Shown here piece after piece: positions 1 through 64,000 of a stretch of DNA of 64,000 nucleotides. Position 1 is the stretch's first letter. The number at the start of each line of letters is the position of its first letter. The DNA is from Aquiluna borgnonia (GTDB taxonomy: Bacteria > Actinomycetota > Actinomycetes > Actinomycetales > Microbacteriaceae): the NCBI RefSeq assembly GCF_013283855.1, contig NZ_CP054056.1, forward strand, positions 124,001 to 188,000, written 5' to 3'. A program made the translations under genes and the position numbers. The notes below the pieces were generated by a model that had not been told where the DNA came from, did no database searches, and worked only from the letters and a program-made list of their open reading frames with translations.

Positions 1-1
1 G

Positions 2-466
2 CGTGGGCAAAAACTAGTTGCCCAGAACCGCAAGGCCCGACACGACTACCACATTGAGGACGTGTATGAGGCCGGCCTTGTGCTAACCGGAACCGAGGTT
101 AAGTCCCTGAGGGCTGGCAGGGCTTCGCTGATTGATGGCTTCGCCTCAATCGAGCGCGGCGAGATCTGGTTGGAAAACGTTCACATTCCAGAGTTCTTTG
201 AGGGGTCCTGGACCAATCACTTCACTCGCAGAAAACGCAAACTTCTACTCAACCGCCAGGAGATCTACAAGCTAGCCGGCAAGGTAAAGGAATCGGGCTA
301 CACCCTGATTCCGCTGAGTCTCTACTTCAAAGACGGCTATGCCAAGGTTGAGATTGCCCTGGCTAAGGGTAAAAAGGATTACGACAAGCGTCAGACTCTC
401 AAGGAGAAAGACGCAAAGCGCGAGATGAATACCGCCATCAGGGCTCAGAAGACCAGAAACTTTTAG
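2..466 (+). CDS. smpB: SsrA-binding protein SmpB (5' partial)
   Basis: SmpB binds tmRNA and delivers it to stalled ribosomes for trans-translation. The open frame runs in from the left edge and reads [20 protein letters not shown] before the GTG at 62, so that GTG is internal and the true start lies outside the window. Family hallmarks are GTEVKSLR near the N-terminus, the central [11 protein letters not shown], and a basic C-terminal tail ([20 protein letters not shown]) that in the family mimics the tRNA anticodon arm. About 155 residues are visible, close to the full family length, so only a few residues are missing. No ssrA gene fits in the 139 nt before rpoB. Confidence 0.95.
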
Positions 467-501
467 GTCACAAAAAAGTAAAGTCTTTGGAAAAAATTAA
501 G

Positions 502-531
502 TTGCAGACCATAATTCGCACCCCTTAGGAT
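502..531 (+). promoter_or_regulatory. Probable promoter of rpoBC
   Basis: TTGCAG (502-507) and TAGGAT (526-531) are separated by 18 bp and form a plausible housekeeping-sigma promoter in the smpB-rpoB gap. The same TAGGAT hexamer recurs upstream of guaB and infA. It would give a leader of roughly 120 nt before the chosen rpoB start. Confidence 0.5.
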
Positions 532-659
532 TGAGGTTTGCATCCCTAACCCATGCCGAACCTCATATTGTGGTTGTTTGGCGCGTAGCAAATGGTGGCA
601 CGTAAGTGTTAGGAACGCGAATTTCCCGCCTACATCACAATTCCCTAGGGGTTATTACT

Positions 660-3600
660 TTGGCTGCTGCGAAAAACGCTAAAAAGTCCACTTCCAACTC
701 GCGCTCTGCACTGCGTCCAACCTTTGCAAAGCACCCAGACCCAATCGAGATCCCAGATCTACTCTCGCTTCAGACCGAGAGCTTTGACTGGTTGGTCGGC
801 GCACCTGCGTGGCGAGCAATCGCTGGCGATGATGCCCGCACCGGTCTGGACGAGGTGTTTGAGGAGATCAGCCCCATTGAGGACAGCTCGAACGCTGCCC
901 AGGATGCAAAGATGGGCTTGTCCTTCTCGGAGCCAATGCTGTTTGACCCGCCTTACACCCCTGATGAGTGCAAGGAGAAGGGTAAGAGCTACACCCAGCC
1001 GCTCTACATCAAGGCTGAGTTCACCAACTACCTAACCGGTGAGATCAAGAGCCAGACGGTCTTCATGGGTGACTTCCCGGTAATGACCGGCAAGGGAACC
1101 TTCATCATCAACGGCACCGAGCGTGTGGTTGTATCCCAGCTGGTTCGCTCCCCAGGTGTTTACTTCTCGGTGTCCACCAACACCACCGGTAACCTCGACG
1201 TCCGCAACAACAAGGCTCAGATCATTCCAAGCCGCGGCTCCTACCTGGAGTTCTTGACCGAGTGGGTCAAGGACGAGCGCAAGCCAGCGGCTCGCTTCGG
1301 CCAGCCAATTCTGCAGGTTCAGGTTGACCGCAAAACCAAGGTCTCGGCAACCATCTTCCTGAAGGCCCTCGGTATGACCAAGGACGAGATTCGCGCTGAG
1401 TTTGCGGACCTGAAGGCCTCGGTTGACGCCAACCCGCTGAACCTGCGTTTTGACGAGGACATCATTGAGCGCACCCTGGAGTATGACGAGTCCAAGGTCT
1501 TCGCATCCCCAATTTTGAGCAAGGAAGACGCGCTTCGCGAGGTCTACCGCAAGGTCCGCGGCGAGACCGCGGGTGCCGAGGTTGCTGAGGCTTGGTTGCG
1601 CTCCACATACTTCGAGCACAAGCGCTACAACCTTGCTCGCGTGGGTCGCCACAAGCTAAACCGCAAGCTAAACATTGAGCAGGGTGCTGACATCACCACC
1701 CTGACCCTGGCTGACATTGTGGCAACCCTGAAGTACCTGTTGCTGTTCGACATCACCTTGGCAAACGGCGTTCAGGCCACCGCGCAGAACGTTGAGTTCA
1801 CCACCAAGATGAACGGCAAGAAGGTTAGCCTCGTTGTTCGTCCTGACGACATTGACGACTTCTCCAACCGCCGCATTCGCAGCGTCGGTGAGCTGATTCA
1901 GAACCAGGTTCGCATCGGTCTTAGCCGTATGGAGCGTGTGGTTCGTGAGCGCATGTCAACCCAGGACATTGAGGCAATAACCCCTCAGACCCTGATCAAC
2001 CTGCGCCCAGTGGTTTCTGCAATCAAGGAGTTCTTCGGAGCCAGCCAGCTGTCGCAGTTCATGGACCAGAACAACCCACTGGCCGGCCTCGCTCACAAGC
2101 GTCGTCTTTCGGCACTGGGACCTGGTGGTATCGCTCGTGAGCGTGCCCAGATGGAGGTTCGTGACGTTCACCCTTCCCACTACGGTCGCATGTGTCCGGT
2201 GGAGACCCCAGAAGGTCCAAACATCGGTCTTATCGGTTCGCTAACCGCATTCAGCCGCATCAACACCTTTGGTTTCATTGAGACCCCTTACCGCATTGTC
2301 AAAAATGGCAAGGTCACCTCAAAGATCGAGTACCTGGATGCAGCCAGCGAAGACGGCAAGGTCATCGCAGCCGCTGAGACTCCGGTTACTGAAGATGGAA
2401 CCCTGATTGGCCCTCGTGCATTTGCTCGCTTCCGCGGCGACATGACTGAGGTTGCCGCTGAGGATGTGGACTACCTAGACGTATCCCCTCGCCAGCTGGC
2501 TTCGGTTTCCACCTCGCTGATTCCGTTCCTTGAGCACGACGACTCTTCTCGTGCGCTGATGGGTGCAAACATGCAGCGTCAGGCAGTTCCACTGCTGCGC
2601 GCCGAGAGCCCATTTGTTGGAACCGGTATGGAGCGCATCGCTGCGATTGACTCGGGAGCCGTTGTGGTTGCCGATGCAGCCGGTGTGGTTGAGGAAATCG
2701 ATGCAGACAACATCACCGTGATGAACGACGATGGTTCTCGCTCGAGCTACCTGCTGCGCAAGTTTGACCGCTCGAACCAGGGCACCGCAATCAACCAGCG
2801 CGCAATCGTGAGCGTTGGAGACCGAATTGAGGTTGGCACCGTGCTGGCCGATGGTCCTTCCACCGAGAACGGTGAACTGGCGCTCGGTAAGAACTTGCTC
2901 GTGGCATTCATGCCTTGGGAGGGTTACAACTTCGAAGACGCAATCATCCTGAGCCAGGAGATTGTGAAGCACGACGTGCTTTCCTCAATCCACATTGAGG
3001 AGTACGAGGTTGATGCTCGCGACACCAAGCTGGGACCAGAGGAAATTACTGCTGACCTGCCAAACATCTCAGTCGAGGCGCTGGCCCAGCTGGATGAGAA
3101 CGGCATCATCCGCATTGGTGCCGAGGTTCGTCCGGGAGACATTCTGGTTGGAAAGGTAACCCCTAAGGGTGAGACTGAGCTTTCCGCTGAAGAGCGCCTA
3201 CTGCGCGCTATCTTCAACGAGAAGAGCCGCGAGGTTCGCGACACCAGCTTGAAGGTTCCTCACGGCGAGCAGGGCACCATCATTGGCGTCAAGGTATTTG
3301 ACGCCGAGCAGGGTGACGAGCTGGGTGCTGGCGTTAACAAGCGCGTTGTGGTTTACATCGCTCAGAAGCGCAAGATCACCGAGGGTGACAAGCTTGCTGG
3401 CCGCCACGGAAACAAGGGTGTTATCGCCAAGATTCTGCCAGTTGAGGACATGCCGTTCATGGAGGATGGAACTCCGGTTGACATCGTTCTGAACCCGCTG
3501 GGTATTCCTGGCCGCATGAACTTCGGACAGGTTCTGGAGTCTCACCTCGGTTGGGCTTGCCGCCAGGGTTGGGATGTCAAGGGCGTTGCCAAGTGGGCAG

Positions 3601-4277
3601 ACAACATGGCCAAGGAGCTCTACTCGGCTGAGGCTGGCACCAAGGTTGCCACCCCGGTATTCGATGGTGCGACCAAGAACCAGGTTGCTGGGATTTTGGA
3701 CCACACCCTGGTTGGCGAAAATGGCAAGCGCCTCATCGACTCCAGCGGTAAGGCACGTCTGTTCGATGGCCGCTCCGGTGAGCCATTCCCAGAGCCAATC
3801 GCTGTCGGTGTGAAGTACATGCTGAAGCTCCACCACTTGGTTGACGACAAGATTCACGCTCGTTCGACCGGTCCTTACTCCATGATTACTCAGCAGCCAC
3901 TTGGTGGTAAGGCTCAGTTCGGTGGCCAGCGCTTTGGTGAGATGGAAGTTTGGGCACTGCAGGCCTACGGTGCTGCGCACACCCTCCAGGAGCTATTGAC
4001 CATCAAGTCCGATGACATCGCAGGTCGCGTTCGCACCTACGAAGCCATCGTCAAGGGTGACAACATTCAGGCCCCCGGTATCCCAGAGTCCTTCCGCGTT
4101 CTAGCCAAGGAAATGCAGTCCCTCGGCCTAAACGTTGAGGTGCTGGACGGTGAGGGTCGAGTCGTGGTTCTCAAGGACGAAGAGTTCGAGACCGATCGCG
4201 CCGCCGAGGAGTTGGGCATCAACCTATCTCGCAACGAGAACCTCGCTGCCGAGACCGACTTCAACACCTACCAGTAA
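660..4277 (+). CDS. rpoB: RNA polymerase beta subunit
   Basis: Catalytic beta subunit of RNA polymerase. The open frame extends up to a GTG at 606, but I choose the TTG at 660 because it gives [10 protein letters not shown], the usual Microbacteriaceae N-terminus, and has TAGGGG upstream. This gives 1205 aa. The rifampicin region is [13 protein letters not shown] at residues 460-472, followed by [12 protein letters not shown]. Residues D469, H479 and S484 correspond to E. coli D516, H526 and S531 and are all the sensitive type. Other hallmarks are [16 protein letters not shown], the active-site region GRHGNKGVI, and the C-terminal [19 protein letters not shown]. It lies 36 nt upstream of rpoC, with which it should be co-transcribed. 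Confidence 0.98.
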
Positions 4278-4313
4278 CCCGATAAAGAATCTGAATAAGG
4301 AAAAACTAACGAA

Positions 4314-7300
4314 ATGTCAGTAAGAGTAGAAAACTTCAGTGCCCTTCGGGTTGGTCTTGCAACTTCCGAGGACATCCGCTCCTGGTCCTCAGGCGAGGTA
4401 AAGAAGCCTGAGACCATCAACTACAGAACCCTAAAGCCCGAGAAGGACGGACTGTTCTGCGAGAAGATCTTTGGTCCCACCAAGGACTGGGAGTGCTCGT
4501 GCGGTAAGTACAAGCGCGTCCGCTTTAAGGGAATCGTCTGTGAGCGCTGTGGCGTTGAGGTAACCAAGTCCTCGGTTCGCCGTGAGCGCATGGGCCACAT
4601 CGAGCTTGCCGCTCCAGTGACCCACATCTGGTACTTCAAGGGTGTTCCTTCTCGCCTGGGCTACCTGCTCAACATGGCGCCAAAGGACCTCGAGAAGATC
4701 ATTTACTTCGCCGCTTACCGCGTCATGGACATTGACCACGAGCTCAAGGACGGCGAGTACGACTTAGTTCGCGAGGAGTACGTCTCCCGCATTCGCTCGC
4801 TGGTTGACGCTCGCGACGAGGAGTTCGAGGCTGCTGCAGGTGCAGAGCTAGCTGAACTTCGTGAGCTTGGCCTTGAGCTTCAGGTCTCCAACAAGTTCTG
4901 GGAGACCCCGCGCTGGGTTGAGAAGCAGTTTGCTAAGACCGTTGAGCAGCTGATCATGGCTGAGGAGAAGGATGCCGACGCATTCTGGTCCGCTCGCGCG
5001 CTAGCCCAGGAGACTGATGAGGAGCAGGACGACGCAGTTGTCCGCACCGCGGATGAGACCAAGAAGATCAAGAAGCTCATGGCGGACTTCAAGAAGAAGA
5101 CCGACAAGATCGTTCGCGAGTACGCTCGTCTGGAGCGCCCATCCAACCTCCACAAGGAGCAGTTGGCATGGCGCATGTTCTTGAACGCTTCGGTTGGCCA
5201 GCTTTTGCCAAACGACGTTGTCTTTGACCACTTCGACTACTACTTCTCTGACTACATCATCACCGAGATCGGTGCTGAGGCAGTGCTGCAGGTATTGGCC
5301 GCGTTCGATCTCGAGGGTGCTGCTGCAGAGCTGCGCGCCGAGATCGCAACCACCAAGGGCTCAAAGCAGACTCAGGCCATCAAGCGTCTTAAGGTAGTGA
5401 ACAGCTTCCTGTCCTCCGGGACCCCGCCAACCTCAATGGTGCTCTCGGTGCTGCCGGTGCTACCTCCTGAGATTCGCCCGATGGTTCAGCTGGACGGTGG
5501 CCGCTTTGCGACCTCTGACCTAAACGACCTCTACCGCCGCGTGATCAACCGCAACAACCGCCTAAAGCGCTTTGTTGACCTCGGAGCGGTACCAAAGACC
5601 ATTTTGAACAACGAGAAGCGCATGCTTCAGGAGGCTGTGGACGCACTGTTTGACAACGGTCGCCGCGGTCGTGCCGTTACCGGAACCGGTAACCGTGCAC
5701 TGAAGTCACTCTCTGACCTACTCAAGGGTAAGCAGGGTCGTTTCCGTCAGAACCTTCTGGGTAAGCGCGTTGACTACTCGGGTCGTTCGGTAATCGTGGT
5801 TGGTCCTCAGCTGAAGCTGCACCAGTGTGGTCTTCCAAAGCTGATGGCTCTTGAGCTCTTCAAGCCGTTTGTGATGAAGCGTTTGGTGGACCTGGGTCTA
5901 GCCCAGAACATCAAGAGCGCAAAGCGCATGGTTGAGCGTTCACGCCCACAGGTTTGGGGTGTCCTCGAAGAGGTCATCCGCGAGCGTCCAGTGCTACTGA
6001 ACCGTGCACCAACCCTGCACCGCCTAGGTATTCAGGCCTTTGAGCCGGTACTGGTTGAGGGTAAGGCAATTCAGCTGCACCCGCTGGTCTGTACCGCGTT
6101 CAACGCTGACTTCGATGGTGACCAGATGGCTGTCCACCTGCCGCTTTCGGTTGAGGCTCAGGCTGAGGCCCGCATCTTGATGCTCGCTTCGAACAACATT
6201 CTGAAGCCTTCGGATGGTCGCCCAGTTGCCACCCCAACCCAGGACATGATCATCGGTCTGTTCCACCTGACCGCAGAAGTTCCTGGCGGCAAGGGTGAGG
6301 GTTCGGCTTTCACCTCGATGGCTGAGGCTCAGATGGCGTTTGACCTGCACCACCTAGACCTAGGTGCCAAGGTTCGCATTCGCCTGGAGGGTGAGTTGAA
6401 GGAGACTACCTTCGGTCGCGCTCTATTCAACGAGACCCTGCCAGAGGCTTACCCATACGTTGAGATGCAGGTCGGCAAGAAGCAGCTCGGTCAGATCGTT
6501 TCCGATCTGGTTGAGATGTTCAGCCGCACCGAGGTAGCTCAGGCACTGGACAAGCTGAAGGATGCAGGTTTCTACTGGGCAACCCGCTCAGGTGTTTCCA
6601 TGTCCATCTCCGATGCAAACTTCGACCCCAAGGGCGAGTTTGACAAGGAGCGCGCAACCCGCATTCTCAAGGCTGAGAAGGCTCACACCAAGATTCAGGA
6701 AGCCTTCGACAATGGTTTGAAGTCTGACCTGGAGCGTCGTGACGAGCTGGGTGCGCTGTGGTTCAAGGAGACCAACGAAATTCAGAAGCTGCTACAGGAA
6801 TCGATCCCACACGACAACGCCATCTACAAGATGGTTACCTCGGGTGCTCGCGGTAACTGGCTGCAGATTCGTTCCATCATGGGTATGCGTGGACCGGTTG
6901 CCACCTCCTCCGGTGACTTCGCTCCGATGCCTGTGAAGGGTAACTACCTGCTGGGCCTAACCCCGCACGAGTACTTCATCAACGCCACCGGTGCCCGTAA
7001 GGGTAACGCTGACACCGCCATGAAGACTGCGGCCGCTGGTTACCTAACTCGCCGTCTGGTTGACGTGGCTCAGGATGTCATCATCCAGATCGATGACTGT
7101 GGCACCAGCCGCGGTCTAGAGAAGGACCTGCTGGACGACGACCAGGTAGAGCTATCGATCGTGGGCCGCACCAACCTCGCTGACGTCAAGGTTGGCAAGG
7201 ACGTGCTGGTCAAGGCCGGCGAGAACATCGACCACGCCACCGTGCGCAGACTGAAGGAAGCTGGCGTTGAGACCATCAACGTTCGTTCCGTTCTGACCTG

Positions 7301-8492
7301 TGAGGCTGAGGCTGGCATCTGTGCTCAGTGCTACGGCGTATCGCTTGCTACCAACCAGAAGGTAACCGTCGGTGAGGCCATCGGTATCATCGCCGCACAG
7401 TCGATCGGTGAGCCTGGAACTCAGCTGACCATGCGTACCTTCCACACCGGTGGTGCCGCATCCGAGGCTAAGAAGCAGACCATTTTGAAGTCCATCGGTG
7501 GTCAGAAGGTTCGTGTTGAGCGTCTGATCTCCTATGACATCACCCAGGGTCTAAACGGTGTTACCGACCTGCTTGAGGCCCGCGTTGGTTGGCGTCAAGC
7601 TGGCAAGGTTGCAGTTATGGCCTTCTGGAACGGAAAGGTCGACATCATCGAGAAGGTCTCCGCCACCGGCGCAAAGAGCTTCGATGTCTACGTCCGCCCA
7701 CAGGGTGAGGCTGCGGAGAAGGAAGCTGAGTCTTTGGCTCTGCAGTACAGCTTCTCCCGCACCGCTTCCAAGACCTTCAAGAAGCTAAGCCCATACCTCC
7801 CAATCACCACCGTCACCAACATCGGTGACCTGGTTGTCGAGAAGGGTCAGGTCGTTGAGGCCGGAGACTACATCGTGGATGGAACCCCAATTCCTCACGA
7901 GGTGCTGATGATCAAGGGTGCTCGTGAAGCAGCAGCCGAGATCATTCGCGGTGTCCAGGCGATCTACGGCTCCCAGGGTGTTCCGCTGCACGACAAGCAC
8001 CTCGAGGTGATTGTTCGTCAGATGCTGAACAAGGTAACCGTCATCGACTCCGGCGACACCGAAATGCTGCCGGGTGAGATCATCGACCGCCAGCGCTTCG
8101 CAGTTCAGAACCGTGCAGCTGTTGCTCAGGGCCTAAAGCCTGCGTCAGCTCGTCAAGAGGTGATGGGTATGACCCGTGCATCGCTTGCTGCTCAGTCTTG
8201 GCTGTCTGCCGCTTCGTTCCAGGAGACCACCCGAGTTCTAACTCAGGCCGCTCTGGACCGCCGCGAAGACCGCCTGGTTGGACTGAAGGAGAACGTCATC
8301 ATCGGAAAGCTAATCCCAGCCGGAACCGGTCTGCTAGCTCACCGCGACTTCGAGGTGGACGGCACCGAAGAGGCCAAGGCAGAGCGCTACCCGAACCGTA
8401 TCTGGTCGGATGCATCGTTCGATGACGCTGACCTGAGCTCTCAAGAGCTGTCGATGTCAATCGCAGATCCGTTCTCAATCGACGAGAACTAA
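4314..8492 (+). CDS. rpoC: RNA polymerase beta' subunit
   Basis: Beta' subunit, which carries the catalytic Mg2+. The NADFDGDQM motif places the three aspartates at D599, D601 and D603. The N-terminal zinc site is C61, C63, C76 and C79, and the second zinc site is C929, C996, C1003 and C1006. The protein is 1392 aa, longer than the roughly 1300 aa I expect for actinobacteria. Much of the excess lies in the charged, probably helical segment at about residues 140-365, between the zipper/lid region and LKRLKVV. The start ATG follows AGGAAAAACTAACGAA. The gene ends before a strong hairpin terminator. Confidence 0.98.
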
Positions 8493-8508
8493 CGCTTCAA
8501 AAAAGGGG

Positions 8509-8541
8509 AACGCCTACCGGTTACGGTAGGCGTTTTTCTTT
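8509..8541 (+). terminator. Rho-independent terminator of rpoBC
   Basis: A perfect 10-bp stem, AACGCCTACC (8509-8518) with GGTAGGCGTT (8525-8534), has a 6-nt loop and is followed by TTTCTTT. It separates rpoBC from the downstream protease gene. Confidence 0.9.
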
Positions 8542-8576
8542 GCTAATTTTGGGTTGAAATTCATACGGGGGTAGTG

Positions 8577-10406
8577 ATGAAGCGTTTTATTTCCATGGCA
8601 CTGGCAGCACTTTTGCTCGCTGGCTTTCAGAGTCAGGGAGCAACGGCGGCAACTGTGACCAAGGTCCAGTTTGTGGCGGGGTTTTCGGGAACCAACGTAA
8701 AACTTAGTTCTAGCCAAGCAGCACTAATCAAAAAAGCTTGGAGCAAATATCCGCTGGCCGAAACCGTTCATTGCTTGGCCCTGGTTCAAAAGTCCAAGGA
8801 CACTGTGTACGCCAGGGCTCGAGCAAAAAGCGCCTGCGACTATCTCAAAAAATTGGATGGCGATCTGAGAACGTTCGTCATTACCGCAGACACCAATTTA
8901 GCCAAGGACTCAGGTCAGATAGAACTGCAGTTCCGCTGGTCGACCACTACTGCTAATCAACCGGCCGTGAAAATGGTTGAGACCGAAGCCATTACTTTCA
9001 AAATCAACCCGAACTACCAGGTTGGAAAACCCTGCGGAGGCGGCTTTGGCTGGCAGGTGCTGGGCAATGATGCCCAGGGCAAGCCGGCTTACTTGAAGTG
9101 TGCGATGAAATCGGGGGGTAGCGGTCTGTTCCAATTGGACAGCTCAATGCCAAAAATCGACCCGGTTACTCGCAAACCCCTGGTACCGGAAACTGTGCCA
9201 ACCAAATCCCTTTTTGGCTACTCGCCAAATCTTTACATCGTCCCCAAGGTGGTCACCACCGCTCCCAAAACAACTTTGTCCGCAGGTTCCTTCACGGACT
9301 ACTCAAAGTGCAAGGTGGCCGCAGGTGACGATGGTTCGCTCGACAAAGGATTTGGTTTTCCATTGCCAGAGCTTCGTGCGGACCTAAAACCCAACTTCAA
9401 GATTCTTGTGATTCCGGTTCAATTCACCGACCACTTGACCAAAAACAAACCCGCCGATGACATGGGTGACGTGGTTTCGGCGCTCACAAACTTCTACACT
9501 CGCGCCTCCAGCGTTCCGGTTAGTTTTGACTGGACCATCCCGGACTCCTATTACCAAATGGGTAAGTCGATTGACTCCTTCAAGCTTGGGATTGAGTTCG
9601 ACAAAACTTTCAACACCGACTTTTGGACCAACTACCGTAAGTACCTGCAGGCGGCCATTGATTTGGTCGATAAGGACTACGACTTTTCAAAATACGATGC
9701 TGTGATCATTGAAGAGCCAAGGACCGTCACGGATGCGGAACACGGAATGTTTATTCCGCATGCCCCGGGCAAAGCAGGCGAAAGTGACGGACTCTACTCG
9801 GATGAAGGTCAAATTCTCAATCTGTTAGTCACTGGCAATGATGAGAGTCGAGATGTTCCAAACTGGCTGCACGAATTTGGCCACCTTTTCGGACTACCTG
9901 ACAGAAACTGGCAGGTTGGCTCCAAGAATGGGTTTGATCTTATGTGGGGTTGGTATGGCTCGCCCGAACTTGCAGCTTGGAACCGTTGGCTGCTGGGCGT
10001 GCTGAAGGATTCACAGGTTGATTGCAAGACTGATCAAGAATCATCGATTCACCTAGTTCAACCGGTTGCGTGGGTTGGTGATTACAAAAAGGCTGTGGTC
10101 ATACCGGTTTCAGATCACGAGGTCATCGTTGTGGAATCAAGGCGTCGCCAGGGCTATGACGCCCTGTTCGGTAAGGAGTCGGAGGGCGCTTACGCCTACC
10201 GAATTGACACTTCGGCCAAGATCTATTCACCCGACACGAAAAAACCAGTAGACGTTTTGGCCCCCAAGCGAAGCAAGCCGATTATGGACTGGGCGTTGGA
10301 CGCAGCGCTTGACCCAGGTGAGTCCGTGTCCTCAGATGGATGGAAGATTGAGGTCCTTGAGTCCGGGGCCTTTGGCGATGTCATTAAGGTGTCCAAAGTC
10401 AACTAA
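8577..10406 (+). CDS. Secreted M6-like zinc metalloprotease
   Basis: Predicted exported protein of 609 aa. The N-terminus MKRFISMALAALLLAGFQ, ending near GATAA, is a Sec signal peptide. At residues 432-442 it has HEFGHLFGLPD, the HExxHxxGxxD zinc signature of the metzincin-like M6 peptidase group (immune inhibitor A relatives), with E433 as predicted general base. A segment near residues 78-92 (YARARAKSACDYLKKL) resembles the RAxxVxxYL helix of OmpA-like domains seen in other actinobacterial secreted proteins; this is inference. Six cysteines could form disulfides. I choose the ATG because GGGGG lies 5 nt upstream; the GTG three bases earlier is too close. It has no partner gene. It is richer in AAA, TTT and GAA-type codons than its highly expressed neighbours. 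Its substrate is unknown. Confidence 0.75.
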   Translation: MKRFISMALAALLLAGFQSQGATAATVTKVQFVAGFSGTNVKLSSSQAALIKKAWSKYPLAETVHCLALVQKSKDTVYARARAKSACDYLKKLDGDLRTFVITADTNLAKDSGQIELQFRWSTTTANQPAVKMVETEAITFKINPNYQVGKPCGGGFGWQVLGNDAQGKPAYLKCAMKSGGSGLFQLDSSMPKIDPVTRKPLVPETVPTKSLFGYSPNLYIVPKVVTTAPKTTLSAGSFTDYSKCKVAAGDDGSLDKGFGFPLPELRADLKPNFKILVIPVQFTDHLTKNKPADDMGDVVSALTNFYTRASSVPVSFDWTIPDSYYQMGKSIDSFKLGIEFDKTFNTDFWTNYRKYLQAAIDLVDKDYDFSKYDAVIIEEPRTVTDAEHGMFIPHAPGKAGESDGLYSDEGQILNLLVTGNDESRDVPNWLHEFGHLFGLPDRNWQVGSKNGFDLMWGWYGSPELAAWNRWLLGVLKDSQVDCKTDQESSIHLVQPVAWVGDYKKAVVIPVSDHEVIVVESRRRQGYDALFGKESEGAYAYRIDTSAKIYSPDTKKPVDVLAPKRSKPIMDWALDAALDPGESVSSDGWKIEVLESGAFGDVIKVSKVN

Positions 10407-10413
10407 AAACTAT

Positions 10414-10443
10414 TTGACCACCCGTCACTAATGAATGTATGCT
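10414..10443 (+). promoter_or_regulatory. Promoter of the str operon
   Basis: TTGACC (10414-10419) and TATGCT (10438-10443) with an 18-bp spacer form one of the best promoters in the window. It sits just after the protease stop codon and about 120 nt upstream of rpsL, whose GTG start has AAGGAG. Confidence 0.7.
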
Positions 10444-10566
10444 TGGCGAGGTTCGTGTGAAGACGCGAATTAGGCCCAGAACCTCTTGTCGCTGAGGCGG
10501 GGTCAAAAATCTTCGGAAACTGTGCAGATTCCTGCGCGCCGAAGGAAGCCTAAATAAGGAGAAATA

Positions 10567-10938
10567 GTGCCAACAATTCAGCAGTTGGTTCGCAAGGGTA
10601 GGAGCCCGAAGGTCACTAAGACCAAGGCACCTGCACTGAAGGCAAACCCACAGCAGCGTGGCGTGTGTACCCGCGTGTACACCACCACCCCTAAGAAGCC
10701 AAACTCTGCGCTTCGTAAGGTAGCTCGTGTGAAGTTGTCCAACGGTGTGGAAGTAACCGCCTACATCCCGGGCGAGGGCCACAACCTGCAGGAGCACTCG
10801 ATGGTGCTTGTCCGCGGTGGCCGTGTTAAGGACCTACCAGGTGTTCGCTACAAGATCGTTCGTGGCGCACTAGACACCCAGGCAGTAAAGAACCGTAAGC
10901 AGGCTCGCAGCCAATACGGTGCAAAGAAGGGTAAGTAA
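10567..10938 (+). CDS. rpsL: 30S ribosomal protein S12
   Basis: Decoding-centre protein of 123 aa with a GTG start preceded by AAGGAGAAATA. The streptomycin-determining positions are the sensitive type: K43 in [12 protein letters not shown] and K88 in [12 protein letters not shown]. It is the first gene of the str operon and lies 4 nt before rpsG, so the two are probably translationally linked. Confidence 0.98.
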
Positions 10939-10942
10939 TTAG

Positions 10943-11413
10943 ATGCCACGTAAAGGCCCAGTCGCTAAGCGTCCAGTCGTATCCGACCCGGTTTACGGCT
11001 CACCAGTAGTTTCCCAGCTGGTCAACAAGATCTTGCTTCACGGCAAGAAGAGCTTGGCTGAAGCAATCGTTTACGGTGCCCTAGAGGGCACCAACCGCAA
11101 GAACGGTGACGACCCAGTGGTAACCCTCAAGAAGGCACTGGACAACATTCGTCCAACCGTTGAGGTTCGCTCCCGTCGCGTTGGTGGTTCCACCTACCAG
11201 GTTCCAGTTGAGGTTAAGAGCCACCGTGCCAACACCTTGGCTATGCGCTGGTTGGTCAGCTACGCCAAGAACCGTCGCGAGAAGACCATGACCGAGCGTC
11301 TAATGAACGAGATCCTCGATGCATCCAACGGCCTAGGTGCTGCTGTGAAGCGTCGTGAGGACACTCACAAGATGGCAGAGTCCAACAAGGCCTTCGCACA
11401 CTACCGCTGGTAA
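10943..11413 (+). CDS. rpsG: 30S ribosomal protein S7
   Basis: Nucleates assembly of the 16S rRNA 3' domain and contacts E-site tRNA. It is 156 aa, the normal bacterial length. It starts [12 protein letters not shown], has the conserved [19 protein letters not shown] block, and ends with [14 protein letters not shown]. It follows rpsL directly and is separated from fusA by a 93-nt gap holding a large stem-loop. Confidence 0.98.
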
Positions 11414-11421
11414 TCCAGCAA

Positions 11422-11464
11422 GCATCCGCCAGAGCTGTTTACCCAGCGTTTCACTGGCGGATGT
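11422..11464 (+). other. Stem-loop between rpsG and fusA
   Basis: GCATCCGCCAG (11422-11432) pairs with CTGGCGGATGT (11454-11464, closing with a G-U pair). Inside it a second helix is possible, GCTG (11434-11437) with CAGC (11444-11447). No uridine run follows, so it is not a standard terminator. It could be an attenuator, a processing site or an mRNA-stability element. The base pairing is seen; the role is inference. Confidence 0.55.
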
Positions 11465-11506
11465 ATTCATTAACCAGATAAACAAACTCAAACTTCGGAG
11501 GACACC

Positions 11507-13609
<2,103 letters not shown>

Positions 13610-13712
13610 TCAAGCTACTGGTCTTTTGACTAAGATAGAAAGTCTGTAAACCCCAAATCAGAGTCGGCCACCTGGTCGATGATTTACTACGGATCCATCA
13701 GGAGGACCCACA

Positions 13713-14903
13713 ATGGCTAAGGCGAAATTCGAGCGCACCAAGCCGCACGTCAACATCGGAACCATTGGTCACGTCGACCACGGTAAGACCACTCTGACTG
13801 CGGCAATCACCAAGGTACTTCACGACAAGTACCCAACCCTGAACGCTTCTTACGCGTTCGACCAGATTGACAACTCCCCAGAGGAGAAGCAGCGCGGTAT
13901 CACCATCAACATCTCCCACGTTGAGTACCAGACCGAGAAGCGCCACTACGCACACGTAGACGCTCCAGGCCACGCTGACTACATCAAGAACATGATCACC
14001 GGTGCTGCACAGATGGATGGTGCCATCCTCGTAGTAGCAGCAACCGACGGCCCAATGCCTCAGACCAAGGAGCACGTGCTTCTTGCTCGCCAGGTTGGTG
14101 TTCCTTACATCGTTGTCGCACTGAACAAGTCCGACATGGTTGATGACGAGGAGATCCTAGAGCTCGTTGAGGTTGAGGTCCGCGACCTGCTAAACCAGTA
14201 CGAGTTCCCAGGCGACGACGCTCCTGTAGTGCGCGTTTCCGGTCTAAAGGCTCTTGAGGGCGACGCCAAGTGGGGCGAGTCTGTACTAGCTCTAATGGAC
14301 GCTGTTGACGCAAACGTTCCAGAGCCAGTTCGCGACACCGACAAGCCATTCCTAATGCCTGTTGAGGACGTTTTCACCATCACTGGTCGTGGAACCGTTA
14401 TCACCGGCAAGATCGAGCGTGGCCAGATCAAGGTGAACGAAGAAGTTGAGATCGTTGGTATCCGCGACAAGCAGAAGACCACCGTTACCGGAATCGAAAT
14501 GTTCCGCAAGCTACTCGACTACGCAGAGGCCGGAGAGAACGTAGGTCTACTTCTCCGCGGTACCAAGCGTGAAGAGGTTGAGCGCGGTCAGGTTGTTGTA
14601 AAGCCTGGTTCGGTTACCCCTCACACCAACTTTGACGCCAACGTCTACATCCTTTCCAAGGATGAGGGTGGCCGTCACAACCCGTTCTACGCAAACTACC
14701 GCCCACAGTTCTACATCCGTACCACTGACGTAACTGGTGTTATCACCCTGCCAGCCGGTACCGAGATGGTTATGCCTGGTGACACCACCAACATGACCGT
14801 TGAGCTAATCCAGCCGATTGCGCTGGAAGAGGGACAGCGTTTCGCTATCCGTGAGGGTGGCCGCACCGTAGGTGCCGGTACCGTCACCAAGATCAACAAG
14901 TAA
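13713..14903 (+). CDS. tuf: Elongation factor Tu
   Basis: Delivers aminoacyl-tRNA to the ribosome; 396 aa. P-loop GHVDHGKT is at residues 19-26, with DAPGHADY (the Ala form common in actinobacteria) and NKSD for guanine recognition. The RBS is AGGAGGACCCACA. Leucine codons are strongly biased to CTA/CTG, as in other highly expressed genes here. The 103-nt upstream gap contains TTGACT (13626-13631) and TAAGAT (13631-13636), so a separate tuf promoter is possible, but I could not pair a convincing -35 and -10. A strong terminator follows. Confidence 0.98.
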
Positions 14904-14921
14904 TTCTGTAAGGAATCAGTC

Positions 14922-14956
14922 AAAACCCCCTCGGGAAACCGAGGGGGTTTTGCTTT
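14922..14956 (+). terminator. Rho-independent terminator of the str operon
   Basis: A 13-bp stem, AAAACCCCCTCGG (14922-14934) with CCGAGGGGGTTTT (14939-14951), has a GAAA loop and runs into a T-rich tail. Confidence 0.93.
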
Positions 14957-14988
14957 GCCAAATCATTCAAAATTCGGTCGGATTTAAC

Positions 14989-15018
14989 TTGCACTTCACC
15001 TTTGGCTTGTGGCAGGAT
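14989..15018 (+). promoter_or_regulatory. Candidate promoter of the S10 operon
   Basis: TTGCAC (14989-14994), an 18-bp spacer and CAGGAT (15013-15018) resemble the rpoB promoter (TTGCAG-18-TAGGAT). It would give a leader of about 295 nt. A second candidate -35, TTGACA, lies at 15203-15208, but I see no good -10 at 16-18 bp from it, only CAGCAT at 14 bp. Confidence 0.4.
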
Positions 15019-15317
15019 TGTGGGGTTCACGAGCATTCGTGCCATTTGGCATGAACCACTGCAGGCAGTGTGCACAGGAAACTGGGCCGGCCGCAGCTAA
15101 GGACCAAAAAACTTATCTGAGATCTTTCTCCGGTAACTCGCGAGTTCATTTCTTGCGACACGCCCGAGTCAAGGTGTCGGATCGAGCCCTAGAAATAGGG
15201 CGTTGACAGAAGAACAGTGCATCAGCATCACGGCGGTCAGTAGAGTTCGCATCCGCGGACGGACCTGACCCAAAACCTGTGTGTCCGAAAGGTCACCTAA
15301 AACGGAAGCGAGTCATT
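15019..15317 (+). other. Structured 5' leader of the S10 operon
   Basis: This roughly 300-nt stretch has no credible gene; a 65-codon open frame at 15009-15206 lacks any family signature or RBS. It holds three clear self-complementary elements. One is the 12-nt palindrome AACTCGCGAGTT (15135-15146). One is CGACAC (15156-15161) with GTGTCG (15174-15179). One is GCCCTA (15186-15191) with TAGGGC (15196-15201), closed by a GAAA tetraloop. Leaders of ribosomal-protein operons often bind one of their own products. That this one does is inference. Confidence 0.5.
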
Positions 15318-15626
15318 ATGGCGGCTAACAAGATCCGCATTCGACTGAAGTCGTATGATCACGAGATCATCGACTCGTCGGCGAGCAAAATCGTCGACAC
15401 GGTCACCCGCGCCGGTGCAAAGGTAGTTGGCCCAGTTCCACTGCCCACCGAGAAGAACGTTGTGACGGTCATCCGCTCGCCACACAAGTACAAGGACAGC
15501 CGCGAGCACTTTGAGATGCGCACCCACAAGCGCCTCATTGACATCATCGACCCGACTCCAAAGGCCGTTGATTCGCTGATGCGCCTGGACCTACCAGCAG
15601 ACGTCAACATCGAGATCAAGCTCTAA
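15318..15626 (+). CDS. rpsJ: 30S ribosomal protein S10 (NusE)
   Basis: S10 is a 3'-domain 30S protein and, in other bacteria, the NusE antitermination factor. The open frame begins at 15279, but the ATG at 15318 gives [19 protein letters not shown], the family N-terminus, with GGAAGCGAG upstream; 102 aa. Conserved [11 protein letters not shown] and [11 protein letters not shown] are present. First gene of the S10 cluster. Confidence 0.97.
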
Positions 15627-15636
15627 GGATTTAGAA

Positions 15637-16293
15637 ATGACTGCAGAGACTAAGACCGTAAAGGGTTTGCTGGGCACCAAGCTCGGCATGACTCAGGGCT
15701 GGGATGAGAACAACAAGCTTGTTCCCATCACCGTCGTTGAGGCTGGCGAGAACATCGTTACCCAAATCAAGAATTTAGAGGCCGATGGCTATGAGGCAAT
15801 TCAGATTGCCTACGGCGCCATTGACCCACGCAAGGCTGACAAGCCAACCACCGGCCACTTCGCTAAGGCCGGAGCCACCCCTCGCCGCTTCCTAGCAGAG
15901 ATCCGCACCGCTGACACCAACTCATACGCAGTTGGTCAGGCACTGGGCGTTGACATCTTCGAGGTCGGCACCAAGGTCGACGTCGTCGGAACCTCAAAGG
16001 GTAAGGGCTTCGCCGGTGTCATGAAGCGCCACGGCTTCGCCGGTATCCACTCCTCGCACGGTGCTCACAAGAACCACCGTAAGCCTGGATCCGTTGGTGC
16101 CGGTACCACCCCAGCCAAGGTCATCAAGGGTAAGAAGATGCCTGGCCGCATGGGATCTGACCGAGTCACCACCATGAACCTAACCCTGCACGGCGTAGAC
16201 CTCGAGCGAGGCCTATTGCTGATCAAGGGTGCCGTCCCAGGTCCTAAGGGCCAGCTGGTGTTTGTTCGCAACGCCGTGAAGGAGAGCAAGTAA
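15637..16293 (+). CDS. rplC: 50S ribosomal protein L3
   Basis: Early-assembly 50S protein near the peptidyl-transferase centre; 218 aa. It begins with [15 protein letters not shown] and contains [14 protein letters not shown] and [13 protein letters not shown], with the Gln of the family methylation region replaced in the usual actinobacterial way. Its TAA overlaps the ATG of rplD by one base. Confidence 0.98.
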
Positions 16294-16940
16294 TGCCTAC
16301 CGTTGACGTTATTGACGTGAAGGGCAAGAAGTCCGGATCCGTTGAGCTGCCAGAGGCACTGTTCGACGTCCAGACCAATGTCCCGCTAATCCACCAGGTA
16401 GTGGTTGCCCAGCTGGCAGCTGCTCGCCAGGGAACCCAGTCCGCGCTTCGCCGCGGCGAGGTTTCCGGTTCGGGTAAGAAGCCTTTCAAGCAGAAGGGTA
16501 CCGGCCGCGCCCGTCAGGGTTCGGTTCGTATGCCTCAGCACCGCGGTGGTGGCGTGATCCACGCACCAAAGCCTCGCGACTACTCGCAGCGCACCCCAAA
16601 GAAGATGATTGTGGCTGCTCTGCGCGGTGCACTTTCTGACCGCGCTCGTAACGGCCGCGTCTTCATCATTGACCAGTTTGCTCTGGGAGAGCAGCCATCA
16701 ACCAAGGCAGCAGCAGCTTTCTTGGCTCAGGTTGCAACCAGCAAGAACATCCTGGTCGTGCTGGACCGCTCAGACGAGCTGTCTTACAAGTCGCTACGCA
16801 ACCTGCAGACCGTCCACGTCCTAGCTGTTGACCAGCTGAACGCTTACGACGTGCTGCACGCCGACGACATCGTTTTCACCGCCAGCGCCATGACTCAGTA
16901 CGTCGAGGCCGCTACCCGCACTGAGGAGGTCAGCGCATGA
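16293..16940 (+). CDS. rplD: 50S ribosomal protein L4
   Basis: Lines the nascent-peptide exit tunnel; 215 aa. The tunnel loop is recognisable as [20 protein letters not shown] followed by [16 protein letters not shown]. In E. coli L4 represses its own operon. Whether it binds the structured leader upstream of rpsJ here is not known. Its stop overlaps the rplW start (ATGA). Confidence 0.98.
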
Positions 16941-17236
16941 GTGCCATCAACAAAGACCCACGCGATGTAATCATCAAGCCAATCATCTCGGAGAAGAGCT
17001 ACACGCTCATCGACGAGGGTAAGTACACCTTCGAGGTGGACCCTCGCTCGAACAAGACCGAGATCAAGCAGGCTGTTGAGCAGATCTTCAATGTGAAGGT
17101 TGACACCATCAACACCCTGAACCGCCAAGGCAAGACCCGCCGCACCCGCTTCGGACTAGGTAAGCGCAAGGACACCAAGCGTGCCATTGTGACCCTGAAG
17201 TCGGGCTCCATCGACATCTTTACCTACATCGGTTAA
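16937..17236 (+). CDS. rplW: 50S ribosomal protein L23
   Basis: Exit-site 50S protein that docks trigger factor and SRP; 99 aa. Conserved [11 protein letters not shown] at the N-terminus and the extended loop [18 protein letters not shown] are present. It overlaps rplD by 4 nt and lies 11 nt before rplB. Confidence 0.97.
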
Positions 17237-17247
17237 GGGAGAGACAA

Positions 17248-18081
17248 ATGGCAATCCGTAAATACAAGCCAACGACTCCGGGCCGCCGCGGTTCATCTGT
17301 TGCAGACTTTGCAGAGATCACCCGCTCGACCCCTGAGAAGTCACTGCTGAAGCCACTGCCTAAGACCGGTGGCCGCAACGCAGCTGGTCGCATCACCACC
17401 CGCCACATCGGTGGTGGCCACAAGCGCCAGTACCGCGTGATCGATTTCCGTCGCAATGACAAGGATGGTGTACCAGCCAAGGTTGCGCACATCGAGTACG
17501 ACCCAAACCGTACCGCTCGCATCGCGCTGATTCACTACATCGACGGCACCAAGCGCTACATCATCGCTCCTAACAAGCTAAAGCAGGGCGATGCAATTGA
17601 GCAGGGACCAAACGCCGACATCAAGCCGGGTAACAACCTGCCGCTGCGCAACATTCCAGTCGGTACCGTGATCCACGCTATCGAGCTAAAGCCAGGCGGT
17701 GGTGCCAAGATGGCCCGTTCCGCAGGTGCATCGGTTCGCTTGGTTGCCAAGGATGGCCCAAACGCACAGCTTCGTCTGCCTTCCGGTGAAATCCGCAACG
17801 TAGACGCAAACTGCCGCGCCACCATCGGTGAGGTTGGAAATGCTGAGCAGTCCAACATCAACTGGGGTAAGGCTGGCCGCATGCGCTGGAAGGGCGTTCG
17901 CCCAACCGTTCGTGGTGTCGTTATGAACCCGGTTGACCACCCACACGGTGGTGGTGAGGGTAAGACCTCCGGTGGTCGTCACCCAGTTACCCCTTGGGGT
18001 CAGAAGGAAGGCCGCACTCGTAAGCCAAACCTTCCATCCGACAAGCAAATCGTTCGTCGTCGTTACGTCGGCAAGAAGTAG
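17248..18081 (+). CDS. rplB: 50S ribosomal protein L2
   Basis: Core peptidyl-transferase-centre protein, 277 aa, of normal length. It contains [16 protein letters not shown], the conserved [14 protein letters not shown] with the histidine implicated in peptide-bond formation, and the basic tail [12 protein letters not shown]. The RBS is GGGAGAGACAA. Confidence 0.98.
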
Positions 18082-18092
18082 GAGAACTCTAG

Positions 18093-18374
18093 ATGCCACG
18101 CAGTTTGAAGAAGGGCCCCTTCGTCGACGAGCACCTGATGAAGAAGGTGCGCGTACAGAACGAGGCCAACACCAAGAACGTGATCAAGACCTGGTCTCGC
18201 CGCTCGATGATCGTCCCAGCCATGCTGGGTCACACCATCGCCGTGCACGACGGTCGCAAGCACATTCCAGTTTTCGTCACCGAGACCATGGTTGGTCACA
18301 AGCTTGGCGAATTCGCACCCACCCGCACCTTCCGTGGTCACGTGAAGGACGACAAGAAGGGTCGCCGCGGCTAA
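18093..18374 (+). CDS. rpsS: 30S ribosomal protein S19
   Basis: 30S head protein that contacts S13 and tRNA; 93 aa. It starts [15 protein letters not shown] and ends with [20 protein letters not shown], both standard for the family. The RBS is AGGAGAACTCTAG. Confidence 0.98.
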
Positions 18375-18405
18375 GCCGGGGCGCCTAGAGAGAAGGAACA
18401 GAACG

Positions 18406-18777
18406 ATGGAAGCTATCGCCAAGGTGCGTAACATCCGCGTGACTCCGCAGAAGGCTCGCCGTGTCGTCAACTTGATCCGCGGCAAGCAGGCCACCGAGGC
18501 CCTGGGAATCTTGAAGTTTGCCCCACAGGCAGCATCCGAGCCGATTTACAAGCTCGTTGCCTCTGCGGTTGCCAACGCCAAGGTCAAGGGTGAGAACGTC
18601 GGAGCCATTGTGGACGAGGACGACCTAGTTATTTCTGCCGCTTTTGTGGACGAGGGTGTGACGCTGAAGCGTTTCCGCCCACGTGCTCAGGGACGCGCAT
18701 TCCGTATCAACAAGCGCACCAGCCACATCACTGTGGTTGTTGCAACTCCTGACGAGCTCAAGAAGGCAGGCAAGTAA
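18406..18777 (+). CDS. rplV: 50S ribosomal protein L22
   Basis: Spans the 50S exit tunnel, with a beta-hairpin near the macrolide site; 123 aa. Recognised by [17 protein letters not shown] and by the C-terminal [20 protein letters not shown] tip region. Its TAATG junction overlaps rpsC by one base. Confidence 0.98.
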
Positions 18778-19526
18778 TGGGTCAGAAAGTCAATCCCTAC
18801 GGCTTCCGCCTAGGAATCACCACCGACCACCGTTCCCGCTGGTTCACTGACAGCGCGAAGAAGGGTCAGCGCTACGCAGACTACGTAGTTGAGGACACCA
18901 AGATTCGTGCATTCCTGCAGGAGAAGCTGGACCGCGCAGGTATCTCTCGCATTGAGCTGGAGCGCACCCGTGACCGTGTTCGCATCGACATCTTCGCTGC
19001 ACGCCCAGGTCTAGTTATCGGTCGCCGCGGCGCCGAGGCTGAGACCTTGCGTTCAGACCTTGAGAAGCTAACCGGCAAGCAGGTTCTGCTGAACATCCTC
19101 GAGGTGAAGAACCCAGAGTCCGACGCCCAGCTGGTAGCCCAGGGAATCGCCGAGCAGCTTGCTGCCCGCGTTGCTTTCCGTCGCGCCATGCGCAAGGGAA
19201 TCCAGGGAGCGCTTCGCAGCGGTTCCAAGGGAATCCGTGTGCAGTGCTCGGGTCGTCTCGGTGGCGCTGAAATGTCGCGCAGCGAGTTCTACCGCGAAGG
19301 CCGTGTGCCACTGCACACCCTGCGCTCGAACATTGACTACGGCTTCTACGAGGCCAAGACCACCTTCGGCCGCATCGGTGTAAAGGTTTGGATCTACAAG
19401 GGTGACCTGACCGCTAAGGAGCTTGCAGCAGTGCAGGCAACCCAGCGCGGTCCTCGCCCAGCTGGCGCTGGCCGTCGCGGCCCACGCCCTGACGCTGCAC
19501 CAGTAGCAGCAGGAAGTGAAGGCTAA
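18777..19526 (+). CDS. rpsC: 30S ribosomal protein S3
   Basis: mRNA-entry-site protein with helicase-type contacts; 249 aa. It starts [20 protein letters not shown] and carries the KH-domain [11 protein letters not shown] region (VIGRRGAE). The S3 C-terminal domain ([20 protein letters not shown]) is followed by an Ala/Gly/Arg/Pro-rich tail, typical of actinobacteria. Confidence 0.98.
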
Positions 19527-19528
19527 GA

Positions 19529-19948
19529 ATGCTAGTTCCTCGCAGAGTAAAGCACCGTAAGCAGCACAGCCCAAAGCGTGCTGGTCACGCAACCGGTGGC
19601 ACCAAGGTCTCCTTCGGTGAGTACGGTATCCAGGCACTAACCCCTGCTTACCTGACCAACCGTCAGATCGAAGCTGCCCGTATTGCAATGACTCGTCACA
19701 TCAAGCGTGGTGGAAAGGTTTGGATCAACGTGTTCCCAGACCGCTCCCTCACCAAGAAGCCGGCCGAAACTCGCATGGGTTCCGGTAAGGGTTCACCGGA
19801 GTGGTGGGTAGTAAACGTCAAGCCTGGCCGAGTTCTATTTGAGCTTTCAGGCGTATCAGAGACCATCGCCCGTGAGGCCATGACTCGTGCGATCCACAAG
19901 CTCCCGCTGAAGGCTCGCATTATCAAGCGTGAAGAAGGTGACGCATAA
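19529..19948 (+). CDS. rplP: 50S ribosomal protein L16
   Basis: Late-assembly 50S protein near the A site; 139 aa. It starts [19 protein letters not shown] and contains [11 protein letters not shown] and [13 protein letters not shown], which includes the arginine hydroxylated in some bacteria. It overlaps rpmC by one base (TAATG). Confidence 0.98.
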
Positions 19949-20232
19949 TGATCGGATCCAAGAACCTCACCCCTGAGGACCTAGACAAGATCGAGGACTC
20001 GCTACTAGTTGAGGAGCTGCGCAAGGCAAAGGAAGAGCTGTTCAACCTGCGCTTCCAGTCTGCAACCGGTCAGCTAGACAACCACGGTCGCCTAAAGGCC
20101 GTGAAGCGTGACATCGCTCGTATTTACACCGTGCTGCGCGAGCGCGAGCTCGGCATTCGTGCCGTGCCAGTGGCCGCAGCCCCGAAGACCACCAAGAAGG
20201 CAGCGGCTGAGAAGCCTGCTGAGGAGGCATAA
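19948..20232 (+). CDS. rpmC: 50S ribosomal protein L29, with C-terminal extension
   Basis: Exit-site 50S protein. The two-helix core ([19 protein letters not shown] and the [13 protein letters not shown] end) is intact. The protein is 94 aa instead of the usual 65-70 because of a C-terminal tail, [19 protein letters not shown] and a short acidic end. The tail composition resembles the N-terminal extensions of S17 and L15 downstream. Confidence 0.95.
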
Positions 20233-20234
20233 AG

Positions 20235-20594
20235 ATGGCTGAAGAAAAGAAGACTGCAGCTAAGGCCGCCCCAAAGGCTGCCGCAAAGACCGCGGCACCA
20301 AAGGCTGCAAAGCCAAAGGTTGCCAAGGAAGTTGTCGCTGAAGAGCGCGGTTACCGCAAGTCACGTCGTGGCTACGTGGTCTCAGACAAGATGGACAAGA
20401 CCATCGTTGTCATGGTTGAGGACCGCAAGAAGCACCCGCTCTACGGCAAGGTTATGCGCCTATCTAAGAAGATCAAGGCTCACGACGAGAACAACACCGC
20501 AGGTATCGGCGACCTCGTGCTAATCAGCGAGACCCGCCCACTATCGGCCACCAAGAACTGGCGCCTAGTCGAGATCCTCGAGAAGGCCAAGTAA
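20235..20594 (+). CDS. rpsQ: 30S ribosomal protein S17, with Ala/Lys N-terminal extension
   Basis: Primary 16S-binding protein. The core begins near residue 38 ([19 protein letters not shown]) and contains [12 protein letters not shown] and the [13 protein letters not shown] end. Ahead of it is a roughly 36-residue Ala/Lys/Pro segment with [16 protein letters not shown], nearly identical to a segment of L15. There is no Met between the extension and the core, so it should be translated. Total 119 aa against about 85-95 usual. Confidence 0.96.
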
Positions 20595-20605
20595 CAAACC
20601 CCTAG

Positions 20606-20630
20606 GGCTAACGGTCGGAAATCGTTAGCC
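20606..20630 (+). other. Hairpin between rpsQ and rplN
   Basis: GGCTAACG (20606-20613) pairs perfectly with CGTTAGCC (20623-20630) around a 9-nt loop. There is no T-run after it, and the rplN RBS (AAGGAG) follows 9 nt later. It lies exactly at the boundary between the S10 and spc clusters, so it may be a processing or attenuation element; role inferred. Confidence 0.5.
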
Positions 20631-20649
20631 AAACAACAAGGAGAAAAAA

Positions 20650-21018
20650 GTGCTTCAGCAGGAATCCAGACTCAAGGTTGCCGATAACACCGGCGCCAAA
20701 GAGTTGCTGACCATTCGCGTGTTGGGCGGATCGCTCCGTCGCTACGCAGGTCTAGGTGACATCATCGTTGCCACAGTCAAGGACGCAATCCCAGGCGGAA
20801 ACGTCAAGAAGGGTGATGTCGTCAAGGCGGTCGTCGTTCGCACCGTGAAGGAGACCCGTCGTCCAGATGGTTCCTACATCAAGTTCGACGAGAACGCAGC
20901 TGTCATCATCAAGAACGATGGCGAGCCACGCGGAACTCGTATTTTCGGGCCCATCGGCCGTGAGCTTCGCGAGAAGAAGTTCATGAAGATCATCTCGCTA
21001 GCACCGGAGGTCATTTAA
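20650..21018 (+). CDS. rplN: 50S ribosomal protein L14
   Basis: Intersubunit-bridge 50S protein of 122 aa with a GTG start and AAGGAG upstream. It contains [17 protein letters not shown], the conserved [10 protein letters not shown] and [21 protein letters not shown]. First gene of the spc-type segment, 55 nt after rpsQ. Confidence 0.98.
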
Positions 21019-21020
21019 TC

Positions 21021-21371
21021 ATGGCGAAAATCAAGAAGGGTGACCTGGTACAGGTCATCACCGGCAAGAAGCAGGACCGCGGCGGAGACCGCGGCAAGCA
21101 GGGTCACGTGCTATCTGTTCTAGTTGAGCAGAACCGCGTAATCGTCGAGGGTGTAAACGTTGTCACCCGCCACCTCAAGGCTGGCCAGACTGACCGCGGC
21201 AGCAAGACCGGTGGCATTGTCACCCAGGAAGCTCCAATTCACATTTCAAATGTTGCTCTGGTAGACCCAAGCACCAAGAAGCCAACCAAGGTTGGATTCA
21301 AGGTTGAGAAGGCCAAGGATGGCTCGGTCACCAAGACTCGCGTAGCTCGCAAGAGCGGGAAGGACATCTAA
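21021..21371 (+). CDS. rplX: 50S ribosomal protein L24
   Basis: Assembly-initiator 50S protein; 116 aa. KOW-type motif: [27 protein letters not shown], here with a few extra residues (GGDRG) in the loop. Central [13 protein letters not shown] and [17 protein letters not shown] are family hallmarks. Its stop overlaps rplE (TAATG). Confidence 0.97.
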
Positions 21372-21952
21372 TGGCAACCGCAACTAAGAAGGCTGCTGCC
21401 GAGGTCAAGGCCCTTCCTCGCCTCAAGGCTCAGTACCGCAAGGACGTTGTTCCAGTGCTTCAGGCAGAGTTCAACTTCGCCAACCCAATGCAGGTTCCAG
21501 GTCTCACCAAGATCGTTGTGAACATGGGTGTCGGAGCTGCAGCCAAGGAAGGCAAGCTGATCGAGGGTGCAATCCGCGATCTAACCGCCATCACCGGCCA
21601 GAAGCCGATGGTTAACGTCGCCAAGAAGTCCATCGCTCAGTTCAAGCTGCGCGAGGGTCAGCCAATTGGTGCCCACGTAACCCTGCGTGGCGACAGAATG
21701 TGGGAGTTCCTAGACCGCCTGCTCAACCTGTCACTGCCACGTATCCGTGACTTCCGCGGACTATCGCCAAAGCAGTTCGATGGCCGCGGCAACTACACCT
21801 TTGGTCTCTCAGAGCAGTCCATGTTCCACGAGATTGACCAGGACAAGATCGACAATGTCCGCGGAATGGACATCACAGTCGTAACCACCGCCCAGACCGA
21901 TGATGAGGGTCGTGCGCTTTTGAAGGCGCTCGGCTTCCCGTTCAAGGCATAA
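21371..21952 (+). CDS. rplE: 50S ribosomal protein L5
   Basis: 5S rRNA-binding protein; 193 aa. It contains [29 protein letters not shown] and [11 protein letters not shown]. The next gene is rpsH, 71 nt away; the S14 gene (rpsN) often found here in other bacteria is absent, and the gap is too short to hide it. Confidence 0.98.
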
Positions 21953-22023
21953 ACCCCCCAATTGAGAAAGGTCCCTGAGCTTGTAAAGCGCTGGGAAACC
22001 ACCTCGAGAAAGAAGATAAATAA

Positions 22024-22422
22024 ATGACAATGACAGACCCGGTAGCAGATTTTCTGACCCGGCTGCGCAACGCTAACAACGCTCACCACGAGTCGTTGAG
22101 CCTGCCTTACTCCAAGCTAAAGGGCAACATCGCTCAGATCCTGAAGTCCGAGGGTTACATCGAGGACTTCAAGGTTGAGGACGCCACGGTCGGCAAGACC
22201 CTGACGGTTGACCTGAAGTTCGGCCCAAACCGTGAGTCCAGCATCGCTGGCATCAAGCGTGTCTCCAAGCCAGGTCTTCGCGTTTACGCCAAGTCCACCG
22301 AGCTGCCAAAGGTCCTCGGCGGCCTGGGCATCGCCATCCTGTCCACCTCATCCGGTCTGCTAACCGACCGTCAGGCTGCCAAGAAGGGAGTAGGCGGAGA
22401 AGTCATCGCCTACGTCTGGTAA
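22024..22422 (+). CDS. rpsH: 30S ribosomal protein S8
   Basis: 16S central-domain assembly protein; 132 aa. It starts [17 protein letters not shown] and ends with [26 protein letters not shown], typical of actinobacteria. A second in-frame Met two codons in is equally possible as start. S8 regulates the spc operon in E. coli; no such site was identified here. Confidence 0.97.
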
Positions 22423-22428
22423 TCACGC

Positions 22429-22965
22429 ATGTCACGTATTGGAAAGATGCCAATCCCGCTGCCAGCGGGTGTAACCGTTGCAATCAACGGTCAGGATGTT
22501 TTGGTCAAGGGACCTAAGGGCGAACTTTCGCTCACCGTCTCCGAGCCAATCAAGGTAACCCTTGATGAGAACACCGTGATCGTTTCCCGTCCAGATGACG
22601 AGGCCAAGTCCAAGTCTCTGCACGGTCTAACCAGAACTTTGATCGCCAACAATGTCCACGGTGTTTCCACCGGATTCCGCAAGGCTCTAGACATCGTTGG
22701 AACCGGTTACCGCGCTGCCTCCAAGGGCGAGAACATTGAGCTCGCACTCGGCTTCAGCCACCCGGTAGTTGTCACCCCACCAGCAGGAATCACCCTGAGC
22801 GTTGAGGGAAACAACAAGATTGTTGTCACCGGAACCAGCAAGCAAGCCGTCGGCGAGGTTGCTGCAAACATTCGCAAGTTGCGCAAGCCAGAGCCTTACA
22901 AGGGCAAGGGTGTGCGCTACGAGGGCGAGAAGGTTCGTCGCAAGGCCGGAAAGAGTGGTAAGTAA
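22429..22965 (+). CDS. rplF: 50S ribosomal protein L6
   Basis: 50S protein near the GTPase-associated centre; 178 aa with the internal duplication of the family. It begins [15 protein letters not shown] and ends with the conserved [16 protein letters not shown] and a basic tail. It is 6 nt downstream of rpsH. Confidence 0.98.
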
Positions 22966-22967
22966 TC

Positions 22968-23327
22968 ATGGCTACTAAGTCAAAATCAGCTGCTCGTGAC
23001 AAGCGTCACGGCCGCCTACGCAAGAAGATTGAGGGCACTGCAGCTCGTCCTCGTTTGGTTGTTACCCGTTCGGCACGTCACGTGTTCGTTCAGGTAGTGG
23101 ACGACGCCAAGGGTCACACCCTTGCCTCGGCCTCAACCATGGAGGTTGAGCTTCGCAAGGCCGACGGCACCAAGACCGACAAGGCAGCAGTGGTTGGCAA
23201 GCTAATCGCTGCCCGCGCCAAAGAGGCCGGTGTCACCGAAGTTGTATTCGACCGTGGCGGTAACCGCTATGCAGGCCGCGTTGCAGCAATTGCAAACGCA
23301 GCTCGCGAGGAAGGACTGGCACTGTGA
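22968..23327 (+). CDS. rplR: 50S ribosomal protein L18
   Basis: 5S rRNA-binding protein; 119 aa. It contains [19 protein letters not shown] and [24 protein letters not shown]. Its stop codon overlaps the GTG start of rpsE (GTGA). Confidence 0.97.
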
Positions 23328-23986
23328 GCGACGAGAAGAAGGAACTGGAAGTGGCAGAAGCTACCGTGGCAGCAGATGCCACAACCGTTGACCCTAACGA
23401 GCGCGAGCAGCGTCGTGGATCGCGTGAGCGCGGCCCTCGCACTGAGCGTCGTGACCGTGAGGAGACCAAGAGCCCATTCCTGGAGCGCGTTGTAACCATC
23501 AACCGTGTTGCCAAGGTAGTCAAGGGTGGTCGTCGCTTTGCCTTCACCGCACTTGTTGTGGTTGGCGATGGCGAAGGCTTAGTTGGTGTCGGTTACGGCA
23601 AGGCCAAGGAAGTTCCAGCTGCGATTGCCAAGGGCGTTGAGGACGCGAAGAAGAACTTCTTCCGCATCCCACGCTCCGGCTCGACCATCCCGCACCCAGT
23701 TCAGGGTGAGGCTGCTGCCGGTGTGGTTCTACTGCGCCCAGCTGCTGAGGGAACCGGTGTTATCGCCGGTGGTCCAGTTCGCGCCGTGCTGGAATGCGCT
23801 GGAGTGCACGATGTGCTTTCCAAGTCGCTCGGCTCCTCGAACACCCTAAACATTGTTCACGCCACCGTGGCAGCACTGCGTCAGCTCGAAGAGCCAAACG
23901 CTGTTGCAGCTCGCCGTGGCAAGGCCCTGGTAGAGGTAGCTCCGGCTCGCCTACTCCCAGCCAAGACTGAAAAGGCAGGTGCCTAA
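23324..23986 (+). CDS. rpsE: 30S ribosomal protein S5
   Basis: Decoding-fidelity protein; 220 aa with a GTG start. The double-stranded RNA-binding-like N domain begins near residue 50 ([19 protein letters not shown]), followed by [14 protein letters not shown] and [15 protein letters not shown] charged N-terminal extension of about 45 residues, acidic then Arg-rich, precedes the core, as in many actinobacteria. Confidence 0.97.
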
Positions 23987-24171
23987 TGGCCGCTCGTCTA
24001 AAGGTTACCCAGGTAAAAAGTTCCAACGGTGGCAAGCAGAACCAGCGCGATTCACTTCGCACCCTGGGCCTGAAGCGCATCGGTGACATCGTCGTGAAGG
24101 AAGACAACAAGTCTGTTCGCGGCCTGGTGATGACCGTTGCCCACCTAGTAAAGGTTGAGGAGATCGACTAA
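23986..24171 (+). CDS. rpmD: 50S ribosomal protein L30
   Basis: Small 50S protein; 61 aa. It contains [36 protein letters not shown] and [15 protein letters not shown]. Both junctions are one-base overlaps (TAATG) with rpsE and rplO. Confidence 0.97.
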
Positions 24172-24839
24172 TGGCTGAAGAAACCAAGCCAGCTGCAAAG
24201 CCTGCAGCAAAGACTGCGGCTGCAAAGCCAGCCGCCGCTAAGGCTGCCCCAAAGGCCGCTGCTGCAAAGACTGCCGCTCCTAAGGCCGCTGCCAAGCCAG
24301 CTGCTGAGAAAGCTGCTGCTAAGCCAGCCGCCGAGAAGGCAGCTCCTAAGGCCGCTGCCAAGCCTGCTGCGAAGAAGACCGAGGAGAAGGCTGAGAAGAG
24401 CCAGATTCTGAAGCTTCACCACCTTCGCCCTGCCAAGGGTGCCAAGAAGGAGAAGACTCGTAAGGGTCTTGGTGAGGGTTCCAAGGGTAAGACCGCAGGT
24501 CGTGGAACCAAGGGTACCGGTGCTCGCACCACCACCCGCCTGGGCTTTGAGGGTGGTGGCGTTAACCTCGTCATGCGCACCCCGAAGCTGCGTGGTTTCA
24601 AGAACCCATTCCGCGTTGAGTACCAGGTGGTAAACCTGGAGAAGCTAAACGACCTCTACCCAAAGGGTGGTCAGGTTACCGTAGACGACCTAGTCGCCAA
24701 GGGTGCAGTCCGCAAGGGCGAGCCAGTCAAGGTGCTGGGAAACGGCGAGGTCTCGGTTAAGCTTGAGGTCACTGTTGACAAGGTTTCCGCGTCAGCAAAG
24801 ACCAAGATTGAAGCTGCCGGCGGCAGCATCAACGCCTAA
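24171..24839 (+). CDS. rplO: 50S ribosomal protein L15, with 75-residue Ala/Lys/Pro extension
   Basis: L15 core from about residue 78 ([13 protein letters not shown]) through [14 protein letters not shown] and [18 protein letters not shown] to the C-terminus. Residues 1-75 are a histone-H1-like repeat of AKPAAEKAA / KAAPKAAA units. There is no Met between the extension and the core, and the ATG overlaps the rpmD stop, so the extension should be made. At 222 aa it is about 75 longer than a normal L15. The extension shares KAAPKAAA and AKTAAPKAA with S17. A nucleic-acid-binding role is plausible but unproven. Confidence 0.95.
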
Positions 24840-24864
24840 GAAGATTCACTAGGAGAGGTTCACC

Positions 24865-26181
24865 ATGTTCCAGGCTATTGCACGCGCTTTCCGCACTCCG
24901 GATTTGCGCAACAAACTTGCATTCACCCTGGGCATGGTGGCCATCTTCCGTCTCGGATCCTTCATCCCCTCCCCAAACGTTGACTACTCCAACGTTCAAC
25001 AGTGTCTGGCTCAGAGCCAGTCCACCTCAGGTTTGTACGAGCTGGTTAACCTGTTCTCCGGTGGCGCGCTGCTCCAGCTTTCGATTTTTGCGCTGGGCAT
25101 CATGCCCTACATCACGGCTTCGATCATCACTCAGCTGTTGCGCGTTGTGATTCCTCGCTTTGAGACCCTTTACAAAGAGGGACCTCAGGGGCAGGCGAAA
25201 CTTACTCAGTACACCCGTTACCTAACCATCGCCCTGGGCTTGCTGCAGGCCACCACCCTGATTGCCGTGGCACGTCAGGGAGCGCTCTTCGGAGCTGACT
25301 GCACCCTGCCGATCCTGGTGAACACCGATCCGTTGTCCATCACCCTGATGGTGATGACAATGACTGCGGGAACCGGTCTAATCATGTGGATCGGTGAGCT
25401 CATCACCGAGCGCGGGGTTGGTAATGGAATGTCGCTTTTGATCTTCACCTCGATTGCATCGACCTTCCCTGCTTCGCTGCTTCAGATTCTTCAGACCCGC
25501 ACCATCGAGATCTTCGTGATCGTCATGGCGGTCGGATTCGTTGTTGTTGGACTTGTTGTTCTGGTTGAGCAGTCGCAGCGCCGCATTCCGGTTCAGTACG
25601 CCAAGCGCATGGTAGGTCGCAAGGCCTACGGTGGGCAGTCAACCTACATTCCGGTCAAGGTCAACACCGCAGGTGTTATCCCGGTTATCTTTGCCTCATC
25701 CATGCTGTACTTGCCGGCTTTGCTTGCTCAGTTCAGCCAGCCAGACCCAACCACCGGTCAGGTAGCACCATGGGTGACTTTCATCTCTACTTACCTAACT
25801 TCAGGTTCGAACCCGCTTTACATGGCGGTCTACTTCGCTCTGATTGTTGGTTTCACCTACTTCTACGTTGCAATCACCCTCAACCCTGAGGAGATCAGCG
25901 ACAACATGAAGAAGTACGGCGGATTCATTCCGGGTATTCGTGCCGGAAGACCAACCACCGAGTATCTCGAGTACGTGATTAGCCGCATCACCTTCCCTGG
26001 CGCAATCTACCTGGGTCTGATCGCTCTAGTTCCACTGGTTGCCTTCACCGCAATTGGAACCAACCAGAACTTCCCGTTTGGTGGAACTTCGATTCTGATC
26101 ATCGTTGGTGTTGGTCTTGAGACCGTGAAGCAGATCAACGCTCAGATGCAGCAGCGCAACTACGAGGGTCTTCTGAAGTGA
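24865..26181 (+). CDS. secY: Preprotein translocase channel subunit SecY
   Basis: Central pore of the Sec translocon; 438 aa, with ten transmembrane segments predicted by eye. Family motifs include LFSGGALLQLSIFALGIMPYI (plug and TM2), the cytoplasmic loop QSQRRIPVQYAKR, and the C-terminal FIPGIRAGRPTTEYL. The RBS is AGGAGAGGTTCACC. It is co-transcribed with ribosomal genes, as in most bacteria, and overlaps adk by 4 nt. Confidence 0.98.
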   Translation: MFQAIARAFRTPDLRNKLAFTLGMVAIFRLGSFIPSPNVDYSNVQQCLAQSQSTSGLYELVNLFSGGALLQLSIFALGIMPYITASIITQLLRVVIPRFETLYKEGPQGQAKLTQYTRYLTIALGLLQATTLIAVARQGALFGADCTLPILVNTDPLSITLMVMTMTAGTGLIMWIGELITERGVGNGMSLLIFTSIASTFPASLLQILQTRTIEIFVIVMAVGFVVVGLVVLVEQSQRRIPVQYAKRMVGRKAYGGQSTYIPVKVNTAGVIPVIFASSMLYLPALLAQFSQPDPTTGQVAPWVTFISTYLTSGSNPLYMAVYFALIVGFTYFYVAITLNPEEISDNMKKYGGFIPGIRAGRPTTEYLEYVISRITFPGAIYLGLIALVPLVAFTAIGTNQNFPFGGTSILIIVGVGLETVKQINAQMQQRNYEGLLK

Positions 26182-26765
26182 GCCGGCTCCTACTGATCGG
26201 CCCTCCGGGCGCCGGTAAGGGGACCCAGGCTGCCCTGCTTTCTCAACACCTTGGCATTCCAGCCATCTCCACCGGAGACATCTTCCGCTACAACGTAAAG
26301 AACCAAACTCCTCTTGGGGTTGAGGCCAAAGGCTTCATGGACCGCGGTGAGTACGTGCCAGATTCACTAACCAATGCTTTGGTTCGCGACCGGCTCTCCC
26401 ACGAGGACGCCAAGGCAGGATTCCTGCTGGATGGTTATCCGAGAACCATCGATCAGGTGAACGAGCTTGACTCGATCCTGGCCGATGGCGGTAAGCGCCT
26501 GGATGTCGTGGTTCAGCTCACTGCCGATTATGAGGAGCTTGCTCGCCGCTTGGCTGGTAGGGCGCAAATCGAGGGCAGGGCCGATGACACCCCTGAGGTA
26601 ATCCGCCGCCGACTCGATGTCTACGACGAGCAAACAGCTCCGCTAATCGACGTCTACGCGGCCCGCGGTCTCGTTGCGATGGTGGATGGCTTGGGAGAGA
26701 TCTCCGAGGTAACCGCCAGAATCATCGAGGTGCTCGAGGCTCGCGGCTTGACTGCCGATGCGTAA
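26178..26765 (+). CDS. adk: Adenylate kinase
   Basis: Interconverts ATP + AMP and 2 ADP in the cytosol. P-loop GPPGAGKGTQAA is near residue 8, with AMP-site ISTGDIFR and DGYPRTIDQ. The LID is the short form (GRADDTPEVIRRR) without a zinc-binding Cys set. 195 aa. The GTG start overlaps the secY stop (GTGA). It overlaps map by 8 nt. Confidence 0.98.
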   Translation: MSRLLLIGPPGAGKGTQAALLSQHLGIPAISTGDIFRYNVKNQTPLGVEAKGFMDRGEYVPDSLTNALVRDRLSHEDAKAGFLLDGYPRTIDQVNELDSILADGGKRLDVVVQLTADYEELARRLAGRAQIEGRADDTPEVIRRRLDVYDEQTAPLIDVYAARGLVAMVDGLGEISEVTARIIEVLEARGLTADA

Positions 26766-27582
26766 AAAATTCGAGCTAAAAACCGAAGACCAAATCCGCA
26801 AGATGCGGGTCGCAGGTCTTTTGACGGCTAAGGCCCTGGAAAATGTTCGAGCGGCGATTGTCCCGGGAGTAACGACTCTGGAACTGGATCAAATCGCCGA
26901 GCAAACCATTCGCGATGGGGGTGGAAGGCCCAACTTCCAGCTCGTTCCCGGTTACTATCACACGATTTGCGCCAGCATCAATTCCGAAGTGGTGCACGGC
27001 ATCCCCTCCAATAAAACCCTGCAGCCGGGAGACCTAATCTCGATTGACTGCGGTGCTGAGGTGGATGGTTGGAATGGCGACAGCGCCTTTTCCATGGTCG
27101 TCCCCGGTGGCGATGCTGAGCTTGCCGCCAGACGCCAACTTCAGTCTGATGTTTGCGAAGGGTCGCTCTGGGCTGGAATTGCTGCCCTAGCGAAGGCCAA
27201 GCGCCTGAACGAGGTTGGTGTGGCGATCGAGGACTACATCGCCGAACGAGGCAGCTGGGGTATTTTGGAGCAGTATGTCGGTCACGGCATCGGTAGATCC
27301 ATGCACGAGGACCCGGCGGTCTTCAACTACCGAGTTCGCGATGCGGGGCCAAAGGTTGAACCCGGATTGTGCCTGGCAATTGAACCGATGATTACCTCCG
27401 GCAAGCAGAACACTTCGGTTGCTGAGGATGACTGGACCGTGGTTACCCGAGATGGGGGAGACGGAGCTCACTGGGAGCACTCCGTGGCGGTTCACTCAAA
27501 AGGCATTTGGGTGCTGACTGCACCTGATGGTGGAGTGTCCGGACTGGCTCGGTTCGGTGTTACCCCAATATCTTTGGACTAG
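26758..27582 (+). CDS. map: Type I methionine aminopeptidase
   Basis: Removes N-terminal Met from nascent proteins. The pita-bread metal ligands are visible: two Asp in SIDCGAEVDGWNGD, His in GHGIGRSMHEDP, Glu in LAIEPMIT and the last Glu in HWEHSVAV. The substrate His is in SEVVHGIP. 274 aa, with no N-terminal zinc-finger extension. It overlaps adk by 8 nt, so the two are probably translationally coupled. Last gene before the infA promoter gap. Confidence 0.98.
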   Translation: MRKKFELKTEDQIRKMRVAGLLTAKALENVRAAIVPGVTTLELDQIAEQTIRDGGGRPNFQLVPGYYHTICASINSEVVHGIPSNKTLQPGDLISIDCGAEVDGWNGDSAFSMVVPGGDAELAARRQLQSDVCEGSLWAGIAALAKAKRLNEVGVAIEDYIAERGSWGILEQYVGHGIGRSMHEDPAVFNYRVRDAGPKVEPGLCLAIEPMITSGKQNTSVAEDDWTVVTRDGGDGAHWEHSVAVHSKGIWVLTAPDGGVSGLARFGVTPISLD

Positions 27583-27609
27583 GCACTAGCATTCGCCTGG
27601 TTTTACCCC

Positions 27610-27615
27610 TAGGAT
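27610..27615 (+). promoter_or_regulatory. Possible -10 box upstream of infA
   Basis: TAGGAT, identical to the rpoB and guaB -10 boxes, lies about 94 nt before infA in the 126-nt map-infA gap. I find no good -35 at 17-18 bp upstream (CTAGCA at 18 bp), so this is weak. Confidence 0.28.
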
Positions 27616-27708
27616 TGTTCCTCGGCGTTTCTAACGTGAAATCCTCTGAATCTCTGTGAAGTTTTCGCGTGTTTGTGACGCTACAAAAAGTAGTGAATAA
27701 GTGAGTGC

Positions 27709-27930
27709 ATGGCCAACAAAGACGGCGTAATCGAGATCGAAGGTTCGGTCGTTGAGGCGCTCCCTAACGCAATGTTTAGGGTAGAGCTGACCAACGGACA
27801 CCTAGTCCTAGCCCACATCTCGGGAAAGATGCGTCAGCACTACATCCGTATCCTCCCCGAGGACCGCGTGATTGTAGAGCTTTCCACCTACGACCTGACC
27901 CGCGGCCGAATCATCTACCGCTACAAGTAG
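27709..27930 (+). CDS. infA: Translation initiation factor IF-1
   Basis: S1-like OB-fold factor that binds the 30S A site during initiation; 73 aa, the standard length. It begins [20 protein letters not shown] and has the conserved LAHISGKMR(Q)[11 protein letters not shown] and the end RGRIIYRYK. It lies 11 nt upstream of rpmJ. The sequence GTGAATAAGTGAGTGC before the ATG offers only a weak RBS. Confidence 0.98.
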
Positions 27931-27941
27931 AAAGTAAGAGC

Positions 27942-28055
27942 ATGAAGGTTAACCCGAGCGTTAAGAAGATCTGCGACAAGTGCAAGGTGATTCGTCGTCA
28001 CGGCAACGTGATGGTTATCTGCGAGAACCCTCGCCACAAGCAGCGCCAGGGCTAA
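27942..28055 (+). CDS. rpmJ: 50S ribosomal protein L36
   Basis: A 37-codon gene: [20 protein letters not shown], then [17 protein letters not shown]. The zinc-type set C11, C14, C27 and H32 marks the C+ form of L36. It sits between infA and rpsM, the expected place. The RBS is AAAGTAAGAG, 11 nt after infA. Confidence 0.97.
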
Positions 28056-28105
28056 TTGCCCTAAACCACAACTAAATACCAAGGCAACATCGAGCGCAAG
28101 CTAAC

Positions 28106-28142
28106 CCCCGGAAAGAAGGCCGGGGCCCGATCCGCCAGATCG
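28106..28142 (+). other. Two small hairpins in the rpsM leader
   Basis: CCCCGG (28106-28111) pairs with CCGGGG (28120-28125), and CGATC (28128-28132) pairs with GATCG (28138-28142). Both lie in the 132-nt gap between rpmJ and rpsM. No T-run follows. They may be a regulatory leader; I know of no described family that they match. Confidence 0.35.
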
Positions 28143-28187
28143 AGATGATGATGCTGAAGACCTTCTTTCAAACAGGAGAAATTCCAA

Positions 28188-28565
28188 ATGGCACGTATTG
28201 CTGGAGTAGATATCCCTCGCGACAAGCGCGTGGTTATCTCCCTTACCTACATCTACGGCATTGGCCGTACTCGCTCGAGCGAGATTCTAAAGACCACCAA
28301 GATTGACGAGAGCGTTCGCGTCAAGGACCTTACCGACGACCAGTTGGTTGCCCTCCGCGACGAGATCGAGAAGAACTACAAGGTTGAGGGTGACCTGCGC
28401 CGCGATGTCGCCGCAGACATCCGTCGCAAAGTTGAAATCGGTTCATACGAGGGTCTGCGCCACCGCAAGGGACTTCCAGTCCGCGGCCAGCGCACCAAGA
28501 CCAACGCCCGCACTCGCAAGGGTCCGAAGCGCACCGTGGCCGGCAAGAAGAAGGCAACCCGCTAG
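28188..28565 (+). CDS. rpsM: 30S ribosomal protein S13
   Basis: 30S head protein that contacts P-site tRNA and S19; 125 aa. It starts [20 protein letters not shown], contains [10 protein letters not shown], and ends with the basic [19 protein letters not shown] tail. The RBS is AGGAGAAATTCCAA. Confidence 0.98.
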
Positions 28566-28593
28566 TAGCGGCTAAGGATCTAGGAGATAGAAA

Positions 28594-28998
28594 ATGGCAG
28601 CACCTAAGGCATCCGCAGCGGCTCGCAAACCACGCCGCAAGGATAAGAAGAACGTTCCAGCAGGTCAGGCTCACATCCGCTCGACCTTCAACAACACCAT
28701 CATCACCATCACCGACCCGACCGGAGCAGTTATCTCCTGGTCGTCCTCCGGTGACGTTGGTTTCAAGGGTTCGCGTAAGTCGACCCCGTTCGCCGCACAG
28801 ATGGCAGCTGAGGCTGCAGCTCGCAAGGCACAGGAGCACGGCCTAAAGAAGGTTGATGTTTTTGTTAAGGGCCCAGGTTCTGGTCGTGAGACTGCAATCC
28901 GCTCGCTGCAGGCAGCAGGTCTTGAGGTTGGCTCAATCTCCGACGTGACCCCACAGGCTCACAACGGATGCCGCCCTCCAAAGCGTCGCCGTGTCTAA
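28594..28998 (+). CDS. rpsK: 30S ribosomal protein S11
   Basis: 30S platform protein; 134 aa. It contains [37 protein letters not shown], and the conserved end [13 protein letters not shown]. An rpsD (S4) gene, present after rpsK in mycobacteria, is absent; rpoA follows after 109 nt. Confidence 0.98.
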
Positions 28999-29052
28999 CC
29001 TGCGCTAAAGCGCCCAACCAAAACTAAAGATTCAAAGCATTCAGCTCACCCT

Positions 29053-29090
29053 CTGAGTGTAAAGACGAGTATCAAATAGCGGGTACTCAG
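29053..29090 (+). other. Stem-loop in the rpoA leader
   Basis: CTGAGT (29053-29058) can pair with ACTCAG (29085-29090). Alternatively GAGTA (29067-29071) can pair with TACTC (29084-29088). The two are mutually exclusive on the right arm. It lies in the 109-nt gap between rpsK and rpoA, just before the rpoA RBS (AAAGGAACC). Switching behaviour is conceivable but not shown. Confidence 0.3.
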
Positions 29091-29107
29091 ATGAAAGGAA
29101 CCAAATA

Positions 29108-30097
29108 GTGCTAATTGCACAGCGCCCAACCCTGCACGAAGAAGTTCTAGGTCCTAACCGTTCACGTTTCATCCTGGATCCACTGGAGCCAGGCTTCGGC
29201 TACACCCTCGGTAACTCACTGCGCCGCACCCTGCTCTCGAGCATTCCGGGTGCCGCGGTTACCAACATCCGCATCCAGGGCGTTAGCCACGAGTTCTCCA
29301 CCATTCCAGGTGTCAAGGAAGACGTCGTAGAGGTCATCCTGAACATCAAGAACCTGGTGGTCTCCTCCGAGCACGACGCCCCTGTGGTTGCTCACCTGTC
29401 CAAGAGCGCGGCTGGCCCAGTCACCGCTGCCGACATTCAGGTTCCTGCTGGCGTTGAGGTTCACAACCCAGAGCTAGTGCTAGCAACTTTGAACGCCAAG
29501 GGCAAGCTAGAGGTTGAGTTCATCATTGAGCGCGGCCGTGGCTACGTCCAGGCATCCCAGAACCGCAACCCAGACGCTGAGGCCGGCGTCATTCCGGTTG
29601 ACTCGATCTACAGCCCTGTGCTCAAGGTTTCTTACCGTGTTGAGGCAACTCGTGCCGGTGAGTTCACCAACTTCGACAAGCTAATTGTTGATGTTGAGAC
29701 CAAGCCTTCGGTTGCTCCTCGCGATGCCGTTGCATCCGCAGGTTCCACCCTGGTTGAGCTGTTTGGTTTGGCCAAGGAGCTAAACGCAGAGGCAGAGGGT
29801 ATTGAGATCGGACCAGCTCCGGTTGAGGTTGCTGCATCCAACGAGCTCTCCACACCGATTGAGGACCTGGACCTGACCGTTCGTTCCTACAACTGCCTAA
29901 AGCGCGAGGGCATCAACACCGTCTCTGAGCTAATTGCTCTTTCCGAGGACCAGTTGATGAACATCCGCAACTTCGGTTCCAAGTCCGTTGACGAGGTCCG
30001 CGAGAAGCTTGCTTCGCTCGGCCTTCGCTTCAAGGACGCCGTCCCAGGATTCGACAGCGCTTACTTCGGTGGCGGATTCGACGACGACCAGATCTAA
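29108..30097 (+). CDS. rpoA: RNA polymerase alpha subunit
   Basis: Assembles RNA polymerase through its N-terminal domain and binds UP elements and activators through its C-terminal domain. 329 aa with a GTG start. The N domain carries [20 protein letters not shown] and GYVQASQNR. The C domain, from about residue 245, carries the helix-hairpin-helix region ([31 protein letters not shown]). It belongs to the alpha cluster with rpsM, rpsK and rplQ. Confidence 0.98.
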
Positions 30098-30125
30098 CGC
30101 TTAGAAAACTCACAAGGAGAAAGAA

Positions 30126-30731
30126 ATGCCAACCCCAACAAAGGGCCCACGCCTCGGAGGCGGACCAGCGCACGAGCGTCTGATGCTAAACAACATGGCG
30201 ACCTCGCTGTTCAAGCACAAGCGCATTGTCACCACCGAGACCAAGGCTAAGCGCCTGCGTCCAGTTGCTGAGCGCCTAGTGACCTTCGCCAAGCGCGGAG
30301 ACCTAGCAGCCCGTCGTCGCGTCATGACCCAGATCCTGGACAAGGGCGTCGTTCACGAGCTTTTCACTGAGATTGCACCTCTGGTTGCAGAGCGTCAGGG
30401 CGGCTACACCCGCATCACCAAGCTCGGCTTCCGCAAGGGTGACAACGCTCCGATGGCAGTCATTGAGCTAGTGCTCGAGGCAGTCAACGCCAAGCCCAAG
30501 TCCAACAAGGTCAAGGTCACCAACAACATCGCCACCTCCGCTGCTGCAGTTGCAGTTGAGGAAGTTGTCGAGGAAGTTGTAGCCGAAGAGGTAGTTGAGA
30601 CTGCCGCTGAGGAGACCACCGAGGTTGTTGCAGAGGAAACCGCAGAGGTTGCAGCTGAGGCTGTGGCCGAAGAGGCTCCTGCTGCTGAGGCCGAAGAGGC
30701 ACCTGCCGCCGAAGAGCCTAAGGCTGAATAA
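30126..30731 (+). CDS. rplQ: 50S ribosomal protein L17, with long acidic tail
   Basis: Exit-tunnel-proximal 50S protein. The core is residues 1-120 ([54 protein letters not shown]). Residues 121-201 form an added tail. It starts with a Lys-rich linker, and from about 143 it is Val/Ala/Glu repeats ([15 protein letters not shown]) ending [10 protein letters not shown]. Acidic tails on L17 are known in actinobacteria. At about 80 residues this one doubles the acidic content of the operon's products. The GC-rich repeats leave a frame open on the + strand that runs into truA. Confidence 0.96.
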
Positions 30732-30741
30732 GGAAAAGATT

Positions 30742-31605
30742 ATGAGTGAACCCGCTGGTGTTGCCGGCGGGTTTTCTCGTTTCCGGATCGACCTCGCCTA
30801 TGACGGCACTGACTTCGCCGGATGGGCCAAACAACCTGGTTTGAGGACCGTTCAGGGGGAATTACTCAGCGCTCTGGAGCAGATATTTGGGCCAGACGAC
30901 TCTGACTTCGGAATGCGAGTGGCGGGGAGAACCGATGCCGGCGTCCACGCCGATCACCAGGTTTGCCACGTTGATCTGAGCCCAGCGCAGCTTTCGAGGC
31001 TCGGGCGCTCGAGTTTCAGTGCCAAAAGACTAAATGGCCTTTTGGCGGAAGACGTTCGGGTGCTGGGGGTAGCAGTTGCTCCAGCTGGTTTTGATGCCAG
31101 GTTTTCCGCTACCGGCCGGAGTTACCGATATCAAATTGCCGATGACAAGGTTGCCCCAGACCCTAAATTGTCGCGGTATGTGCTCATGCAGCAGGGTGAA
31201 CTGAATCTCGTAGATATGAATAAGGCGGCCAAACTGCTGATTGGCCTTAGGGACTTCGGGGCATTTTGTCGCCCTCGAGAGGGTGCAACCACGATTCGGG
31301 AGCTTAGGAAGCTCGAGCTTGCAAGAGATAAAGATGAGGTGATCAGCGTCTTTTTGGAAGCTGATGCTTTTTGCCACAACATGGTGAGAGCTTTGGTTGG
31401 CGGGCTGATTGCGGTTGGTCTAGGGAAGCTCACCCCTGATGAGCTTTTAGAGATTCAACTTCAGGCCAAACGCGTTTCGAAATTCAAGGTGGTTGATCCC
31501 AGGGGCTTGAGTTTGAGTGGGATTAGTTACCCCAGCGATGACAAATTGTCCCTGCAAGCGGAAAAAGCGCGAAATAAGCGCGATGCGGGGGAAATTTCTG
31601 TTTGA
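30742..31605 (+). CDS. truA: tRNA pseudouridine(38-40) synthase
   Basis: Converts U38-40 in the tRNA anticodon stem to pseudouridine. The open frame starts at 30595 inside rplQ, but the ATG at 30742, preceded by AAGGAAAAG, is the real start; 287 aa. Catalytic aspartate is in AGRTDAGVHADHQV. LAYDGTDFAGW and HNMVRALVGGLIAVG are further hallmarks. It lies 10 nt after rplQ, the usual actinobacterial arrangement. Confidence 0.96.
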   Translation: MSEPAGVAGGFSRFRIDLAYDGTDFAGWAKQPGLRTVQGELLSALEQIFGPDDSDFGMRVAGRTDAGVHADHQVCHVDLSPAQLSRLGRSSFSAKRLNGLLAEDVRVLGVAVAPAGFDARFSATGRSYRYQIADDKVAPDPKLSRYVLMQQGELNLVDMNKAAKLLIGLRDFGAFCRPREGATTIRELRKLELARDKDEVISVFLEADAFCHNMVRALVGGLIAVGLGKLTPDELLEIQLQAKRVSKFKVVDPRGLSLSGISYPSDDKLSLQAEKARNKRDAGEISV

Positions 31606-31631
31606 CCAATGGGTAAACAATCCCCTAAACT
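31602..31631 (+). promoter_or_regulatory. Promoter of rplM-rpsI
   Basis: TTGACC (31602-31607), overlapping the truA stop codon, and TAAACT (31626-31631) are 18 bp apart. This is a near-consensus promoter and gives a leader of about 80 nt before rplM. Confidence 0.75.
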
Positions 31632-31717
31632 TGCACCTTGGTTCGGCATGGCCGAAAGGGTTTGAAACCGCAACTTTCCAGCGGAATCACACAAAAGAAA
31701 CTACGAGGTAATTTAGC

Positions 31718-32161
31718 GTGCGTACTTATTCGCCTAAGGCTAGTGAGCTGTCCCACGAGTGGTTCGTCATCGACGCCACCGACGTGGTGTTGGGTCGTCT
31801 CGCCACTCACGCAGCAGCTCTGCTGCGCGGCAAGCACAAGCCAACCTTCACCGCTCACATGGACAACGGTGACTTCGTCATCATCATCAATGCTGACAAG
31901 GTTGCACTAACCGGTTCCAAGCTGGCTCAGAAGAAGGCCTACCGCCACTCCGGTTACCCAGGTGGTCTAACCGCCACCACCTACTCCGAGCTTCTGGAGA
32001 AGAACCCAGAGCGCGCGGTCGAGAAGGCCATTCGCGGCATGCTGCCAAAGAACACCCTCGGCGACCAGCAGCTTGGAAAGCTAAAGGTTTACAAGGGCGC
32101 TGCCCACCCACACGCTGCCCAGCAGCCAAAGCCGTTCGTAATTGACCAGATTGCCCAGTAA
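31718..32161 (+). CDS. rplM: 50S ribosomal protein L13
   Basis: Early-assembly 50S protein; 147 aa, with a GTG start preceded by CGAGGTAATTTAGC. It contains [29 protein letters not shown] and the conserved [12 protein letters not shown]. First gene of the rplM-rpsI pair, with its own promoter and leader. Confidence 0.98.
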
Positions 32162-32171
32162 GGAAAACAAG

Positions 32172-32657
32172 TTGGCTGAGAACACAGAGCTAGTAGCAGA
32201 GGCAACTGAGACCTCCTACACCACCGAGAGCGCCCCTGCAAAGCCAGTGCGCTCACGCGGCAACCTAACCCAGAACGGTGCCGGAACCGGCCGCCGCAAG
32301 GAGGCCGTCGCTCGCGTCCGCCTGCTGCCTGGAACTGGAAAGATCACCGTCAACGACCGTGCTTTTGAGGACTACTTCCCAAACAAGCTGCACCAGCAGC
32401 TCATCACCGACCCATTCACCGTTTTGGAGCTGCAGGGCGCATACGACGTCATCGCACGCATCGACGGTGGTGGAATCGCTGGTCAGGCTGGAGCGCTTCG
32501 TCTCGGTATCTCTCGCGCACTGAACGAGATCGACACCGACAACAACCGCGCAACCTTGAAGAAGGCTGGCTTCCTGAGCCGTGACTCCCGAGTCATCGAG
32601 CGTAAGAAGGCTGGTCTGAAGAAGGCCCGCAAGGCTTCTCAGTTCTCCAAGCGCTAA
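32172..32657 (+). CDS. rpsI: 30S ribosomal protein S9
   Basis: Its C-terminal tail ([11 protein letters not shown]) reaches P-site tRNA. The frame is open from 32142, but I choose the TTG at 32172 because AAGGAAAACAAG precedes it and it avoids overlapping rplM; 161 aa. The core starts at about residue 40 ([19 protein letters not shown]) after a Glu/Thr-rich extension, typical of actinobacteria. [19 protein letters not shown] is the family signature. Confidence 0.96.
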
Positions 32658-32660
32658 AGA

Positions 32661-32675
32661 TACGCTTGCGCCATG
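32661..32675 (+). promoter_or_regulatory. -10 box and leaderless start of glmM
   Basis: TACGCT (32661-32666) ends 6 nt before the glmM ATG (32673), and there is no Shine-Dalgarno. Transcription would begin at or next to the A of ATG. No clear -35. Confidence 0.5.
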
Positions 32676-34016
32676 GGCAGGCTTTTCGGCACTGATGGCG
32701 TTCGTGGCATAGCGAACAAAGACATAACCGCAGCATTTGCGCTAGAACTAGCGCAGGCTGCGGCTTTTGTCTTAGGGGAGGATGCCCGGAAACGCGGAGA
32801 TCGCCCCAGGGCTGTCATTGCTCACGATCCCAGAATCTCTTCAGATTTTATTTCTGCTGCAATTTCCGCCGGCCTTGCTTCCTCGGGCGTTGATGTTTTT
32901 GATGCGGGTGTGGTGCCGACCCCGGCCGCGGCCTACCTAACCGCTGACCTCGATGCCGATTTCGGCGTAATGATCTCAGCGAGCCACAACTCAGCTCCAG
33001 ACAACGGCATCAAGTTTTTTGCCCGCGGCGGCCACAAATTGCAAGATTCAGTCGAGGACCTGATCGAGCAGGCAATTGGCCAGGCACTCAGTCCAATTGG
33101 TTCCGAGGTTGGTCGGGTGACGCGTTTTGCGGATGCCGAAGACCGCTATCTGGTTCACCTGCTCGGTACTCTGCCGAATCGACTGGATGGCCTAAAGGTG
33201 GTTATTGACTGCGCGAATGGTGCAGCGAGCGCTATTTCCCCGCAGATTTTTGCCGACGCCGGCGCGAAGGTGATTGTGATCGGCAATGACCCGGATGGCA
33301 ACAACATCAACTCCGGTTGTGGCTCAACCCATCTATCAGCCCTTCAGGCGGCCGTTCTAACTAACAAGGCTGATCTTGGTATCGCTCACGATGGCGATGC
33401 TGATCGCTGCCTTGCCGTCGACCACACCGGCGCGATTGTCGATGGCGACCACATTATGACCATCCTGGCCCTGAGCCTAAGGGAATCAGGCCGGCTAGCC
33501 AGGGAAACTTTGGTCACCACGGTAATGAGCAACCTCGGGCTAAAGGTCGCGATGCGAGGTGCGGGGATCAACATTATTGAGACTGCCGTTGGCGACCGCT
33601 ACGTGCTCGAGGCTATGCGCGAGGGTGGCTACTCACTCGGGGGCGAGCAGTCCGGTCACATCATCTTTGCGCAGTACGCCACCACCGGCGACGGAGTTCT
33701 CACCGGACTTCACCTGGCTGCCAAGGTGGCCAGCTCTGGTCAGACGCTCAGGGAGCTAGCGGCGGTAATGCCGAACTATCCCCAGGTACTAATCAACGTC
33801 CCAGGTGTTGATAAGTCGCGAGTGAAGCTAGACCCAGAGCTCAACGATCTGGTGGCCCAGGCCGAAGCAGAGCTTGGTGATTCTGGTCGAGTGCTGCTTC
33901 GAGCATCAGGGACTGAGGCTTTGGTTCGAGTAATGGTCGAGGCTAGCGACCTCGGCACCGCCCAGTCCTGGGCGGAGCGCATTTCGGTTGCCGTTGAGCG
34001 CCGGCTGGGGCTTTAG
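32673..34016 (+). CDS. glmM: Phosphoglucosamine mutase
   Basis: Converts glucosamine-6-P to glucosamine-1-P on the path to UDP-GlcNAc and peptidoglycan. 447 aa. The phosphoserine loop is [16 protein letters not shown], the metal loop [11 protein letters not shown], the sugar loop [10 protein letters not shown], and the phosphate-binding C-terminal motif [15 protein letters not shown]-terminal [12 protein letters not shown] is diagnostic. glmS, the preceding enzyme of the pathway, lies 1.3 kb downstream. It is probably translated from a leaderless mRNA. Confidence 0.98.
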
Positions 34017-34325
34017 GTGCGAACCTTTCAGCTTCGGCGCTACGACATTGCCGAAGGAAAAATGCCCGAGTTCACAGCCTGGCTGGACCAAACATTGATT
34101 CCGGTTCGAAAGCAATTTGGTTTTCAAATTGAATTTCGGCTGATTGAAACCAAGGCCAATCGATTCATCTGGTGTGTGAGTTTGCCCGGTGACGAGGCTG
34201 AGTTTCTGAAAGTTCAGGATGCCTATGCCGCATCGGCGGAACGCGCGGCAGCATTCGAGAGTTTTCCCGAGTGCATTGAAAGCAGTGAAATCGGTTTTGT
34301 TGAGGCGCTAGATCTTTCGAAGTAG
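34017..34325 (+). CDS. Small NIPSNAP-like protein
   Basis: 102 aa with a GTG start directly abutting the glmM stop, so it is probably co-translated with glmM. It begins MRTFQLRRYDIAEGKMPEF and contains LDQTLIPVRKQFGF. This pattern (ferredoxin-like alpha/beta, Tyr-x-[IL], then a helix and F/W) resembles NIPSNAP-domain proteins, a dimeric barrel family of poorly known function. Its last 18 nt overlap the 3' end of coaA on the other strand. The family call is from pattern only. Confidence 0.6.
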   Translation: MRTFQLRRYDIAEGKMPEFTAWLDQTLIPVRKQFGFQIEFRLIETKANRFIWCVSLPGDEAEFLKVQDAYAASAERAAAFESFPECIESSEIGFVEALDLSK

Positions 34326-35255
34326 CACTCGCTCAACACGGTGCTCGTCGCCCTTGCGCATCACCAGAGTTGCTCTAGAGCGAGTCGGCTCAATGTTTTC
34401 CCTGAGGTTGGGCAGATTGATGTCGCGCCAAAAGCCCTGGGCTCTATCAACAGCCTGCTCCTGGTTGAGCTCATTGGTTAGGCGGTGGAAATAGGACCTG
34501 GGGTTGGTGAATGCACTGGTCCAGAGCTGCATAAACCGAGATAGATACCACTTCTCGATGTTTTTAGGTTCGGCATCGATGTAAATGGTGAAGTCAAAGA
34601 AGTCACTCAGTGCCAGCTCTTGGCCAATCGAAGGTGGTTGCAGGACATTCAGGCCCTCAAGAATTAGAACATCCGGGGTGGTGACCTCAGCAAACTCCCC
34701 GGGAACAATGTCGTAGGAGAGGTGTGAATAAACCGGAGCTTTGACACCGGACAGACCGGACTTAATGTCACTGACAAACTTCAAAAGCTTTTTGCGGTCG
34801 TAACTCTCGGGGAATCCCTTGCGATCTAAAATCCCGCGTCTTTCCAGTTCAGCGTTCGGATACAAAAAGCCATCGGTGGTCACCAGCTCGACCCTTGGAG
34901 TTCCGGCCCAGCGCGACATGAGTTCCTTGAGAAGTCTTGCAACAGTGGATTTGCCCACTGCCACCGATCCGGCGATCCCGATTATGAAAGGGGTTCGGTC
35001 GGATTTTTGATTGAGGAATTCTGACGAGGTCCGATGCAAGTCCTGGGTCTGGGTCGCGTAGAGGGAAAGCAGGTGTGAGACCGGGAGGTAAACCTCGGAG
35101 ACCTCTTTTAGATCTAGAAAATCACCCAGTGAGCGAAGGTTGTTCAGCTCTGCCTCAGTGAGTGGAAGCTGGGTGTTTTTGCCAAGCTCTGCCCAGTCAT
35201 CACGTTCAATGGCAAGGTATGGAGATAGCTCTCCAAGGCCCTGTGCTCCGCTCAT
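34308..35255 (-). CDS. coaA: Type I pantothenate kinase
   Basis: First enzyme of CoA biosynthesis: pantothenate + ATP to 4'-phosphopantothenate. 315 aa. The P-loop is GIAGSVAVGKSTVARLL, followed by VELVTTDGFLYPN and KGFPESYDR, all diagnostic of the prokaryotic type I enzyme. It is divergent from glmS with only 30 bp between start codons, and convergent with the NIPSNAP-like gene with an 18-nt overlap. Confidence 0.98.
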   Translation of the reverse strand: MSGAQGLGELSPYLAIERDDWAELGKNTQLPLTEAELNNLRSLGDFLDLKEVSEVYLPVSHLLSLYATQTQDLHRTSSEFLNQKSDRTPFIIGIAGSVAVGKSTVARLLKELMSRWAGTPRVELVTTDGFLYPNAELERRGILDRKGFPESYDRKKLLKFVSDIKSGLSGVKAPVYSHLSYDIVPGEFAEVTTPDVLILEGLNVLQPPSIGQELALSDFFDFTIYIDAEPKNIEKWYLSRFMQLWTSAFTNPRSYFHRLTNELNQEQAVDRAQGFWRDINLPNLRENIEPTRSRATLVMRKGDEHRVERVLLRKI

Positions 35256-35272
35256 AACTGGCTATTCTGCCG

Positions 35273-35288
35273 TAGATTAGTGGCCATG
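35273..35288 (+). promoter_or_regulatory. -10 box and leaderless start of glmS
   Basis: TAGATT (35273-35278) ends 7 nt before the ATG at 35286, which places the expected start of transcription on the start codon. It lies inside the 30-bp coaA-glmS divergent gap. No Shine-Dalgarno is present. Confidence 0.48.
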
Positions 35289-37136
35289 TGTGGAATCGTC
35301 GGATATGTAGGTCCGGGGTCAACACTCGATGTGCTACTCGGTGGTCTAAAGCGCCTTGAGTATCGAGGCTATGACTCCGCTGGTATTTCAGTAATCGACC
35401 CCGAAGCCGGCCTTCAAACCAGAAAGCGCGCCGGCAAACTCAACGTGCTGGTAGAGGATTTATCCGCTAGCCCTATCAAGGACGCCCACATCGGAATTGG
35501 CCACACCCGCTGGGCCACCCACGGGGCTCCAACCGATGGCAATGCCCACCCTCACCTCGGAGGCGCCCATCAAAAACTATCGCTGATTCACAACGGCATC
35601 ATCGAGAATTTCTCAGAGCTCAAGGCTGAGCTACTGGCTCAGGGGACGAAATTCTCCTCTCAGACCGACAGCGAGGTTGCTGCACATCTGGTGGCCAGAG
35701 AGTTCGAAGAGACCGGGGACCTAACGGCAGCATTTAGGCGCGTGGTAAACCGCCTACACGGAGCCTTCACGCTGCTTTGCATCCACGAGGACCAACCAGA
35801 TTTGATTCTTGCCGCTAGGCGCAACTCTCCGCTCGTTATCGGCTTGGGCGATGGCGAGAACTTTTTGGGCAGTGACGTTGCGGCGTTTGTAGAACATACC
35901 AAGCGTGCGGTTTCTGTGGGGCAGGACCAAATTGTTGAGCTTCGTCGAGACTCGGTTTTGGTGACTGACTTCGCAGGTCACCCGGTGGAATTTGAAGAGT
36001 TCACCGTGGACTGGGATGCCTCGAGCGCTTCAAAGGGTGGCTGGCCATCCTTCATGGCCAAGGAAATAGCCGATCAGCCTCAGGCCGTGGGAGACACCCT
36101 GATGGGCCGCATTGACTCCGAGGGTAACGTTCGACTCAGTGAGTTTGAGGGGCTTGACCAATTGGCGGATGTCACCAGAATCATCATTACTGCCTGCGGA
36201 ACCGCGGCCTATGCGGGCGAGGTTGCTAAGTACGCAATTGAGAAGTGGGCCAAACTTCCCGTTTCGGTAGAACTAGCTCACGAACTTCGTTACCGCGACC
36301 CGGTGCTAGATAGCAACACTTTGGTGATAGCCATTAGCCAGTCTGGTGAAACCATGGACACCCTGATGGCCACAAGGTATGCCAAAGAGCGCGGCTCAAA
36401 AGTTCTCAGCATTTGCAACACCCAGGGCGCCACCCTGGCAAGAGAGTCAGACGCCACCATCTACACCCATGCCGGTCCCGAGGTGGCGGTGGCTTCCACC
36501 AAGGCCTTCACCGCTCAAATCACAGCGGGGCTGCTGGTCGCGCTTGCGCTAGCATCGCTTCGCCAGTCGCTTCCCAAATCCGAACTAAACGAACTTGGGC
36601 TTGAGCTTTTGAAACTCCCACGCCAGGTCAAGCAAGTTCTGGAATCGCTACCGCGCATGCGTGAACTTGGGCGCGAGTACTCCCAGGCCAAATCTGTGCT
36701 GTTTTTAGGGCGCAATGTGGGATACCCGATCGCAATGGAGGGCGCGCTTAAGCTCAAGGAGCTCGCCTACATCCATGCCGAGGGCTTTGCTGCCGGTGAG
36801 CTAAAGCACGGGCCGATTGCTTTGATTGAGAGCGGCCAGCCCGTGATTGTCATTGTGCCCTCACCTAAAGGCCCAGACTCCCTGCACCCCAAGGTCGTCT
36901 CCAATATCCAGGAGATTAAGGCTCGCGGTGCAAAGGTCATCGCAATTGCGGTTGAGGGCGACCAGGAAGTCTCGCAGTATGCCGACGAGGTGTTTTACAC
37001 CCCAGACGCCCACCCCTTCACGGTTGCGGTCTTGGCGGTCATTCCGCTGCAAACATTTGCGCTTGAGCTGGCGAGTGCGAAGGGGCTGGATGTTGATCAG
37101 CCTAGAAATCTGGCCAAGAGCGTTACGGTCGAGTAG
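35286..37136 (+). CDS. glmS: Glutamine-fructose-6-phosphate aminotransferase (isomerizing)
   Basis: Makes glucosamine-6-P from fructose-6-P and glutamine. The frame opens at a GTG two codons earlier, but the ATG at 35286 gives MCGIVGYVG with C2 as the glutaminase nucleophile after Met removal; 616 aa. The glutaminase half has GHTRWATHGAPTDGNAHPH. The two SIS isomerase domains have ISQSGETMDTL and GRNVGYPIAMEGALKLKE, and the C-terminus ends DQPRNLAKSVTVE. No glmS ribozyme fits the 30-bp upstream region. It abuts acpS. Confidence 0.98.
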   Translation: MCGIVGYVGPGSTLDVLLGGLKRLEYRGYDSAGISVIDPEAGLQTRKRAGKLNVLVEDLSASPIKDAHIGIGHTRWATHGAPTDGNAHPHLGGAHQKLSLIHNGIIENFSELKAELLAQGTKFSSQTDSEVAAHLVAREFEETGDLTAAFRRVVNRLHGAFTLLCIHEDQPDLILAARRNSPLVIGLGDGENFLGSDVAAFVEHTKRAVSVGQDQIVELRRDSVLVTDFAGHPVEFEEFTVDWDASSASKGGWPSFMAKEIADQPQAVGDTLMGRIDSEGNVRLSEFEGLDQLADVTRIIITACGTAAYAGEVAKYAIEKWAKLPVSVELAHELRYRDPVLDSNTLVIAISQSGETMDTLMATRYAKERGSKVLSICNTQGATLARESDATIYTHAGPEVAVASTKAFTAQITAGLLVALALASLRQSLPKSELNELGLELLKLPRQVKQVLESLPRMRELGREYSQAKSVLFLGRNVGYPIAMEGALKLKELAYIHAEGFAAGELKHGPIALIESGQPVIVIVPSPKGPDSLHPKVVSNIQEIKARGAKVIAIAVEGDQEVSQYADEVFYTPDAHPFTVAVLAVIPLQTFALELASAKGLDVDQPRNLAKSVTVE

Positions 37137-37490
37137 TTGATTCTCGGAGTCGGAACCGACCTGTGCTCAATCGCTCGCCTCAGTGAATCACTGGAGCGAA
37201 CCCCCAACCTCGCTCAGCGTCTTTTTCACCCTTCAGAACTTGGGCTCCCGGTGAATTCTTTGGCCGCAAGGTTTGCAGCCAAGGAGGCATTGGCAAAGGC
37301 ATTGGGAAACCCACGGCTGATGCAGTGGGTGGAAATTGAAATCGTCAAGGACGAGTTGGGCAAACCTGGTTTTGTGCTGCACGGGCAAACCGCCAAGAAC
37401 CTGGAGTCAGTGGGTGTGCAGCGGATTCACCTCTCGCTCTCACACGAGCAAGAACTTGCGTCGGCTTTCGTAGTGGTGGAGGCTAGCTAG
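37137..37490 (+). CDS. acpS: Holo-[acyl-carrier-protein] synthase
   Basis: Transfers 4'-phosphopantetheine from CoA to ACP, linking it functionally to coaA nearby. 117 aa. It starts at a TTG immediately after the glmS stop. GVGTDLCSIARL gives the metal-binding Asp, and AARFAAKEALAKALG gives the catalytic Glu. It abuts alr without a gap, so the four genes glmS-acpS-alr-tsaE read as one operon. The nnrE/nnrD repair gene often found between acpS and alr in actinobacteria is absent. Confidence 0.95.
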   Translation: MILGVGTDLCSIARLSESLERTPNLAQRLFHPSELGLPVNSLAARFAAKEALAKALGNPRLMQWVEIEIVKDELGKPGFVLHGQTAKNLESVGVQRIHLSLSHEQELASAFVVVEAS

Positions 37491-38552
37491 ATGCGCGAAA
37501 TCCAAGTTGACCTGGGTCGAATTCAAACTAATTACAGAACCCTGAAGCAGTTGGCCCAACCGGCAAAGGTGATGGCTGTGGTCAAGGCAAATGCCTATGG
37601 TCACGGCATGCACGTGGTTGCCCAGGCTCTAGAGGAAATTGGCGTTGACGCACTCGGCGTTGCCGATTTAAACGAAGCCATCGAGTTGCGATCGGCGGGG
37701 ATCAAAACTCGCATTATGTGCTGGCTGTTGCAGCCAAGTGACGACTTCCAACTCGCTAAAGACTTGGAGATTGAACTTGGGGTATCAAGTTTTGAAGTTT
37801 TGACAAAAGTCCTCGAGGTTGGTGTCCATCACCTTCACGTCAAAGTTGACACCGGTCTGGGGAGAAATGGTTTTGTTCAGGCAGATTGGGAGCGACTGTT
37901 TTCGGCGCTCGCTGGAAAAAGCATCAGCCTGTTTTCTCACCTTGCCAACACCTCGGAAGAGGCGGACCTGAAGCAGCAGGCTGAGTTTGAGGCTGCCCTG
38001 GAGGTTGCCAGTGTGCACGGGGTAGAGGTCACTGAACGCCACTTGGCCGCCACCGCTGGAACCCTGAGCTACCCGGCAATGCGCTACGAGATGGTGCGAG
38101 TGGGAATTGGGGTGTACGGGCTAAATCCTGACGAACGCGAATTTGCAACCTTTGGGCTTAGACCTGCGATGCGAGTTGTGGCCAGGGTGGCAAACTTCAA
38201 GCGAGTCGAGGCAGGGCAGGGTGTTTCCTACGGCTATCGATATGTGACGCAGCGACCAACCAACCTGATTCTGGTCCCCTTTGGCTATGCCGAGGGCATG
38301 CCACGGATAGCCCAGGGGGCCAAGGTGCTGGTGGCTGGCAAGTCATTTGAAATTAGTGGCCGGATAGCTATGGATCAGTTTGTGGTCGACGTCGGAGACC
38401 TTGAAGTTTCTATCGGCGACGAGGTAGTGATTTTTGGTGATACAGAAAATGGCGAACCTACAGCGGAGGAATTAGGTGCAAGTTACGGCAGCATCAACTA
38501 CGAAGTGGTCACCAGGATTGGTGGCAGGGCTCAGCGGGTTTACAAGAAGTAA
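37491..38552 (+). CDS. alr: Alanine racemase
   Basis: PLP enzyme that makes D-alanine for peptidoglycan; 353 aa. The PLP lysine is in AVVKANAYGHGMHVVA. HVKVDTGLGRNGF, RVGIGVYGL and the second-subunit catalytic Tyr region QGVSYGYRYVT are visible, and IAMDQFVVDVGD completes the C-terminal beta domain. Its TAATG stop overlaps the tsaE start by one base. Confidence 0.98.
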   Translation: MREIQVDLGRIQTNYRTLKQLAQPAKVMAVVKANAYGHGMHVVAQALEEIGVDALGVADLNEAIELRSAGIKTRIMCWLLQPSDDFQLAKDLEIELGVSSFEVLTKVLEVGVHHLHVKVDTGLGRNGFVQADWERLFSALAGKSISLFSHLANTSEEADLKQQAEFEAALEVASVHGVEVTERHLAATAGTLSYPAMRYEMVRVGIGVYGLNPDEREFATFGLRPAMRVVARVANFKRVEAGQGVSYGYRYVTQRPTNLILVPFGYAEGMPRIAQGAKVLVAGKSFEISGRIAMDQFVVDVGDLEVSIGDEVVIFGDTENGEPTAEELGASYGSINYEVVTRIGGRAQRVYKK

Positions 38553-39004
38553 TGCAAATTCAAATAACTGATCCAGAACACATGCATCGCCTAGGTGTTG
38601 AGCTTGCCGGCCGGTTGCAAGCCGGGGACCTGGTGTTGCTCAATGGTCCGCTCGGGGCGGGAAAAACCACCCTGACGCGCGGAATCGGAGAGGGCCTGGG
38701 TGCTTTGGGGACAGTGCAATCCCCAACGTTTGTTTTGGCAAGAACGCATCGAACCGCAAAGGGCCCAAAGCTGGTTCACGTTGATGCCTACCGCCTAGGT
38801 TCCGCACTGGAGCTGGATGACTTGGACATTGATTTTGAGCGCTCAATAGTTGTGGTTGAGTGGGCAAGGGATTACGTCGATGGCATTGCCGATAGCTGGC
38901 TGAGCGTGAACATAGACAGAAGTGCTTCAGATGAGCAGCGCCTAGTTGAGGTTACTGGTCACGGGGAACGCTGGAGAGGTGTGCAGCTTGCTTTTGGCGA
39001 TTGA
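38552..39004 (+). CDS. tsaE: tRNA t6A biosynthesis ATPase TsaE
   Basis: ATPase that supports the TsaB-TsaD complex in N6-threonylcarbamoyl-A37 formation. 150 aa. The P-loop is NGPLGAGKTTLTRGIGEGLG, followed by VQSPTFVLARTH and the Walker-B-like VHVDAYRLG; VVVEWARDYV is the family W-containing strand. It overlaps alr by 1 nt and tsaB by 17 nt. Confidence 0.96.
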   Translation: MQIQITDPEHMHRLGVELAGRLQAGDLVLLNGPLGAGKTTLTRGIGEGLGALGTVQSPTFVLARTHRTAKGPKLVHVDAYRLGSALELDDLDIDFERSIVVVEWARDYVDGIADSWLSVNIDRSASDEQRLVEVTGHGERWRGVQLAFGD

Positions 39005-39578
39005 CACCTCAGCCGGTACCTCGGCAGCTGTTTATGAGGGTGGAGCACTAAAGTCATTTGTGCTCTTCGAGGATCCCTTTGGCCATGCCGAAAACATTGG
39101 TCTCGCGATCGCTCAGGCTCTAGACCAGGCTGGAATATCACCGGGGGAACTCACGTCAGTTGCCATCGGCCGCGGACCTGCCCCCTACACCGGACTGCGG
39201 GTGGGCATGGCCGCTGGAACCTCTCTAGCAGAGGCATTGAACCTTCCCCTGCACGGAGTCATCACCTTGGATGCTGTTGCATTTGCGTCGGGGCTTGAGC
39301 GATGCGTCGTGGTGGCGGATGCCAAGCGCAAAGAATTCTTTGTCGCCGCCTACGAGCGCGGAGAGCGAGTTTTTGGACCCGAGGTTGTGGGGCCTGAAGG
39401 TCTAACTAGGTTCTCCGATTACCAGGAGATTACTCAGGTTTGCGATGCGCAAATGATTGGACGATTCGCCGCAGATGCCATCGCTAGAGGTGAAAAGCTG
39501 GATGAAATTTCTGCTCTTTACTTGAGATCCCCCGATGTCGCACCCTCTCCGGGAAAGAAGGTGAGCGGTGGAAATTAG
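38988..39578 (+). CDS. tsaB: tRNA t6A biosynthesis protein TsaB
   Basis: Non-catalytic partner of TsaD. The open frame starts at 38946, but the TTG at 38988 gives [17 protein letters not shown], the normal N-terminus, and has GGAGAGG 8 nt upstream; 196 aa. The ASKHA-fold signature [21 protein letters not shown] is clear. The start lies inside tsaE (17-nt overlap) and the end overlaps rimI-tsaD by 11 nt. Confidence 0.93.
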
Positions 39579-41049
39579 AGAAATTGACGAGTCTGCGCTC
39601 GCTCAGGTGATGGACCTTGAGCACAAACTCTTCCCCACGGATGCGTGGTCAGGGGCCAGCATGGCTGCCGAGCTCAGATCTTCAAACACCTACTACCTTG
39701 GTCTTTTTGATGTTGGCTTAGTTGGCTACGCCGGCCTCAGCTCAATTCCGGGGTCATTCAGCTCTGACATTCAGACCATCGGTGTTGAAAAGGCTTATCG
39801 AGGCCAGGGGCTAGGGCGCAAACTGGCCGAGTCGCTAATCGCCAAAGCTAAGTCCCTGGGCAGTGAGCAGGTCATGCTTGAGGTGAGGGCCGACAACCCT
39901 GCAGCAATAAAGCTCTATGAATCTCTTGGTTTTGAACACATCGATACGCGAAAGCGCTACTACCAACCCGATGATATTGATGCCTTGATCATGCGCCTTG
40001 AGATTCACCAGCCGGTGGTGCTAGGCATCGAATCCACCTGTGATGAGACCGGCGTTGGCATAGTCAGGGGCAATCGCCTGCTGGCTAACGCCCTGCACAG
40101 CTCCATGGATGAGCACTCAAAATACGGGGGAGTTGTTCCGGAGGTTGCGGCGCGTGCTCACCTCGAGGCCATTGGCCCGACGCTTTCCAAAGCCCTGAGT
40201 GAAGCGGGTTTGACCATGCAGGATATTGACGCTGTGGCGGTTGCCAATGGTCCCGGCCTAGCGGGAGCGCTCATGGTTGGGATTGGTGCAGCCAAGGGCC
40301 TGGCGATTGCCAACCGCAAACCGATTTACGCGGTGAACCACCTGGTGGCACACGTTGGTGCGGATGTGCTCGAGCGGGGATCGGTTCAGCTGCCAACCAT
40401 CGCGCTGCTGGTCTCCGGTGGTCACACCTCCCTGGTGCTGGCCAGAGACTTGCTTGGAGACGCCGAGCTACTTGGTGAAACCATTGATGATGCCGCCGGT
40501 GAAGCCTTTGACAAGGTTGCCAGGGTGCTTGGTTTGCCCTATCCCGGTGGCCCACAAATCGACCAGCTTGCCAAAGACGGTGACCCAAAAGCTATTCGCT
40601 TTCCTCGAGGCCTATCGCTTCCCAAAGACCTGGAAAAACATCGCTACGACTTTTCGTTCAGCGGCTTAAAAACTGCGGTAGCCCGTCACGTTGAAAAGCA
40701 AGAAGCCGAGGGAGTTGAATATTCAAAGCCGGATGTGGCGGCAAGTTTCCGCGAGGCAGTCGTTGATGTCCTTCTCACCAAGGCGCTAAATGCCTGCCGC
40801 GATTATGGGATCCCTAGGTTGTTGCTCGGTGGTGGCGTGGTGGCGAATGCCCGGTTGCGTGAGGAGGCTAAGCGCCGATGCGATGCCGAAGGCATCGAGC
40901 TGAGAATCCCGCGATTTGCCCTCTGCACAGATAACGGTGCGATGATTGCGGCGCTGGGAGCTCAGCTGGTGATGGCGGGTAGGCAGCCAAGTTCCCTGGG
41001 ATTCGGCGCTGAATCCACCCTCGATATTCGAGAAGTTCAGACTCCCTAG
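39568..41049 (+). CDS. RimI-TsaD fusion: ribosomal S18 N-acetyltransferase plus t6A synthase
   Basis: One 493-aa reading frame with two enzymes. Residues 1-147 are a GNAT acetyltransferase of the RimI type: [12 protein letters not shown] at 77-88 is the acetyl-CoA loop, and [15 protein letters not shown] is the RimI signature. From residue 150 on it is Tsa[16 protein letters not shown], the metal-binding NHLVAH at 257-262 (H258, H262), [22 protein letters not shown] and [13 protein letters not shown]. No stop lies between the halves and the linker is only a few residues. GTG codons at the joint could act as an internal start, but I see no RBS before them. In most bacteria rimI and tsaD are separate genes. 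Confidence 0.93.
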
Positions 41050-41126
41050 TAACTCCCAGCTTTCATCCAGCAGACTCCGAGCCTTATCTGCCAGATTACT
41101 TCTCGCCCCCGAAATAAAGGATTCAA

Positions 41127-41546
41127 ATGGCAGACAAGAAAGTGGAGCCCACTGAGGGTTCCGAGGAAAACACCCCGGCAGAGGAAGCTCCATCGACCTC
41201 AACCACCGTCGCACCGAAGGCCAAGTTCGACTGGTCTTCCCTGAACACTCTCGCGGTCGTCTCTCTGGCTAGCGCCATCAGCGGTTTTGCCGCTTTGGTT
41301 GCGGTGATCACCGGACACATTTCGCTGGCGCAAATCAAGCGCACCGGTGAGAACGGTAAGGCCATGGCGGTCACCGGCCTGGTCTTGGGCTACGTCAACA
41401 TTGCGCTTTGGATTATTTTTGGAGTCTTTGGTGTTATTGCTCAGGCACTGATGTTTTCAGGGGGAATGGGACTCCAGCCCATGGGACCTGAATTCATGGA
41501 ATTCCATCGCGGGTTCGACGGCATGCACATGTGGCAGGACCGTTAG
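41127..41546 (+). CDS. DUF4190-type small membrane protein
   Basis: 139 aa. It has an acidic, low-complexity cytosolic N-terminus (about 35 residues) and two transmembrane helices (TLAVVSLASAISGFAALVAV and GLVLGYVNIALWIIFGVFGV). Between them is the GHISLAQIKRTGENGKAMA loop, which is the DUF4190 hallmark; function unknown. The C-terminus is rich in Met, Gly and His (GMHMWQDR). The RBS is AAAGGATTCAA. It stands alone, 77 nt after tsaD. Confidence 0.85.
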   Translation: MADKKVEPTEGSEENTPAEEAPSTSTTVAPKAKFDWSSLNTLAVVSLASAISGFAALVAVITGHISLAQIKRTGENGKAMAVTGLVLGYVNIALWIIFGVFGVIAQALMFSGGMGLQPMGPEFMEFHRGFDGMHMWQDR

Positions 41547-41551
41547 GTCAC

Positions 41552-41576
41552 TTCGCTAGGAGAGCCACCTAGCGAA
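41552..41576. terminator. Terminator-like hairpin at a convergent junction
   Basis: TTCGCTAGG (41552-41560) pairs perfectly with CCTAGCGAA (41568-41576) around 7 nt. It sits between the DUF4190 stop and the methyltransferase, and its right arm contains the methyltransferase stop codon. No clear T-run follows on either strand, so it may be a weak or factor-assisted bidirectional terminator. Confidence 0.45.
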
Positions 41577-42735
41577 TTGGCTCAGCAAGCAGTGCTTTGC
41601 GGGCGCCGCTTACTCTGGTGAGAATCAGGGTGGCGGCGCCCTCACCTTTTAACTTCAACTTTGGCCGCAGCTCTTCGGGCGTTACGTCTACGCCCCGCTT
41701 CTTGATTTCCAATATGCCGATGTTTCTTGCCGCAAGTTCCTTTCGAATTTCACGCTCATCGAGCGGCAACACTTTGATGACCCGATAGGTCTTTAGCCAA
41801 GGGCTTCGGAACTCGGAGCTTGAGCTGAGGTATGCGATCGAGTCGCTGATGGCACTCAGGGAGTGCTTGAGTGCAAATTCCCCCATCAAGCCGGAGCGAA
41901 TTAGGCTTGAGTCGGGTTCGTGAATGAATTCACCAAGTTCACCAACTGGGGCCTGTACCAATCCGGAACCGCTGAACTCATGCCTTTGTCCAGCTCTCAG
42001 CATGGTCGCCACCCGCTGACCTTCAGTGCGAAGCGCATCAAACCATAAAACCAATTCGACAAGGTCACCGGCATGTGAAACCCACTGGGCTTGGGCGTCC
42101 AAAGGGATGAGCTCCAGGGGAAATGCCGGTCCAAGTTTTATGCCTTTTGGCTTTTCGAGTGCAAAGGCCCAGTTGAGGTTTGGGCTGAAGTCCTCGGGTT
42201 TTAGGGTGATGTGACGTTCAGATTTGCGGTCCAGATTCCTTCGAGCCGGATCGAGCCACAGGCCATCAAAATCTTCAAGACCTAGTTCCTCTGCACTTTG
42301 GTTGAGCACCGTGGCATCGGAAAACATAGCAAGGTTAAATGCCAGCAGAGCTGCGGTTTGTGGGTCTTGCTCGACAGCCGTTACGGTCAGCCCCAGTGCG
42401 CTCATGGCCAAGGAGTCGGCACCTATTCCAGCCCCCAGGTCAGCAATTTTGGTCAGCCCCGCGGACTTGAAGCGCTCGGCATGCAAGGCGGCAACCTCAA
42501 GCCGAGTTGCCTGCTCAAGGGCGGCCTCGGTAAAAAGCAGCTGAGCGGCAAAGTCACCGAATTTAGCTTTCGCTCTCGACCGCAATCTTGCTTGCGTCAC
42601 CACCTCGGTCACCAGCAGAGCATCATGACCTTGCTTTCTAAGGCTTGAAATCACTGAGAGCAGGTCCGTCTTCGAGTCGATTTCCCCGACCTGCGCCAGC
42701 AGGCGAATTGCCTCGGGGGTAAGGATCGGATGCAT
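41569..42735 (-). CDS. Class I SAM-dependent methyltransferase with THUMP-like domain
   Basis: 388 aa. The Rossmann methyltransferase core is visible: IADLGAGIGADSLAMSALG (motif I, SAM binding), VTAVEQDP (motif II acidic residue), then FDGLWLDPARR (DPAR, motif IV). The C-terminal third (LKTYRVIKVLPLDEREIRKE, IEIKKRGVDVTPEELRPKL in part) matches the THUMP-like domain of actinobacterial proteins. RNA is the likely substrate, but this is inference. It is divergent from groES. Its start has TAGCCT six bases upstream and no RBS. Confidence 0.87.
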   Translation of the reverse strand: MHPILTPEAIRLLAQVGEIDSKTDLLSVISSLRKQGHDALLVTEVVTQARLRSRAKAKFGDFAAQLLFTEAALEQATRLEVAALHAERFKSAGLTKIADLGAGIGADSLAMSALGLTVTAVEQDPQTAALLAFNLAMFSDATVLNQSAEELGLEDFDGLWLDPARRNLDRKSERHITLKPEDFSPNLNWAFALEKPKGIKLGPAFPLELIPLDAQAQWVSHAGDLVELVLWFDALRTEGQRVATMLRAGQRHEFSGSGLVQAPVGELGEFIHEPDSSLIRSGLMGEFALKHSLSAISDSIAYLSSSSEFRSPWLKTYRVIKVLPLDEREIRKELAARNIGILEIKKRGVDVTPEELRPKLKLKGEGAATLILTRVSGARKALLAEPIR

Positions 42736-42747
42736 GCCCCAAGGCTA
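42733..42747 (-). promoter_or_regulatory. -10 box and leaderless start of the methyltransferase gene
   Basis: On the reverse strand TAGCCT (42747-42742) ends 6 nt before the ATG (42735-42733), with no Shine-Dalgarno. It lies 12 bp from the groES CIRCE element, so HrcA binding could affect both genes. Confidence 0.45.
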
Positions 42748-42759
42748 TCGCGCCACTAA

Positions 42760-42786
42760 CTAGCACTCGCCTTGACTGAGTGCTAA
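42760..42786 (+). promoter_or_regulatory. CIRCE operator (HrcA site) of groES
   Basis: CTAGCACTC - 9 nt - GAGTGCTAA matches the CIRCE consensus TTAGCACTC-N9-GAGTGCTAA at 17 of 18 arm positions. It overlaps the groES -35, so HrcA should repress at normal temperature. Confidence 0.95.
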
Positions 42787-42800
42787 TTTCGTTCTAAAGT
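42772..42800 (+). promoter_or_regulatory. Promoter of groES
   Basis: TTGACT (42772-42777), a 17-bp spacer and TAAAGT (42795-42800). The -35 lies within the first CIRCE element, and the expected start of transcription is at the edge of the second. Confidence 0.78.
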
Positions 42801-42804
42801 TCTA

Positions 42805-42831
42805 TTAGCACTCGAACACCGAGTTTGCTAA
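42805..42831 (+). promoter_or_regulatory. Second, degenerate CIRCE element
   Basis: A perfect left arm TTAGCACTC (42805-42813), then 9 nt, then GTTTGCTAA (42823-42831), which matches the right-arm consensus at 7 of 9. It lies just after the predicted start of transcription. A tandem CIRCE arrangement would give tighter HrcA control. Confidence 0.65.
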
Positions 42832-42865
42832 TTCAAATCAATCTTGAGACTAAGAAGAGGTCAAA

Positions 42866-43162
42866 GTGTCGGTTTCCATCAAGCCACTCGAAGATCGCAT
42901 TGTTGTTCGCCCAATTGAGGCTGAGCAGGTTACTGCATCCGGTCTGGTCATTCCAGACACCGCTAAGGAAAAGCCACAGGAGGCTGAGGTAGTTGCAGTT
43001 GGTCCTGGTCGCTTCAGCGACGAGGGTGACCGTATTCCTGTCGACGTAAAGGTCGGCGACCGCGTCATCTTCTCGAAGTACGGCGGCACTGAGCTGAAGT
43101 ACGACGGCAAGGAGTACCTGGTGCTTTCTGCTCGCGACGTACTGGCAATCATCGAGCGCTAA
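42866..43162 (+). CDS. groES: Co-chaperonin GroES
   Basis: Heptameric lid of the GroEL folding chamber; 98 aa with a GTG start after AAGAGGTCAAA. It contains [17 protein letters not shown], the mobile-loop [20 protein letters not shown], and [18 protein letters not shown] terminator follows and the next gene is unrelated, so groEL must be elsewhere, as is common in actinobacteria with separate groEL copies. Confidence 0.98.
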
Positions 43163-43175
43163 ACAATTCCTAAGG

Positions 43176-43208
43176 AAGACCCCGGGCTGGTGCCCGGGGT
43201 CTTTTGCT
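43176..43208 (+). terminator. Rho-independent terminator of groES
   Basis: A 12-bp stem, AAGACCCCGGGC (43176-43187) with GCCCGGGGTCTT (43192-43203), has a TGGT loop and is followed by TTGCTTT. Confidence 0.93.
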
Positions 43209-43214
43209 TTGGCC

Positions 43215-43229
43215 TAGGCTTTAGGCGTG
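43215..43229 (+). promoter_or_regulatory. -10 box and leaderless start of the rarD-like gene
   Basis: TAGGCT (43215-43220) ends 6 nt before the GTG (43227). There is no Shine-Dalgarno and the groES terminator lies just upstream, so an independent promoter is needed. Confidence 0.45.
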
Positions 43230-44138
43230 AAGTCAGGTTCGAGTCAATCGGTCGGATTGTTAATGGGCCTGGGTGCCTACCTGATTTGGGGCGCTTTTCC
43301 GCTGATCATCAACCAAACGAAATTCGCCAACCCCTTTGAGGTCGTTACCTGGCGAGTAGTTTTTGGTTTCCTGTTTGCCGCCGTTTTGATAACTGCGCTG
43401 CGCCGCTGGGGTTCAATCGGCGCTCTTCTAAAAAGCCCAAAGAAATTGGGTTGGCTATTTGTCGCCAGCGTATTCATCTTCATCAACTGGGAGGTTTACG
43501 TCGTTGCGGTAGCCACCGAAAACACCATTGAAACCTCACTGGGGTATTTCATAAACCCGCTGATCACAATTCTGTTTGCAGTGCTATTTCTCAAAGAGCG
43601 GTTGCGCCCGGCGCAGTGGGTGGCGCTCACTCTTGGCTTAGTGGCGGTTCTGGTGTTGAGCTTTGACTACGGGCGACTGCCCTGGATCGCATTGGTGCTG
43701 GCTTTGAGCTTTGCTATCTACTCGTTGGCTAAAAATAAGGTGGGCGGGAAGATCAACGCCCTGGAGTCCTTCACTTTAGAATCCATGCTGATCATTCCGA
43801 TTGCTATCGGTCAGTTCCTTGTTGTGGCGAGTCTGACGCCCATCATGCTCACAAGCTCCCCCCTGCACACCGCGGTCCTGATTGGCTTTGGCATCCTGAC
43901 GGCAGTCCCACTCATTCTGTTTGGCGCTGCAGCCTCGCGCATTCCGCTCTCAACAATCGGCTTCATTCAGTACATGACGCCAATCCTGCAGTTTTTGACA
44001 GCTATCTTCATACTGCAAGAACCAATGCCCACGGTCCGCTGGATCGGATTCAGCATCGTTTGGCTTTCACTGATTGTGCTGACCGTTGACATGCTGAATG
44101 CCAGAAGAAGAGCGCATGTTGCCAGCGCTCAGAGTTGA
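43227..44138 (+). CDS. rarD: EamA/RarD-family membrane transporter
   Basis: 303 aa with ten predicted transmembrane helices. GAYLIWGAFPLI and FEVVTWRVVFGFLFA are the RarD subgroup signatures (the family consensus has W[GS]x.P and R.W.S). NWEVYVVAVATENTIETSLGYFINPL is the EamA core, and the second EamA repeat ends FIQYMTPILQFLTAIFI. E. coli RarD was named for chloramphenicol resistance, but natural substrates are unclear. It lies between groES and the amino-acid ABC region and has no operon partner. Confidence 0.88.
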   Translation: MKSGSSQSVGLLMGLGAYLIWGAFPLIINQTKFANPFEVVTWRVVFGFLFAAVLITALRRWGSIGALLKSPKKLGWLFVASVFIFINWEVYVVAVATENTIETSLGYFINPLITILFAVLFLKERLRPAQWVALTLGLVAVLVLSFDYGRLPWIALVLALSFAIYSLAKNKVGGKINALESFTLESMLIIPIAIGQFLVVASLTPIMLTSSPLHTAVLIGFGILTAVPLILFGAAASRIPLSTIGFIQYMTPILQFLTAIFILQEPMPTVRWIGFSIVWLSLIVLTVDMLNARRRAHVASAQS

Positions 44139-44386
44139 AATCTAATTGTTACGCACCGCTAACAAAGGCCCGTTTTTGACCATTTGGCCAGATAGGTCCT
44201 CAATTTTCAACGAATTCAGAAGCTAAAAGCCCCTCAAATCTTCGAAAACATCATTCTTTCTCCTCACCCGCTGGTGATTGCGGAACTGAAAAGCTCGTTT
44301 TTCCGCTTGAAATCGCTAAACTTTTGGAAGCAATGCGGGCACCGACGCACGCATTCGCCATCTAATTGCTATTTCAAGGAGCAAGA
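44139..44386. other. 248-nt gap upstream of the binding-protein gene
   Basis: I see no gene here. TAAACT at 44317-44322, identical to the rplM -10 box, lies 64 nt before the livJ-like ATG, but has no convincing -35. TTGACC at 44176-44181 has only CTCAAT at the right distance. The ATTACCAAA inverted repeat found upstream of livH is not present here. Confidence 0.35.
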
Positions 44387-45658
44387 ATGACTGAAAACAA
44401 GAAGTCACGCTTTGCCGTCAAGTCGATCGCTGCTATGGGTGCACTTGCACTCGGTGCAGCAGTTCTGACTGGCTGCAGCGCTGCAACCACCGCTGGCGGT
44501 TGTGAGCTCGGTCCAGAGCAGGACGGAGACCTAGTTCTAAAGCTAGGAACCGCCCTACCTCTAACCGGTAACCTCGCATTCCTCGGCCCACCAGAAGAGG
44601 CCGGTGTAGCTCTAGCTATCGCCGACGTCAACTCCGCCGCAAAGGGCATCACCATCGAGGCCACCCTGGGTGACTCCGGTGACACCGACAACAAGGCTTA
44701 CGACACTGAGATCCCACGTCTACTTGGCGCTGGCGTTGAGGCTGTTGTAGGTGCCGCATCGTCCGGTACCTCACTGCAGTTCATCGACCGCCTGGTTGCA
44801 GAGTGTGTAATCCAGTTCTCCCCAGCTAACACCTCAGCTGCCTTCACCACCTACGAGGACAAGGGTCTGTACTTCCGTACCGCTCCATCAGACGTCCTAC
44901 AGGGTGAGGTTCTAGGTAACCTGATCGCAGAAGACGGACACCAGAAGATCTCGATGATCGTTCTGAACGACTCCTACGGAACTGGTCTAGCTGAGTTCGT
45001 TACCAAGGCCTTCGAGGCTGCTGGTGGCGAGGTTCTAGCTGCACCTACCTACAACACCGGTGACACCAACTTCTCAAGCCAGATTGCCGAAGCTTTGGCT
45101 CCTGGACCAGACGCTGTTGTACTGATCACCTTCGACGAGGCTAAGACCATCGTTCCTGAGATCACCGCTCAGTTCCCTGGCGACAAGCTGTACTTCGTTG
45201 ACGGAAACCTGACTGACTACTCGGCAGACTTCCCAGCTGGCACCCTAGAGGGCGCTAAGGGAACCTACCCAGGTGTCAACGAGTCCAAGATTGGTGACTT
45301 CATCACTCGCATGGACGAGAACTGGCAGGCACAGGGCAACGCAGCACTTGAGCTAAACGCTTACGGTCCTGAGTCCTACGACGCAGTTGTACTTCTAGCT
45401 CTTGCAGCTCTTGAGGCACGCAGCACCGAGGGTGCCAACATGTCTGCAAAGCTTCAGGAAGTTTCCGGTGGATCCGGCAGCGGCCAGAAGTGCACCACTT
45501 TCGCCGAGTGTGCTGACATCATCAACGCTGGTGGAACCGCCGACTACGACGGCCCATCGGGCAACGTTACCTTCAACGAGGTTGGAGACCCAACCGACGG
45601 TAACATCCTGATTCAGCAGTTCGACGGAAACAACGTTCCTTCCACCATCCGTGGATAG
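44387..45658 (+). CDS. Branched-chain amino-acid-type ABC transporter substrate-binding lipoprotein
   Basis: Extracytoplasmic periplasmic-binding-protein type I lipoprotein (LivJ/LivK class); 423 aa from the ATG at 44387, preceded by AAGGAGC. The lipoprotein signal ends ALGAAVLTGC with lipid Cys30. The mature part has LGTALPLTGNLAFLGPPEEAG, VVGAASSGTS and NDSYGTGLAEF, characteristic of the family. Two Cys near the end (KCTTFAEC) may pair. Leucine codons are mainly CTA/CTG and AAA is avoided, as in tuf, suggesting high expression. It converges on the livHMGF operon, which probably encodes its permease and ATPases. The substrate could be an amino acid, amide or urea; not determinable here. Confidence 0.9.
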   Translation: MTENKKSRFAVKSIAAMGALALGAAVLTGCSAATTAGGCELGPEQDGDLVLKLGTALPLTGNLAFLGPPEEAGVALAIADVNSAAKGITIEATLGDSGDTDNKAYDTEIPRLLGAGVEAVVGAASSGTSLQFIDRLVAECVIQFSPANTSAAFTTYEDKGLYFRTAPSDVLQGEVLGNLIAEDGHQKISMIVLNDSYGTGLAEFVTKAFEAAGGEVLAAPTYNTGDTNFSSQIAEALAPGPDAVVLITFDEAKTIVPEITAQFPGDKLYFVDGNLTDYSADFPAGTLEGAKGTYPGVNESKIGDFITRMDENWQAQGNAALELNAYGPESYDAVVLLALAALEARSTEGANMSAKLQEVSGGSGSGQKCTTFAECADIINAGGTADYDGPSGNVTFNEVGDPTDGNILIQQFDGNNVPSTIRG

Positions 45659-45672
45659 TAACTAGTTCCAAC

Positions 45673-45712
45673 AAGAATCCCCCGGCCATTGGCCGGGGGA
45701 TTCTTCTTTAAT
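45673..45712. terminator. Strong terminator between livJ-like gene and liv operon
   Basis: A perfect 15-bp stem, AAGAATCCCCCGGCC (45673-45687) with GGCCGGGGGATTCTT (45691-45705), has a 3-nt loop and is followed by CTTTAATCC. Because the arms are symmetric with A/T ends, it can serve both converging transcripts. Confidence 0.92.
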
Positions 45713-45714
45713 CC

Positions 45715-45864
45715 TTATCGTTTCCGGTTCAACCAATCGATGACGGCGCCCACAAAAACACAAAACGCCATAGCAAGGGCGAGATTGCCAAACAGCAGGC
45801 CGAATGGAATTCCAACTCCGGCACCAATGGCGATGTAGGTCCCAGCGGGTGCTTTCTTAGGCAC
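45715..45864 (-). CDS. Small single-family membrane protein after livF
   Basis: 49 aa if translation starts at the GTG (45864) that overlaps the end of livF; the frame is open to an ATG at 45903, but that would overlap livF by 47 nt. The sequence MPKKAPAGTYIAIGAGVGIPFGLLFGN-type Gly-rich helix, then a second helix (LALAMAFCVFVGAVIDWL) and a basic end, indicates a two-helix membrane protein of the small glycine-zipper type common in actinobacteria. Function is unknown. Translational coupling to livF suggests a transporter or stress link, but this is inference. Confidence 0.6.
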   Translation of the reverse strand: MPKKAPAGTYIAIGAGVGIPFGLLFGNLALAMAFCVFVGAVIDWLNRKR

Positions 45865-46576
45865 CCAGGGTTCCGAGATACAAACCAATGACCTGTGGGT
45901 CATTCAGTAGCTCTCTACCGGTTCCGGTGACCGCATCTTTACCCTGGTCTAGGACGTAACCACGGTCTGAAATCTGAAGGCAGCGGCGAGCATTCTGCTC
46001 AACCATGATGCAGGTCACACCGGCCTTGTTGATTTCAGAAACCCTTAGGAAAGCCTCATCCTGACGAACAGGTGACAGACCTGCGGATGGCTCATCCAAC
46101 AGCAAGACCGCTGGATCCATCATTAGGGCACGACCCATGGCAACCATCTGTCGCTCACCGCCGGATAGAGATCCTGCGCGCTGCTTCAGACGCTTTCCTA
46201 GCTCCTCAAAGATGGACACCACGAAGTCCAGGCGCTCACTGTATTTGGCTGGCTGCTGGAAGATGCCCATCTGGAGGTTTTCCTCGATGGTTAGCGAAGG
46301 GAAAACGTTGTTGGTCTGTGGAATGAAGCCCACACCCTTGGAAACCAATTGGTTTGGCTTTAGTCCCGTGATGTCGTCACCGTTCAGGGTGATTGAACCC
46401 TCCCTGACCTTTACCAGTCCGAAGATTGACTTGAGCAGGGTGGACTTTCCAGCACCGTTGGGTCCAATGATTCCGATTAGCTCACCTTTGTCGGCGTAAA
46501 GATTGGCGCCATTGAGGATGTTTACCCCGGGAAGGTATCCGGCGACCAGGTCTTTGATTTCAACTACGCGGGTCAT
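45857..46576 (-). CDS. livF: Branched-chain amino-acid-type ABC transporter ATPase LivF
   Basis: 239 aa. Walker A is GPNGAGKSTLLKSIFG, the Q-loop is GFIPQTNNVFPSLT, the ABC signature LSGGERQMVAMGRALM, and Walker B VLLLDEPSAGLSP. IMVEQNARRCLQISDRGYVL is the LivF-type H-loop region, in which the switch His is replaced by Gln-Asn as usual for this family. Its ATG follows the livG stop without a gap, so the two are translationally coupled. Confidence 0.96.
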   Translation of the reverse strand: MTRVVEIKDLVAGYLPGVNILNGANLYADKGELIGIIGPNGAGKSTLLKSIFGLVKVREGSITLNGDDITGLKPNQLVSKGVGFIPQTNNVFPSLTIEENLQMGIFQQPAKYSERLDFVVSIFEELGKRLKQRAGSLSGGERQMVAMGRALMMDPAVLLLDEPSAGLSPVRQDEAFLRVSEINKAGVTCIMVEQNARRCLQISDRGYVLDQGKDAVTGTGRELLNDPQVIGLYLGTLGA

Positions 46577-47467
46577 TTACTTATCCTCTTCGCTAATCAC
46601 CTGGATGCGGCCGGTCACAACGCCCAGGTCAGTGTCCTGGTGGGCGCCGAGGTAGGCGTCAATCACGGCCTGCTCGCGCATTACGGTGTCGGGGGCGCCC
46701 TCGGCCACCACCTTGCCTTCAGCCATAACCACAACCCAGTCGGCGATGTGGCGCACCATGTGCATGTCGTGCTCCACAAACAGTACGGTCATTCCATCGT
46801 TCTTCAGGTTGAGCACGTGCTCGAGAAGCGACTGGGTGAGGGCCGGGTTGACTCCAGCCATTGGCTCATCGAGCATTACCAGCGTTGGATCGGTCATTAG
46901 GGCGCGAGCCATCTCCAAGAGCTTGCGCTGTCCGCCGGATAGCGAACCTGCGAAGTCGTCCTTCTTGGCATCGAGCTTGAAGCGCTTGAGCAGCTCCATT
47001 GCCTTGGCCTCAAATTCCTGGTCCTGCTTCTTCCAGCGGGATGGGATTAGGGCGTTGATCAGCTTCTCACCGGCCTGGTTCTTGGCACCGAGTTTCATGT
47101 TTTCAAGCACGGTCAATAGGCTCAACGCCTTGGTCAGCTGGAAGGTGCGGACCTGACCCATTTGAGCAACCTTGAACGACGGCACGCCAGCGAGCTGGTT
47201 TCCTAGGAACGACCAGGTTCCGGTGTCAGGAGTGTCAAAGCCGGTTAGCAGGTTGAACAGCGTGGTCTTGCCTGCACCATTTGGGCCAATCAGAGCAGTA
47301 ATCGCACCGCGCGGAATCTCTAGGTGCTCAACATCAACCGCGGTCAGACCACCGAAGGTCTTCTTGACATTGTCGATTACCAGAATCGGATCGTTCTTCT
47401 TGCAGCCAGGCTTTGCGTCACCAACGTGGAGGTTGGTGGATTTCTGGGGGGTTGGGTTAGCGGACAA
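46577..47467 (-). CDS. livG: Branched-chain amino-acid-type ABC transporter ATPase LivG
   Basis: 296 aa from a TTG start with GGGAGATGACC upstream. Walker A is GPNGAGKTTLFNLLTG, the signature LSGGQRKLLEMARALM, Walker B LVMLDEPMAGVNP, and VLFVEHDMHMVRHIADWV is the H-loop. N-terminal residues 1-28 are a polar extension before DNVKKTFGGLTAV. It overlaps livM by 11 nt. Confidence 0.96.
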   Translation of the reverse strand: MSANPTPQKSTNLHVGDAKPGCKKNDPILVIDNVKKTFGGLTAVDVEHLEIPRGAITALIGPNGAGKTTLFNLLTGFDTPDTGTWSFLGNQLAGVPSFKVAQMGQVRTFQLTKALSLLTVLENMKLGAKNQAGEKLINALIPSRWKKQDQEFEAKAMELLKRFKLDAKKDDFAGSLSGGQRKLLEMARALMTDPTLVMLDEPMAGVNPALTQSLLEHVLNLKNDGMTVLFVEHDMHMVRHIADWVVVMAEGKVVAEGAPDTVMREQAVIDAYLGAHQDTDLGVVTGRIQVISEEDK

Positions 47468-48440
47468 AGGTCATCTCCCTCTTGTCTCCGAAAATACCTT
47501 GCGGACGATAAATCACCAGGAGCATCAATCCGATTCCAACCAGCACATATCGCAGGGTTGCGGCCTGAATTCCAGAGACCGGAAGGATCCCTGAGGTGGC
47601 TAGTGCTGGCAGCACGTTGGTTAGGAAGGCCTGGAGCACCCAGAAGATCACCGAACCGACAATCGGCCCGAAGATTGTGGCAGCGCCACCTAGAAGCAAG
47701 GCAGTCCACAGGAAGAAAGTCAGTGAGGTCACGTAGACACCGGGTGAGACGTTGGTGCTGGTCGCTAGCACAATTCCGCCGAGAGCTCCGAAGACACCAC
47801 CGATGATTAGGGCCTGCATCTTGTAAGCAAAGACGTTCTTTCCAAGTGCGCGAACCGCGTCTTCATCTTCACGAATACCCTTGATTACTCGTCCCCAAGG
47901 TGAACGCATCAGTGACCACAGCAGCAGAGCTGCAAAGGCCAAAACAATCAAACCAAAAGTCAGAGTCCAAAGGGTTTCGGAGTTGTAGGTCCATGGGCCG
48001 ATGCCGTAGGTGCCGGACGGGAACGGGTTGGCCGCAGAGAAGCCACCCTTGTTGTTGTAGCCAAATAGACCATCAGCCGAACCGGTAACCGGCTCAAAAG
48101 CAGTGGTTAGGAACAGCAGGCGAAGGATCTCCGCGGCTGCGATTGTCACAATAGCAAGGTAGTCGCCGCGCAACCTCAGGGTTGGAATACCCATGATTAG
48201 AGCGAAGACAACCGATGCTGCAACTCCGGCGATCATGCCAGCCCACCAGGGCAGTCCAAAGGTCAACACGGATATGGCGTACCCGTAGGCACCGACCGCC
48301 ATGAATCCGGCAATACCGAAGTTCAGCAGGCCAGCGAAACCGAAGTGCATGGCGAGCCCAAGGGCTGCCAGAGCAAAGGCCAGCGTGGTTGGCGTTAGCA
48401 AACCAGCCAGGGTGTTGTTCAGAATTGATCCCCAATCCAT
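47457..48440 (-). CDS. livM: Branched-chain amino-acid-type ABC transporter permease LivM
   Basis: 327 aa from the ATG at 48440, which has GGAGGAGC upstream; the longer frame to 48752 is read-through inside livH. It has eight or more membrane segments. GFAGLLNFGIAGFMAVGAYGYA is the permease signature (N-terminal LxNFG), and RSPWGRVIKGIREDEDAVRALGKNVF is the EAA-like loop that contacts the ATPases. The end IGLMLLVIYRPQGIFGDKREM is typical of LivM. Confidence 0.95.
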   Translation of the reverse strand: MDWGSILNNTLAGLLTPTTLAFALAALGLAMHFGFAGLLNFGIAGFMAVGAYGYAISVLTFGLPWWAGMIAGVAASVVFALIMGIPTLRLRGDYLAIVTIAAAEILRLLFLTTAFEPVTGSADGLFGYNNKGGFSAANPFPSGTYGIGPWTYNSETLWTLTFGLIVLAFAALLLWSLMRSPWGRVIKGIREDEDAVRALGKNVFAYKMQALIIGGVFGALGGIVLATSTNVSPGVYVTSLTFFLWTALLLGGAATIFGPIVGSVIFWVLQAFLTNVLPALATSGILPVSGIQAATLRYVLVGIGLMLLVIYRPQGIFGDKREMTFVR

Positions 48441-48451
48441 TTTTGCTCCTC

Positions 48452-49756
48452 CTAACCAATCCGTTGTTTCTTGCCCAAGATGCCCTGAGGCCTGAAGAGC
48501 AGAATTCCAATGAGAACTACCAGTGCACCCACGTACTTGAGGTCGGCTGGGATCAAGAGCGAGCTGGTCTCGACCAGGATGCCCACCACAAGAGAACCAA
48601 GCAGGGCGCCGAATGCAGTTCCGAGACCGCCCAAGGTAACCGCGGCAAAGATAAGTAGCAGAATCTGAGCACCCATGTCCCACTTGATTCCGGGGCGGAA
48701 GTAGGCCCACAGCACTCCAGCCAAACCGGCCAGTGCACCCGAGATGATCCAAACGGTCTGGATAACCTTGTCTACGTCAATTCCTGATGCTGCGGCTAAG
48801 TCTGGGTTGTCGGAAATGGCGCGAGTTGCCTTTCCGGTCTTGGTCTTTAGTAGCCACCATGCGAAGCCACCGATTACGACAATCGAGATTCCCATCGAAA
48901 CCAGGTCGGTAACCGAAAGGGCAACCGAACCAAATAGTGGTACCAGGGTCGAGTCTGCGCCCGGAAGCTGCTCGGTTCCACCGCCAACGAAGTATTGGAA
49001 CAGGTAGCGGACGGTTAGCGAGAGGCCGATTGAAACGATCATCAGCTGCACGAGTGCGAGACCCTTCTTACGAAGTGGTTTCCACAATCCAGCATCCAGC
49101 GCCCAACCGAGGCCACCTGAGAGAAGAACCGCAGCTGGAATGGCCAGCCAAATCGGCAGTTGGAGGCCGGTTCCCAGAACTAGGGCCATGATGGCACCGA
49201 AGGTCACCATCTCGGAGTGTGCAAAGTTTGAAAGACCTGTGGTTCCAAAGACTAAGGACAGACCAACGGCCGCAAGTCCAAGCATCAAACCGAAGTTGAT
49301 GCCGTAAATCAGGCGAGCGACAACCTGGTCGAACATGGAAACAGTGACGCGAGTTCCCTCACCGATAAAGAAGTTTTGCACCACAGTGGTGCCCTTGCCG
49401 AGCACCTTTTCCTGCGTTGCGCCACCCTCGGTTACAGCAATTCCCTCCGGGAGAGTGGTCTGGTCCAGGGTGATCTTGTAGGCATCACCTTCGGTTCCAG
49501 GAACTCCGATAAACCACTTGCCGTCAGCACCGGTTACGGTTTCAGCGCTGTATCCGCCGCCGTCAACGGTGATGCGAATGCCAGAAAGCGGTTCGCCGTC
49601 AAGTTTTACGTTTCCCGTAATCCCGCGCTCGTACTCTTCTCCAACGCTGTCCGCCAGAGCTGCGGTTCCCGCGCTCATGCCGACTAATAGCAAAGAAATA
49701 AGTAATAGCAACGAGCCAAGCAACCGCTTAGGGTTGCGAGCAGAGAGGAAATGCAC
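48452..49756 (-). CDS. livH: Branched-chain amino-acid-type ABC permease LivH with exported N-terminal domain
   Basis: 434 aa against about 290-300 for plain LivH. Residues 1-36 look like a signal peptide (KRLLGSLLLLISLLLVG, ending TAALA). Residues 44-133 have the look of a CarboxypepD-regulatory or Cna-B-type beta-sandwich (GNVKLDGEPLSGIRITVDGG, then TGADGKWFIGVPG). The permease proper begins at about residue 143 (DQVVARLIYGINFGLMLGLA) with GLSNFAHSEMVTFGAI and ends FRPQGILGKKQRIG. The GTG start has GGAGGACAC upstream. The extra domain should lie outside the membrane and may meet the binding protein; this is inference. Confidence 0.92.
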   Translation of the reverse strand: MHFLSARNPKRLLGSLLLLISLLLVGMSAGTAALADSVGEEYERGITGNVKLDGEPLSGIRITVDGGGYSAETVTGADGKWFIGVPGTEGDAYKITLDQTTLPEGIAVTEGGATQEKVLGKGTTVVQNFFIGEGTRVTVSMFDQVVARLIYGINFGLMLGLAAVGLSLVFGTTGLSNFAHSEMVTFGAIMALVLGTGLQLPIWLAIPAAVLLSGGLGWALDAGLWKPLRKKGLALVQLMIVSIGLSLTVRYLFQYFVGGGTEQLPGADSTLVPLFGSVALSVTDLVSMGISIVVIGGFAWWLLKTKTGKATRAISDNPDLAAASGIDVDKVIQTVWIISGALAGLAGVLWAYFRPGIKWDMGAQILLLIFAAVTLGGLGTAFGALLGSLVVGILVETSSLLIPADLKYVGALVVLIGILLFRPQGILGKKQRIG

Positions 49757-49820
49757 GTGTCCTCCAAATCGTTTGAGCTACCTTGCTCGAAGCGCACCGA
49801 GTTGGCGCGCACCCGAAAAC

Positions 49821-49846
49821 ATTACCAAAGTTCACCTTTTGGTAAT
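49821..49846. promoter_or_regulatory. Perfect 9-bp inverted repeat upstream of livH
   Basis: ATTACCAAA (49821-49829), 8 nt, TTTGGTAAT (49838-49846). Arm length and spacing suit a dimeric repressor. It lies 65-90 nt upstream of the livH start and about 54 nt from the guaB -35. On the reverse strand TAATGT in its downstream flank could serve as livH -10. The repeat is seen; operator function is inference. Confidence 0.5.
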
Positions 49847-49899
49847 ACTCGAATGTAAACGATTGTTATCCCAATTCGAAAGCGCTTGCGGAATTCGCT

Positions 49900-49929
49900 T
49901 TAGACGCCAGATTCCAGCTTGGGTAGGAT
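49900..49929 (+). promoter_or_regulatory. Promoter of guaB
   Basis: TTAGAC (49900-49905), an 18-bp spacer and TAGGAT (49924-49929). The -10 is identical to that of rpoB. It would give a leader of about 32 nt with GAAGGA before the TTG start. AAAGCG (49879-49884) and CGCTTT (49896-49901) form a short inverted repeat overlapping the -35. Confidence 0.55.
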
Positions 49930-49934
49930 GGTGA

Positions 49935-51473
<1,539 letters not shown>

Positions 51474-51482
51474 GAGGCCAGC

Positions 51483-52598
51483 ATGACTGAAATCGAAATC
51501 GGCCGGGGCAAGCGCGCCCGCCAGTCCTACGCGTTTGACGACATCGCGGTGGTTCCAACTCGACGCACCCGCGACCCCGAGGATGTCTCAACCGCCTGGG
51601 CCATTGACGCCTACAAATTTGAGCTGCCAATAGTTGCCGCCCCCATGGACTCCGCTATGAGCCCGGCCACCGCAATCGCGATTGGAAAACTTGGCGGCCT
51701 GGGAGTCTTGGACCTTGAGGGACTATGGACCAGGTATGAGGATCCAACCCAGCAGCTGGAGGAGATTGCCAGCGCCAAGGCCGAGGATGCGACGTCGGTG
51801 TTACAGCGGGTTTACGCTAAGCCGATTCAACCTGAGCTCATCACCGCTCGCCTGGCCGAGATTCGAGCCGCCGGAGTGACGGTTGCCGGAGCGCTTTCCC
51901 CGCAGCGCACCCAGGAGTTTTCCTCGGTGGTGTTAAAGGCGGGCGTCGAATTGTTTGTGATTCGCGGAAACACAGTCTCCGCGGAGCACGTTTCACAGAA
52001 TCAAGAACCGCTGAACCTCAAGGACTTCATCTACAAGTTAGATGTGCCGGTCATGGTTGGTGGGGCGGCCAGCTACAAGGCAGCACTGCACCTGATGCGC
52101 ACCGGTGCAGCCGGCGTCCTGGTTGGCTTTGGCGGCGGCGCGGCATCCTCAACTCGCAAGGTGCTGGGCATTCACGCCCCGATGGCGACAGCGGTTGCTG
52201 ATGTTGCAGCAGCAAGGCGTGACTACATGGATGAGTCCGGCGGGCGCTATGTGCACGTAATCGCCGACGGCGGTCTTGGAACCTCTGGGGATATCGTCAA
52301 GGCAATCGCCTGCGGTGCCGATGCCGTAATGCTGGGCACAGTCCTTGCCAGGGCTGCCGAGGCTCCCGGTCGCGGTTGGCACTGGGGTCAGGAAGCAGTT
52401 AGCCAAAAACTTCCCCGGGGAAACCGGGTTTGGGTTGGCTCTCACGCTCCGCTTGAGAACATTTTGCTCGGGCCAGCGGACAATGCGGAGGGCACCAGCA
52501 ACCTGATCGGTGCGCTCAAGCGATCCATGGCAACCACCGGGTATTCCGACGTCAAGGAATTCCAGCGAGTTGACGTGGTAGTCAACCCCTACGAGTAA
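51483..52598 (+). CDS. GuaB3-family IMP dehydrogenase-related protein
   Basis: 371 aa, without CBS domains. It has the IMPDH/GMP-reductase barrel: YAFDDIAVVPTRRTRDPEDV, the PMDSAMSPATAIAIG segment, MRTGAAGVLVGFGGG, and GGRYVHVIADGGLGTSGDIV. At the catalytic-loop position it reads GGGAASSTRKVLG, so the Cys of IMPDH is missing. This is also so in mycobacterial GuaB3, whose activity is not established. It is translated with guaB (RBS AGGAGGCCAGC). The neighbourhood supports a nucleotide role. Confidence 0.93.
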   Translation: MTEIEIGRGKRARQSYAFDDIAVVPTRRTRDPEDVSTAWAIDAYKFELPIVAAPMDSAMSPATAIAIGKLGGLGVLDLEGLWTRYEDPTQQLEEIASAKAEDATSVLQRVYAKPIQPELITARLAEIRAAGVTVAGALSPQRTQEFSSVVLKAGVELFVIRGNTVSAEHVSQNQEPLNLKDFIYKLDVPVMVGGAASYKAALHLMRTGAAGVLVGFGGGAASSTRKVLGIHAPMATAVADVAAARRDYMDESGGRYVHVIADGGLGTSGDIVKAIACGADAVMLGTVLARAAEAPGRGWHWGQEAVSQKLPRGNRVWVGSHAPLENILLGPADNAEGTSNLIGALKRSMATTGYSDVKEFQRVDVVVNPYE

Positions 52599-53345
52599 AT
52601 GCCAAGACCTAACTTTTGGGCAGTTGCTCGAAGGCCAAAGTGGATAGGTGGCCTCGCGCTGGCGATGTTGGTGGCTATCACCTTCTCGCTGTTGATGCAG
52701 TGGCAACTCAGCCGAACCTTCAACACCGTTGGCGTTTCGATTGAGCAATCTCAGCCGGTCCCCATCGACCAACTGCTGACCCCAAACCAGGTGATTCAGT
52801 CGGCGGTTTTTGACCGCAGGGTCAGCTTCCAGGCAAGACTCGATCCGTCAAACGCTCATGTGGTTTCGGATCGTTTGCAGCTGACAGAGACCGGTGAGAG
52901 TGTTCGGGGTTACTGGCTGATCAGCAACTCAGAGGTCAACGGTGCATGGCTTACCTTGGCCCTGGGTTTCACCAGGGACCTCGCAATTGCTCAGGCGGCG
53001 CTCGCAAAACTGAAACCCGTAGAGTTTGAGGCCGTTGGTTTTGTTGAACCAACTGAGGCGGTGAAAGAGGCCACCCCTGAAGCCTTGGGCTCGGTGGCGC
53101 TTTCTCAACTGATAAATCTTTACTCCGCTGAGCCGATTGACGCATTTCCGGCTTATGTGATCTTGGAGTCGGGCTTGGATACCGGACTTGAACCCATCAC
53201 CATTGGCATTCGTCAGCAACAGGTTGAGATCAACTGGCTAACCGCCTTCTATGCCATTGAGTGGGCATTTTTTGCTCTGGCTGCCTTCTACCTTTGGTGG
53301 CGTTTGGTGATGGACCAGGTGCAGCGCGAGCGCGAAGCCGAGTAA
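52599..53345 (+). CDS. SURF1-family cytochrome oxidase assembly protein
   Basis: 248 aa, starting at an ATG directly after the GuaB3 stop. One N-terminal membrane helix (GGLALAMLVAITFSLLMQWQLSR) and one C-terminal helix (EWAFFALAAFYLWWRLVMD) flank an extracytoplasmic domain of about 180 residues. This is the SURF1 topology, with the family's NWLTAFYAIEW motif before the last helix. SURF1 helps insert heme a into aa3 oxidase. Its position in the gua region is typical of Microbacteriaceae rather than of respiratory clusters. Confidence 0.85.
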   Translation: MPRPNFWAVARRPKWIGGLALAMLVAITFSLLMQWQLSRTFNTVGVSIEQSQPVPIDQLLTPNQVIQSAVFDRRVSFQARLDPSNAHVVSDRLQLTETGESVRGYWLISNSEVNGAWLTLALGFTRDLAIAQAALAKLKPVEFEAVGFVEPTEAVKEATPEALGSVALSQLINLYSAEPIDAFPAYVILESGLDTGLEPITIGIRQQQVEINWLTAFYAIEWAFFALAAFYLWWRLVMDQVQREREAE

Positions 53346-53412
53346 ATGGCGCCCGGGCCTTTGCGGACTGGGGAAAGTTGTTATTCTCATACCTGTAATT
53401 AGGGAGGTCCCC

Positions 53413-53682
53413 ATGTCAACCATTTCCGCAACCGTCGTGATTCAGGACCCAATCGGCCTGCACGCCCGTCCAGCCGGCCAAATTGTCAAATTGGTCAAAG
53501 AATCGGGCCTCACGATTCGCATGGGTAAAGCAGGAGAAGAGTTGGTACTGGCTAACTCCCCGCTGCGCATGATGGCGTTGAAGGCTAAGACCGGCGAGGA
53601 AATGCTGGTGGAAATCGACACCGAAGACGAGGCCCTGGCGCAGTCCCTGATTTCCCAGATTCAAGACTTCCTCAAGGGATAG
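53413..53682 (+). CDS. ptsH: Phosphocarrier protein HPr
   Basis: PTS phosphocarrier; 89 aa. The active histidine is in PIGLHARPAGQIVK (H at about residue 17). The Ser-46-like regulatory serine region reads LVLANSPLRMMALKAK, with the Ser present. The RBS GGAGG is 4-5 nt before ATG. TATTCT (53382-53387) is a possible -10, but the best -35 (TTGCGG) is only 15 bp away. ptsI follows after 2 nt. Confidence 0.96.
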   Translation: MSTISATVVIQDPIGLHARPAGQIVKLVKESGLTIRMGKAGEELVLANSPLRMMALKAKTGEEMLVEIDTEDEALAQSLISQIQDFLKG

Positions 53683-53684
53683 CG

Positions 53685-55304
53685 GTGGAGGTACTTTCTG
53701 GTCTCGGTGTTGGTCTAAATGCAGTTCGCGCCGAAGTCTTTCGCGTAAAGCCTCAGGCTGCACTGCCAGCGGCAGCCAAGCATGCTGGCGACGCAGCGGC
53801 AGAGAAGCTCACGCTGCGAAACGCCATTAGTGCAGTCTCGGCTCACCTCGCCGAGCTATCGGAAAAAGCAGGCGAAACCAGCGCTGAGATTTTTGAGGCA
53901 CTCACCATGCTGCTAGAGGACGAAGACCTTTTTGACACCGCCGCCGCGGAGATTGAAGCTGGCTGGAATGCCGGCACGGCATTCATCGCAGCCGTAGATT
54001 CCCTAGAGGAAATTTTTGCTGGCGATGACGCATTCATGGAGCGCTTGGTTGACCTCAAGGACCTTGCAAAGCGGGTTGCCGCCCACATCGCAGGCGTATC
54101 CCTAGGGCTTGATCTGCCCTCAAGCGGAAGATTTGTAATTGTGGGTGAGGACTTCTCACCGGCAGACACCGCCCAATTCACCGATGCGGTGGTCGGGGTA
54201 ATCACCATCAAGGGTGGACCCACCTCCCACACCGCGATCATTTGTCGCTCCAAGTCGATTCCCGCGGTTGTGTCCTGCGCGCAAGCCGAGGGCCTGCTGG
54301 ACGGTATGGAAGTTTTGGTTGACCCGGTTGGGGACCGAGTTGTGGTTGGCGGCGATGACACCATGATCACGAAGGCAATCAGTTTTGTCGCTAAGAGCCT
54401 TGACCCGATCATTCCGGTCAGGGCCAATATCGGCTCTCTGGAGGATTCCATTCAGGCAGCCACTACCGCAGCCAATGGCGTTGGATTGTTCCGCACCGAA
54501 CTTCTCTACCTTTCGGAGAACACAGTTCCCTCGAGGCAAAAGCAGACCAAGGCCTACACCGAGATTTTGAGCGCGGCCCCCGAAGGTCCAATTGTGGTGC
54601 GAACAATTGATGCCGGAAGCGATAAGCCAGTGCCCTTCCTGCACATGCCTCACGAGGAAAACCCTGCCCTGGGTATTCGCGGCTATCGGCTAATTACCGA
54701 CCACAGAGATTTCCTAGTTGACCAATTGGTATCTCTCGAGGCTGCCCGAGTCGCATCCGGCAGAGAGGTCTGGGTCATGGCACCCATGATCGCAACCGCC
54801 CAGGAGGCCCTCGACTTTGCTGAGCTCGCCAGATCCTCCGGCAGCTACAAGGTCGGAATCATGGTCGAAACCCCCTCAATCGCTATGGCATTGGGTGACC
54901 TCTCGGGCAAGCTCGACTTCATCTCGGTCGGCACTAATGATCTTTCGCAGTACCTATTTGCAGCGGACCGAATGAATGCTGGCCTCGGGGCGCTATTGAA
55001 TCCATGGCAGCCCGCGTTGATTCGCATGCTGGCGAAGATCGCTCAGGACTCTGAGGCAGCTGGAGTCTCATCCGGGGTTTGCGGTGAATCGGCTTCTGAT
55101 CCAGCGTTCGCGGTTGTCCTCGCGGGACTGGGGTTCAAGTCCGTTTCGGCTTCAAGGTCTCAGGTTGGGGCGGTGCGCTCAGCGCTATCGTCGGTGACAT
55201 TGGAGCAGGCTCAGCAGGTTGCCAAGGTGGCACTTTCATCTAACAATGCGGAGAACTGCAAGGCAGCGGTTCTAGATGCACTAGCCAAAATAGCCCAGGA
55301 GTAA
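53685..55304 (+). CDS. ptsI: PTS enzyme I (phosphoenolpyruvate-protein phosphotransferase)
   Basis: 539 aa with a GTG start. It takes the phosphate from PEP and gives it to HPr. The phosphorylated His is in GGPTSHTAIICRSKSIPAVV. The PEP-binding barrel has GVGLFRTELLYL, NPALGIRGYRL and GVCGESASDPA with the catalytic Cys. It is somewhat shorter than the 570-575 aa typical of the family, mainly at the N-terminus. No enzyme II gene is in the window, so the sugar, or a purely regulatory role, is undetermined. Confidence 0.96.
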   Translation: MEVLSGLGVGLNAVRAEVFRVKPQAALPAAAKHAGDAAAEKLTLRNAISAVSAHLAELSEKAGETSAEIFEALTMLLEDEDLFDTAAAEIEAGWNAGTAFIAAVDSLEEIFAGDDAFMERLVDLKDLAKRVAAHIAGVSLGLDLPSSGRFVIVGEDFSPADTAQFTDAVVGVITIKGGPTSHTAIICRSKSIPAVVSCAQAEGLLDGMEVLVDPVGDRVVVGGDDTMITKAISFVAKSLDPIIPVRANIGSLEDSIQAATTAANGVGLFRTELLYLSENTVPSRQKQTKAYTEILSAAPEGPIVVRTIDAGSDKPVPFLHMPHEENPALGIRGYRLITDHRDFLVDQLVSLEAARVASGREVWVMAPMIATAQEALDFAELARSSGSYKVGIMVETPSIAMALGDLSGKLDFISVGTNDLSQYLFAADRMNAGLGALLNPWQPALIRMLAKIAQDSEAAGVSSGVCGESASDPAFAVVLAGLGFKSVSASRSQVGAVRSALSSVTLEQAQQVAKVALSSNNAENCKAAVLDALAKIAQE

Positions 55305-55307
55305 AAC

Positions 55308-55745
55308 TTGACCGGTCCCGCAAAAAGCCAAATAACCGCTGCCAGCAAGGCTGTGAAACTGTTCTCAGTTTCCAGCTACATAACCGGTATCTTCCTGCTG
55401 CTTTTGATGATTACCTGGGGCATTCGGAGACTGCCGTTTTTGGGGTATGAGCTCTGGGCAATGGGGCCGGGCGGCTTCATCACTTTCGAGCAGTATGGCC
55501 TCGAGGGTGAGGGTCTGCCGGAGGTTGGTTTTAGCCTGACTACGGCGATTTTGGTTGTGCACGGCTGGCTTTACGTGCTCTACCTGTTTGCGGATTTTCG
55601 GGTTTGGACTCTGATGCGCTGGTCGTTCTTCAGATTCCTGTTCATCGCCCTCGGTGGAGTGGTTCCGCTACTGAGTTTCTACACCGAGGCCCGCTACGCC
55701 AAGATGGCGAAAGCCGAAATCGCGCAAGCTCAGGAGAGGGCATGA
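55308..55745 (+). CDS. DUF3817 membrane protein
   Basis: 145 aa from a TTG start 3 nt after ptsI. There are three membrane helices: [39 protein letters not shown] and [20 protein letters not shown]. The YEARYAK-like end is typical of DUF3817, a family of unknown function usually located next to guaA in actinobacteria. The last codons overlap the guaA ATG (ATGA). Confidence 0.87.
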
Positions 55746-57295
55746 AGCCGGTACTGGTTGTTGACTTTGGGGCGCAATACGCCCAGCTGATTGCTAGGCG
55801 TGTTCGCGAGGCAAACGTCTACTCCGAGATTGTTCACCACAACATCACGGCAGCTGAGGTTCAGGCTAAAAACCCGGCCGCAATCATCCTCTCGGGTGGT
55901 CCGTCCAGCGTTTACGAAACCGGATCGCCGCAGCTTGATCCGGAGCTGCTGGAGCTGGGAATTCCAGTGCTGGGTATTTGCTACGGTTTTCAGGTTTTGG
56001 CTCAGACCCTGGGTGGAAGGGTTGACCGCACCGGGAAGCGTGAGTACGGGGCCACCGAACTCAAGCTGAATGACTCAGGTGTGCTGCTTGCCGACCAGCC
56101 TTCGCTGCAGGTCTGCTGGATGAGCCACGGTGATCAGGTGATGGAAGCCCCCGAGGGGTTCAAAGTTTTGGCCTCCACGGATACCACGCCGGTAGCGGCT
56201 TTTGAATCGCAGGAAAAGCGAATCTACGGAGTGCAGTGGCACCCCGAGGTAAAGCACTCCCAGCAGGGCCAGCGGGTATTGGAGAACTTCCTTTACCGCG
56301 GAGCCGGCATTGAACCAACCTGGAATTCTGGCAACGTGATTGCCGAGCAGGTGGAGAAGATTCGGGCTCAGGTTGGCGATGCTCGAGTGATTTGCGGGCT
56401 GTCCGGAGGAGTTGACTCTGCGGTGGCTGCCGCACTGGTTCACCGTGCCGTGGGTGATCAACTCACTGCGGTGTTTGTGGATCACGGGCTGTTGCGCCAG
56501 GGTGAGCGCGAGCAGGTAGAGCGCGACTATGTGGCGGCAACCGGCATCCGGCTGACTACGGTGGACGCCGAGGAAAAATTCCTGACCGCACTGGCAGGAG
56601 TATCGGACCCGGAGACCAAGCGAAAGATTATCGGTCGTGAGTTCATCAGGACCTTCGAGCAGGCCGAGCGTGAGTTGGTGGCTGAGGCTCAGGCTGACAA
56701 CCGACCAATCAAATTCTTGGTTCAGGGCACCCTTTACCCGGATGTTGTGGAGTCTGGCGGTGGTGTGACAGCCGGCATCAAATCTCACCACAACGTTGGC
56801 GGACTACCTGAGGACCTGCAGTTCGAGCTAGTCGAACCACTGCGGACACTGTTCAAGGACGAGGTTAGGGCCATTGGGGCGGAGCTTGGCCTGCCTCACG
56901 AAATCGTTCAGCGTCAGCCTTTTCCAGGTCCGGGTCTCGGGATTCGCATCGTCGGCGAGGTAACTAAAGAGCGCCTGGAGCTGCTGCGAGCGGCAGATGC
57001 AATCGTGAGGGAAGAGCTCAGCGCAGCCGGACAGGATGCCGAAATTTGGCAGTGCCCAGTGGTGCTGCTGGCAGATGTTCGATCGGTTGGAGTTCAAGGA
57101 GATGGCCGCAGTTACGGCCACCCTATTGTGCTCAGGCCGGTTTCTTCCGAGGACGCGATGACCGCTGACTGGTCAAGGCTTCCCTACGATCTGCTGGCTC
57201 GCATTTCTAACCGAATCACCAACGAGGTTTCAGATGTCAACCGAGTGGTCTTGGACATCACCTCCAAGCCACCGGGAACCATCGAGTGGGAGTAG
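55742..57295 (+). CDS. guaA: GMP synthase (glutamine-hydrolysing)
   Basis: Converts XMP to GMP; 517 aa from the ATG at 55742, overlapping DUF3817. The longer frame from 55604 is read-through. The amidotransferase half has [17 protein letters not shown] (nucleophile Cys) and GVQWHPEV (His). The ATP pyrophosphatase P-loop is [16 protein letters not shown], and the C-terminal dimerisation domain has [16 protein letters not shown] and [12 protein letters not shown]. With guaB upstream it completes the IMP to GMP path in one cluster. Confidence 0.98.
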
Positions 57296-58125
57296 CAGTT
57301 TTTGGGCACCGCGGTGCCTGCGGATATCTTCCGGAAAACACCATGCCCTCATTTGAGCTTGCGTTTGAACTAGGTTCGGACGCTATCGAATTCGATGTCG
57401 TTATGACCCGTGACGGTTACCCGGTGATCCTGCACGATGCAGATTTGACCAAAACCACAAATGTTCTTGAGCATCCGGATCTCCCGACTCAGGTTGCCGA
57501 GATCACCCTGGCGGACCTTGGCAACTTGAGGGTTGTCGAGCGATACCCACAGTCTCGGACCCAGTCCCACCTTCACAGCGGAAAGTACCAAATCCCCACT
57601 CTGCAGGAGGTGGTGAACAATCCAGCCTTCGACGGCAAGCACCTGATTATTGAGCTGAAATACGGGGCCGATTTCCTAGCTCGGGGTTTGGATCTAATTG
57701 CCGCAGTTCAAAAAGTGCTCACTGAATCCAACTGGCAACAGCGAGGCTTGAAGCTAACCATCGAGTGTTTTGAATTTGGCATCCTGAGAAAAGCCAAGGC
57801 TGTAATTGGAGCGGGCATCGACTACGTCTTTCTCTCCGCCCCGGACATGCTGCCAGAGGGCAGGACCCAGCTCGATGATGACCTGCTCGAGGAAATTGCG
57901 CAGGAGTTTGACGGCGTCTCGGTTGCCCTAGAAATGGTTTCTCAAAATGAACTGGTGCGCAGGGCAAAAGATTTGGGATTGACCCTCTACTGCTACACCG
58001 CTCGGGTGGAAACTGCCCAGGGCGAAGTTGCAACCTGGTTTGAAAAGCTTGCTCGCAGCGGAGTGGACGGCATCTTTGCCGACCAGCCCGATGTGCTTCG
58101 CAAAACTGTCGCGACGCTGGCCTAA
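57286..58125 (+). CDS. Glycerophosphodiester phosphodiesterase
   Basis: 279 aa, starting at a GTG inside the guaA stop region (10-nt overlap). TIM-barrel GDPD motifs: [22 protein letters not shown] (HR and EN metal ligands), then [19 protein letters not shown] (E-x-D and the catalytic His), and HLIIELKYG. The C-terminal [13 protein letters not shown] is the barrel end. It hydrolyses glycerophosphodiesters from lipid turnover to glycerol-3-P. No signal peptide is present, so it is cytosolic. Confidence 0.93.
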
Positions 58126-58138
58126 GCTACCTCAGATG
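58123..58138 (+). promoter_or_regulatory. -10 box and leaderless start of pcrA
   Basis: TAAGCT (58123-58128), overlapping the stop of the preceding gene, ends 7 nt before the ATG at 58136. There is no Shine-Dalgarno. Confidence 0.48.
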
Positions 58139-60403
58139 CAGCTCGACCTTTTCCAGGACAACAATCCAGACGCACTGGTGGCCAACCTCAACCCCCAGCA
58201 GCGTCAGGCTGTCGAATACCGAGGAAAAGCGCTGCTAATAGTCGCCGGTGCGGGTTCTGGCAAAACCAGAGTCCTGACTCACCGAATCGCACATTTTCTG
58301 GCGGCCAAAGAGCTCTGGCCCTCGCAGATTCTCGCCATCACCTTCACCAACAAGGCCGCCAGTGAGATGCGCGACCGCGTTGAATCTCTGATTGGCGCAT
58401 CAAGCGAAGGCATGTGGATCAAAACCTTTCACTCCGCCTGCTTGCAAATTCTTCGCCGCGAGGCGGACCGGTTGGGTTACGACTCAAACTTCACCGTCTA
58501 CGACACCTCTGATTCCAGAGCGCTTCTGAAGCGATTGCTGCGCGAGGCCGGTGCCGAAGATGCCGACATCAAGCCGCAGCAGGCTGCCGCAATCATCTCG
58601 AATGCCAAAAATGAACTAAAAGATGCAGAGGACTTTGCCCGAAATGCGGACCGCTCCAACCCCAAAGAGCGCATTGTCGCGGAGGTATTTCAAGGTTATG
58701 AGCGCGAACTGAAGCGCAATAACGCCTTTGACTTTGACGACCTGATTTCCGAGACCGTTCACCTGCTGCGCGCTCACCCTGAGGTTCGTGGTCGATATCA
58801 AAAGCGCTTTCGGCACATTTTGGTCGACGAGTATCAAGACACCAACCACGCTCAATACGCCCTGATTCGCGAATTGACCCGACCGATGCCTGACGAATAC
58901 GCCATCTTCGATGACCGCACCGGTGAGCAGATACCCCCAGCCGAGCTGACCGTGGTGGGTGATTCTGACCAGTCGATTTATGCTTTCCGCGGCGCTGACA
59001 TTCGCAACATCACCGAGTTTGAACGAGATTTCCCAGGGGCTCAAACCATCCTGCTGGAGCAGAACTATCGCTCGACCCAGAACATTCTTTCCGGGGCCAA
59101 CGCGGTGATTTCGCAAAACCCCTATCGCAAGGCAAAGAACCTCTGGACCGATGCTGGAAGCGGAGAGCTCATCTCGGTCTTCACCGGTTATGACGAGCGC
59201 AATGAAGCGGCTTATGTGGTTGATCAAATCAAGCAGCTTCACACCCAGGGCACCAATTACCGGGATATGGCAGTGCTCTATCGCACCAACGCACTCACCC
59301 CATCATTGGAAGCCGAACTAAAAACCCAGCGCATCCCATACGCCGTGATCGGTGGCCTCAAGTTCTTTGAGCGCAAGGAAATCAAAGATGCGCTCGCTTA
59401 CCTCTCGATCATTTCCAATGCCCGAAATGATGAGGCCGCCAGACGTGTGCTAAACATTCCTGCCCGCGGCGTTGGGGAAAAGACTGAGCTGAAAATTGCC
59501 CAGTTTGCCAGGGAGAATGACCTGCCGTTTCGAATGGCACTGGCTCGAGTCGGAGAGCTTGGGTTGGGACCAAAGCTGACCGCAACCATTGAAGAGTTTG
59601 CCCAGATGCTCAGTGAACTTGAGGCGCTGAGCGCAGCCGAGGGTCCGGCCGAAGTTCTGAAGTTACTGCTGACGCGCAGCGGCTACCGGGCTTCCCTGGA
59701 AGGCTCCAGAGATCCGCAGGACGAGGCTCGAATTGAGAACCTCGATGCGCTTCTGGGTCAGCTTTACCAGTGGCAGGCGGTCAACCCGGAGGGCACGCTC
59801 TCAGACTACTTAGCAGAGGTAACCCTGGCGGCTGCAGCTGATGAGATTGAGGATGAATCCGGCACGATTTCGCTCATGACCCTGCACACCGCCAAGGGGT
59901 TGGAGTATCACACCGTTTTCCTAATTGGTCTTGAGCAGGGAACCCTTCCGCACATCAGGTCCTTTGATGAACCGGGCGGACTGCAGGAGGAGCGCAGGCT
60001 GATGTATGTGGGCATGACCCGCGCCAAGCAGAAGCTCTACATAACCAACGCTCTTCAGCGCACGCTGTTTGGAAACACCTCGTCGTTTGTTCCATCGAGT
60101 TTCCTAAACGATATTCCGCAGGAGCTCTGCGAGCAGGTGGGCCAGGAGCGACGAGCGCTTAGGGAATCCAACTATCAAGCCCCGAGGACCAGCTGGCAGG
60201 GTGCGCTCAACACGGTTGCAGCGGTTAGGGACAACAAGGATCTAACCCTCGAGGTCGGCGATCGAGTGCAGCACGACACTTTTGGTACTGGAAAGGTAAT
60301 TGCCGTCTCCGGTACTCCGCCCAAGCAAACTGCTGAAGTGCGCTTCGAATCTGGTCCCACCAAGCGACTGTTGGTAAAAATGGCACCAATTGTCAAGCTC
60401 TAG
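58136..60403 (+). CDS. pcrA: UvrD/PcrA-type superfamily 1 DNA helicase
   Basis: 3'-5' helicase for repair and removal of replication blocks; 755 aa. The frame is open from 58028, but the ATG at 58136 gives MQLDLFQDNNPDALVANLNP, the normal start. Motifs are Ia-VI in order: LNPQQRQAVEY (Q motif), VAGAGSGKTRVLTHRI (Walker A), FHSACLQILRR, VDEYQDTNHAQY (Walker B), GDSDQSIYAFRGADI, LEQNYRSTQNIL, LMTLHTAKGLEY and YVGMTRAKQKLY. The C-terminus has the Tudor-like DRVQHDTFGTGKVIAV found in PcrA. Confidence 0.96.
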   Translation: MQLDLFQDNNPDALVANLNPQQRQAVEYRGKALLIVAGAGSGKTRVLTHRIAHFLAAKELWPSQILAITFTNKAASEMRDRVESLIGASSEGMWIKTFHSACLQILRREADRLGYDSNFTVYDTSDSRALLKRLLREAGAEDADIKPQQAAAIISNAKNELKDAEDFARNADRSNPKERIVAEVFQGYERELKRNNAFDFDDLISETVHLLRAHPEVRGRYQKRFRHILVDEYQDTNHAQYALIRELTRPMPDEYAIFDDRTGEQIPPAELTVVGDSDQSIYAFRGADIRNITEFERDFPGAQTILLEQNYRSTQNILSGANAVISQNPYRKAKNLWTDAGSGELISVFTGYDERNEAAYVVDQIKQLHTQGTNYRDMAVLYRTNALTPSLEAELKTQRIPYAVIGGLKFFERKEIKDALAYLSIISNARNDEAARRVLNIPARGVGEKTELKIAQFARENDLPFRMALARVGELGLGPKLTATIEEFAQMLSELEALSAAEGPAEVLKLLLTRSGYRASLEGSRDPQDEARIENLDALLGQLYQWQAVNPEGTLSDYLAEVTLAAAADEIEDESGTISLMTLHTAKGLEYHTVFLIGLEQGTLPHIRSFDEPGGLQEERRLMYVGMTRAKQKLYITNALQRTLFGNTSSFVPSSFLNDIPQELCEQVGQERRALRESNYQAPRTSWQGALNTVAAVRDNKDLTLEVGDRVQHDTFGTGKVIAVSGTPPKQTAEVRFESGPTKRLLVKMAPIVKL

Positions 60404-60428
60404 GCAAGGTTTAGCCCTTTCAAATCAC

Positions 60429-60434
60429 TAGACT
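60429..60434 (+). promoter_or_regulatory. Probable -10 box of sucCD
   Basis: TAGACT lies 43 nt before the sucC GTG. The hexamer and its TAGACTTT context are the same as before purN. No good -35 at 17-18 bp. Confidence 0.4.
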
Positions 60435-60477
60435 TTAGGGGTTGTCCGCCTCAATCTAGAAACGGAAAAAACTCCCC

Positions 60478-61635
60478 GTGGATCTATTTGAATATCAAGC
60501 GCGCGACCTGTTCGAGTCATACGGAGTCCCCGTTCTCGCCGGTCAAATCGCAGACACCCCAGAAGAAGCAGAAGCTGCTGCCAGAGCTATTGGTGGAACA
60601 GTTGTTGTCAAAGCCCAGGTGAAGACCGGTGGCCGAGGCAAAGCTGGTGGAGTGAAGGTTGCCCACACTCCAGAGGAGGCCCGCGAGAAGGCTGAAGCCA
60701 TCCTCGGACTAGACATCAAGGGGCACGTCGTGAAGCGCGTCATGGTTGCGCAGGGCGCCCAGATTGACCGCGAATTTTACTTCTCCGTTTTGCTTGATCG
60801 CTCTAACCGCACCTTCCTATCGCTCTGCAGCGTTGAGGGTGGAATGGAGATTGAGCAGCTGGCAGTTGAGCGCCCAGAAGCACTCGCCAAGGTTCCAGTT
60901 TCTGCTGTTTCCGGCATCGACAAGGCAAAAGCTCTCGAGATTGCCAAGGCAGCAAACTTCCCTCAGGAGCTCCTTGACGAGGTCGCCGATGTTTTCGTGA
61001 AGCTCTACGAGGTCTTTAAGAAGGAAGACGCGACACTGGTTGAGGTCAACCCGCTGGTGCTGACTAAAGAGGGCAAGATCGTTGCCCTTGACGGCAAGGT
61101 TTCTCTGGATGACAACGCTGAGTTCCGCCACGAGCGCGAGGCAATGGAGCGCGATCAGCTGGACCCTCTAGAGGCCAAGGCCAAAGAAATGGACCTGAAC
61201 TACGTGAAGCTTGACGGCGAGGTCGGAATCATCGGAAACGGTGCCGGACTTGTTATGAGCACTTTGGACGTTGTTGCCTATGCGGGTGAGCGTCACGGCA
61301 AGGTCAAGCCGGCAAACTTCCTGGACATCGGTGGCGGTGCATCAGCAGAGGTTATGGCAGCGGGTCTGGACGTAATCCTGAACGACCCTCAGGTTCGCAG
61401 CGTATTTGTGAACGTCTTCGGTGGAATTACCGCCTGCGACGCAGTTGCAAACGGAATCGTTGGGGCGCTGAACACCCTTGGATCCCGTGCCACCAAGCCA
61501 CTTGTGGTTCGACTGGATGGAAACAATGTTGAAGAGGGTCGCCGCATCCTCTCTGAGTTCAACCACCCGCTGGTTTCGCTAGCGGAGACCATGGATGGCG
61601 GAGCCGATAAGGCCGCCGAGTTGGCAAATAAGTAA
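60478..61635 (+). CDS. sucC: Succinyl-CoA synthetase beta subunit
   Basis: TCA-cycle enzyme: succinyl-CoA + NDP + Pi to succinate + NTP. 385 aa with a GTG start. ATP-grasp domain: [34 protein letters not shown] and [10 protein letters not shown]. The C-terminal CoA-ligase domain has [16 protein letters not shown] and [17 protein letters not shown]. sucD follows after 11 nt. Confidence 0.98.
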
Positions 61636-61646
61636 GGGCGAGACCA

Positions 61647-62534
61647 ATGGCAATTTACCTAGACAAAAATTCAAAAATCATCGTCCAGGGCATGACCGGT
61701 GCCGAAGGCATGAAGCACACCACCCGCATGCTCACCGGAGGCTCCAACATCGTTGGTGGAGTTAACCCTCGCAAAGCTGGAGAGTCGGTTGAGGTAGCTG
61801 GTAAGTCACTTCCAGTTTTCGGAACCGTCAAGGAGGCTATGGCCGCCACCGGAGCGAATGTGTCAGTCATCTTTGTGCCACCGGCCTTTGCAAAAGCTGC
61901 AATCATCGAGGCCATTGACGCTGAGATTGAGCTTGCGGTAGCGATCACCGAGGGCATTCCGGTGCACGACTCCGCCGAGGCTTGGGCATACAACGTTGAG
62001 AAGGGCAAGAAGACCAGACTCATCGGTCCAAACTGCCCGGGCATCATCTCCCCTGAGCAGTCCAACGCCGGAATCACCCCGTGGAACATCTCTGGAAAGG
62101 GACCCATCGGACTGGTTTCAAAGTCTGGAACCCTGACCTACCAGATGATGTTTGAGTTGCGCGACATCGGTTTCTCAACCGCAATCGGTATCGGCGGAGA
62201 CCCTGTAATCGGCACCACCCACATCGATGCCTTAGAGGCATTCCAAAATGACCCAGAAACCAAGGCAATTGTTTTGATTGGTGAGATCGGTGGCGACTCT
62301 GAGGAAAAGGCTGCCCACTACATTTCCCAGCACGTTACTAAGCCAGTTGTCGCCTATGTTGCCGGTTTCACCGCTCCTGAGGGTAAGACCATGGGTCACG
62401 CCGGAGCAATCGTTTCGGGATCTGCTGGAACTGCCCAGGCAAAGAAGGAAGCATTTGAAGCTGTGGGCGTGAAGGTCGGCAAGACTCCTTCCGAGACCGC
62501 CGCACTGATGCGCGATATCATCTCCAAGCTGTAG
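61647..62534 (+). CDS. sucD: Succinyl-CoA synthetase alpha subunit
   Basis: 295 aa. The phosphorylated His is in [12 protein letters not shown]. The CoA-binding Rossmann part has [14 protein letters not shown] and GGVNPRKAG, with [15 protein letters not shown] and [13 protein letters not shown]. The N-terminus [15 protein letters not shown] is standard. It is paired with sucC and followed 3 nt later by the PerM-like membrane gene. Confidence 0.98.
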
Positions 62535-62537
62535 CAG

Positions 62538-63788
62538 TTGAACCGGGGGCTTAGCTTTGCGATAGCAGCGCTGCAAGCGCTGATTATCGCCGCTACGACC
62601 ATTGGCCTGGCAATTGCGCCGCTCACGCTGGCCTGGTTTATCGAGGGCAACGGAAGTGTTGACTGGATTGTTGCATTCGCTGTTGCCAGCTTCTCCTTTT
62701 TGCTGGCCTGTGGTGTCCCGCTGCAGTTTGCCGCTGGGGAATTGGTTGGGGTTGAGTTTCCCGCGTTCACGCTCAGTGCGTTACCGCTGGGGCTAACCCT
62801 GTTGATGGGTCTACTCATAATTCGGGTTGGTCACCGCCTGTCCGCGGCCTCAACGCTCTGGCCGGCTTGGTTGGGGGGCGGTTTGGCATTTGGCGGAATC
62901 GGACTTGGAGTCTCCATGCTGGCCAAGAACGATGCCGTCACCGTCGGGGAGTGGGCACCGCTAGTTGCCCCAGCGCTATTTTTTGCAGGTCTACTTTTTA
63001 TATCCTCGGTGTGGGGGGAGCGCTTTGAGCTCTTTGAAGGTGCAAATCATCCCGAGGCGAAGGAGCGCATCTGGGTGCGCAGCCAGGTAAAAGCCTTGCA
63101 CTCCAAACTGCACTGGAGCATCGCCACCGTGCTCTCTCCAGCGGCCCGCGTGGGGTTGGCGGTGATTGCCGCCATGTTGACCGTGGGTGCCGCAACCATC
63201 GCGCTTGCCCTTGGATTTGGTTGGATTCAGGTGGTTGCGCTCTACGAATCGCTGCACGTAAGCATTTTGGGTGGAGTGATGCTCACTCTCGCCCAGCTGG
63301 CACTTCTGCCAAACCTGATCATCTATTCGATGAGCTGGATTGCAGGTCCTGGATTCTCGATTGGCATTGGATCTTCTGTCACCGCACTGGGGACTCAGCT
63401 CGGGCCGGTTCCAGCGCTTCCAATGTTCGTGGCAATACCAACCTCGGGTCTTGACAGGGGCATTCTCTTCGTTCTGATTCCTGTTCTTGTGGCGTTTGTC
63501 GGGACAATTCTGGTTCGTAGGTTTACGGACGAAATGCGGTGGGAGTATGCAACAAGGTTCTCCGCGGCGTTGGCTTTTGCCCTCACGGCAGCAACCATCA
63601 GCGCGCTGGTTGGATTTGCACTGGCACTGATTGCATCGGGAAGCTTTGGTCCCGGGAGGCTGGCGGAGGTCGGAATCAACGCTCCAATTTTGGCGCTAGC
63701 GCTGTTTTTAGAGGTTTCCCTGGCGAGTTTCCTGGCGGGACTGATTACCATCAAGCCTTACACCGATGCTGAACAGCGACGAAAGTAG
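62538..63788 (+). CDS. PerM/DUF6350-like polytopic membrane protein
   Basis: 416 aa from a TTG start 3 nt after sucD. About ten membrane helices are visible (for example ALQALIIAATTIGLAIAPLT, WIVAFAVASFSFLLACGVPL, and GVMLTLAQLALLPNLIIYSM followed by the conserved SWIAGPGFSIGIGSSV). The sucCD - membrane protein - purN order is that of mycobacterial perM (between sucD and purN), whose product supports cell division. The PPxG-like family signature SWIAGPGF supports the same family. Assignment is by synteny and topology, not by a search. Confidence 0.75.
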   Translation: MNRGLSFAIAALQALIIAATTIGLAIAPLTLAWFIEGNGSVDWIVAFAVASFSFLLACGVPLQFAAGELVGVEFPAFTLSALPLGLTLLMGLLIIRVGHRLSAASTLWPAWLGGGLAFGGIGLGVSMLAKNDAVTVGEWAPLVAPALFFAGLLFISSVWGERFELFEGANHPEAKERIWVRSQVKALHSKLHWSIATVLSPAARVGLAVIAAMLTVGAATIALALGFGWIQVVALYESLHVSILGGVMLTLAQLALLPNLIIYSMSWIAGPGFSIGIGSSVTALGTQLGPVPALPMFVAIPTSGLDRGILFVLIPVLVAFVGTILVRRFTDEMRWEYATRFSAALAFALTAATISALVGFALALIASGSFGPGRLAEVGINAPILALALFLEVSLASFLAGLITIKPYTDAEQRRK

Positions 63789-63800
63789 ACTTTGGCAATG
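63786..63800 (+). promoter_or_regulatory. -10 box and leaderless start of purN
   Basis: TAGACT (63786-63791), overlapping the preceding stop codon, ends 6 nt before the ATG at 63798. There is no Shine-Dalgarno and no clear -35. Confidence 0.45.
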
Positions 63801-64000
63801 CTCTCTCTGGTGGTTTTGGTTTCTGGCTCCGGCTCCAATCTAAAGGCCTTGCTGGACGCTTGCGATAACCCGCTATTTCCCGCCAAAGTCCTAGCTGTTG
63901 GCTCTGATAAGCCCGCCGAGGGCCTCGCTCACGCCGAGCAGTTCGGGGTTCCAACATTTGTGGTTGAGCCGGGAAAATTCCAGTCCAAAGAGCACTGGGC
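63798..64000 (+). CDS. purN: Phosphoribosylglycinamide formyltransferase (3' partial)
   Basis: Third step of de novo purine synthesis: GAR + 10-formyl-THF to FGAR. Only the first 67 residues are in the window. [20 protein letters not shown] carries the phosphate-binding [10 protein letters not shown] loop, followed by [20 protein letters not shown], typical of PurN. The ATG is used because the N-terminus matches the family and TAGACT lies 6 nt upstream. Confidence 0.93.

Follow-up and report, generated by a model that had tools for sequence, protein, structure and literature searches.

The first gene of an ABC importer operon in Aquiluna borgnonia is read, with a probability of roughly 95%, as encoding a LivH-like permease that bears a signal peptide and an outside, transthyretin-like domain, which would connect through a short linker to the first membrane helix at its outer end. 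This reading draws on the sequence and on predicted structures. All positions given here are those of the window, the 64,000-nucleotide stretch of the A. borgnonia genome that was analyzed. The extended livH gene is followed by a livM-type permease gene and two ATPase genes, and a lipoprotein gene, noted as converging in the initial annotation, faces livF (Table 1). The frame, coordinates, strand, and both peptides quoted in that annotation were found as claimed. The architecture is most likely a variant of the known LivH-type importer that is widespread and was not met in the literature searched; a full-text search, with subscription papers mostly outside its scope, returned no description of it. 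The subunit occurs widely in one phylum, family libraries score it as a LivH-type permease only, and about a quarter of it would be the outside domain.

Table 1. Features of the extended permease gene and its operon in the window.
Feature	Position	Strand	Details and basis
livH-type permease gene with N-terminal extension	48452..49756	-	434 codons plus stop, GTG start
Shine-Dalgarno sequence GGAGG	49761..49765	-	four bases upstream of GTG, bases -9 to -5
Predicted signal peptide, residues 1-35, A-L-A end, then D36	49652..49756	-	sequence; aligned loci
Predicted exported region, residues 36-140, transthyretin-like/CnaB/CarboxypepD_reg beta-sandwich	49337..49651	-	Pfam, models, fold matches, dN/dS
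Permease core, residues 141-434, PF02653, N-terminus predicted outside	48455..49336	-	Pfam, predicted model
livM-type permease, without such an extension	47457..48440	-	start taken as ATG by reading; PF02653
livG-type ATPase	46577..47467	-	frame as listed, profile matches
livF-type ATPase	45857..46576	-	frame as listed, profile matches
Substrate-binding lipoprotein, lipobox LTGC (by eye)	44387..45658	+	convergent with livF

The permease core matches PF02653 (BPD_transp_2) over residues 150-419 at 145.1 bits, against a curated cut-off of 26.8. Since the match begins at residue 150, about 140 residues lie ahead of a normal core, in agreement with the initial annotation. The livM frame (47457-48446) matches the same family at 150.9 bits. 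Scores against two equivalog models fall below their NCBIfam cut-offs, with 84.6 bits for LivH (PRK10740; cut-off 379) and 123.9 bits for UrtB (TIGR03409; cut-off 250.3). Two permeases, two ATPases, and a binding protein are encoded together, as in branched-chain amino acid importer operons, and the matches of the lipoprotein in the PDB include the amino-acid-binding proteins 3ipc (E 4.5e-17) and 4gnr (E 1.4e-11). Judging by sequence, the system is probably an amino-acid-type ABC importer, with Leu, Ile, and Val as putative substrates only. It shares with other LivH/BPD_transp_2 permeases the core and a livHMGF operon with a Peripla_BP_6 binding protein, and differs from them in its domain, which is missing from the nine unextended permeases placed in the tree described below. 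The closest named relatives of the extended permease come from Microbacteriaceae and Aquiluna metagenome assemblies. No second copy of the domain was found in the same genome at E ≤ 1, and no RNA element reached Rfam gathering scores between positions 43000 and 52600 of the window.

The Shine-Dalgarno site, a conserved A-x-A cleavage motif, and a domain dN/dS of 0.05-0.14 give good support to the far GTG as the start of translation. Of the best 80 loci from the 581 named genomes that encode a relative, 77 have GGAGG ahead of an in-frame start of this reading frame, a count biased towards the hypothesis because starts were selected for their GGAGG site. Ala occupies position 33 in 134 and position 35 in 133 of 139 aligned loci, which were fetched for their likeness to the extended protein and include some genomes twice. 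The signal-peptide-like stretch reported in the initial annotation ends at this motif. Residues 36-140, which contain both quoted peptides, are hydrophilic. Comparison of the window with three close relatives gives dN/dS values of 0.10-0.13 for residues 36-140, 0.12-0.14 for residues 46-131, and 0.03-0.04 for the core; in three closer pairs the domain value lies at 0.05-0.08. The overall range of 0.05-0.14 covers the six of eight pairs with dS estimable in both stretches, the other two having saturated dS in at least one. The signal peptide is under looser constraint (0.05-0.45 over the eight pairs). Conservation across genera together with the domain dN/dS argues that the domain is not a product of chance. 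A start near codon 140, behind fortuitous upstream codons, would fit the many relatives outside the extended clade whose match does not begin until roughly profile position 140; however, the ribosome-binding and cleavage motifs, along with this constraint on a domain shared by several genera, make it very improbable.

The exported region was described initially as a CarboxypepD-regulatory/Cna-B type fold, and profiles, models, and fold matches all point the same way. In the whole window protein, PF13620 (CarboxypepD_reg) matches residues 46-96 at E 0.0015 and 19.3 bits, and the domain alone scores 22.4 bits (E 0.00016), both below the cut-off of 32.3; 99 of 103 aligned domains match it at E ≤ 0.01, the best at 4.3e-11. 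An AlphaFold2 model of the domain, built with 103 sequences, is folded, with eight strands over residues 44-132 and a mean pLDDT of 83.9, contrary to the initial annotation's alternative of no folded domain. With this model, Foldseek retrieved 23 chains at E ≤ 0.001 (best E 2.1e-5), and VIA-align gave Z scores of 10.8 to the SdrD A2-A3-B1-B2 fragment and 9.8 to carboxypeptidase D. Fold neighbors from the two programs comprise SdrD, pilins, CnaB, carboxypeptidase D, and transthyretin-like proteins, and the sequence profile of the domain retrieves NOMO2 and SdrD chains. The predicted model, which superposes on members of this group, suggests a transthyretin-like/CnaB/CarboxypepD_reg fold. The domain resembles CarboxypepD_reg/transthyretin-like and CnaB domains in its predicted fold and, in part, in its sequence profile, but here it is fused ahead of an ABC permease. 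Pilin-type Cna_B domains form an isopeptide bond from a set of Lys, Glu, and Asn/Asp. Such a bond was rejected for this family, in which positions 51, 99, and 128, chosen by motif likeness rather than superposition, carry a K/E/N-type set in no more than 26 of 103 members; the window protein has K, Q, and N.

Conservation in the domain extends past the Pfam match to a T-L-P-E-G motif (L102 in 137, P103 in 136, and G105 in 128 of 139 loci), and an N-F-F-[IL]-G-E-G-x-R motif is conserved just ahead of the first helix. Several polar residues are also well conserved among the 139 loci, namely N49 (100), D98 (115), N128 (109), E133 (100), and R136 (109).

The full-length model (22 sequences; mean pLDDT 75.1, pTM 0.64), which was not used for the orientation of the domain to the core, is read as having nine membrane helices in the core; a conserved GKATRA..DNP..AA segment connects helices 5 and 6. 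By what is generally known of ABC permeases, we take this segment to face the ATPases; counting back from it, the first helix starts outside. The loops assigned inside hold 12 Lys and Arg residues versus 3 outside, with loop borders set by hand. The domain itself has 8 Lys and Arg and 16 Asp and Glu residues. One published comparison describes UrtB as lacking the N-terminal helix of BtuC (PMC3098086), in line with an outside N-terminus. With the N-terminus of the core outside, a folded N-terminal domain would need a signal peptide to reach the outer face. The signal peptide and the predicted N-out core thus support the outer-face location suggested by the initial annotation, and the extended permease offers a clean case for N-out topology in this permease branch.

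The extended form is common among relatives. In the genus survey, 19 of 21 other genomes had extended matches; one of the others had a fragment and one a weak core match only. The best 80 loci from the 581 named genomes encoding a relative all have the domain. In the phylum sample, at least 56 of 396 genomes, A. borgnonia included, gave a match that begins no later than profile position 51. Five strong matches in this sample start later: two at contig starts, one of a type found in Streptomyces, and two others. Among the matches listed, nearly all those weaker than 1e-84 begin no earlier than about position 95, a single fragment excepted. The order sample yielded 148 matches at E ≤ 1e-70 from 146 of 396 genomes, and 51 of these start after position 100. 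Inspection of 23 of the 51 found the domain in 10, most often behind a long linker, and no domain in 11; the remaining two were one inverted duplicate. In this locus (L208, genome G690), the permease core lies in two overlapping inverted copies, probably an assembly artefact.

The 11 inspected domain-less loci (10 of family f10, one of f3) keep the hydrophobic N-terminal segment. The Streptomyces type (L166-L174), found in 9 of 199 genomes, has a signal-like segment followed by about a dozen residues and no domain. A scan with the domain profile (E ≤ 0.001, frames of at least 60 aa) found one frame each in 99 of 110 flanking loci. The other 11 loci, domain-less (L175, L219-L223) or unextended (L224-L228), had it in no frame, so where the permease lacks the domain it was not found in another gene of the flanking stretch. 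One genome of the domain-losing genus (G729; C3:360455-361810 and C2:82612-83589) holds a second permease copy that matches from profile position 8 and may be extended.

An unrooted tree of 68 cores from the Actinomycetota sampled separates 49 extended and 10 signal-segment-only permeases from the nine unextended ones by a branch with 100/100 support. Six long outgroup sequences, 22 thinned ones, L143 (replaced by relatives), and the domain-less L200, L202, and L204 are left out of this tree, and L162 is counted as domain-less by its sequence. Eight domain-less permeases form one group (100/99) inside a group of 15 (100/99) that also holds seven extended ones, and this nesting points to loss. 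The tree accordingly points to an architecture that forms one clade in the Actinomycetota sampled, with a later loss in a single lineage nested inside it. The Streptomyces type falls at the base of the clade with weak support (90/45) and may represent either loss or an earlier state. Some unextended permeases have short N-termini. In four others (L150-L153), the open frame ahead of the core encodes different long hydrophobic stretches, perhaps extra membrane helices.

In the gene neighborhood of the best 80 loci from the 581 named genomes, a tblastn search found LivG in 79, LivM in 79, LivF in 76, and GuaB in 75. The lipoprotein was found in 63 of them, several contigs being truncated. Among 20 more distant loci, the Streptomyces type included, 18 have a relative of the lipoprotein gene and 17 have it converging on the operon. 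Domain-less loci with flanking sequence retain the gene in four of five cases, three converging beside livF and one elsewhere in the stretch; in the fifth, the operon runs off the contig. All five unextended loci examined have it as well, three converging on livF and two diverging from livH. The layout of the operon and its converging lipoprotein gene is probably older than the domain. On a larger scale, the block guaB2-guaB / livHMGF / lipoprotein / DMT permease / groES (window positions 42866-52598) keeps its order in many Microbacteriaceae (L033-L112). At L181, LivM aligned in two pieces separated by a 360-base gap (about 9362-9721), a possible sign of an insertion or of divergent sequence in LivM.

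The initial annotation had further proposed that the domain could dock the lipoprotein or a cell-wall ligand. Docking of the lipoprotein is possible, and distance correlation lends it no support. The comparison used 49 loci, left after near-copies were removed from 55 with all six genes. With all other parts controlled, domain and lipoprotein distances gave a partial r of 0.057, with 127 of 500 shuffles as high; the same analysis gave 0.163 for domain-core, 0.187 for domain-LivF, and 0.439 for LivM-lipoprotein. When only the core and GuaB were controlled, the domain-lipoprotein value was 0.253, against 0.256 for domain-LivM and 0.314 for domain-LivF. Of the seven parts measured, the domain also evolves fastest (mean distance 0.83, versus 0.38 for the core and 0.48 for the lipoprotein), which would be unusual for a tight docking surface.

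Domain-less lineages retain a hydrophobic segment at the N-terminus and, in most cases, the lipoprotein gene; the domain is dispensable in some lineages and may therefore be an accessory, presumably one that transport as such does not need. Our tentative preference, at somewhat less than even odds, is an importer accessory flanking the LivHM pore at its outer mouth, where the domain most likely would contact the lipid-anchored binding protein or shield the mouth, either of which could make capture and release more efficient. The contact would resemble that in the maltose importer, in which the P2 region of MalF (residues 91-271) contacts MalE (PMC3150292). By analogy, both would be extracytoplasmic permease regions touching a binding protein; P2, however, lies inside MalF and belongs to another importer type. 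The correlation result, the fast evolution of the domain, and the lipoprotein gene mostly kept without it all count against such contact.

The fast evolution and the lack of special coupling to the lipoprotein suit a module mainly for folding, stability, or spacing, which would help insert the N-out first helix, protect the protein, or set a distance to the peptidoglycan without touching the binding protein. The hydrophobic N-terminal segment that outlives the lost domain and the pilins and adhesins with stalk-like domains among the fold matches also agree with this explanation. It is a plausible but doubtful one, as the T-L-P-E-G and N-F-F-[IL]-G-E-G-x-R motifs near the membrane seem conserved beyond what a simple spacer would require. 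The conserved polar residues might instead form a putative site for a small ligand or wall polymer whose binding regulates or localizes the importer. The outer-face position and the surface proteins with folds of this kind are compatible with such binding, but the fold matches alone demonstrate neither a ligand nor a function and the domain is lost in some lineages, so this role seems unlikely. For the preferred accessory role beside the pore mouth, as for the others, lineages that kept the signal segment and lost the domain amount to natural deletions, through which the role of the domain is directly testable.

An N-terminal module also occurs in a long-form UrtB from Shinella sumterensis (WLS10796.1, 543 aa; L195 679-2310), which likewise has a signal-peptide-like start, an extra N-terminal region, and a LivH-like core. 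Its extra region gives a weak HEAT_2 match (E 0.00029, 21.5 bits, cut-off 27.7) and showed no similarity to the domain in BLASTP. That this protein follows a similar plan with a HEAT-like region unrelated to the domain suggests that N-terminal modules were added to this permease branch more than once. It is conceivable, if rather speculative, that the N-out LivH/UrtB branch repeatedly gained exported N-terminal modules, transthyretin-like in Actinomycetota and HEAT-like in long-form UrtB, which would cover the pore as a lid or serve as a docking platform above it and regulate exchange with the binding protein. Such a module would add a control layer not met for this importer type in the literature searched. 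Short UrtB proteins from Thioclava (297 aa), Deinococcus (300 aa), and an actinobacterium (294 aa) are too short for such a module.
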